Both the position numbers and the translations under genes were made by a program. Of a DNA stretch of 36,289 nucleotides, positions 1-36,289 are shown one piece after another (the first letter of the stretch is position 1; the number at the start of each line of letters is the position of its first letter). Below the pieces are notes generated by a model. That model searched no databases and was not told where the DNA came from. It saw nothing but the letters and a program-made list of their open reading frames with translations. This DNA comes from Candidatus Altimarinota bacterium. Its GTDB lineage: Bacteria; Patescibacteriota; Gracilibacteria; BD1-5; UBA2023. The DNA is taken from positions 1 through 36,289 of the forward strand of contig JANJWP010000006.1 in assembly GCA_024709505.1 (NCBI GenBank). Direction: 5' to 3'.

Positions 1-240
1 GAATTCGCCGAACTTCTCGAAGGGGCTGAGAAGATTCTGAAAGCCGACCAATCGGATTTGGACGGCCTCTTTTTCAAGGGCGCAGCCCTGCGCGTTATTG
101 ATCCAAGGGCATCTTTCGAGGCTTTTGGGGAATACGTGGAACGGTTGAAAGAATTCCGACCTTGCGACGATGACGCCGCGTGGATGGAGACCGTCGGCAG
201 GCTTTCCCAATACGGGCCCGGTTTGGCGGTGCCGAAGTAG
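1..240 (+). CDS. C-terminal end of a TPR-like helical protein (5' truncated)
   Basis: The reading frame is open from base 1 and ends at TAG (238-240), so only the last 79 residues are present. The visible part alternates amphipathic helices (ELLEGAEKILKAD, then LFFKGAALRVID, then FGEYVERLKEF), with the small and aromatic residue spacing seen in tetratricopeptide-like repeats. No catalytic motif can be seen. Function cannot be assigned from this fragment. The next gene starts 65 bases downstream on the same strand. TPR-like is an inference from the helix pattern only. Confidence 0.6.
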   Translation, partial: EFAELLEGAEKILKADQSDLDGLFFKGAALRVIDPRASFEAFGEYVERLKEFRPCDDDAAWMETVGRLSQYGPGLAVPK

Positions 241-305
241 GGTTTTGGTGATAATTTCCCCAATTTTTCCTTTTTTCACCCCAAGTTGCCGGTACCTTTA
301 TCCGC

Positions 306-1058
306 ATGGAACAAAATCGCACGCTCTATGCGTTTATCGACGAATCCGGGAACATGGATTTTTGAGAAAGCGGTACGAAATACTTCGTGCTCGCGGCAGT
401 GACGACGCTATCCCCGATAACGAGCTCGTCGTCACTCCAGTCGCTTAAATACCGTTTCTTGTCTGAAAATCATGGCGGACAGGATTTTCAGCATTTCCAC
501 GCGTCCGAAGACCGTCAGTTCGTACGGGATGCCGTCATTTCGGAGTTGGAGGATTTAAAAAGCGTGTCCGTGGATTGGATATGGGCGGAAAAACGTTTGA
601 CGCCTGCGGACTTTCGAAAACGCGAGCGGTTTTATTCGCTCTTGGGGCTTGCCATGTCAAGGCATCTTCTCGTGAGATGGAAAGAGGGGCCGTACGAAAA
701 AATCGTCATCGTCTTCGATAAGGCGCTCACAAAAAAGGAACAGGACGCGTATTTCGCATGGGCGAAATACGTATCGCTGGAGCGCTCGGAACTTCGGCCA
801 CTCAAGCGCTTGGAGGGTATTCCGAATTTCGAATTCAACGTGTTCGAACCCTGATCGAAAACAAAAATGACCCCCTTCGCTATCTCTATGAAGAGCCCGG
901 GGGCTCTTATCGCGAAGGAGGGACGTTTGTATGAGCATTATATGAGTGGAAATCGGCGAAGTCAAAGAAATTCATCTGATTGACAGGGTTCCATAAAATC
1001 GCCCGGGCGAATTTCCGCTCCCGCACGAATTTATATGTTAGGATGGCGACGTCCATAA
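306..1058 (+). CDS. DUF3800 family protein, UGA-recoded, uncertain 3' end
   Basis: With TGA at 363-365 read as Gly the N-terminus becomes YAFIDESGNMDFGESG followed by KYFVLAAV, the typical opening of DUF3800 proteins, which have an RNase H-like fold with an Asp in the D-x-SG motif. Later features are FHASEDR near residue 65 and a hydrophobic strand ending in VIVFDK. The family is often found near defence or mobile genes, but its function is poorly known. A second in-frame TGA occurs at 852-854 after NVFEP. Read as Gly, the frame continues to TAA at 1056-1058 (250 residues), but the tail after 854 does not resemble the expected LQ-x-AD region. A frameshift, a decayed 3' end or termination at TGA are alternatives. 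The family call is fairly sure; the end is not. Confidence 0.6.
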
Positions 1059-1118
1059 CGACAAAAAAGGCTCCGTCATGAGGAAAAGGAACCCTTATCT
1101 TGTTTGAAACACTCCCCC

Positions 1119-1134
1119 GGACCCAAGGAGACTC
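1119..1134. repeat. 16-bp copy of the tRNA-Ala 3' end
   Basis: The 16 bases GGACCCAAGGAGACTC at 1119-1134 are identical to 1332-1347, the acceptor and T-arm end of the neighbouring tRNA-Ala gene. A reverse-complement copy of ten of these bases lies at 1261-1270, so the segment 1125-1270 has pairing ends. This could be a tRNA remnant or an attachment-site-like duplication. No integrase gene is visible in the window. Confidence 0.55.
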
Positions 1135-1198
1135 TTTTTCCGAGAGTGTCGCCCCGGCCTACCGCCCGGAGGCTCGCTTCGGAAAACGCCTTGCGACG

Positions 1199-1224
1199 AA
1201 ACGTGCCATCCGTGGCACGTTTTT
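1199..1224 (+). terminator. Intrinsic terminator-like hairpin
   Basis: A perfect 10-bp stem (1199-1208 with 1213-1222) with a 4-base TCCG loop is followed by a T run on the plus strand. No convincing coding gene lies directly upstream, so it may end either a short RNA or the DUF3800 transcript. The surrounding 1059-1280 stretch has no supported protein gene. Confidence 0.6.
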
Positions 1225-1287
1225 CCCGGCTCGCCCGCTCGCCGGTGTCGCTGCGGTTTCGAGTCTCCTTCTTCAAAATACCCAATA

Positions 1288-1318
1288 AAATCCCCACCCG
1301 CTCGCGCGATGGGGATTT
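1288..1318 (-). terminator. Terminator of tRNA-Ala
   Basis: A 9-bp stem (1288-1296 with 1310-1318) with a 13-base loop lies ten bases downstream of the tRNA-Ala 3' end. On the minus strand it is followed by TTTTATT. Confidence 0.7.
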
Positions 1319-1327
1319 GATTGCGTA

Positions 1328-1404
1328 TGGTGGACCCAAGGAGACTCGAACTCCTGACCTCTTCCATGCCATGGAAGCGTTCTAGCCAACTGAACTATGG
1401 GCCC
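1328..1404 (-). tRNA. tRNA-Ala (anticodon GGC)
   Basis: The minus strand folds into a standard cloverleaf. The 7-bp acceptor GGGCCCA pairs with TGGGTCC, and the D arm contains AGTTCAGTTGGCTAGA. The anticodon stem CTTCC/GGAAG encloses the loop ATGGCAT with anticodon GGC, and the T arm GGAG-TTCGAGT-CTCC is followed by discriminator A. The CCA tail is encoded (1328-1330). It reads GCC and probably GCU alanine codons. Confidence 0.95.
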
Positions 1405-1458
1405 GTAAAGCGCGGCGAAATATACCCGAAGCGCTTTTGAAATCAAGCCGATTTTCGT

Positions 1459-1863
1459 TTAGTCCGTTTCGGCGAACACTCCCCTGCCCTTGGCTACGTT
1501 CTCTTCGATGCGTTCGAGCATGATTTCGTTGACGCTTCCGCTCTGGGCGGCGATTGCCAGGCAGGCGTCTTCGTCGAGTACGATGCACCGGGTGGGTTCT
1601 ATCGCGCGGACGGTCGCCGTTCTTGGACATCCGGTCAAAAGGGCGTATTCTCCAAAAAGGTCGCCTTCCAAGAGAATGGCGAACACCTCGCCTTCGATCG
1701 ACACTTCCACCCGTCCCTCGACGATGACGTAGGCTTCGGGCATGCAATCGTCGTTTTCCTTTATGATGGCATGCCCCGAGGGAAACTCCAAAAAATGCGC
1801 GTTCGAGAGGATTTCCCCCATCTGCGAAGCGTCAACGTCGCGAAAAACGCGATATCACGCCAT
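1459..1863 (-). CDS. Cyclic-nucleotide-binding (CRP-like sensor) domain protein
   Basis: This is a single cNMP-binding beta-roll domain. A hydrophobic strand and PSGHAIIKEND lead to VIVEGRVEVSIEGEV, then to the phosphate-binding-cassette region GDLFGEYALLTGCPRTATVRA, and the protein ends in a helix. No DNA-binding or kinase domain follows, so it is a stand-alone sensor domain of about 134 residues. The N-terminal YRVFRDVDASQMGEIL, which such domains need, appears only if TGA at 1855-1857 is read as Gly. I use ATG at 1861-1863. An ATG at 1960-1962 in the same frame would add 33 residues of unremarkable sequence. It ends in TAG. The partner protein and ligand are unknown. The canonical cassette Glu and Arg are present (GEYA, RTATV), so ligand binding is plausible. 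Confidence 0.8.
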
Positions 1864-2034
1864 CCGTTGACTGAATTCGACTCCGGAATCCGCGGTTTTC
1901 AGGGTCCCATCAGTGGGCAGAGTACAAACGGCTCCAATTTGGGAAAGCGAGGAGAGGTTCATGGAACGAAAAGAAAATTCGACGAAATGTTAGCGGATAT
2001 CGAAACCGAATTCAAGAACAAATGCTTTTTGAAA

Positions 2035-2151
2035 GGGGGATTCGGTCCTTTTCGCGCCCATGGCCCGAGGCCGGAACCGGCCTCGGGCCGAAAGCCGAAT
2101 CGTCGGCTTCCTAAAATGGCAGAGCCATTTTACCATCGCTTCGAATCCCCC
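2035..2151 (+). ncRNA. Candidate structured RNA with paired ends, unidentified
   Basis: The ends pair perfectly over 10 bp (2035-2044 with 2142-2151). Inside lie three consecutive hairpins: a 13-bp GC-rich stem with an AA loop (2062-2089), a 7-bp stem (2093-2110 region) and an 8-bp stem (2113-2131). A 12-bp terminator hairpin follows at 2172-2199. No protein gene is supported in 1964-2209. It lacks the conserved blocks of SRP RNA, tmRNA and RNase P RNA that I know. Strand is inferred from the terminator, which works both ways. Confidence 0.4.
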
Positions 2152-2171
2152 CTCTTAGACGGCTTGAAAAC

Positions 2172-2199
2172 AAAAGATACCCCGTTCGGGGTATCTTTT
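2172..2199. terminator. Bidirectional terminator between tRNA-Ser and the RNA candidate
   Basis: A perfect 12-bp stem AAAAGATACCCC (2172-2183) pairs with 2188-2199 across a GTTC loop. The A/T ends give a U tract on either strand. It lies ten bases beyond the tRNA-Ser 3' end on the minus strand. Confidence 0.8.
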
Positions 2200-2209
2200 C
2201 TGTTTTCAA

Positions 2210-2297
2210 TGGCGGAGAGAGGGGGATTCGAACCCCCGATACCTTGCGGTATACACGCTTTCCAAGCGTGCGCACTAGGCCACTATGCGACCTCTCC
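2210..2297 (-). tRNA. tRNA-Ser (anticodon GGA)
   Basis: This is a class II tRNA of 88 bases on the minus strand. The acceptor GGAGAGG pairs with TCTCTCC, with one G-U pair. The anticodon stem CACGC/GCGTG holds the loop TTGGAAA with anticodon GGA. A long variable arm (TATACCGCAAGGTA) is typical of Ser, and the T arm CGGGG-TTCGAAT-CCCC is followed by discriminator G and an encoded CCA (2210-2212). It reads UCC and UCU codons. The terminator at 2172-2199 follows. Confidence 0.95.
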
Positions 2298-2384
2298 GTG
2301 CGTATTTGAAGCGCCGACGAGTCTAACGGAAAACCGCTTTTGCGCAAATCGAAATTCGCAATTTCCGTTTTTGTCCGTTTTCCG

Positions 2385-2390
2385 TATAAT
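2385..2390 (+). promoter_or_regulatory. -10 element upstream of khpB
   Basis: A perfect TATAAT lies 36 bases before the khpB start, in an AT-rich stretch. The -35 position (TTTCCG region, about 2362-2367) is weak. The predicted transcript would have a leader of roughly 30 bases without a Shine-Dalgarno site. Confidence 0.5.
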
Positions 2391-2425
2391 TCGGCTCGAA
2401 TTTTTGGTTCCCAAGCCCTTTTGGT

Positions 2426-2953
2426 ATGAAAGAACAAATAGAACGCATCGGCCGAGAATTCTTCACGCTCATGGGCATCGAACTCGAATCGATTGCGGTC
2501 GAGAGCGAAGAAGAAAAGCGGCGAATATACCGGGTTACCGTAAAAACCCCCGATTCCAAACTCCTTATCGGCGCCCACGGACAAACGCTCGAAACCGTCC
2601 GCCATCTCCTTACGCGCTTAGTCGAGCGGAGCGCCGGAAAAACCTACCTCATCCATTTGGAAGTTAACGATTACCTCCAATCGAAGGACGACCGTCTTTT
2701 CCGCCGCATAGACGAAAAAATCGCTTCGCTCATGTCGGTTTGAGGCGAAATCACCCTTTCCGAACTCTCCGGCTACGAACGCAAAAAAGTCCACGCCTAC
2801 GTCGCCGCCAAAGCCGTCGAAGGCCTTTCCACGAAATCCACCGGCGAAGGCGAAGCCCGGGTGCTCCATCTCTCCTATTCCGGTCCGGTAGAACGCGTTC
2901 ACGCCAAATCTTCTTCGCTCGACGAACTCCCGGAAGACGGTATCGGAATCTAA
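2426..2953 (+). CDS. khpB: RNA-binding protein KhpB/Jag (KH + R3H)
   Basis: The protein has 175 residues. A type II KH domain (residues 1-85) has the loop LIGAHGQTLETVRHLL. An R3H domain (about 110-145) has GYERKKVHAYVAAKAVE, where R-x3-H contacts single-stranded nucleic acid. The two halves join only if TGA at 2741-2743 (residue 106, MSV-G-GEI) is read as Gly. The family (Jag, EloR, KhpB) binds RNA and links to cell-envelope control, often beside yidC. Here the Jag-N domain is absent. It ends in TAA. The next gene follows 16 bases later in the same direction, so the two may be cotranscribed. Confidence 0.9.
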
Positions 2954-2969
2954 GCACGCCCCCTCCTTT

Positions 2970-4118
2970 ATGAAATCCGCAGCGCGAATCTTCGCGTTCC
3001 TTCTCATCGTCACCGCTTCGGGATGGTTTTTCCGATTTTCCGCCGAAACTTCGCGGGAAGTCCATTCAGCCATCGAAGATCGGCTTATCGAACATCCCGA
3101 ATTCATTCCGCAAGCCCGCGAACTCCGCATCGTGTCCTCGGGATTCGACAACCTCATCGCCGACTATTTTTGGCTTTCGGCCATCCAATACGTGGGAGAA
3201 AACGCCGTAACCGCCGAATACAAGCGCTACCTCTACGAGATGCTCGCGCTCGTTACCGACCTCAATCCGGCCTTCACCACCCCCTACGAAGTCGGCCTCC
3301 TGCTTTTGCCGGACATGAACCCCCGTTACGAAACCTTTACCAAAGAGGAGCAGGAAAAAAACGTTCTTAAAGCGGTATGGCTCGGTGAAAAGGGAATGGA
3401 GCTCTCCTGCGATAAGGAAAAAATCCGGGGAATCCTCGCCGAACCGGAACTTTCGAACGTTTGGAAAGATCCCCAGTACGAAAATCCCTGCGCCAATTCG
3501 ATGGTTCCCTACTATTTGGCCTACGTCGAATATTACAATCGCAAAAACGCCGCCAAAGCGAGCGAATACTACCGGATTGCGGCGGCGAATAAAGACGCTC
3601 CCACCGGGGCGCGGATCATGAGCGCCATCATGCAGGGAAAAGCCGGAGACCGGGCAAAATCCATCCTCATGTTCCTCTCCATTGCCGAATCCCTCGAAAC
3701 CGAAGAAGAATCGGCAGAAGCCTGCCGGACGGTCGCCCGCGAGATGCGCGAAGTACTCGCTCCCGCCTTCGAAAATGACAATCAAGGCCAAATTCCGAGC
3801 CAATTCGTCAAAGCGGCGGACGAATTCCGTATCGCCGCCGTGGGGAAAATGGACGAAAAAACCGAAGAAGGCAACGCTCACGGGAGTTGCTCGACCTATC
3901 TTGGCAAAGCCCTGCGCGAACTCAATCTCGAATTTCTCGTGCGGAAAGACCGGGATTTCGTCGCGACAACGGGAAAGCAGGTTGTCGATGCCAAAGACCT
4001 CTACGACCAAGGCGGAACCGACTACCTCCCCCGCGACTTCCAAAAGTTCGAAGAAGGATACGAAGTCATCTACGTCAAAGACGACGGAATTTGGGACTAC
4101 GTTACCGGGTCGTACTAA
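2970..4118 (+). CDS. Membrane-anchored TPR-like protein of unknown function
   Basis: The protein has 382 residues with an N-terminal membrane segment or signal anchor (residues 6-21, FAFLLIVTASGWFF). A mostly helical repeat-like region follows, with GFDNLIADYFWLSAIQYVG near residue 57 and YYLAYVEYYNRKNAAKASEYYRIAAA near residue 180, a clear TPR-like unit. Proteins with this N-terminal motif occur beside type IV pilus genes in several phyla, and the pilus operon converges on this gene from the other side. That suggests, but does not show, an envelope or pilus role. No UGA codons. It ends in TAA just before a strong terminator. Confidence 0.7.
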   Translation: MKSAARIFAFLLIVTASGWFFRFSAETSREVHSAIEDRLIEHPEFIPQARELRIVSSGFDNLIADYFWLSAIQYVGENAVTAEYKRYLYEMLALVTDLNPAFTTPYEVGLLLLPDMNPRYETFTKEEQEKNVLKAVWLGEKGMELSCDKEKIRGILAEPELSNVWKDPQYENPCANSMVPYYLAYVEYYNRKNAAKASEYYRIAAANKDAPTGARIMSAIMQGKAGDRAKSILMFLSIAESLETEEESAEACRTVAREMREVLAPAFENDNQGQIPSQFVKAADEFRIAAVGKMDEKTEEGNAHGSCSTYLGKALRELNLEFLVRKDRDFVATTGKQVVDAKDLYDQGGTDYLPRDFQKFEEGYEVIYVKDDGIWDYVTGSY

Positions 4119-4119
4119 A

Positions 4120-4146
4120 AAATCCCCTCCTTCCCGGAGGGGATTT
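4120..4146. terminator. Bidirectional terminator between convergent operons
   Basis: An 11-bp stem (4120-4130 with 4136-4146) with a TTCCC loop is flanked by an A run and a T run. It lies two bases after the TPR-like gene and 33 bases beyond the pilus operon end. Confidence 0.85.
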
Positions 4147-4178
4147 CCTGCGACCATCGACCCTTCCTTTTCGAAGAA

Positions 4179-5039
4179 TTATTCCGCATTAAAAAGACTG
4201 TAGCGCAAAGCGTCGAAATGGCGGCTTCGGTTTTCCTTGAATTCGAGGTTCGAAACCGAAGTTCCGGCTTTTCCTACCGCCGAAATCGAAACCTCTGGAA
4301 GCGAGAATCCGTTTGACGAATCGATCCGGTAGGAAATCGTTTCGGAATTCGGATTGGTTACCGCAAGGTAAACGTCTTCATATTCCGCAAGGAAATCGGC
4401 GATACTGAACGGAACGTCACCGACATCTTCGTTTTCGTCGATCGAACGCATGCTTCCGGCCGGAACCGTAGCGGTCGCGGCGTTTCCCACCGAATGCGAG
4501 ATTCCTCCGGTTCAAACGATTCCGAACGTCCGTCCTTCCGAATCGGAACCGATGAGGTTCCAGGAAAATCCGCTCTCCGAAGAAAGCGCGAAATCGGCGG
4601 TCCGTTCAAGGTCGGTCGTGTTTTCTCGGGGATTTTTAAAGGGTTTTCCATCAGTGGTCGAAAGCGTCTTTCCTCGGTCAAAAAAGAGGGGAATGATTTC
4701 CATCTCGCCTGGAGCGAGATAACCGGAATAACTTCTGGCAAAAGCATGGATTTCGTACCCCATTTCAGCGGACCTTCGGCTCGGTGCGCTTGCCGGAAGT
4801 CTCGCCGACGAACCTCGCGACAACGCGTCTTCAAAACCTTCGCGATGGTTTTTTACTTTTAAGAGGGCGTATTCCATCGCGCCTTCGGCTCCGGCATAGG
4901 CTGAAAAACCGTCGAAAAGCGAACGACTGATTCGCGATTCGGCAACGAAAAGAAAGAGCACTCCCGCCGAAAGAATGACGAGGAAGGCCGTAAGAAGTAT
5001 GGCGATGACGGTCGAAAAACCGCGGCGGTTGGTTTTCAT
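4179..5039 (-). CDS. PilX-like minor prepilin, last gene of the pilus operon
   Basis: The protein has 286 residues. Its N-terminus MKTNRRGFSTVIAILLTAFL is a class III signal (cleavage expected after RRG), followed by a hydrophobic helix and GAEGAMEYALLKV, typical of PilX-type minor pilins. TGA at 4512-4514 (residue 176, FGIV-G-TGG) must be read as Gly to join the halves; it falls in a Gly/Ser-rich stretch. Stop is TAA. The start lies one base after the upstream gene's TAG (TAGCATG). It probably helps prime pilus assembly. The family call rests on the N-terminus and gene order. Confidence 0.8.
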
Positions 5040-5040
5040 G

Positions 5041-5730
5041 CTAGTAAGACTTATAAACCTTTTCGCTTATCGTCGTTTGGGCTCGAATCTTGAGTCCGTC
5101 GAGCATTTTCGGATCAAGCCCCTTCCCCGGGGGAATGGCAAGATCGAATGCGGCAGTGACTTTGGCCTCGCGGTTGGACGCGGCGTTCACCGAACTCGTC
5201 GCGACCGATTCGGCGGAAATCCCCACGATATGGAAACGGAGATTTTCGACCTTCACGCGCGAATCGGTCAATCGGATCCGCGACGAAGTGCCGTCGGGAG
5301 CGAGCGATTCCCGGCCAAGATAGCATCCGACCAACTCGGATAACAGATTCGAGCCGGTTCCGGCCGTCGATTCCCCTTCCCGGCACGCCACCGGACCGGA
5401 TACCGAGTCTTCCATGAGGTAGTAGCGCGAGAAATTGCCTTCGGAATCGGGACGGATGGCTAAAACCGCATTGCCGTTCTGATAATCGAGAATCCGCTCG
5501 GAAGAACCCGCGTCATAAAACGAGAGGTCGATTCCGCGGTCGCGGATTTCTTTAGCGAAAACCTCCGTCATGGAACGGGCGTTTTCCTGGAGCGACCTTG
5601 AAAATTCGAGGCGGCGACTGAGCGTGAGAACCGAAAGGTAAATTTCGAATACCGAAACCATCACCACCGCGAGAATGGTAGTCGCAACGACGATTTCAAT
5701 GAGCGTAAAGGCTTGGCGGGAGGTTTTCAT
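5041..5730 (-). CDS. PilW-like minor prepilin
   Basis: The protein has 229 residues. It starts MKTSRQAFTLIEIVVATTIL, with a prepilin-peptidase site where the residue before Phe is Ala rather than the usual Gly, and Glu at position +5. The globular part has two cysteines (VACREG, VGCYLG) that could form a disulfide. No UGA codons; it ends in TAG. It is packed between pilV-like and pilX-like genes with a one-base gap on each side, which indicates translational coupling. PilW type is assigned from length and order (V-W-X), as in minor pilin clusters. Confidence 0.8.
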   Translation of the reverse strand: MKTSRQAFTLIEIVVATTILAVVMVSVFEIYLSVLTLSRRLEFSRSLQENARSMTEVFAKEIRDRGIDLSFYDAGSSERILDYQNGNAVLAIRPDSEGNFSRYYLMEDSVSGPVACREGESTAGTGSNLLSELVGCYLGRESLAPDGTSSRIRLTDSRVKVENLRFHIVGISAESVATSSVNAASNREAKVTAAFDLAIPPGKGLDPKMLDGLKIRAQTTISEKVYKSY

Positions 5731-5731
5731 G

Positions 5732-6388
5732 CTATCTTTTCCAATCGGTTATGACGGTGTTCATCGACGTTTCGCGGTATCCCGAAGAAAGCGAAGCGAA
5801 GTGCGCCGAAACCGAGAGCGCTCCGGAAAGGGAAGTTTCCCCTCATCCGGGAGACTCTTCCGCCTTCACTTCGCCTACGGTTACCCAAGCGAAATACGGA
5901 GTTTTTCGCGCATCGAGGGAACAATCATGAACGTAGCGCCCCTTTGAATCAAGGCAGAGCCGGAACTTCGGCGATGACGATCGGAATTCGGCGATGACGG
6001 CTTCTTTGTCGGGAACCTCGGAGAGCCGGTGAATTCGGATGGGCGATTCCGGATCGAGGAAGTCGTTCTCAACGACGTACGCTCCGGGAATGAGTCGGCA
6101 AAATTCGGGATTCGGACAAAACGAAGCGTCATCGGTCGTCACTGAAACCCCTTTTCGAAGGGAATCCCAAGACCTGAGGGCCATCCAATTGGAGTCACGG
6201 AGGTTTTTGACGAGTTCGAGCCGTTCGCGAAGGAGGTTGCCTCCGATGATTTCGTCGCGTGAGCGGTCGGAAAGGGAGGTGGCCGTCCGAAGAAGCGAAT
6301 AGGCGGCAACAAGACCGAGCGCGAATACGACGATGGCAACGAGGAGTTCCACCATCGTAAAGGCACGGACGGAGCGAAGATTTTTCAT
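5732..6388 (-). CDS. PilV-like minor prepilin
   Basis: The protein has 218 residues. The start MKNLRSVRAFTMVELLVAIV is chosen because the ATG follows the upstream TAG by one base; an upstream ATG would add 35 residues before the prepilin signal. Cleavage is expected before FTMVE. The sequence DEIIGGNLLRERLELVKNLRDSNW after the helix is typical of PilV/PulJ-type pilins. TGA at 5843-5845 (residue 182) reads as Gly within SPGGGETS and extends the protein to TAG at 5732-5734. Under the standard code the last 37 residues are lost. Confidence 0.85.
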
Positions 6389-6389
6389 G

Positions 6390-6914
6390 CTAGAATGCGG
6401 AAACGGAACGGAATTCCCGGGAAAGGGTTCCGGAAACGGCACCATGGAGGCCAAGCGTGCCGCCCGTAAAAGCCACGGGGGCCCCATTTTCATCCACGGC
6501 CGAAAACGCTCCCGAGGGCGCCGAGAATTTTACCGTCACCTTGGGCGACGGAAGACGGCTGATTTCGATTCCTTTTTCGAGGGGAACGGCGCGAAGGAGG
6601 CGGAATTCCGATTCGGGAGCGAAGCCCGATCCGCTTTTTGCCGCATAAAGCCCGACGCCCGAGGCTCATTGGGATAAAACGACGTATGCGTCGCCATTAG
6701 TGTCGGTTCCCGGAACCGAGAGCCCCATCGAAGAGGAAAGTCTCGCTTCCGAAAAGGCCTGCTCGATTTTTTCGGCCGATATCCGCACTTTGGCGACGTC
6801 GGAATAATACGAATAGGGCGCGTACGTCAAAGTTCAAAGCATGACCACGATGGCGACGACCACCATGAGCTCGACGAGCGAAAAGCCGGAAACGTTGGAA
6901 AAGCGTGCGCGCAT
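6390..6914 (-). CDS. FimT/GspH-like prepilin, hidden under the standard code
   Basis: The protein has 174 residues. It begins MRARFSNVSGFSLVELMVVV, a classical prepilin signal with cleavage after VSG. Two UGA codons at 6834-6836 (residue 27, VML-G-TLT, inside the membrane helix) and 6666-6668 (residue 83, LSQ-G-ASG) cut the gene into short fragments under the standard code. The segment AKVRISAEKIEQAFSEARL matches the helix after the transmembrane part in FimT/GspH pilins, and TDTNGDAYVV is in the globular domain. It ends in TAG one base before the next ATG. Confidence 0.85.
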
Positions 6915-6924
6915 GAGAGAGTCG

Positions 6925-8022
6925 TTAGGCGACCATTTCGGTCACGCGCATCACCGCCGAAAAGATGGCGAGCGCGAACCAAAGTACGAATCCTCCCGCA
7001 AATATGATGGCCGCGGGTTCGACGAATCGGACGAGCGTTCCAATGGAAGCATCGACTTCTCGGGCGTATTGTTCGGCCAAGCGGAGAGTGACCTTGTTAA
7101 CGGTCGAAGTGCGTTCGCCGGCCGAAACGATCTGCACGAAATCACGGGTGAACACCCGGTATTCGGGATCGACTTCCGAAAGGCTGTCGGCAAGTTTTTT
7201 ACCCATCTCGACCTTTCCGGCGACTTCGGCGATCTTTTCTTCGAACACGAGGTTTCCCGTGGATTCGCCGGTTAAGCGAAGGGTTTTGATGATCGGAATT
7301 CCGGCACCGATGAGGAGCCCGAGCATCGAAGAAACCCGGACGATGAGATAATTGCGGTACAAAGGCCCTACCAACGGGGCCCGAAGGGCATAACGGTCGA
7401 ACGCGTAGCGGCCCGAATAGGTTGAAATCCAAGCCCGCAAACCAAATCCGGCAAACAAAGAAAGCGAGAGGATGAGCGCGAAATTGTTGCGGAAAAAATC
7501 GGAAGTCGCCATCAGAGCCGCGGTAACCCCCGGAAGTTCGGTTCCGGAGGTCTCAAAAAGCGGAACGAGTTTTGGAACGACGTAGGTCATTACGACGAGA
7601 ACGGCGACAGCCAAAAAAATCATGATGACGACCGGATACGTGAGGGCAGCCTTAAGTTTGGTCCGGATTTCCTCGCGCGAGCGCAAATCGGCGGCAATGC
7701 TCGAAAACGAGCGCTGGAGCGTTCATGACTGTTCCCCCGATTCGACGATGGAAACCTCGGCGCGGCCAAAGGTTTTCGGCAGTTTTTTCATCGCGGTCGA
7801 AAACGGGTCCCCCGATTCGACTAAAAGCACCAGTTCGGAGAGTTCGGCCGCAAAACGGGGGTTCCCGGTTTTTTCCAAAAACGAATGGAGCGCGTGCACG
7901 ACGGTCACCCCCCCTTCCACGAGATTGGAAAGGTGTTCGAAAAAGAGAGCCTTTTCCTTCGTTTTGATGCGGTGCCAAAACCGGACGGTTTCTGCGGTTT
8001 GTTGGGCGGAAATGCGTTCCAT
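6925..8022 (-). CDS. pilC: Type IV pilus inner-membrane platform protein PilC (GspF family)
   Basis: The protein has 365 residues with two GspF domains. The first runs from LFFEHLSNLVEGGVTVVHAL to the family signature VESGEQSGTLQ; the second has VSSMLGLLIGAGIPIIKTL and IVSAGERT. Three membrane segments are visible (about residues 120-150, 165-190 and 330-355). TGA at 7723-7725 encodes the nearly invariant second Gly of the GE-x-SG signature (residue 100), which is strong evidence for UGA = Gly. ATG at 8020-8022 follows the pilO-like stop by one base. It ends in TAA. PilC holds the pilus motor ATPases at the inner membrane. No pilB or pilT gene is in the window. Confidence 0.93.
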
Positions 8023-8023
8023 G

Positions 8024-8593
8024 TTAGCGCGGGGAGTAGTGGGAGAAGGCGAGATTGACGGAAACCTGGAATCCGGAACTTTGGGGAGAAGTCGAATCGA
8101 AAGGGAAACTGACCGACTTGATGACGTAACGCTTGGTTCCGGTCGTTCCGGTAAGGTATTCGAAATACCGCATGAGCATCGATTGGCTGGTAACGCGGAG
8201 CGTGAGATCGACCGATCCTTGCGAGAGGCCGTTGGGCATTTTGGATCCCTTGTCGATTCCAATGGAAAGCGGAAGAACTCCGACGGGACCGGAAAAAAGA
8301 CTCGAAAGGACCGAATCCTCACGGAACGGGGCGGCATAACGGGCTAAATCGGCGGCGAAAGCCGGAGTGGCGGCTTGGGTTTTGAAGGCGTTGAGGGTCG
8401 CGAGGGTGGCGGATTTTTCGGATTTTTCCTTCACGACGTGGGCGTGTTCGTCCTTTTTAGCGGTTAAGGCGTAAAAATCAGGGTATGCCGAAAACGCCGC
8501 CAAAAGGATGGCTCCGGCAAGAAGGATGGCCGGAAGGAATTCCGAAATTCCCGAACGGGGCTTTAAAACCTCTGAAGGCTGCGGACTGCGCAT
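8024..8593 (-). CDS. PilO-like pilus alignment protein
   Basis: The protein has 189 residues, with a single membrane segment near residues 20-38 (FLPAILLAGAILLAAFSA), then a coiled-coil-like helix and a C-terminal alpha/beta domain ending in VSVNLAFSHYSPR. Size and position between the PilN-like gene and pilC match PilO, which pairs with PilN as a periplasmic scaffold. Sequence identity is too low for certainty. No UGA; the stop is TAA. The preceding gene ends 21 bases upstream. Confidence 0.7.
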   Translation of the reverse strand: MRSPQPSEVLKPRSGISEFLPAILLAGAILLAAFSAYPDFYALTAKKDEHAHVVKEKSEKSATLATLNAFKTQAATPAFAADLARYAAPFREDSVLSSLFSGPVGVLPLSIGIDKGSKMPNGLSQGSVDLTLRVTSQSMLMRYFEYLTGTTGTKRYVIKSVSFPFDSTSPQSSGFQVSVNLAFSHYSPR

Positions 8594-8614
8594 GGGAAGG
8601 ATGGGATAGGAAAA

Positions 8615-9187
8615 CTATTTGATTTTGAATTCGGCATTGAAGGTCCGACGCGTTTCGTCTCAGGAAACGAGGCGGATTTCCGAAAGTTCAAACGGGGAAA
8701 CCGCAGCGGCACCGCTTCCGGAGCGGAAATCGCCGACGAAACGAATCACTTTTTCCACCGGATCAGTTCCGGCCGAAGATGCCCGCGCGGAAACGACGGT
8801 CGTAATTTTCCCGCCCGAAAACTGGAACCCGTCAAAATCAACGCCGTAATCACGGTGGAGCTTCATGAGTTCGGTAACGTAACGGTGGGCTTCCGAACGC
8901 TGAATGTCGGTTTCGAGAGACGCCTTATTCCGATTGAGCAAATCGGCGGCCGCAACGGTCGGGTCCGCTTTGAGCGCGGCGATTTTCGATTCGAATTCCA
9001 AAATCTCCTGTCGGATTTCAAAGGTCTTCGAACCATAGTTCCAGACCTGGTATTTCAAGTATCCGGAGAATGCCGCCGAGACGACGAGAAGGAAAACGGA
9101 AACCGGAAAAAGCGAGCGTTTCGCACGGCTCGAGGCAAGCGTTTCGGAGTTTCCGGTCGGGATTTCCGAAGGGTTCTGTTCGTTCAT
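8615..9187 (-). CDS. PilN-like pilus protein, first gene of the operon
   Basis: The protein has 190 residues: a short cytosolic segment (MNEQNPSEIPTG), a membrane helix (about 31-47, SLFPVSVFLLVVSAAFSGYL), a coiled-coil helix and a ferredoxin-like C-terminal domain, the architecture of PilN/PilO. TGA at 8660-8662 (residue 176, RLVS-G-DET) reads as Gly; the stop is TAG. ATG at 9185-9187 is preferred over 9215-9217 because the latter overlaps the predicted -10 element. No pilM precedes it; tsaE is divergent upstream. Confidence 0.7.
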
Positions 9188-9215
9188 GGGAAGAGAAAAA
9201 GGAAACTTCCCCGCC

Positions 9216-9244
9216 ATGCTACCACGTTTCCGAAAAGAACGCAA
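9216..9244 (-). promoter_or_regulatory. Promoter of the type IV pilus operon
   Basis: On the minus strand TTGCGT (9239-9244) and TAGCAT (9216-9221) are separated by 17 bases. Transcription would begin near 9209, about 20 bases before the PilN-like start. It faces away from the tsaE promoter in the same 101-base gap. Confidence 0.65.
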
Positions 9245-9253
9245 AATCCCTCC

Positions 9254-9282
9254 TTGACGAGCAAACGCTGGGTCGGTATATT
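9254..9282 (+). promoter_or_regulatory. tsaE promoter, predicted leaderless
   Basis: TTGACG (9254-9259) and TATATT (9277-9282) are separated by 17 bases. The tsaE ATG begins at 9289, exactly where transcription should start, so the mRNA should have essentially no 5' leader. Confidence 0.75.
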
Positions 9283-9288
9283 CGAACC

Positions 9289-9702
9289 ATGATCGAAAAA
9301 ATCGTCTCGCTTGAAGAACTCGGATCGCTTTTGGAGGTCTTTCCCGGCGATTTGGTATTTTTGCGCGGAGACCTCGGAGCCGGAAAGACGGCCTTCGTCA
9401 AAGCCATGGCGAAAAAACTCTCCGTCGGGGAAGACGTCAAAAGCCCGACCTACGTCTATTACCGGAAATACGGCAGCTTCCTCTACCATTTCGACCTCTA
9501 TCGGGTCGAAGACTACGAAACTTTCGTCAACATTGGCGGAGAAGAAATTCTCGACCGATCATGAAACGTGTCTTTCGTCGAATGGCCAGACGTCATTTCC
9601 GACCGTTACTCCCCCACCGTCTCCGTCGAAATCGAAAAATCGGAAGATCCGTCGAAGCGGATATTCCGGATATTCCGGCACAAACGCCCAGACGAAACCT
9701 AA
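9289..9702 (+). CDS. tsaE: tRNA threonylcarbamoyladenosine biosynthesis ATPase TsaE
   Basis: The protein has 137 residues. The P-loop is FLRGDLGAGKTAFVKAMAK (residues 24-42), then SPTYVYYRKY and FYHFDLYR-like LYHFDLYRV, followed by the family motif GNVSFVEWPDVI. The Gly before NVSFVEWP is encoded by TGA at 9562-9564 (residue 92). TsaE is the ATPase partner of TsaB and TsaD in t6A37 formation on tRNAs that read ANN codons. It ends in TAA only four bases from the convergent prsW stop, without room for a terminator. Confidence 0.93.
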
Positions 9703-9706
9703 TCCG

Positions 9707-10663
9707 CTACGGCGTACCCGTTTCGGGTTTGTGGAACGCGCGGGTCATGAAAACGTAAGCGACGATCGCGTAGAGAAAAACGATTCCCGTTTTTCCATAG
9801 GAGACCGTCACGTCAAAAATCGCATGGAGCGCTACGGCAAAAAGGATTCCTTTGGTTGCGAGCGCGAGGGTTTTCGAGGGGTTTTCGCTCCGACGGATCG
9901 CCCGAACGAACGGAACTGCCGCCGCAATCGAACAGAGCGTATGTACGCCCACGGAAAACACCGAGCGCGATATCCACGTGGAGAAAAATGATGAAAACGG
10001 CGCGTCCGAACGTAAAAGCGAAGAAAGATAGAGGACGTTTTCGGCAAACGCGAAGCCGAGCGCGACGAATGCCGCATATAAGACGCCCCTTTCGGCGATT
10101 TCGACGAACGAACCCGTTCCATAGAGTCAGAGATGCTTTCCGCCTTCTTCGACGGCGGCGACGACCAAATACGCGAGCGCTATCGAAGCGAATCCGGAAA
10201 GCGTTGCTCCGGCGATGCGAACTTCGGGGGAAGACGATTCCGAAACGCCGGAAAGAAGCCAGAACGCGAGCGCGAAAACCGGAATGGAAATTCCCACCGC
10301 TACGAGACTTCGTCCCAAAGGTTTCGCATCATGAAAAATCGGCGATGACCGGAGCACGAACGCCGCTACGAGCACGACGAACGAAACCGCGAGCAAAAAG
10401 ACGGAATATTCGATCGTGGCCGAAGCGGTCGGAACCCTTTCGGCAATGGCTTGGAAAACGTTTCAAAACGACGGGGCCATCGCCGAAAGTTCCGGCATGA
10501 ATGCGATGGGAAAGACCGCGGCGGCTCAGGCAAGGATCCCAAGCCCGAAACGCCGGGCGTTAAAACGGTCGGCGTCAAGATACGAAAAGGCATATCCCCA
10601 AAGCGCTATCGGGAAAAGGGCGGCCAAGCCCGCGAGCACGATGTGGACGGCGCTTTGGAACAT
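9707..10663 (-). CDS. prsW: PrsW-type intramembrane protease
   Basis: The protein has 318 residues with about eight membrane segments. The PrsW signatures are present in order: AAVEEGGKHL (E-E-x2-K), VALGFAFAENVLYL (second Glu motif), and RSVFSVGVHTLCSI followed by LHAIFDV (His motifs in membrane helices). Three UGA codons read as Gly: 10526-10528 (residue 46), 10463-10465 (67) and 10127-10129 (179, KHL-G-LYGTG). Under the standard code the gene breaks into pieces. The start follows the small upstream gene by two bases (TAGCCATG). It ends in TAG. In Bacillus, PrsW cleaves an anti-sigma factor; the substrate here is unknown. Confidence 0.87.
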
Positions 10664-10665
10664 GG

Positions 10666-10878
10666 CTATTTCTTGCGGTTGCGAATGATTTCGTAGTCTC
10701 AAAACCGAAATCCGGAGGATGCTTCGTCCTTTTTGGAAGCCTGACGAATTCCATAGGAGAGAAGGAGGAAATTCGCTCCCGCCAAAATAAGGAGCGTTCC
10801 AATGAAATAGGCGATGAGTTCCGGGGCGGCGATAACGGTTATGCCGACGAGCACGAGAACGAGTCAGAGGGGAAACAT
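10666..10878 (-). CDS. Small two-helix membrane protein, hidden under the standard code
   Basis: The 70-residue product starts MFPLGLVLVLVGITVI and has two hydrophobic helices (about residues 4-18 and 23-43), then a charged tail ending in IIRNRKK. UGA codons at 10864-10866 (residue 5) and 10699-10701 (residue 60, RF-G-DYE) are read as Gly. The stop TAG lies two bases before the prsW ATG, so the genes are coupled. I do not recognise the family. It could be a partner of the PrsW protease, but that is inference from adjacency. Confidence 0.7.
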
Positions 10879-10907
10879 GCGGGGAATGCGTGAGGGATTG
10901 ATGAAAA

Positions 10908-12173
10908 TTACGCGGCGGCGTCGATCTTTTCGATGACGGCCCCGAGCGAGCGGATTTTTCCGATGATGTCTTCGTATCCGCGTTCGATGTATTCGACGTT
11001 GGTAATGCGGGTTTCACCGGTGGCTACGAGGCCCGCGAGGATCATGGCGACCCCCGCGCGGAGATCCCAGCTCGATACGGTGGCTCCGCGAAGGTGGGTC
11101 TTCCCGAAGATGAGCGCGGTATTGGGATTGAGGATGGCGGGATGCCCCTTCATCTTCTCGATTTCTACAAGCCAATTGAGGCGGCTTTCATAGACGATTT
11201 CTTCGATGCGCGAAACGCCTTCTGCCTGGGTCATGAGAATGACGAACGGCGATTGGAGGTCGGTAGGAAATCCTGGAAAGACGTTGGTCTGCACGCGCAG
11301 TGGCTTGAGCTGATCGATGGAGCGGTAAACGCGGAGCGTGTCGTTCGGCAATTGTTCGTAGCGGACTCCGGCTTCCTTGCACTTCGAAAGGAACGCGTGA
11401 AGGTCGATGATGCGGGCATTCTTCACGTCCACGAAATCCTTCGCGGCGAGCGCGGCCAAAACGACGAACGTTCCCGATTCGATGTAGTCGGAAATGACGG
11501 TTCCTTCCGCATCGCTGGCGAGGGATTCGACCCCTTCGATTTCGATGGTATGGTCGTACCCTACCGATATCTTCGCGCCGTGGGCGTTGAGAAAATCCAC
11601 CAGACAAATGACGTGCGGTTCGATGGCGGAGAGGAAGATGCGGGTTTTACCCTTGCGCAGCACGTTGGCGAGAATGAGCGATTCGGTCGCGGTAACGGCA
11701 AAGCCGGCCGAAAATTCGACGTCGCCTTCTTTCGGTTTGCCCGAGAGCGAAACGCCTGAGTCGGACGAAGTGCCGACGTATCCGATTTCCAAAAATCCGT
11801 TCACGAAAACGTCGATGGGGCGCTTGCCGATGTTGCAGCCCCCCGGATAAGGAATATCAACCGATCAGAACGCCTTGAGGAACGCTGGAACGAGCATGAT
11901 AGACGCGCGGATTTTGCTGACGAGCGCCAGGTCCATGGTTTCCTTCTTCATGTCGCCCGTTTCGATGCGGAGGACGTTGTTTTCGAATTCCGCCTTCGCG
12001 CCGACCGAACGGACGATCGCGAGGAGCGTGCGAACATCGCTGATGTCAGGAACGTTGCGGAGGGTGGCTTTTTTAAAAAACAGCGCCGCCGCGATGAGCG
12101 GCAATGCGGCGTTCTTGGAGCCGGAAACGTTAATGGAACCGGAAAGCGTTTGTCATCCGCGTACGAGGAGCAT
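10908..12173 (-). CDS. murA: UDP-N-acetylglucosamine 1-carboxyvinyltransferase MurA
   Basis: The protein has 421 residues, the usual MurA length. It starts MLLVRGGQTLSGSINVSGSK with the KNAALPLIAA substrate site. The catalytic loop reads FGSVDIPYPGGCNIGKRPID, with active-site Cys at residue 113 (Cys115 in E. coli), so the enzyme should be fosfomycin-sensitive in type. TGA at 11865-11867 (residue 103) supplies the conserved Gly before this loop, and TGA at 12153-12155 (residue 7) a second Gly. It commits UDP-GlcNAc to peptidoglycan synthesis, so the cell makes its own wall. It ends in TAA. It follows hrcA by 59 bases on the same strand. Confidence 0.96.
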
Positions 12174-12232
12174 GGTTTGAGGGGTGATTTATTGAGAAAA
12201 ATTCGCGAACCTTTTAAAAAAACGGCGCCGCG

Positions 12233-12931
12233 TTAGGGAAGATTTTTCAACGCCGCGATATTGAAGGCGTAATCCATCTTGAGGGGCCCAAGAATTCCGA
12301 CGAAGGCGGTTTTTCCGTCAAGTTCGGTTCTCTTGAGGATCATCGCCGAAGATTCGAGCTCGGGAATGACGTTCTCTTCGCCGATGAACACGCCGATTTT
12401 TCCAGGGAAATCGAGTCCGGAAACCAAATCGATGAAGCGGTGCTTGTTTTCGAGAACTTTGATGACGCCATAAGTTTCGGTTCCGAGACTTGGGCCCTGC
12501 CGTTCGAGATAGTGCGAAAGTCCGAGATAGTAGTTCGTTCCGACGCTTGGAACGCAGGCGAAAGATATTTCTTTGGTGGCTTTGGTCAACCTTGCGGCAA
12601 TATGGTAGAGGGCGTCGTCGAGACGTTCGGTTTCCTGCCGTGCGAGAACGGCGTTTTCCGCTTCGACGAAAACCGAATTCATGTGTTCCATGAGATAATC
12701 GACGAAAACCCGGATTCCACGATGGGTCGGAAGTCTTCCGGCCGAGTTGTAGGGCTGAAAAATCAACCCCATCTTTTCGAGGGCGGCCATGTCGTTCCTG
12801 ACGGTCGCCGAAGAAACCCCCATGTCGTGTTTTTTCAGGAGGGATTTCGACCCCGTGATTTCCCCGGTTTTCAGGTACTCTTCGACGATGATCTTCAGGA
12901 CTTGGATTTTTCGGAGATCGATCTTTTTCAT
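12233..12931 (-). CDS. hrcA: Heat-shock repressor HrcA, short form
   Basis: The 232-residue protein has the N-terminal winged helix with TGSKSLLKKHDMGVSSATVRNDMAALEKMGLI in fragments (recognition helix SSATVRNDM) and the hallmark QPYNSAGRLPTHRGIRVFVDYLM segment. The C-terminal part ends in a GAF-like motif (VGILGPLKMDYAFNIAAL). Typical HrcA is about 340 residues, so about 100 are missing from the middle and C-terminal domains; shortened HrcA is plausible in CPR genomes. ATG at 12929-12931 fits the promoter. No CIRCE sequence was found nearby. No UGA; it ends in TAA. It represses chaperone genes in other bacteria. Confidence 0.9.
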   Translation of the reverse strand: MKKIDLRKIQVLKIIVEEYLKTGEITGSKSLLKKHDMGVSSATVRNDMAALEKMGLIFQPYNSAGRLPTHRGIRVFVDYLMEHMNSVFVEAENAVLARQETERLDDALYHIAARLTKATKEISFACVPSVGTNYYLGLSHYLERQGPSLGTETYGVIKVLENKHRFIDLVSGLDFPGKIGVFIGEENVIPELESSAMILKRTELDGKTAFVGILGPLKMDYAFNIAALKNLP

Positions 12932-12939
12932 GCGTTTCC

Positions 12940-12955
12940 GGACGCTGACGCGTCC
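12940..12955. promoter_or_regulatory. Inverted repeat in the hrcA leader
   Basis: GGACGC-TGAC-GCGTCC (12940-12955) forms a perfect 6-bp inverted repeat just after the predicted hrcA transcription start. It is not CIRCE. It may be an operator or a 5' hairpin. Confidence 0.35.
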
Positions 12956-12964
12956 TTGAACGCG

Positions 12965-12992
12965 ATTGTATGGGAATCGCACCCGAAGTAAA
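12965..12992 (-). promoter_or_regulatory. hrcA promoter
   Basis: On the minus strand TTTACT (12987-12992) and TACAAT (12965-12970) are 16 bases apart. The predicted start near 12958 leaves a leader of about 27 bases before hrcA. Confidence 0.6.
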
Positions 12993-13041
12993 CGAAATCA
13001 TTCGACCAAAACCCGCGGGATTTCGTCCAAGAGTCCTTTTT

Positions 13042-13070
13042 TTGATATTCCGAGCAAAAAACGGTAGAAT
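13042..13070 (+). promoter_or_regulatory. Promoter, predicted leaderless
   Basis: TTGATA (13042-13047) and TAGAAT (13065-13070) are separated by 17 bases. The gene's ATG at 13077 coincides with the expected transcription start, the same geometry as at tsaE. Confidence 0.7.
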
Positions 13071-13076
13071 GCCGAC

Positions 13077-14012
13077 ATGTCAACCACCGCTCAAATTCAA
13101 AGTCCACGAGAAGCCGACGATAATCGAAAGAAGCCTGATCCAAGCCTTACCGAACGGCGATCAAAGGAACACGCCGTCCTTTCGAGCCTCATAAAAAAGA
13201 CCCAAGATCCGGAAGTCGGGTTCGAAGAATTCGAAAGCCATCTCCGGTATCTTTTCGCGTCAGCAAAGCACTTTCATGACTGGAAGGTCGTTCGCGAGCT
13301 GTCAAAATGACGATTGAGGCTTGTCGATGCACTCCACATTCCCGCGCGGTACGAGGAAGCCAATTCCACGACGTTTGGACAATACGAAAGTTTTGCCGAA
13401 ACGGTGGAAATTCCCGACTGGCTCACCGGATATGCGAGCGTATTCCTGTCGTCAAAGGGAATATGTAAAAGCTATTGCCAGGACGAACTTGACGAAATCG
13501 CCGACGGAACCTGGTTCGATCCGCTTCGAATCCGACTTGCGGAAGCTCACAAGAACAAGAAGGTCGTGTCGGTAAACATGGTCGTGTCGGTAAAATTCCT
13601 CTCCGACGCGATTCGGTCGTTCGAGCGCGACGTCCAGACGATCATGCCGGACGTTACTTCGACCCCCTCGTTTTTCCTGCTTCTCGCTTCCTATGAAACG
13701 CTTCATTCGGCCGGATACCGTCCGTACCACGTGCGGGGAGGGGTTGATTCCAAGGCGACCTATTTGGATTTGATCCAAATGTTTTTGGAACGTTTTCCAG
13801 AAAAAACGCACCCGGAAGTCCACGAATACCTCGCCGGATTCTCTTTTCGGGGAGACGAAGCCGACTACCGATCTTCCCTGCTCTCGAGAATCGACTACGA
13901 AGGCGGCATGGAGAGAATCTTTGCCCGCGGGGAGATTCGGGAAAAAGCCATTGACGGGCTCATGGGGAGAATCCGAACGAAAATGGCCGATATCGAAAGG
14001 GGCGGTGAGTAA
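13077..14012 (+). CDS. Unknown soluble protein
   Basis: I do not recognise this 311-residue protein. It has a polar, probably disordered N-terminus (about 40 residues: MSTTAQIQSPREADDNRKK), then mixed alpha/beta sequence without membrane segments or a clear catalytic motif. TGA at 13308-13310 (residue 78, ELSK-G-RLR) is read as Gly; under the standard code the gene splits in two. A short internal duplication, VVSVNMVVSVKF, occurs near residue 165. It ends in TAA. It is divergent from hrcA, with which it shares a 145-base promoter region. Confidence 0.75.
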
Positions 14013-14065
14013 AAATGTTGAAATTGGATTTAAATACATTAAAATTCCGCAAATTTAAGCCTTAA

Positions 14066-14782
14066 ATGATAAATATGGGGAAGGCGGCATTAAAATCGGC
14101 GGCTTGCGGGGCGATATTCTTTGCCACCGTCAGTTCCTTGTACTTCGTTCATGCCGCAATCACCGCGAGCTGGACGAACGTCTCGAGCATCGAATCGACA
14201 AGCGGCGCAACGCTCAGCGCGCAATCCTGGAATCAGATTCTTGGGAATTTGGAAACCCTGAAAAACCGGGTGGACACCTTGGATTCAAAGGTCGCGGTTC
14301 TCGAATCTCCCGGAGTCATCGCGCAGATTAAGACCGTACAAACCCGGGACAACAGCACTTTCTCGTCCCCCGTCAGCGGAAACGGAACCGTCATCACCCC
14401 GCTCAACATCGTCATGACCCCCAAGAAGGCCGGAAACATGGTCATTCTCGAATGGGTGGTGCACGGCGAAATCAGCCATAACAATAATTTTCTCGTAGCC
14501 CGGAACGGAACCCTCCTTCCAAACGCGACGAACGCTTCCAATAACCGCTGGGCCGGGGTCACTACGGCGGATTATGACAATAACGATTCGAGCACTCCGA
14601 ACGAAAAAGTCATCCGAATCGTGGATTACAACAGCCTTTCCACCGAATCAACGTACCAACTCCTCGTTCGATGAGCGGGAGGCACTGCTTACACGTTCTA
14701 TCTCAATCGGACCGTTGGGGCAAGTTGAGACGATTTGGAAACCGGCCTTTCAACGGGTGTCGCGATAGAAGTCGTCCAATAA
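14066..14782 (+). CDS. Secreted protein with a C-terminal beta domain
   Basis: The 238-residue protein has an N-terminal signal peptide (LKSAACGAIFFATVSSLYFVHA, cleavage probably after HAA), a short coiled coil (ILGNLETLKNRVDTLDSKVAVLE, shown here as the idea of heptads between residues 50 and 75) and a beta-rich domain with many Asn, Thr and Ser. TGA at 14672-14674 (residue 203) and 14726-14728 (221, GAS-G-DDLETG) read as Gly and complete a strand pattern TAYTFYLNR and VAIEVVQ. The layout resembles surface fibre-like proteins with a coiled-coil stalk and jelly-roll head, which is inference. It ends in TAA. Confidence 0.75.
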
Positions 14783-14807
14783 CGGAGACGCGCCCGGATT
14801 CGTCGTT

Positions 14808-14840
14808 ATGAAAACCGTCCTTCGCAAGGACGGTTTTCAT
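14808..14840. terminator. Bidirectional terminator between the secreted protein and ftsK
   Basis: A 15-bp perfect stem (14808-14822 with 14826-14840) with a CGC loop contains A and T runs in its arms. It lies between convergent genes, seven bases from the ftsK stop. Confidence 0.8.
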
Positions 14841-14846
14841 TTCGCG

Positions 14847-17096
14847 TTATCCGATGACGTCCCGCGGCTTGCTTCCGTCAGCGGGACCGACGATGCCAAG
14901 CTTTTCGAGAATGTCCATGACCCGGGCGGCGCGGCTGTATCCCAGACGCATGTGCCGTTGCAACATCGAAGTCGAAGCCTTTCCTTGGGATCGAACGAAG
15001 GCAATGGCATCCTCAATAACCTTCGGATCCTCTTCGAGACCAGCCTCCCCTCCTCCGACGGCGCCTTCGAAATTTCCCCGATCACCCTCGATGATTGACG
15101 GATCGTAGAGCTCTTCGAGCATTTCGGGATCAATGGTGAGCTTGATGCGGTTGACGACCAATTCGACTTCCTCGGTACTGACGAAAACCCCCTGTACCCG
15201 TTCGGGGGCCATCGAGCCTACCGGAGAAAAGAGCATGTCGCCCATTCCGAGAAGGTCTTCCGCCCCCTGGCGGTCGAGCACAGTACGGGAATCGACGAGC
15301 GACGCCACCGTGAACGCGATGCGCGACGGAATGTTTGCCTTGATGAGCCCCGTAATGACGTCAACCGAGGGGCGCTGGGTCGCGACGACCAAATGCATTC
15401 CGGCGGCACGGCCCATCTGCGCGATGCGGCAGATGGCAGCTTCTATTTCCTTTTTGTTTCCGGACATCATGAAATCGGCGAGTTCGTCGATAATGACGAC
15501 GATGATGGGTTCACGTTTCTTTTTTTCTACCTTTTCGTTGTATTCGGCGACGTTTCGCACGCGGGCGTTTTTAAAATTGTCATAGCGGCGGATCATTTCG
15601 GCAACGGCCCATTTGAGGGCGTTCAGCGCTTTCTCCGATTCGCTGATGACCGGCGTGAGCAGATGGGGAATCCCATCGTACACGCCAAGTTCGACGCGTT
15701 TGGGGTCGATCATGATCATCCGGAGATCGGAGGGCGAGTTCTTGTAGAGGAGCGAGAGGATGATTCCGTTCATTCCGACGGACTTTCCCGATCCGGTCTG
15801 TCCCGCAATGAGGAGGTGCGGCATTTTTGCAAGGTCGCCCACGACGAAATCCCCGTTAATGTCCTTTCCGAGGGCGTAGGCGAGTTTGGATTTGTGGTGC
15901 TGGAAATTGGAATGTTCGACGACCTCCCGAATTCCCACCATGTCGCGACGATCGTTGGGAACTTCGATGCCCACGAGTCCGACTCCCGGAATCGGCGCCT
16001 GGATGCGGATGGATTTGGCTTTGAGCGCGAGAGTGAGGTCTTTTTTGAGATTTTCAATTTTAGAGAGCCGAACTCCGTCGCTTGGATCAAGACGGTATTG
16101 AACGACCGTCGGACCGACTTTTTCACCCGCCATCTCGACGTTGATGCCAAATTGGAGGAGCGTTTCCTGAATCATGAGGGATTTTTCGCGGATTTCGGAA
16201 TCGGAGACCGTGTTTTTATGTTCCACCCTATGGAGAAGCGAGGCGGGGGGAAATTCCCACGTCGCGAAATCGGGAGAGGCCTTTCTGGGAACCGAATCGT
16301 GTTTTGGAGCCTCGGCAATGCCCGTTCTTACTTCGGAATCCGAACCGTTCGTGCCAAAAATGCCCGAGAGAAGCCCTTTGGGTTCTTTTTTGACGATGGG
16401 AATATGTTTAGTGGCGGAATTGATGGAAAGTTGTCCTTGGGGCCTGTTCTCGGAATGCTTCTTTTCACGATCGCGTTCCTTGCGGATTTCTTCGAGTTCG
16501 CGTTCGATTTCTTTCCGTTTGTTTTCGTATTCGGCCTTAAGTTTCCGGTCAACTTTCGCCTCTTTTCCGGATTCCCGTTCTTCGGACCGAAATTCCCGCA
16601 CGACCCCCTTTACCGATTCCACGGTCGGCAATTTGGAATGGAGGTGCGAAATCACTTTCCGGTAGGAAATCCGGAGCGTGAGGTAGAGCGATACCAAAAG
16701 TGCCGCCACGAGAAAAATTCCGGCTGGCAAGCGTCCGAAAAGATCTTTGAACACGTCGAAAAAATCGAGCATGCCGTTGGATTTCGACGGATCCAACATT
16801 TCCGAGAGCGAGGTGACGGAAATCCAAAACAAAAGGAGTCCGAAGAACCGGGCCAGATTCCAGGAAAGACGGTTTATCGCAATCATGGCACCTATGGCCG
16901 CGACGATGGGAACAAAAAAGAGCTGGTAGCGGTGTCCGAGCAGGAAGGTAAGGCCCGATTCGAGAGCTCCCCCGACGAGCGATGAAGCATCTCAAAACGA
17001 TACCAATGCGGCAAGGAACAATAAAACCCCTCCGAAAAACAAGCTTCGGAATTCCTGCCCGATAACGGGATTCTTCTGTTTTTTCTTTCTCGCCAT
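14847..17096 (-). CDS. ftsK: DNA translocase FtsK
   Basis: The protein has 749 residues. Basic MARKKKQKNP is followed by a four-helix membrane domain (residues 18-130), a charged linker rich in KRE, then the motor: GQTGSGKSVG (Walker A), IIVVIIDELADFMM (Walker B) and ATQRPSVDVITG. A C-terminal winged-helix gamma domain (FVRSQGKASTSMLQRHMRLG) closes it. TGA at 16992-16994 (residue 35, VSF-G-DAS) in the first membrane helix must be Gly; without it the first 70 residues and the first helices are lost. FtsK pumps chromosome ends through the division septum. It ends in TAA. Confidence 0.96.
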
Positions 17097-17123
17097 GAAT
17101 GCGGTTTCGAGTGATTCGGCCGA

Positions 17124-17151
17124 ATTATACGCAAGGGGCTTCCGGAATCAA
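17124..17151 (-). promoter_or_regulatory. ftsK promoter
   Basis: On the minus strand TTGATT (17146-17151) and a perfect TATAAT (17124-17129) are 16 bases apart, giving a leader of about 20 bases. Confidence 0.7.
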
Positions 17152-17168
17152 AGAAAAGCGCTTCCGGC

Positions 17169-17196
17169 TTGAAAAAACGGGGATTTCGAATATAAC
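17169..17196 (+). promoter_or_regulatory. Promoter of the 17224 gene
   Basis: TTGAAA (17169-17174) and TATAAC (17191-17196) are 16 bases apart. The leader to the ATG is about 20 bases and is T-rich without a Shine-Dalgarno site. Confidence 0.6.
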
Positions 17197-17223
17197 CGAA
17201 CCACGACTTTTTTTCTTTTTTCC

Positions 17224-17748
17224 ATGCTGAAATTCATCGAATTCCTCCGAAAGCGCCCGACAGACCCGACGATTCGGGCGATCCGCTTCGGATACGCGCT
17301 CGTACTCGCTTCGCTCCTCGCGCTGGCAAGCGGCGATTATTCCCTTCCATACGCCGCTTCGCTTGGAGAACCTCGCGCCACTTACGTCGAATTGGCCCTC
17401 GCGGGAATCGTGCTCGTTCCTGGTATCGTAGCGGCGTTCGGATGGTGCGTCGCCAAGCGGAAAACCGTTCGTCTCGCCCAAATTGCCGGAGCCGGATTCC
17501 TTTTCGTTCTTTCCGGCACGATTTCCTCCGTCCAACCAGTAACTACGACTCCTCAGGCAGTTTCGGAGAACGGATCGATCAGCGCTTCGGAATTGGCCAA
17601 GGGGGCTCAAGCCGAAGATTCGCCCATTAACGTCGCGGGATGGATTGGTTGGCTCGCGGTACTCCCCCTCCTCTCCGGACTTACGGGAAAAATGGTTACC
17701 GAAAAGTGCCTCAAACACGGCGAAGTCATCAAAAAAATTCGGGTTTAG
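17224..17748 (+). CDS. Four-helix membrane protein of unknown function
   Basis: The 174-residue protein has hydrophobic segments at about residues 20-40 (FGYALVLASLLALAS), 55-75 (LALAGIVLVPGIVAAFG), 85-102 (IAGAGFLFVLSGTISSV) and 138-154 (WIGWLAVLPLLSGL). A Ser/Thr/Gln-rich loop lies between helices three and four. No family is recognised. No UGA codons; the stop is TAG. It probably has its own promoter and lies before a separate promoter and terminator, so it may be expressed alone. Confidence 0.7.
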   Translation: MLKFIEFLRKRPTDPTIRAIRFGYALVLASLLALASGDYSLPYAASLGEPRATYVELALAGIVLVPGIVAAFGWCVAKRKTVRLAQIAGAGFLFVLSGTISSVQPVTTTPQAVSENGSISASELAKGAQAEDSPINVAGWIGWLAVLPLLSGLTGKMVTEKCLKHGEVIKKIRV

Positions 17749-17774
17749 TTCCGAAAACGGAGAAACCACGGATG

Positions 17775-17810
17775 AAAAACCCCGGAAGAATGAATCTTGC
17801 CGGGGTTTTT
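17775..17810 (+). terminator. Intrinsic terminator after the 17224 gene
   Basis: An 11-bp stem (17775-17785 with 17800-17810) is extended inside by AAGA/TCTT and ends in TTTTT. Confidence 0.8.
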
Positions 17811-17811
17811 C

Positions 17812-17839
17812 TTGACGTTTTTCATAATGAACATATAAA
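17812..17839 (+). promoter_or_regulatory. Strong promoter of the 17885 gene
   Basis: TTGACG (17812-17817) and TATAAA (17834-17839) are 16 bases apart, directly after the preceding terminator. A clear Shine-Dalgarno sequence AAGGAG lies six to seven bases before the ATG at 17885. Confidence 0.75.
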
Positions 17840-17884
17840 AATACCGCCGTCTCGGCAAAAACCAATTTCACGAAGGAGAATCCC

Positions 17885-18628
17885 ATGAAACTCGGCCTCA
17901 AGATCCTCGGGGTCGCGGCGGGATTCTTCCTGCTCGGCTTCCTTTGGTCGGAATACGCAAATGCCGTGTTCGTCTGGCAATCGGAACTTCCGCCGGCACT
18001 CAGAACGGCTGCCGCATTCGGAATCGGTACCGTGCTTTGGCACGCGACAGGATTCGATGACGCGATACTTTTCGCCCGAAACCTTTCCCTCTCAAAAACC
18101 CGGAGGGGGGCGATTCTCTCCCATCTCGGACTCTACGCTTCGGTCGCCGTGATGCTCGCTATCGTTTACATGAGCGGAAACCTCGTGGCCGATACCGTGC
18201 GCCAATTCCGGTGGATCATCGTCTTGGCCCTATGTTATGTCGCTTGGGAAACCTTCCCGAACGGACATTGGCTGAAAGGAGGGATTCTTGGATTCTTCGG
18301 CAAGATTTCCGAAGAAGGCGAACCGTCCGAATCAGGATCCCTCGAAAGGTTTCTCGGACGCTTCCGGTCGTGGGCGGCATATCCGTTCGTCTTGCAGTTC
18401 GCGACGTTCACGGCGAATTCTTCGGACGATTACGTGGCCAATGCCGCCGCGATGGTCGTGCTCACCGAAGATGCCGCGAAGGGCGCCCTGCTGGCGGGAG
18501 TGTTCTTCGGAGCCGCATCGATGGCTTGGCTCGTCCACCGCTATCACGAAAAAATCATTCCCAAGGATGTTCCGGCCCTCCGGGCTTGGATATTCCTCGG
18601 AGTCGCGACGGCCATCGCCGTCGCTTGA
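17885..18628 (+). CDS. Multispanning membrane protein with paired acidic helix motifs, ending in TGA
   Basis: The 247-residue protein has about six to seven membrane helices and two related acidic motifs within or next to helices: HATGFDDAILFARN (residue 54 on) and TANSSDDYVANAA (residue 178 on). Such inverted acidic pairs occur in transporters of the LysE, TerC and CadD type, so an ion or small-molecule exporter is possible but unproven. Unlike its neighbours it has a good Shine-Dalgarno site, and its only in-frame stop before a terminator is TGA (18626-18628). Read as Gly, the frame would run through the terminator hairpin and out of phase across much of the next gene to TAA near 19234, which is implausible. 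Confidence 0.75.
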   Translation: MKLGLKILGVAAGFFLLGFLWSEYANAVFVWQSELPPALRTAAAFGIGTVLWHATGFDDAILFARNLSLSKTRRGAILSHLGLYASVAVMLAIVYMSGNLVADTVRQFRWIIVLALCYVAWETFPNGHWLKGGILGFFGKISEEGEPSESGSLERFLGRFRSWAAYPFVLQFATFTANSSDDYVANAAAMVVLTEDAAKGALLAGVFFGAASMAWLVHRYHEKIIPKDVPALRAWIFLGVATAIAVA

Positions 18629-18655
18629 CCCCTCCTTCGGGAGGGGTTTTCTTTT
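18629..18655 (+). terminator. Intrinsic terminator abutting a TGA codon
   Basis: CCCCTCC-TTCG-GGAGGGG (18629-18646) with a stable tetraloop is followed by TTTTCTTTT. The stem begins at the base after the TGA of the 17885 gene. Confidence 0.88.
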
Positions 18656-18755
18656 CGGAGGCGAAGTTTTCGGGCGCATTTTACGCGAAAACGCAAGCCG
18701 AAAAGTTGAACCGCCGGAAAATGTGCGATAGCATGGGAAGGAACCCACGAAAACT

Positions 18756-19739
18756 ATGTCGAAAGCCGACAAAATACTCGACGCCGAAGCGCGAAGCGAT
18801 TGGGCGGGAAAAATAGAAGATCGGGTGGAAGAGCTCTCGGGCCTGCGGTCGATTCTCGATCCCGAAACGAAAACCATGACGCTTTCGAGCATCAGGCACT
18901 TCATTTTGGGGGAAGATCCGGCAACGAGAAAGATGCTCGGACAAGTCGATCTCTTTTTGAAGGGCGAACTCAACCGCGCCGAAAAAGGAACCGAAAGGAG
19001 GTTGGCCGCCCTATTTTACGCCGTAGTCACGAAGACCCGGCTTTTTCCGGTGGAAACTCCGGAAATGCGCCGGCTTTTCCGGCTTTTCATCGAAGAAATG
19101 GACAGCCAACTTTCCCTCGTTACCCGAGTTCCGACGATGAACGAATTTTTTCGGGAAGCGGGAAAAAGCGGCCTGTTTTCGCAATTGAGACGACTGAAAG
19201 ATTCCATCGAATTCCGATTGAAAATCCTCGATAACAAAGTTCGGGTCAATCAAATGCGGGCATTCCTTTTTCTTTGCGAATATTACGTCCATTTCCTTGA
19301 GCGGGCCTACAAGGAACTTTCGATGTCGGAACGCGTTCTCGAACTCTACGTCGTTCGGATGGACATCCGGAAAATCCACTTCTTCTTCGAACGCAAGTTC
19401 GGAGCGTGGTTCGGATTCACGTTTTTCCGAAGCATTTCGGCTTACGGAACGAGTTTCGGACGGCTCGCGGTAACCTGTTTGCTCTCCACCATCCTTTTTG
19501 GAAGCGTGTACTGGATGGCCGACTTCTTCGCTCCCGCGAACGTTCGGATGATCGCCGACCTCGGCGATTATTCGAGCTATCTGTTCAACTCGCTCGTAAC
19601 CATCTCCGGACTCGGTATCGACGCAAGCCCGCAAACGGCTCTCCAGCGCTTCGCCATGGGAGTGAACACCGTATATGGAATGGTTGTTTTCGGAATGCTC
19701 TTCAACGTGATCTCTACGAAGCTCTCGATGAACAATTAG
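18756..19739 (+). CDS. Two-helix ion-channel-like membrane protein
   Basis: The protein has 327 residues. A long soluble helical N-terminal region (about 230 residues) precedes two membrane helices (LAVTCLLSTILFGSVYWMA near residue 245, and VYGMVVFGMLFNVI at the end). Between them lies a pore-loop-like segment with NSLVTISGLGIDASPQT. This is the layout of two-helix potassium channels, whose filter is TVGYG; here the loop reads TISGLGI, so ion choice cannot be inferred. The weak GGAAGG upstream may aid initiation. No UGA; it ends in TAG. The soluble part could be a sensor or tethering domain. Confidence 0.7.
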   Translation: MSKADKILDAEARSDWAGKIEDRVEELSGLRSILDPETKTMTLSSIRHFILGEDPATRKMLGQVDLFLKGELNRAEKGTERRLAALFYAVVTKTRLFPVETPEMRRLFRLFIEEMDSQLSLVTRVPTMNEFFREAGKSGLFSQLRRLKDSIEFRLKILDNKVRVNQMRAFLFLCEYYVHFLERAYKELSMSERVLELYVVRMDIRKIHFFFERKFGAWFGFTFFRSISAYGTSFGRLAVTCLLSTILFGSVYWMADFFAPANVRMIADLGDYSSYLFNSLVTISGLGIDASPQTALQRFAMGVNTVYGMVVFGMLFNVISTKLSMNN

Positions 19740-19771
19740 AATTTTTCCGTTCCGATTTTTCCCGAATCCGC

Positions 19772-20689
19772 CTATAAGAACACGAACTTCGATTCAAGAT
19801 TTTCGATGCGTTTTTCGAGCGCCGGATGGGAAGAAAACAACGAGAGGAACGAAGATTTCGAGGCGATCTTCATCGTTGCGAGCTTTCCGTCATCAAACGC
19901 TTCGGTCTTTTCGGTCAACGACTGGAGCCGTCGGAGCGCCGCAACCATCTTGTCTTTTCCGACGAATTTCGAAGAACCCTCGTCGGCACGGTATTCGCGA
20001 TGGCGCGAAAACCACATGAGAACCAGGCTCGCGAGAACCGAAAACACGATTTCAAGAACAATGACCGAAGCAAAGTATCCAATTCCCTGTCCGTCTTCGT
20101 TTTTAAATACCGCCTTGTCGATGATTCCGCCAATAACGCGGGCCGCAAAAATGACGAAGGCGTTGATAACGCCTTGAAGGAGCGTCATGGTTACCATGTC
20201 TCCGTTGAGAATATGAGCCATTTCGTGGGCAACGACCCCTTCGATTTCGGAAGGCGTCATGGCCTCAAGCAGACCAGTGGAGACCGCGACGAGCGAAGAA
20301 TTCTTCGTGGCGCCGGTAGCGAACGCGTTCGGGTCCGGAGACTGGTAAACTCCGACTTCTGGCAGGGAAATGCCCTGTTCCTTGGCCATGCGGGCAACCG
20401 TCGTGAAAACGAGTTGTTCTTTGGGCGAATAATCCATCAATCGGGACTCCGAAAGGAGTTCGATCCCATAGGAACGCTTGGCCATCCATCGTGAGAGGAA
20501 AAGGCTGATGAACGAGCCGACGAAACCGTAAACGATGGCAAGAAGCGCGATTCCGGCATAGCCGCCAGCGCTCGCGGAAAGATTGATGCCGAAATAGCGT
20601 TCGAGAATGAGCGAAACCGCCGTCAACACGAGGATGACCGCAAGGTTCATGACAAGAAAGAGGAAAACGCGCTTTATGAAAGCGAACAT
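19772..20689 (-). CDS. htpX: Membrane zinc metalloprotease HtpX
   Basis: The protein has 305 residues. Two N-terminal membrane helices (about 5-25 and 40-60) are followed by YQSPDPNAFATGATKNSSLVA, the zinc site HEMAHILNGD, two further helices, and a third zinc ligand region REYRADEGSSKFVG. The C-terminus has FSSHPALEKRIENLE, typical of HtpX. It degrades misfolded membrane proteins at the inner membrane. ATG at 20687-20689 (MFAFIKRVFLFL) is chosen over an upstream extension because it matches the family start. No UGA; the stop is TAG. A TATAAT on the minus strand at 20744-20749 may be its -10 element. Confidence 0.95.
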   Translation of the reverse strand: MFAFIKRVFLFLVMNLAVILVLTAVSLILERYFGINLSASAGGYAGIALLAIVYGFVGSFISLFLSRWMAKRSYGIELLSESRLMDYSPKEQLVFTTVARMAKEQGISLPEVGVYQSPDPNAFATGATKNSSLVAVSTGLLEAMTPSEIEGVVAHEMAHILNGDMVTMTLLQGVINAFVIFAARVIGGIIDKAVFKNEDGQGIGYFASVIVLEIVFSVLASLVLMWFSRHREYRADEGSSKFVGKDKMVAALRRLQSLTEKTEAFDDGKLATMKIASKSSFLSLFSSHPALEKRIENLESKFVFL

Positions 20690-20815
20690 ACGAGCATGGT
20701 TAAAGAAAATCTCAGAGAAATCCGGAGGGGTTCCGGACAAAAAATTATACGCCCTTCCTCCTGAAATCAAGGGAAAGGGCGTAGAATTTGGATTCGGTTT
20801 AGCGGGAAGAGCAAG

Positions 20816-21151
20816 TTAGTGGGAAGAGCAAGTTCCGCATCCGCCGGATCCGCAAGAATCCGCCGTGGAACAACCGCCCGTTTCCCCGCCCCCAAAAATC
20901 GAAGCGAACATGGAGGAAAGTTCGGCTTGATCGGGAACGGTTCCCTCAAAAATCATATCCTTGAAATCGATGGATTCCTCTTCGATGCAAAGCGCCGGAT
21001 TTCCGGAAATTCCCAGTTCAGCCTTATAAGCGGCGTCGTCGGTCGATTCCACCTTGACGAAGTCGGAAAGTCCGAGTCCCGCAAGCGCGGAAGACACGGA
21101 CTTTTCGAGATTCGAAAGTTCCTCTCCGGAACCTACGAGTTTTACGAGCAT
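20816..21151 (-). CDS. Thioredoxin-fold protein with a cysteine-rich tail
   Basis: The 111-residue protein has a beta-alpha-beta start (MLVKLVGSGEELSNLEKSV), the cis-Pro-like ISGNPALCIEEE strand and a helix DQAELSSMFASIF, as in small thioredoxin-like proteins. There is no CxxC at the usual first helix. Cysteine is instead concentrated in a Gly-rich tail (GGCSTADSCGSGGCGTCSSH) that could bind metal or carry thiols. The stop is TAA. It lies 13 bases after the L25 gene on the same strand and is probably cotranscribed. Role unknown; metal handling or redox is inference. Confidence 0.7.
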   Translation of the reverse strand: MLVKLVGSGEELSNLEKSVSSALAGLGLSDFVKVESTDDAAYKAELGISGNPALCIEEESIDFKDMIFEGTVPDQAELSSMFASIFGGGETGGCSTADSCGSGGCGTCSSH

Positions 21152-21164
21152 GCTTGAAACGGTA

Positions 21165-21788
21165 TTACGCGGCCGGGGTCTCGGTGGCCGGAGCGACAGC
21201 TTCCGCTGCGGCGGGAGCTTCTTCTTCGTCGCGGTTCGGCTTCGGAGCGTGCGCGGAAACGATAGCGTCGCTCATCGGGCTCAAGATTTCGAGCTTCGGA
21301 TAGTTTCCGGCAATATCGGAAACGTGGATGACGTCTCCGATCTTTACGAGGGAATCGATGTTCACTTCAATCGCGTCAACGAGGTCAGACGGAAGGACCT
21401 TGACGTCGATTTGGTGGAGATTCGCCTCGACGAGGGCGCCTTCGACCTGGGCCTGGGATTTTCCAATGAGCTTGACCGGGATGGCAACGTGAATCTTTTC
21501 TTTCGCCGAAACGGCAAAGAAGTCAACGTGGAGAAAATCGCCGGTAACCGGATGTTTCTGAACTTCGTGTACGAGAACGCTGTGTTTCTTTCCATCGACG
21601 GAGAGTTCGACGAGATGGGTCTTTCCAGACTGGCGGAAAAGACGAAGGAAATCGGAATTTCCAACGGTTACGTGAACCGGGGCGAGTTTGTGGCCGTAAA
21701 CGACTGCCGGAACCAATTTCTTGGAGCGGAGATCGGAGGGTTTCGCTGCGAGGTCGCGGGAGGCGGCAGAAAGTGCGAGCTTTTCCAT
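21165..21788 (-). CDS. rplY: 50S ribosomal protein L25/Ctc
   Basis: The 207-residue protein has an N-terminal L25 domain, with SKKLVPAVVYGHKLAP (RNA-binding) and the conserved VHEVQKHPVTGDFLHVDFF, and a C-terminal TL5/Ctc domain (IPVKLIGKSQAQVEGALVE, LPSDLVDAIEVNID). An Ala/Glu/Pro-rich tail ends in ATETPAA. It binds 5S rRNA in the large subunit. No UGA; it ends in TAA. A minus-strand promoter lies 50 to 70 bases upstream. Confidence 0.95.
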   Translation of the reverse strand: MEKLALSAASRDLAAKPSDLRSKKLVPAVVYGHKLAPVHVTVGNSDFLRLFRQSGKTHLVELSVDGKKHSVLVHEVQKHPVTGDFLHVDFFAVSAKEKIHVAIPVKLIGKSQAQVEGALVEANLHQIDVKVLPSDLVDAIEVNIDSLVKIGDVIHVSDIAGNYPKLEILSPMSDAIVSAHAPKPNRDEEEAPAAAEAVAPATETPAA

Positions 21789-21830
21789 TGTGGTCTAAAA
21801 AAACGACGACTAAAAATTGCGGACCGACGG

Positions 21831-21859
21831 ATTATATGGGAAGTGTCCCTCTATGCAAA
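21831..21859 (-). promoter_or_regulatory. rplY promoter
   Basis: On the minus strand TTTGCA (21854-21859) and a perfect TATAAT (21831-21836) are 17 bases apart. The leader is about 35 bases. Confidence 0.65.
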
Positions 21860-21886
21860 TCGGTTTTTCGAAACCGGAACGGACCC

Positions 21887-22510
21887 CTATTTTCCGGCGG
21901 ATGCGGCCCGTTCGGCCAAAAGCTCCTTCACGCCGATTTTGTCGCGCAAAAAACGGATGTCCTTTTGCGAAAGAATTGAAATAATGAGCTTGTCGTTGTA
22001 TTCGAGACGGGATTCAAAGTCCTCTTGGCTCATTACGGCGTACTTGATTTTTCGCCCGAAAAACGCCCGTTCGAGAAAATTGTTGAATTCAATGCGGTCG
22101 AGCTCGCCCAAAACGAACACGTCAACGATGCGGTTCGAAGGACCGGCAAGAAGATCCTTGAGCCCTTCGGAAACCGACACGAGGGAAACGTTCTTCCTTC
22201 CCTTGAAAAACTCCTCGATCGGACCGATGGGATCGTAGGTTTTCAAGAATATCTCGGTGATTTCGTGGAAGATCGGACAATGCTTGTCGAGATAGTAGAA
22301 CTTCTTTTTGTTCTCTTCGCGCGAACGGAGAATTCAAAGCTCTTCGAGATTCATGAGTTCCCGACGCACGGAATTAATCTGTTCGTCCAAATCGCGACAG
22401 AGTTCGCGGATGAAAAATCCCGCCTTCGAATTTCCCGAGACGTTTTCGATGACGAATTTTTCGAGAATTTTCGTGCGCGATTTGGAGCCGAAAAGCTTGG
22501 AGAGATTCAT
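21887..22510 (-). CDS. Winged-helix protein with a nucleotidyltransferase-like C-terminal domain
   Basis: The 207-residue protein has an N-terminal ArsR-like winged helix (MNLSKLFGSKSRTKILEKF, then FFIRELCRDLDEQINSVRRELMNLEELGIL), whose turn and wing join only when TGA at 22334-22336 (residue 59, EEL-G-ILR) is Gly. The C-terminal half has NRIVDVFVLGELDRIEFNNFLER and KIKYAVMSQEDFESRLEY, resembling a nucleotidyltransferase-fold domain without full catalytic residues. A transcription regulator is likely; the target is unknown. ATG at 22508-22510 is chosen because the upstream ATG overlaps the predicted -10. It ends in TAG. Confidence 0.78.
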
Positions 22511-22567
22511 TGGGGGAACGGACCGGTTTTGAAAAATGTCCACGCATCGTGCGGAAAATTCGCCGGA

Positions 22568-22595
22568 AATATACGCCATTCGAACCGCGAATCAA
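22568..22595 (-). promoter_or_regulatory. Promoter of the winged-helix gene
   Basis: On the minus strand TTGATT (22590-22595) and TATATT (22568-22573) are 16 bases apart, giving a leader of about 50 bases. Confidence 0.6.
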
Positions 22596-22679
22596 TATTT
22601 TCACGCTTTTTTTGCGTGGTTTTTTGGCTTGTTTAAGGCATTTTCGAATTTTCTTGAACAAACTATTTGTTTTTTTAAA

Positions 22680-22758
22680 AAACTACCTATTGTGTCTTAA
22701 GTTCATGCGATACAACTACATATTGTTTCCTTGAATCTATAAACACTATATATTGTGT
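22680..22758 (+). promoter_or_regulatory. NrdR-like boxes upstream of nrdD
   Basis: ACACTATATATTGTGT (22743-22758) matches the NrdR box consensus almost perfectly. Two weaker copies lie upstream at 22713-22728 (12 of 16 identical to it) and 22680-22695 (13 of 16), at offsets of 30 and 33 bases, near the three-turn spacing known for NrdR pairs. A possible promoter TTGTTT (22723-22728) with TATATA (22747-22752, spacer 18) is covered by the boxes. NrdR represses reductase genes when ATP or dATP occupies its ATP-cone. No nrdR gene is in the window. Confidence 0.75.
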
Positions 22759-22792
22759 CTTTACTTATCTCTTTACGGAATCTGTTCCCAAT

Positions 22793-24994
22793 ATGGCCAT
22801 CTATAAGATTCGGAAGCGGAATGGAGCCATCGTGACCTTCGAAAAATCGAAGATCGAAACCGCTATCAAACGAGCGATCGAAGCGGTAGGCGGAACCGAT
22901 TTTTCCCGCCTTTCGGAAATGACCGACAAGGTCGTCGCTCTCGCGGAATCCTCGGCGGGAGGAAGCATTCCAGACGTCGAAACCGTCCAGGACTGCGTGG
23001 AAAAAATCCTCATTAAAGAAGGCCACGACGAGGTCGCGAAGGCCTATATCCTCTACCGCGAAAAACGGGCCGAAGCCCGTCATGACCGGCAAGTCGTCGT
23101 CGAAGTCGGAAAGACCATGGACGAATACCTCGACCGCACCGACTGGCGCGTCAACGCGAATGCCAATTCCGGTTACTCGCTCGGTGGCCTCATCCTCAAT
23201 ACTTCCGGAAAGATTACGGCCAACTACTGGCTTTCCCACATCTATCCCGCCGAAATCGGCGAAGCGCACCGAAACGGCGATTATCACATCCACGACCTCG
23301 ACATGTTCTCGGGGTATTGCGCGGGATGGTCGCTCCGGCAACTTCTCGAAGAAGGGTTCAACGGCATGCCCAACCGCATCGAATCAGCACCGCCCAAGAA
23401 CCTGCAGGCCGCCATCAACCAGATGATCAACTTCCTCGGCACGCTCCAGAACGAATGGGCCGGAGCCCAGGCGTTCTCGAGCTTCGACACCTATCTCTCC
23501 CCTTTCGTCCACAAGTACTCCGAAGAAATCCGCGCCGATGTCGAGCGTCATGGAATCACGTTCGAAACCGAAGCGGCAAAGGAAAAATACGTCGAGGATA
23601 AAACCTACCAATACGTCGTGCAACAGATGCAGAATTTCGTATTCGGTCTCAACGTCCCCTCCCGTTGGGGAACCCAAACGCCGTTCACGAACATTACGCT
23701 CGATTGGTCGTGTCCGGAAGATTTGCGGGACAAGGCGCTTCATCTTGGAGGATACGAAGCGGGGGGCTATTCCAAGACCTACGGCGAACTCGACCGGGAA
23801 CGCGCCGTCATCAACAAGGCGCTTCTCGAAGTCTACGCGGCAGGAGACTACCGCGGACGCGCGTTCACCTTCCCCATTCCCACGTACAACATTACCGAAG
23901 ATTTTCCCTGGAACGATGAGAACGTCGATTCCCTCTTCGCGGTAACGGCCAAGTACGGACTCCCCTACTTCCAGAATTTCGTAGGATCGCAGTACAAGCG
24001 GGTAAAAAACGCCGACGGTTCGTATTCCACCGTCGTAAACGAAGAAGCCTACAAGCCGGGCGCAGTACGCTCAATGTGCTGCCGGCTCCAACTCGACCTG
24101 CGCGAACTCCTCAAGCGCGGAAACGGCCTTTTCGGTTCGGCTGAAATGACCGGATCCATCGGGGTCGTCACGCTCAACATGGCTCGCATCGGATACTTGA
24201 CCAAGGGGGATGAGGAAGCCTTCCGGCGGCGAGTGAAACACTTGATGGACCTTGCGAAATCTTCGCTCGAAATCAAGCGCAAAGTCCTCTCGCAGTGGCT
24301 CGAACGCGGACTCTACCCGTACACCTACCGCTACCTCCGCTCGTTCCGTAACCACTTCTCGACCATCGGCCTTAACGGCATGAACGAAGCCATCATCAAC
24401 TTTACCGACGGCAAAGAGGATATTTCGACCGAAGCCGGAGAACGCTTCGCGCTCGAAATGCTCGACTACATGCGCAATATTCTCAAGGAATACCAAGAAG
24501 AAACCGGAAGCATGTACAACCTCGAGGCGACGCCCGCGGAAGGCACGACCTACCGCTTCGCCCGGGAGGATAAAAAACAGCTTCCCGGAATCATCCAATC
24601 GGGAACTCCGGAAAACCCCTACTACACCAATTCGACCCAGCTTCCGGTAGGATTCACCGACGACGCGTTCGAAGCGCTCGAATACCAAAACAAGCTCCAA
24701 TGCAAGTACACCGGCGGAACGGTGCTCCACCTCTACATGGGGGAACGCCTCTCCGACGCCCAGGCCTGCAAGACCCTCGTGCGCAAGGTTATGGAAAACT
24801 ACCAAATGCCATACATCACCGTCACCCCCACGTTCTCGGTCTGCCCGAAGCACGGATACGTCAACGGCGAACACGACTATTGCCCCAAGTGCGACGCCGA
24901 AATCGGCTACGCCGGAGGCCCGAAGTTCGACGTCGAAACCCGTGCGAAATACACCGCGGACGACATGAAATTGGAAGCCGTTAAATCCGCATAA
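22793..24994 (+). CDS. nrdD: Anaerobic ribonucleoside-triphosphate reductase body, glycyl-radical loop absent
   Basis: The 733-residue class III reductase has an N-terminal ATP-cone (residues 1-95, IRKRNGAIVTFEKSKIETAI) for allosteric control, then the ten-stranded barrel with YHIHDLDMFSGYCAGWSL, QMQNFVFGLNVPSRWG and RSMCCRLQLDLREL, which contains the active-site Cys. The zinc site CPKHGYVNGEHDYCPKC is near the end. After it the expected R-V-x-GY glycyl-radical loop is missing; the protein ends DDMKLEAVKSA at TAA. The loop is instead encoded by the next gene, 61 bases downstream. It makes dNTPs without oxygen. It has no UGA codon or Shine-Dalgarno site. Confidence 0.95.
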   Translation: MAIYKIRKRNGAIVTFEKSKIETAIKRAIEAVGGTDFSRLSEMTDKVVALAESSAGGSIPDVETVQDCVEKILIKEGHDEVAKAYILYREKRAEARHDRQVVVEVGKTMDEYLDRTDWRVNANANSGYSLGGLILNTSGKITANYWLSHIYPAEIGEAHRNGDYHIHDLDMFSGYCAGWSLRQLLEEGFNGMPNRIESAPPKNLQAAINQMINFLGTLQNEWAGAQAFSSFDTYLSPFVHKYSEEIRADVERHGITFETEAAKEKYVEDKTYQYVVQQMQNFVFGLNVPSRWGTQTPFTNITLDWSCPEDLRDKALHLGGYEAGGYSKTYGELDRERAVINKALLEVYAAGDYRGRAFTFPIPTYNITEDFPWNDENVDSLFAVTAKYGLPYFQNFVGSQYKRVKNADGSYSTVVNEEAYKPGAVRSMCCRLQLDLRELLKRGNGLFGSAEMTGSIGVVTLNMARIGYLTKGDEEAFRRRVKHLMDLAKSSLEIKRKVLSQWLERGLYPYTYRYLRSFRNHFSTIGLNGMNEAIINFTDGKEDISTEAGERFALEMLDYMRNILKEYQEETGSMYNLEATPAEGTTYRFAREDKKQLPGIIQSGTPENPYYTNSTQLPVGFTDDAFEALEYQNKLQCKYTGGTVLHLYMGERLSDAQACKTLVRKVMENYQMPYITVTPTFSVCPKHGYVNGEHDYCPKCDAEIGYAGGPKFDVETRAKYTADDMKLEAVKSA

Positions 24995-25055
24995 AAAGCG
25001 GAGCGGGGGCTTCGAATCTCCGCTCCCACGCATTTCCGTTAACTTAACTCACCCC

Positions 25056-25358
25056 ATGGATACCAACGACATCAAGAACGCCGCTGCCGGCGCCATTCTC
25101 GGAGGCGCGCTCCTCGCCGCGAACCTCGCCTCCGCCGCCGGGACCACCAACGCTTCGTTCTTCGACGCGAACGGTAACGAAATCCAGCGCACCAAGTGCG
25201 AGATCTACACCCGCGTCATGGGCTACTACCGCCCGGTCAGCCAGTTCAATAACGGTAAGAAATCCGAATTCTATTCCCGCAAGTACTTCGACGAGTGCAA
25301 GACGGCGAACTCGAAGTTCATGGAAGAATTCGGCGGAGAAGAATCCGACGCGAAGTAA
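25056..25358 (+). CDS. Stand-alone glycyl-radical domain of the class III reductase
   Basis: The 100-residue protein contains TKCEIYTRVMGYYRPVSQFN followed by NGKKSEFYSRKYFDE. This is the C-terminal glycyl-radical segment of NrdD: R-V-x-GYYRPV with the radical Gly, then WN/FN-x-GK-x2-EF. Its first 45 residues are its own, including an Ala/Gly-rich hydrophobic stretch (AAAGAILGGALLAANLASAAG, about residues 9-29) and FFDANGNEIQR. It begins with ATG, ends with TAA and is not a frameshifted continuation of nrdD. It most likely supplies the radical in trans, as GrcA/YfiD does for pyruvate formate-lyase. The hydrophobic stretch may dock onto NrdD. Confidence 0.85.
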   Translation: MDTNDIKNAAAGAILGGALLAANLASAAGTTNASFFDANGNEIQRTKCEIYTRVMGYYRPVSQFNNGKKSEFYSRKYFDECKTANSKFMEEFGGEESDAK

Positions 25359-25394
25359 TATACCGATCATTTTTCGAATCAGCCTTCTCCACCG

Positions 25395-25417
25395 CGCCCG
25401 CGAAAACCTCGCGGGCG
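25395..25417 (+). other. GC-rich hairpin between the radical-domain gene and the hemerythrin gene
   Basis: CGCCCGCGA (25395-25403) pairs with 25409-25417 around a 5-base loop. No long T run follows, so it is a weak terminator or a 3'-end stabiliser. Confidence 0.45.
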
Positions 25418-25460
25418 TTCGAAGACGGCGGATTTCGCCACCTCTCCCCATATTGCCGCC

Positions 25461-25970
25461 ATGCTCCTCTCCGAAGGCGTACATCACGTTCTCGAAACGT
25501 TCCACGCCCCTCTTAAAAAAGATCTCCCCATTGTTCTTTCTCTTGCCGAAAAGGTCGCGAGAGTTCATGGAGACGTCCATGGCGAATTGATTCGAATATT
25601 GGAAATCGTCCAAAGCTTCGCGTTCGAAATGCAGGACCATCTGAAAAAGGAAGAGAACGTTCTTTTTCCCTTGATGCTCGAACTCGACGCTCTCGCCAAA
25701 ACCGGAGAAAAACCCGCTTTCCATTGCGGAAGCGTTGGAAATCCAATCCGACGGATGCACGTTGAGCACGGGGATTTCGACGCCATGTTTTCGGAGCTTC
25801 GGAGCCTAACGAACGGTTTTATCCCCCCGGAAGACGCCTGTAAAAGCTACGAAGCGCTCTTTTTCCTGCTTCGGAAAATGGACGGCGAACTTTCCTTGCA
25901 CGCGGCATACGAAGAAGAGACGCTCTTTTCCGAAGCGATGAAGAAAGAATCCGCCTGTCTCGAAAAATAG
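25461..25970 (+). CDS. Hemerythrin-like (Ric/YtfE-type) di-iron protein
   Basis: The 169-residue four-helix-bundle protein has His and Glu ligands spaced as in hemerythrin-type iron proteins: HHVLETFH, VHGDVHGEL, MQDHLKKEENVLFPLM, MHVEHGDFDAMF and LHAAYEEETLF. The HxxEH and H-x3-EE patterns resemble YtfE/ScdA (Ric), which repair iron-sulfur clusters after nitric oxide or oxidative damage. The ScdA N-terminal domain is absent. It lies between the reductase and its iron-sulfur activase, so protecting that oxygen-sensitive pair is a reasonable inference. No UGA; the stop is TAG. Confidence 0.87.
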   Translation: MLLSEGVHHVLETFHAPLKKDLPIVLSLAEKVARVHGDVHGELIRILEIVQSFAFEMQDHLKKEENVLFPLMLELDALAKTGEKPAFHCGSVGNPIRRMHVEHGDFDAMFSELRSLTNGFIPPEDACKSYEALFFLLRKMDGELSLHAAYEEETLFSEAMKKESACLEK

Positions 25971-26017
25971 CGGAATGACCGCCTTTCCCGTAAAAACGCG
26001 TTTTTCGCCCCTCTTCC

Positions 26018-26719
26018 ATGATCCTCTCCTGAGTCGATAAATTCACGCTCCTCGATTTTCCGGGAAAAACCGCCGCGACCGTTTTTACGGGCGGATGCAA
26101 CATGCGATGCCGGTTCTGTCACAATCCCGAATTCGTATTGCCGGAACGCCTCTCGGAAATGAAGAACGATTTCATTCCCGAATTCGCGTTCTTCAAATTC
26201 CTCGATTCGCGCAAGGGTTTTTTGGACGGCATCGTCGTCTGTGGCGGCGAACCCACCGTCCATAACGATTTGCCGGAATTCCTTCGCGAAATTAAAAATC
26301 GGGGATTCCTCGTGAAACTCGATACGAATGGCAATCGTCCCGATATCGTTCGGCGCGTTATCGCCGAAGGGCTCGCGGACTATTTCGCCGTTGATGTGAA
26401 ACATTCCCCCGCGAAATACGAAACGCTCTGCGGCACGGGCGCATCGTTCGAAAAAACGGTGGAATCAGCCCGACTGATCATCGAATCGGGCATTGACCAC
26501 GAATTCCGCACGACCGTCGCCCGGGGCGAACACACGAGCGAAGACATTGAAGAAATCGCCCGGGCGCTCTCGGGCGTCCGGAGGCACTTTCTCCAGAATT
26601 ACCGGCCCGGAAACGTGCTCGATGAAACGTTTCGCGGAAGTCCGTTCGAATCGCGCGAGCTCGAAGCCTTCGCGAAGACGTTCTTGGAAGCGGGAATCCC
26701 CTGCTTTATGCGCAATTAA
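26018..26719 (+). CDS. nrdG: Anaerobic reductase activating protein, radical SAM (NrdG type)
   Basis: The 233-residue protein starts MILSGVDKFTLLDFPGKTAA, where Gly5 is TGA at 26030-26032; this opening is typical of the long NrdG-like activases. The radical SAM motif is GCNMRCRFCHNP (C-x3-C-x2-C binding a 4Fe-4S cluster), followed by VVCGGEPT and KLDTNGN, which bind S-adenosylmethionine. Under the standard code translation would need an internal ATG just before the cluster motif. It generates the glycyl radical, here presumably on the separate 25056 protein. It ends in TAA. Confidence 0.93.
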
Positions 26720-26720
26720 T

Positions 26721-26748
26721 TTGACTTATTATTTTCAATACCTATAAA
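26721..26748 (+). promoter_or_regulatory. Strong promoter of the 26785 gene
   Basis: TTGACT (26721-26726) and TATAAA (26743-26748) are 16 bases apart. A purine-rich Shine-Dalgarno stretch (AAAGGGAGGG, 26767-26776) precedes the ATG at 26785. Confidence 0.75.
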
Positions 26749-26784
26749 AATATGGGATTCTCACTGAAAGGGAGGGCTTAACCC

Positions 26785-27141
26785 ATGGAAGCCGCAACGA
26801 AACACGTCGCCATATTCGCGGAAGGTCGGATGAAGGCCTTCGGACTGCTCATGGAAGAGGAGGGAGAAATCCAAACCATTCTCCATACAATCCCTCCGAT
26901 ACTCCTTGCGGAAATCGCTCGGGAATCGGACGGGAATCCGAAGGTTCGCTACTGCCTCGACGCCTCCTGCGATCCGTTTTCGGCCGAAGTTTCCGTTCTC
27001 GTCGTCTTTGAAAATCCGACGACGGTAATCCACGTGCTTGGCATGGATTTGGATGACGAAGACGAGGTCGTCGCCGTCGGAGTTCTCGAATGGGATTCCA
27101 TTCAGTTCGCCGAAATCGACGAATCCAGTCTCATCGCCTGA
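26785..27141 (+). CDS. Small acidic protein of unknown function, ending in TGA
   Basis: The 118-residue soluble protein is strongly acidic in its C-terminal half (GMDLDDEDEVVAVGVLEWD) and has beta-strand-like stretches (VSVLVVFENPTTVIHVL). No family is recognised. It has its own strong promoter, a Shine-Dalgarno site and a terminator. Its stop is TGA at 27139-27141; reading it as Gly continues without TAA or TAG through the terminator at 27190-27217 and into sequence antisense to the next gene. It thus behaves like the 17885 gene and unlike the UGA-containing genes around it. Confidence 0.75.
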   Translation: MEAATKHVAIFAEGRMKAFGLLMEEEGEIQTILHTIPPILLAEIARESDGNPKVRYCLDASCDPFSAEVSVLVVFENPTTVIHVLGMDLDDEDEVVAVGVLEWDSIQFAEIDESSLIA

Positions 27142-27189
27142 ATTCTCTCGGACTTTGGACCATCAAAAACCATGGTCCGTCAAAAAAAC

Positions 27190-27217
27190 ATCCCCCGCCT
27201 CGGCGGGGGATTTTCTT
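27190..27217. terminator. Intrinsic terminator between convergent genes
   Basis: ATCCCCCGCC (27190-27199) pairs with 27202-27211 around a tiny loop, followed by TTTTCTT. It serves the 26785 gene and may also act on the convergent TIM-barrel gene. A weaker hairpin GGACCAT/ATGGTCC lies just upstream. Confidence 0.8.
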
Positions 27218-27238
27218 GGCCTTTTAATTCCGGAAAAA

Positions 27239-27994
27239 CTATTTGACCGGGTAGAGCTTCTCAAAATATGCCTTTGCCTGCGCGAGCTTCTTTTGTACTG
27301 CCGCATCGTCGCCGACGGAAAGTTCCTTGGGCGAAACCTTAAGGGTAAAATCACCCCGGTATCCCGCATCGCGAAGCTTAATGAGCAGGCTTTCAAGCGG
27401 AGCGTCACCACGTCCCGGAAGAAGGTCCTCGCGGTTTCCTGAACGGTCGGAGAGAATGACGTTGCAAATGGTGTTTCCTAGCATCGCGTAGGTCTTCATG
27501 AGATCGACGCCTGATTCGGGATCAACGTTGGAAACGTGAAGCGACGTTTTCCCGGTGAGCTTTTTTACCGAAGAAAGAGTCGCATCCTTGTATTCGGGAA
27601 TGAAAAACAAGAAGGTCTTCGGCTCGACGTTAATGATCGAAAATGGGATTTCGGGATAATCCTTAGAAATTTTCGGAATCCGTTCGTTAAACCAGGTTCC
27701 ATCCTTATCCAAGCGGTGCGGAGGATAGAAGTTTACGGTTTTTGCCCCAAGCGTTTTCGCGAGTTTGGCGACGGCTTCGACGGCATCATCATTCATTTTC
27801 CGTTCGTAGGCCGTAACGGCCGCAACCGGAATCCCGATGGAATCGGAAAGCTCTTTGACGTATTCGGCATTCTCGGTGTCGAAATTCGTCGAATCAAGAT
27901 CGAGACAGACGCCGTCGTAGTTGGCCTCTTTGGCGATTTTGAAAATCTTATGGAGGCCGTAGCCTTTAAGCGAAGCGGTCGAAAGGAGGAGCAT
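27239..27994 (-). CDS. Sugar-phosphate isomerase/epimerase-like TIM-barrel protein
   Basis: The 251-residue protein has the alternating strand-helix pattern of the xylose-isomerase-like (AP endonuclease family 2) barrel: GVCLDLDSTNF, IPVAAVTAYER, GAKTVNFYPPHR, FSIINVEPKTF, LHVSNVDPESG, and the closing LPGRGDAPLESLLIKLRDAGYRGDFTLKV, where the G-x-GD motif supplies a metal or substrate ligand. The exact substrate is unknown. No UGA; the stop is TAG. It follows the nucleotidyltransferase gene by 60 bases on the same strand, so the two may share a sugar pathway. Confidence 0.8.
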   Translation of the reverse strand: MLLLSTASLKGYGLHKIFKIAKEANYDGVCLDLDSTNFDTENAEYVKELSDSIGIPVAAVTAYERKMNDDAVEAVAKLAKTLGAKTVNFYPPHRLDKDGTWFNERIPKISKDYPEIPFSIINVEPKTFLFFIPEYKDATLSSVKKLTGKTSLHVSNVDPESGVDLMKTYAMLGNTICNVILSDRSGNREDLLPGRGDAPLESLLIKLRDAGYRGDFTLKVSPKELSVGDDAAVQKKLAQAKAYFEKLYPVK

Positions 27995-28054
27995 ATCGGA
28001 AGAAACGTGTTTTTCACAGTATACTGGAATACGCCCGGGAAAGCAAACGGCTCG

Positions 28055-28927
28055 TTACCCGTGGATGTCGCCCAGCATTCGTTTGACGCTGGGCAAATCT
28101 TCGCGGTAAGTCATGCCGAACCACGGATCCTTCGAGGCGACGACGCGGACTTTGATCCGCCCTTCGTTCGAAAGGTCGCTCATGGCCTTGGGGAGGAAGA
28201 ACTCGCGCGAAAAAGCGTCCGGTTCACGGAAGAATTCTTCGAATTTTTCTTCGAGCATGGAAAGGAACCGCTCGTCGAAACCGAAGAAATTTACCGAAAC
28301 GAGCGTGTCGGGAGCGAATTCGGTACCGGCTTCCGGGTTTCCGACGTTGCCGTTCGGCAAGAGCGAAATACCACCGCATTCGACGATGCGGTCGAGATAT
28401 CCGTCCGAATCGGCGAAACACACGCCGCGGGAAACCGTTCCGGCTTCCGAAAGCGTCGAAGCGAGACCGAAGCACACGAGCGCGTATTCGGGAATCCCCT
28501 CCCCTCTTCGTGCGAACTGCCGTGCGAGACTGACGAAGCCGTCTTTTCCGTAGTAGTCGTCGGCGTTGATAACGGCGAACGGCCCGTTCAAAAGACGGCG
28601 CGCGGCACGGACGGCATGCCCGGTTCCCCACGGCTTGGTTCGTTCAGGCGGCGAAGTGACTCCTTCCGGGAGGTCGTCCAAATCCTGGAACGCGTATTCG
28701 ACTTCGAGCTTTCCTTCGTATTTGCTGCCGACTTTCTCTTTGAAAAGCGCTTCGAAATCCCGGCGGATAACGAAAACCGCGCGCGAAAATCCCGCCTCCA
28801 TGGCATTTCTTACGGAGTAGTCGAGAAGGGTGTTGCCCTCGTCGTCCATCGCTTCCATTTGTTTGAGTCCTCAGAAGCGGCTGCCCATTCCGGCAGCCAT
28901 GACGAGAACCGTGAACTTCTGCTCCAT
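28055..28927 (-). CDS. Sugar nucleotidyltransferase (GT-A NTP_transferase family)
   Basis: The 290-residue protein has the signature nucleotide-binding loop MAAGMGSRFGGLKQ at residues 10-23. Residue 19, the first Gly of GGLKQ, is TGA at 28871-28873; under the standard code the whole loop is lost. Other motifs are WGTGHAVRAARRLL, INADDYYGKDG (the metal-binding acidic pair) and VSVNFFGFDERF. Such enzymes join a sugar-1-phosphate to a nucleotide for wall or surface polysaccharide. The substrate cannot be read from sequence. It ends in TAA and lies 74 bases after serS on the same strand. Confidence 0.88.
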
Positions 28928-28965
28928 AGTGGGATCGGTATGGGAAAATAACGGGAAGAGATTCG

Positions 28966-28992
28966 AAAAAGCGCCGGTTCGATGTCCGGCGC
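28966..28992 (-). terminator. serS terminator
   Basis: A 7-bp stem (28971-28977 with 28986-28992) with an 8-base loop is followed on the minus strand by TTTTT (28966-28970). It begins ten bases after the serS stop. Confidence 0.75.
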
Positions 28993-29001
28993 CGGTTTCG
29001 A

Positions 29002-30300
29002 TTAGAGGACGGCCTTTCCGCCGAGGTACGGCTGGAGGACCTTCGGGACGCGAACGGTGCAATCTTCGTTCTGGTAGTTCTCGATGATGGCGACGAGCGC
29101 GCGTCCGCAGGCGAAGGCGGTCGCGTCGTTGGTATGGATGAGCTCGAGCGATCCGTCGGCGCGGCGTACGCGGGTTTGGAGACGGCGGGACTGGTAGTCG
29201 GTCATATAGTCCGCGGTGTGGGTTTCGCGGTACTTGCCCTGCCCCGGAAGCCACGCTTCAATATCGGAACCTTTGGCATTGGGTTTGCCAATGTCGAAGG
29301 TGCACTTCTGGAGTTTTTGGTACGGGATTTCGAGTTTTTGCATGAGCCATTCCTGGATTCCGGAGAAGAGCAGGTGCTCGTCGTGGGAGGTTTCGGCGGT
29401 GGAAAAGCTTTCCATTTCCATCTTGTCGAACTGGTGCATGCGGATGATGCCTTCCATGTCCTTGCCGTAGGTTCCGGCTTCGCCTCGGAAGCTCGTGGCG
29501 TATCCGAGATAGCGCACCGGCATGACGGATTCATCGAAGATTTCATTCGCGTGCATCGAACCGAGAACGTGTTCGGCCGACCCCTGGAGCCAAAGGTCTT
29601 GACCTTCGATCTTATAGCGGTCTTCGCGCGGTTCGAGACGGTCCATCGCGTCGTACGGCGCGGTTTTAATCATGAACGGCGGAAGTACCGGCGTAAACGG
29701 CTTGGTAGAAACCTTAAGGCCATGTTCCTTGACGATTGCCGCGATGACGGCTTCGTCGCCGAGGGAATCCATTACCCAGTTGATAAGCGCGAATTGCAGG
29801 CGGACGAGCTCGCCCTTGAGGTAGGCGAAACGGGAACCTGCGACGTTTGCGGCGCGATCTTTGTCGATCCATCCGCGAATTTCGGCGATTTGGGCGTGGT
29901 TCTTGGGTTCGAAGGAGAACTTGGTGGGCTCGCCACAAACGCGCACGACGACGTTTTCGTCTTCGGAGAGTCCGACCGGAGTGTCAGCGGTGGGAATATT
30001 GGGAATCTTCTTGTAGATCGCCATGAATTCGGCTTCGACGGTTTCGAAACGCTCTTCGAGTCCGGCGAGCTCCTCTTTAATAGCCTTGGACTTCGCAATG
30101 AGCTCCGGATCAGGTTTTCCACCCTTCATCATATCGGAAAGCCTGTTTCGTTCGGCACGGAGATCGTCCACCTTCTTCTTGAGTTCGATGCGTTCTACGT
30201 CGAGTTTAATGGCAAGGTCGAGATCAACCTTGGCACATTTGTCGGCAATGGCTTTGGCGACAATTTCGGGGTTGGAACGAAGGATTTTAATGTCAATCAT
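29002..30300 (-). CDS. serS: Seryl-tRNA synthetase
   Basis: The protein has 432 residues and is complete. The N-terminal antiparallel coiled coil (about 25-100, LKKKVDDLRAERNRLSDMMK and following) contacts the long variable arm of tRNA-Ser. Class II motif 2 is FRGEAGTYGKDMEGIIRMHQF and motif 3 lies near TNDATAFACGRALVAIIENYQ, both slightly divergent but typical. It charges tRNA-Ser, one copy of which (GGA) is in this window. No UGA; it ends in TAA. The leader contains a terminator-like hairpin (30310-30338). Confidence 0.96.
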   Translation of the reverse strand: MIDIKILRSNPEIVAKAIADKCAKVDLDLAIKLDVERIELKKKVDDLRAERNRLSDMMKGGKPDPELIAKSKAIKEELAGLEERFETVEAEFMAIYKKIPNIPTADTPVGLSEDENVVVRVCGEPTKFSFEPKNHAQIAEIRGWIDKDRAANVAGSRFAYLKGELVRLQFALINWVMDSLGDEAVIAAIVKEHGLKVSTKPFTPVLPPFMIKTAPYDAMDRLEPREDRYKIEGQDLWLQGSAEHVLGSMHANEIFDESVMPVRYLGYATSFRGEAGTYGKDMEGIIRMHQFDKMEMESFSTAETSHDEHLLFSGIQEWLMQKLEIPYQKLQKCTFDIGKPNAKGSDIEAWLPGQGKYRETHTADYMTDYQSRRLQTRVRRADGSLELIHTNDATAFACGRALVAIIENYQNEDCTVRVPKVLQPYLGGKAVL

Positions 30301-30309
30301 GGAAACGGG

Positions 30310-30338
30310 AAAAAAGGACCGAAACCGAAAAACGGTCC
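30310..30338 (-). promoter_or_regulatory. Attenuator-like hairpin in the serS leader
   Basis: On the minus strand GGACCG and CGGTCC (30333-30338 and 30316-30321) pair around an 11-base loop and are followed by six U residues (30310-30315), ten bases before the serS ATG. This is a terminator shape placed in a leader. Confidence 0.55.
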
Positions 30339-30370
30339 GAAAACCGCTCGAGAATCGCGAATACCTGGGA

Positions 30371-30397
30371 ATTATAGGAAAAAATCGGCGGAAGCAA
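30371..30397 (-). promoter_or_regulatory. serS promoter
   Basis: On the minus strand TTGCTT (30392-30397) and a perfect TATAAT (30371-30376) are 15 bases apart (16 if CTTGCT is used). The predicted leader of about 65 bases contains the attenuator-like hairpin. Confidence 0.6.
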
Positions 30398-30404
30398 GGG
30401 GGAG

Positions 30405-30893
30405 CTACGCTTTCATGAATTTTCTCGGGAATACCGTTTTTTCAATCTCACGGATGCGTACTTCGTGGGAGAGGGTTTCGGAAAGCCGTTCGAAAGCCTG
30501 TCCGAAAAGGATGCGAGTATTTTCGTGTTCCGCTCTGGATTCCGTTCGGAAATCTTGAAAATCAGCACTGAGTCCATCAACTTTCGTTTCCAGTGCATCA
30601 AAGCATATCTCGAGTCCGTCGAACCGAGTCTCCAATCAGTCGAACCGGGTTTCAAGCGCATCAACTTTGGTTTCAAGACCGTCGAACCGGGTTTCAAGCG
30701 CATCAACTTTGGTTTCAAGACCGTCGAACCGAGTCTCCAATCAGTCGAACCTTTCATCGACCATGTCGAACCTCTTGTCAATCGCCTCGAATCTTCCGTC
30801 AATCGAATCGAACCTCTTAACGGCCGTCTTCTGAAAGGCTTCCATCGAATCGAACTTGGCAATGACCAACTTTTGGAACTCCGTATTCTCCAT
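30405..30893 (-). CDS. Coiled-coil repeat protein, UGA inside the repeats
   Basis: The 162-residue protein is almost entirely heptad repeats of the form (R/K)-(F/V)-D-(G/A)-L-E-T from residue 25 to 105, followed by a helical tail ending in TVFPRKFMKA. UGA codons at 30741-30743 (residue 51) and 30636-30638 (residue 86) encode the Gly of an F-D-G-L-E-T unit, the same position at which sister repeats use ordinary Gly or Ala codons. This is internal proof of the reassignment. It is probably a trimeric or dimeric coiled coil; function unknown. It ends in TAG. Confidence 0.8.
30639..30722. repeat. Two tandem 42-bp repeats in the coiled-coil gene
   Basis: The 42-base units at 30639-30680 and 30681-30722 are identical and encode two heptads each. 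They are flanked by a 21-base unit present at 30618-30638 and 30723-30743, both ending in the TGA codon on the minus strand. Confidence 0.85.
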
Positions 30894-30910
30894 GGAAAAA
30901 TCCGTTAGGA

Positions 30911-30938
30911 ATAATCCGTGCCGCTCTCACGTTTGCAA
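30911..30938 (-). promoter_or_regulatory. Promoter of the coiled-coil gene
   Basis: On the minus strand TTGCAA (30933-30938) and GATTAT (30911-30916) are 16 bases apart. The leader is about 11 bases. Confidence 0.5.
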
Positions 30939-30984
30939 TACTTTACGGCGTGAAGCACGAAAAACAAAGAAAAATCCTGGAAAC

Positions 30985-31557
30985 CTATTTGAGAAATATC
31001 ATCACCCCGTCGTCGGAATCGGTCATGACGATTTCGTGGGGGATACCGAGTTTTTCGACGTGCGCGTAAAAATCGGCCATTTTCCCGCGGAATTTTACGA
31101 CGTCGTCTACGACGAGCCACCCCCCTTCGCGCACGAGGGGCCATGCCATTTCGAAAATCCGGGCGGTGGAACGTTTTTCGGCATCGATGAAGACCGCGTC
31201 GAACTTTTCCGCCAGAGTGGGAAGGAAGTTGAGCGCGTCGGCAAAAACGTGTTCGACCACGTGGGAAAATCACGCTTTTAAAACGTTAGCGACGGCCGCG
31301 TCATAGGAAGGCTTGGAAAAATCGACGGTGACGATGCGCGGAGAATCTTCGGCTTTCGCTCCGACTTCGCTCATGACGGCGGCGAACGTAATGGTCGAAT
31401 ATCCGTGCGCGGTACCGAGCTCGAGAAGACTCATGGTGGAATGTTTGCGAACGAGCCCCGCAAGAAATTCGCCGGTTTCGAGGGAAATCGAAGGGACGCT
31501 CGCCGAGAGATTGCGGGATTTGAGAAGCCCGAGAAACGCTTTGGTATTGGAATCCAT
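30985..31557 (-). CDS. SAM-dependent O-methyltransferase
   Basis: The 190-residue class I methyltransferase has motif I LLELGTAHGYSTITFA (residues 44-59), an acidic loop VTVDFSKPSYDAAV (motif II), FDAVFIDAEK (motif IV) and GGWLVVDDVVKF. It resembles the caffeoyl-CoA/catechol O-methyltransferase family (Methyltransf_24 or 3), which are metal dependent. TGA at 31270-31272 (residue 96, LKA-G-FSH) is Gly and joins the two halves of the Rossmann domain. It ends in TAG. The substrate is unknown. Confidence 0.87.
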
Positions 31558-31622
31558 AGGAATTGCTTATCCGCCGTTTTTTGGCGACCGATATCCCGTT
31601 TAAGATATTCGCGTTTGCAGAA

Positions 31623-31660
31623 AAAGAAAACCGCCCGGGGTTTTTGGGGCGGTTTTCTTT
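31623..31660 (-). terminator. Terminator after the VirB6-like gene
   Basis: A 14-bp stem (31623-31636 with 31647-31660) with a 10-base loop is followed by a T-rich run on the minus strand. It lies 31 bases after the VirB6-like stop. Confidence 0.8.
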
Positions 31661-31690
31661 AAGAACGTTTTTATTTCATGGCGTTCGCTC

Positions 31691-33922
31691 TTACGGGTTC
31701 CTATTCGGAGGCTGAGTTCACGTCGGTGCGGCAGGATCCGCGGGCTTGCTGTTCGGTGCCGGCTGAGGCGGGACTGTCGGCTGAGGCGGGACTGTCGGCG
31801 GAACGCCCCCGTTTTGCCGTCTCTGCGCTTCACGAACCTCTTCCTCAAGCTCTTTTTTATCGAGAATGCCCTCCTGCGCACGATTAAGACGAGCGGTGGG
31901 GTCAAGAGCCTTATTGTATTCCTCTATCGCGATGCGGAAATTATTCGAGTCATTCGCTTCCTCGAAGCCTTTAATCAGTTTTTCTTTCAGCCTTGGTTCG
32001 AGCGCTGTTTTTTGAACCAATTTAATCCAATCACCCTTGTCTTCGGCGGTAAACTTATTGTCCAATATCGCCTGTCCCCTATGGGCAAGAAGTTGTTCTT
32101 GGGTGTTTTTTAAGGTAATGGCGGCCTTATTCGTGTTTTCGGCCAGGGCCGCGACCGCCTTCTTTGCTTCCATGACATCCTTCGTTACCCCTCCGCCAAA
32201 TTTCGCACCAAGATCCGCACCTTGGGTTGACCAGTTGCCACGGGCGGACTGCTCGATTCCGGATTTAATGCCTCAGCCAAAAGCTTGAAGCCCTTCCATG
32301 CTCATCTTTTTTCCACCGCCAATAGGTATCGGCATGTATTTCGGCATGTCCATGGCGAGTTTGCCCATGTTTTCGCCGAATTGCATAACCGGGCCGGCGG
32401 CTTTCGCCGTAATGTCGCTGGATTTCAATGCGGCCATGACCGCCATCCAAAGCACGACGATAGCCAGAATCTGGACGATAACCTTTCCAATGGAACTCGA
32501 AGCAAGCTTGACGAATCACTGGCTGCCATCTTTGGCATTTGCCGCAGCATCTTTGACGGATTGTCCAATGGGAAAGCCCTTCACTTCGATCGTTGTTTCC
32601 TTGCCTTGGGGCCCCATGACAAAAGTGGCATCGCCTTCTTTTACGTTTTCGTCCTTCGTTCCCGCCGAGAAGAACGAACTGTTTTCGGGCGAAATCGGTG
32701 CATTTTCAGCTTTCTTGATAAAAAGGAGTCCGAACGCGAGGGCAGCCGAAACGTAGACCGGAACCAACGCGAGGGAAATGAACGACGTAAAACTGAAATC
32801 TTTCATTTGTTCCGCAAACTTTCCTTTTCCTTCAAGAAAATAGAAAAGGCCGAAGAGCGGGGAAAATATCGCAATAACCCAAAGATAGAACGCCCTCGTC
32901 AAAAGTGCGAAACAGAGCGTGAGCATGAGCAGCGCGTATACGATGAGGAATATTCCCCAAAGTCCGATGGTGATCACCAGATCGGCAATATTTCCCATCG
33001 ATTTGAGATTCACCCCGTCGATTTCCTTTATCTTCTGAACCTTAAAAACGTCGTACGCATACAAGTTCAAGATTCCATAGGTTCCCTTATCGGAAGCGAG
33101 AAAATCTTTAAAAAGGACCGTGTTCGTCTCTTCGCTGCATTTGAAAAACTTTCCGGAAACTTCGGATGGCTTCGCTTGGGAGGTTGAAGCGGTAGAACCG
33201 GAAGCAGTTTTGCCCTGCCGAAGTTTATCGAACGAAAGCGTGCATTTTTGGGGCATTTCAAACTTCGGCTCGGATTTATCCTTCGCATCCGAAGCCGAAA
33301 CGATTCCCGAAGAAAGGATATCCGCCGGAAGACGCAGAACCGACGCCGTAAGAAGATTGCTGATCGAAAGGATTCCCGAAACGATGAACCACGTGAACGG
33401 CACGATGAGGATTCCCGTTACGAAGCGCGGCAACGCCTTTTTCATGGCGTAGTGCTCGCCTCATTGGCCGAAGATGTTCATGAACGCCATCGCCACGAGT
33501 AAAAAGGCGAAAACGACGTAGACCACGTTGGAAACGAGTACCCATAACTGGTGGATGATGGGGCGGAGGCCGAAAATTTCTCAAAACGTCCAGTCCGGCG
33601 AAAGGAGCCACCCCGCAATGAAGGTCGCGGGAAGAAAAACCATCATGACCGCTTCGATCACCCCGTTGACGAACGAAGCGCCGCCGGTTCCCTTTTGTTC
33701 GACGGGCGTAGCAGGAGATTTTGTCGCAGCGGGAGTGTCGGCGGCAGCGGCAGCAGCAGGAACCCCTTCTAAAACGGCAATCCCTCAAAATCCTTCGGAA
33801 CCTTCCGGAAAGTCGAGCGTTCAAAAGGTCCAAGAAACGGTCGCGAAGAGCGCGAGGGCAATGGAGCGGACGGCGTTTGGAGCGAGGAGATCGGAAATCC
33901 GCGTTCGGAGATTCATACGCAT
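31691..33922 (-). CDS. VirB6/TrbL-like multispanning protein with seven UGA-Gly codons
   Basis: The 743-residue protein has a signal or anchor near residues 15-32, an Ala/Pro/Thr-rich segment, and several membrane helices (MMVFLPATFIAGWLL, VVYVVFAFLLVAMAFMNIF, FVTGILIVPFTWFIVSG). A central FYLWVIAIFSPLFGLFYF segment follows, the hallmark region of VirB6/TrbL channels. Later come a helix IVQILAIVVLWMAVMAAL, a charged cytosolic-type domain and a Pro/Gln repeat tail. UGA codons lie at residues 34, 46, 114, 154, 469, 550 and 735. Standard translation gives only fragments. It ends in TAA. It may form the membrane channel of a secretion or conjugation-type apparatus; no VirB4-like ATPase is in the window, so the role is inferred. 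Confidence 0.75.
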
Positions 33923-34049
33923 GACGGCAAAAATGGGTCTTGTCCCCATTGAACCACATCCTTTCCAAACGCGCAAATTCCCGAAGCCCGTTTTAAACGA
34001 CGGTTCTCCGGGAATTTTCCGAACGGCGCTTAACGGCGGTATTGGGAGC

Positions 34050-34886
34050 CTATTGCGATTTGAACTCCGCTTCGGTCTTTATGAGCGTGAGCTTTCTCAT
34101 AAGCTCGGTTCCGCTGTCGGGAAGCACGATCGTCACGTCCTTAATGAGGGCTTCGCGGTTATTGATGAGCGTGTCGAGCAGGAGCTTGTTATGGGCGTTG
34201 AGCGCTCCGAACGTCGTCGCGAAGCGTTCGACGAACACGAGGTAGGTCCGCGCGTAGGTTTCGCGGTCTTTTTGTTCGAGGTACTGCTCGAGGAGCTCTT
34301 CGGTCTTGTCGTAGTCGAGATTCTTATAGGAAGCGGTGAGTCCGGCCTTAATCGCTTCAATTCTCGTGGTCGAATCGGTAATGGCGGCCTGAAGTTCCGC
34401 GCGCTGGGCCGAAAGGGTCTGGAGGTATCCAGCCGTCGTTTTGTAGCGGTATTTCAGTTGGTCGGTGAAGCTTTCCAAGGTTGCCTGGCGATCGGAAGAC
34501 TGGTCAAGAATCCGATTCACGTCGGTCTTGAGGATGTTAAGGTATTCGCTTGCGGCCACCATGTTGCTCGAGATGACCTTTTTCCTCCCCTCCCCCTTGT
34601 CGGCCAAAACCGCCGCGATGGGCATCACGTCGTCATAAAGGCGGACGGGAGTTTCGGTCTGTGCCTTTTTGGAAAGTCCGACGTTGAGCGAAAGCGCTAC
34701 GGCCGTATCACCCAAATAGGGCACGGATTTTCGCTTGAATTCGACGTCGTTTCCGTTGGCGTTCGCCTGGCTTCAGGCAGAAGCCGAACGGTACGAGACG
34801 TAGGCGAGATTGACGAAGAACGAAAGAAGTATCCCGAGAAGGAGAACCCGGCGGACGAAGTCCTTGATTTCGGAGCGTAAAACCAT
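34050..34886 (-). CDS. Membrane-anchored coiled-coil protein
   Basis: The 278-residue protein has one N-terminal membrane helix (residues 14-30, LLLGILLSFFVNLAYVSY) and a long helical, extracytoplasmic region with heptads (residues 90-230). TGA at 34773-34775 (residue 38, SA-G-SQA) just after the helix is Gly; otherwise the anchor is lost. No known family is recognised. It lies 127 bases upstream of the VirB6-like gene in the same direction. VirB5-type partners are also exported helical proteins that precede VirB6, so a joint apparatus is possible, as inference. It ends in TAG. Confidence 0.7.
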
Positions 34887-34975
34887 AGGATGGCAAGCGA
34901 TGGAAATGCCGGCGGAAAAGGCCGCCGAATCTCGAAAATACGCTCCAATCTTAGTCACGTACCACCATTTTGCAA

Positions 34976-36289
34976 ATGCGGAAAATCAAAGCCTTCTTCC
35001 TTCTCCTTGCAGCGGTTACGGCGCCATTTTCGCCGATGGCTCCTTCGGTGAGCGTTCGGGAGGTCCACGATTACCGCGAAACCGTGCATTCCGTCATGGT
35101 GACGAATTCCCCGAATTACGCCGTTTCCGCTTCCGCGGAAGGAGTGTTTCACTCGGTTGACGGATTCGAAACTTCCGGAGAAGTGAAGCTCGGCGGCGGA
35201 ACCGAAAGCGTCGTTTTCGCCTTTCCAAAAGGATTTGAGGCCATCGAGGAATCTGATATCCGCGCAACGCTCAGTTCGAACGGAAGAACTGAAGTCCGTT
35301 TCGCCGATTTGGACGACGGCGGTGCGGCAACCAATCTCGACGGGCGGCTCTTCACGGCTCCCGCGGTTTTCCCGAACGCCCGAACCGTTTCCTACCGAAT
35401 CGTTACGAAAAACCCACTTCCCAAGGGGGTAGAAATCATCGCGACCGACGTATCCTCGAAATCGCTCCGGTTTCAGGTTTCCTCCGCGCGGAAAATGGCG
35501 GCGGCAAGCGGCGGAGTGGCCGTCGTTTCACGGTCGGAATGGGGAGCTGACGAAGAATTCCGCTACCGCGACTCCGCGACTTGGAAGCCCATCATCGAAA
35601 AACTCGCCAAAGAGAACGAGGTTGAGCCGAGCGCCGCAATCAAGGCGTATCGCGAAAAAATGGCCCGTATCGAATCGAAGCTTCGACACGATTTCCCAGA
35701 TCAGTACGAAGCGGTCGAAGCCGTTTCCGAAGAAAATGGGCGTCCGCTCGTCTGGCCCGTCCAACAGACTCGCAAGGTAGAAAAAGTCATCCTTCATCAT
35801 ACCGCCGAAAACAATCTCAAAGACTTGGACGACGCCTCTCTCCTCCGTTCAACCTACCGCTACCATGCCGTCACCCGAGGATGGGGCGATATTGGCTATA
35901 ACTACGTCGTCGGACAACGCGGGACGATCTATGAAGGCCGCGCGGGCGGCGATTACGCCGTTTGAGCCCATGCGTCATGGAACAACCGTTCGACGGTGGG
36001 GGTCAGCGTCATTGGAAATTTTGAGGTCGATAACCTCAATTCCGACCAGCTTTCGGGAGTGAAAAAAATCCTTGAAGCCCTTTCGGAGAAGTACGGGATC
36101 GATTTTTCAAAAACGTCGTTCGCCCACCGGGAATGCCCCTCTTCAAAAAACTGCGACGTAGAAAGTTATTCGACGCAAAACCTCATCGGCCACAAGGACG
36201 TCGGCTACACCGCCTGCCCGGGAAAAAACTTTTACGCCCTTCTCCCCGCCTTGCGGAAAGATGCCTCCTACTCCCTGGGACTGAAAGCG
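34976..36289 (+). CDS. N-acetylmuramoyl-L-alanine amidase, Amidase_2/PGRP type (3' truncated)
   Basis: At least 438 residues are present; the frame is open at the window end. It starts with a signal peptide (MRKIKAFFLLLAAVTAPFSP), then an N-terminal beta domain (about 40-170), a linker with SRSEWGADEEF, and the catalytic domain. Zinc ligands are visible: VILHHTAE (first His), GHKDVGYTACPG (His and Cys), with GYNYVV and IYEGRAGGDYAV. TGA at 35963-35965 (residue 330) is the conserved Gly of the family motif G-AHA-x-N-x-STVGVSVIGNF. It cleaves the amide between muramic acid and the peptide stem and probably acts in wall remodelling or on a neighbouring host cell. Confidence 0.93.

Follow-up and report, generated by a model that had tools for sequence, protein, structure and literature searches.

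The window, that is, the whole stretch of DNA analysed (36,289 nucleotides), is the complete contig C10 of the genome under study (G000; 1.17 Mb, 98% complete). It carries a gene starting at position 17885, whose product is a hydrophobic, apparently polytopic membrane protein and whose frame holds 22 GGN glycine codons and 0 internal TGA (Table 1). As an earlier note on this DNA had claimed, the gene is closed by TGA at a strong hairpin, with the refinement that the stem already takes in the G and the A of the TGA itself. The terminator hairpin, GACCCCTCC-TTCG-GGAGGGGTT, occupies positions 18627-18648, starts at the G of the TGA with a G-U and an A-U pair, continues as a G-C stem from the following base and is directly followed by TTCTTTT; folding of 18600-18656 gave a z of -5.7. 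From the gene end to the hairpin, none of the frames contains a TAA or TAG, the nearest one on the forward strand lying near 18727 (read by eye); in frame with the gene, a UAA/UAG first appears 202 codons past the TGA. When TGA is read as Gly according to genetic code 25, the frame stays open to 19234 and runs out of phase into the gene at 18756-19739, which also agrees with the earlier claim. Since this downstream gene is syntenic in G001, a sister species, and in G008, of another genus, the 17885 locus is common to several genera. 17885 is not a singleton in the window, where the gene at 26785-27138 also ends in TGA before a terminator.

Table 1. Features of the two TGA-ended genes of the window and of their surroundings.
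Feature	Position	Strand	Remarks
Shine-Dalgarno AAGGAG	17873..17878	+	6 nt before ATG 17885; read directly
ORF 17885, polytopic membrane protein, 247 aa	17885..18625	+	TGFDD and N-x-x-DD motifs; fast-evolving, family-restricted
Hairpin GCGACGGC-CATC-GCCGTCGC	18605..18624	+	Within last codons of 17885; fold
TGA closing the 17885 ORF	18626..18628	+	In-frame UAA/UAG absent until 19232
Intrinsic terminator, 9-bp stem GACCCCTCC/GGAGGGGTT, UUCG loop, then TTCTTTTC	18627..18656	+	Fold
Downstream gene	18756..19739	+	Syntenic in G001 (85% identity) and G008
Shine-Dalgarno GGAGGG	26771..26776	+	8 nt before ATG 26785
Second TGA-ended gene, 118 aa, end SLIA-TGA	26785..27141	+	TGA 27139-27141; no internal TGA
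Terminator of 26785, ATCCCCCGCC-TCGG-CGGGGGAT TTTCTT	27190..27216	+	No in-frame UAA/UAG ahead of it

Searches of Pfam and NCBIfam returned no match and no name for the 17885 family, and an AlphaFold prediction based on three sequences reached a pLDDT of 43. 17885 and its orthologues (L002-L004 and L049) present two DD motifs (WYATGIDD...NCLDDI) and adjoin a conserved membrane gene. A weak likeness to small metal transporters was noticed for one member (GDT1, E 0.12).

The assignment of UGA to glycine in G000, already proposed in the earlier note, was verified. Among the internal TGAs of G000 aligned with the sister species, 185/223 face Gly, and a tRNA with anticodon UCA has the Gly acceptor pattern (G1:C72, C2:G71, G3:C70 and U73), according to the rule given in PMC8629427. 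This tRNA-Gly(UCA) gene (L106:521-599, minus strand) sits beside a tRNA-Gly(GCC) gene and is labelled SeC by ARAGORN, a label that pipelines may propagate as an error. Only one RF-1-domain protein was detected in G000, of RF1 type and with PET as its PxT motif, and prfB (RF2) was not found, TIGR00020 scoring below its cut-off in all 13 genomes searched. The RF1 gene itself (L041; G000:C26:28890-29216, minus strand) has an in-frame UGA at a Gly adjoining GGQ (RAS[UGA]AGGQ), meaning that RF1 can be made only if UGA is translated as Gly; in relatives, UGA occurs at varying Gly positions of RF1. As to rescue systems, for which tmRNA and ArfA had been the suggested candidates, a tmRNA gene is present (tag APSFAFAA, with a UAG stop), while no ArfB-type hydrolase was identified in G000 by Pfam. 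UGA accounts for 5.8% of Gly codons in the genome, and its share drops from 10% to 2.9% as codon bias rises in a 666-kb sample of G000, so that UGA-Gly behaves as if it were a costly codon.

The same sample (57% of the genome), on which the codon model was trained, was used to look for further genes with TGA ends. Codon statistics, combined with inspection, served to call gene ends, and the change-point scan was run on non-overlapping genes, its all-frame version being swamped by shadow frames. Scans and inspection together yielded at least 13 TGA-ended genes, including 17885, the window gene 26785, pyrF (TIGR02127), pyrE (TIGR00336), a beta-CASP RNase, a chemoreceptor-like protein, a DapD homologue (with matches below equivalog cut-offs) and two related “WILPEA” proteins, E2-like in appearance. 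Most have a terminator 3' of the end; pyrF and the E2-like genes are operon-internal and lack one. From the opposite direction, 40 genes ahead of strong terminators in G000 end in TAA or TAG and nine in neither, an apparent TGA end being found in eight of these nine. Coding signal is absent after the TGA, where either the terminator or the SD-ATG of the next gene starts. The beta-CASP gene has another TGA 11 codons beyond its end, which, in view of the G001 orthologue, was not counted as part of it. A test for coding drop-off after each codon (5/192 for TGA versus 0.6% for all codons) was judged too strict to use.

Two additional features characterize this class. The first is the Shine-Dalgarno (SD) sequence, whose clarity at 17885 and rarity in the window had been pointed out from the start: strong SD sequences are scarce in G000, a match of 5 or more nt being present in 42/477 genes, and nearly all TGA-ended genes carry one. 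When only automatically called TGA-ended genes are considered, the excess amounts to 6/10 versus 36/467 in the others (Fisher p 5e-5). SD sequences defined by a 5-nt match alone are not associated with a lowering of internal UGA, and the SD claim is therefore based on the strong-SD list together with the TGA-ended genes. The second feature is the lack of clear internal TGAs in 12 TGA-ended genes of G000, versus ~15 predicted at matched codon bias (hand sum). Within the genome, pyrFE is placed ~8 kb from RF1 on contig C26. The spread of the class among relatives is patchy: with G000 included, the DapD homologue was detected in 3/40 genomes (one a weak match), L028 in 2/40 and pyrE in 7/40. A DapD homologue from a different family (L109; G034:C11) shares 51% identity, has a GC content of 36% and ends in TGA, with a TAA ten codons later. 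The related “WILPEA” genes, possibly E2-like, occur in two islands (L057:12566-16005, minus strand, and L039:8661-10587) with TGA AAGGAG ATG couplings; the first also contains a ThiF/E1-like gene, weakly similar to an anti-phage cap2_3 protein, and the two islands possibly represent a mobile ubiquitin-like system.

The 17885 family was found in 5/27 genomes of the same taxonomic family (G000 included) and in no further genome of a 380-genome sample of the phylum. The comparison of end codons among orthologues, recommended in the earlier note, gave TGA in four of the five and TAA in one (G017), with no UAA/UAG ahead of the hairpin in 3/5 and 0 internal TGA in 5/5. The divergent orthologue of G008 (L004) ends in TGA abutting a hairpin, that of G040 has its TGA five codons ahead of the terminator with no in-frame UAA/UAG, and the syntenic orthologue of G001 has TGA, two codons and then a TAA within the base of the stem. 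The contigs carrying the G008 and G040 genes contain many UGA-Gly codons outside these genes and hence do not represent standard-code contamination. These data leave very little probability to an error of sequencing or assembly, to a one-off mutation from TAA to TGA or to contamination by standard-code contigs. The assembly does consist of 33 contigs with 0.8% estimated contamination, but the pattern recurs in at least 13 genes (at least 12 besides 17885) and two species, the 17885 family extends over three genera, and the contigs that carry these genes also hold UGA-Gly genes, with syntenic genes as neighbours, as with pyrFE near RF1 on C26. For the class, sequencing error and contamination were rejected on the recurrence in genes and species.

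A 408 kb sample of G001 (about 45% of its genome) contains the same class, with 5/20 SD genes ending in TGA and terminators adjoining those inspected. In pyrE, TGA is the end in both species and the terminator leaves no stop in either, and in the beta-CASP gene TGA is at the same codon in both (PVYL-TGA and RVYL-TGA). In other pairs, TGA is exchanged with TAA, either at the same codon (KLGLLQI-TAA in L028 and KLALLQI-TGA in L160) or as seen in L025/L148 (TAA versus TGA) and pyrF (TGA in G000, TAA in G001). Another 151 G000/G001 pairs end in TAA or TAG in both species. The difference at 4-fold sites is 45-59% in the five better-aligned pairs, 82% in L025/L148 and 49% in controls, indicating that on this measure the TGA-ended pairs are as old as the species split; pyrFE has, in addition, the same gene order in G000 and G001. 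The argument for long retention draws on six orthologue pairs, and vertical descent is backed by synteny for pyrFE and 17885 only. Across the six pairs there are 304 Gly codons and 0 UGA, where the genome mean predicts 12.7. In controls matched for Gly number and codon bias, the chance of zero UGA was 0.23, 0.28, 0.56, 0.56, 0.21 and 0/14 for the individual pairs, giving a joint probability below ~3e-4 with the last one bounded at 1 in 15.

It could be argued that highly expressed genes simply avoid the rare UGA-Gly codon and that their C-termini run past the TGA, nothing ending there. The fall of the UGA share with rising codon bias goes in that direction, but the explanation is improbable: UGA would still be expected in these genes from bias-matched controls, the sequence after the TGA is unconserved and without coding signal, being occupied by the terminator or the next SD-ATG, and orthologues have TAA at the same codon. 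No conserved sequence was found 3' of the TGA in the orthologue pairs compared, and a conserved C-terminal extension, named at the outset as one outcome that would speak against a TGA end, was rejected on this ground.

The preferred explanation, which is given about an even chance on the strength of these sequence comparisons, is that the 17885 class would comprise standard-code genes, probably imported, in which UGA is a true end, either kept or swapped with UAA. The class is SD-led, consists largely of single-gene units that each have a terminator, and obeys the standard code in a genome where UGA means Gly; its donors would probably have been standard-code, SD-using bacteria. Such an import would explain the SD sequences, the stops and the patchiness, and to this extent the donor envisaged in the earlier note stands at the level of the class, with its SD-led genes, its lack of internal TGA and its patchy distribution among relatives. 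The transfer cannot be called recent for the genes common to the sister species, whose 4-fold divergence equals or exceeds the genome norm and whose pyrFE share the same locus. Recency alone is in fact insufficient, as the shared genes keep TGA ends and gain no internal UGA while other genes turn UGA over freely. The UGA end would have been kept or exchanged with UAA during the diversification of the genus, and its retention over that period suggests that it works well enough as an end. Mechanistically, enough ribosomes would release at UGA, via RF1 or another factor, and those inserting Gly instead would go on for about nine codons until the 3' end generated by the terminator, where they would be freed by tmRNA. 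Against this explanation stand an RF1 with the usual PET motif and no obvious sequence change that would permit UGA reading, the lack of a second release factor in a 98%-complete genome, and the tRNA-Gly(UCA), which reads hundreds of internal UGAs and from which strong competition is thus expected at a terminal UGA. The codon usage of the class is, moreover, host-like, which counts against a foreign origin, and plasmids, phages, viral contigs, the 380 phylum genomes and a scan of genome contigs yielded no donor.

A serious rival, although somewhat unlikely, is that imported standard-code genes have their UGA read as Gly throughout, giving non-stop mRNAs on which ribosomes come to a halt at the 3' end left by the terminator, to be rescued by tmRNA. 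The product would be a protein with a short tail plus the tag, partly lost, and this loss would be tolerated. The absence of RF2, the presence of tmRNA with its tag and UAG stop, and the lack of UAA/UAG ahead of the hairpin in three of the five 17885 orthologues and in the pyrE of both species are all in agreement with such read-through, and the SD sequences and patchiness indicate import here too. However, one G-to-A change per gene would suffice to restore a stop, and yet TGA stays in pyrE and the beta-CASP gene of both species, kept over a synonymous divergence typical of the genome and with clear protein constraint. In addition, the operon-internal pyrF and E2-like genes would extend far into the next gene, and no C-terminal tail is conserved. 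Because full read-through would strongly favour that one G-to-A change in pyrE, UGA in these genes is taken to retain at least part of its role as an end, tmRNA serving as the backstop.

The abutting terminator recalls another possibility, that of a deliberate non-stop switch. In arfA and brfA, terminators yield non-stop mRNA (PMC6881298), and the protein accumulates only if trans-translation fails because the terminator has removed the stop. As in these genes, an intrinsic terminator precedes any usable stop of 17885, and in G000, G008 and G040 it abuts or closely trails the end with no UAA/UAG ahead. Nevertheless, ArfA and BrfA are rescue factors that require RF2, which is absent here, whereas 17885 encodes a membrane protein and its class holds ordinary enzymes (pyrE and the DapD homologue) and operon-internal members without terminators (pyrF and the E2-like genes). 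The G017 orthologue is, furthermore, TAA-ended and that of G001 has TAA two codons on. A switch of this kind thus has a low probability.

Taken to its full extent, the preferred explanation leads to a UGA codon with two meanings in a bacterium devoid of RF2, namely Gly in most genes and stop in the SD-led class, maintained by selection across species. This stronger proposal is regarded as possible but doubtful. It would need UGA release by RF1 or another factor, and the evolutionary pattern of the six pairs, with 0 UGA in 304 Gly codons, is consistent with it.

A codon that apparently acts as sense inside genes and as an end at 3' ends is a feature of Condylostoma-type codes. G000 would resemble them in this respect, with the differences that it is bacterial and known from sequence alone, and that proximity to the 3' end cannot explain UGA ends internal to operons. 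Context-dependent stops of Condylostoma and similar eukaryotes are mentioned in a survey of genetic codes that describes its own method as blind to context-dependent stops (PMC8629427). In its tRNA-Gly(UCA), its RF1 without prfB and its internal UGA at Gly positions, G000 conforms to NCBI genetic code 25 of Gracilibacteria and Absconditabacteria. As described, however, code 25 excludes UGA-ended genes, of which G000 has at least 13 chromosomal ones in 57% of its genome, and no report of such genes in code-25 bacteria was found in the literature searched. A parallel is offered by the code-11-compatible phages of Gracilibacteria, in which UGA stops are backed by nearby stops (mBio 2023, PMC10746230). 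Like the G000 class, these phages lack in-frame TGA and use mixed stops within a host that reads UGA as Gly, but the class is made of host metabolic and membrane genes with no nearby UAA/UAG before the terminator. No match of 17885 was found in phages, plasmids or viral contigs.

Stop-codon reassignment is taken as complete once RF2 is lost, and the UGA-ended genes shared by sister species bear on that view. Either termination at UGA survives the loss of RF2, or bacteria can live with ordinary enzymes being expressed from non-stop mRNAs. Both outcomes matter for the way in which codes change and genes pass across code boundaries. In practical terms, gene callers set to code 25 fuse or overextend these TGA-ended genes. 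That several of the genes are shared with a sister species makes the question of how their proteins are finished directly testable.
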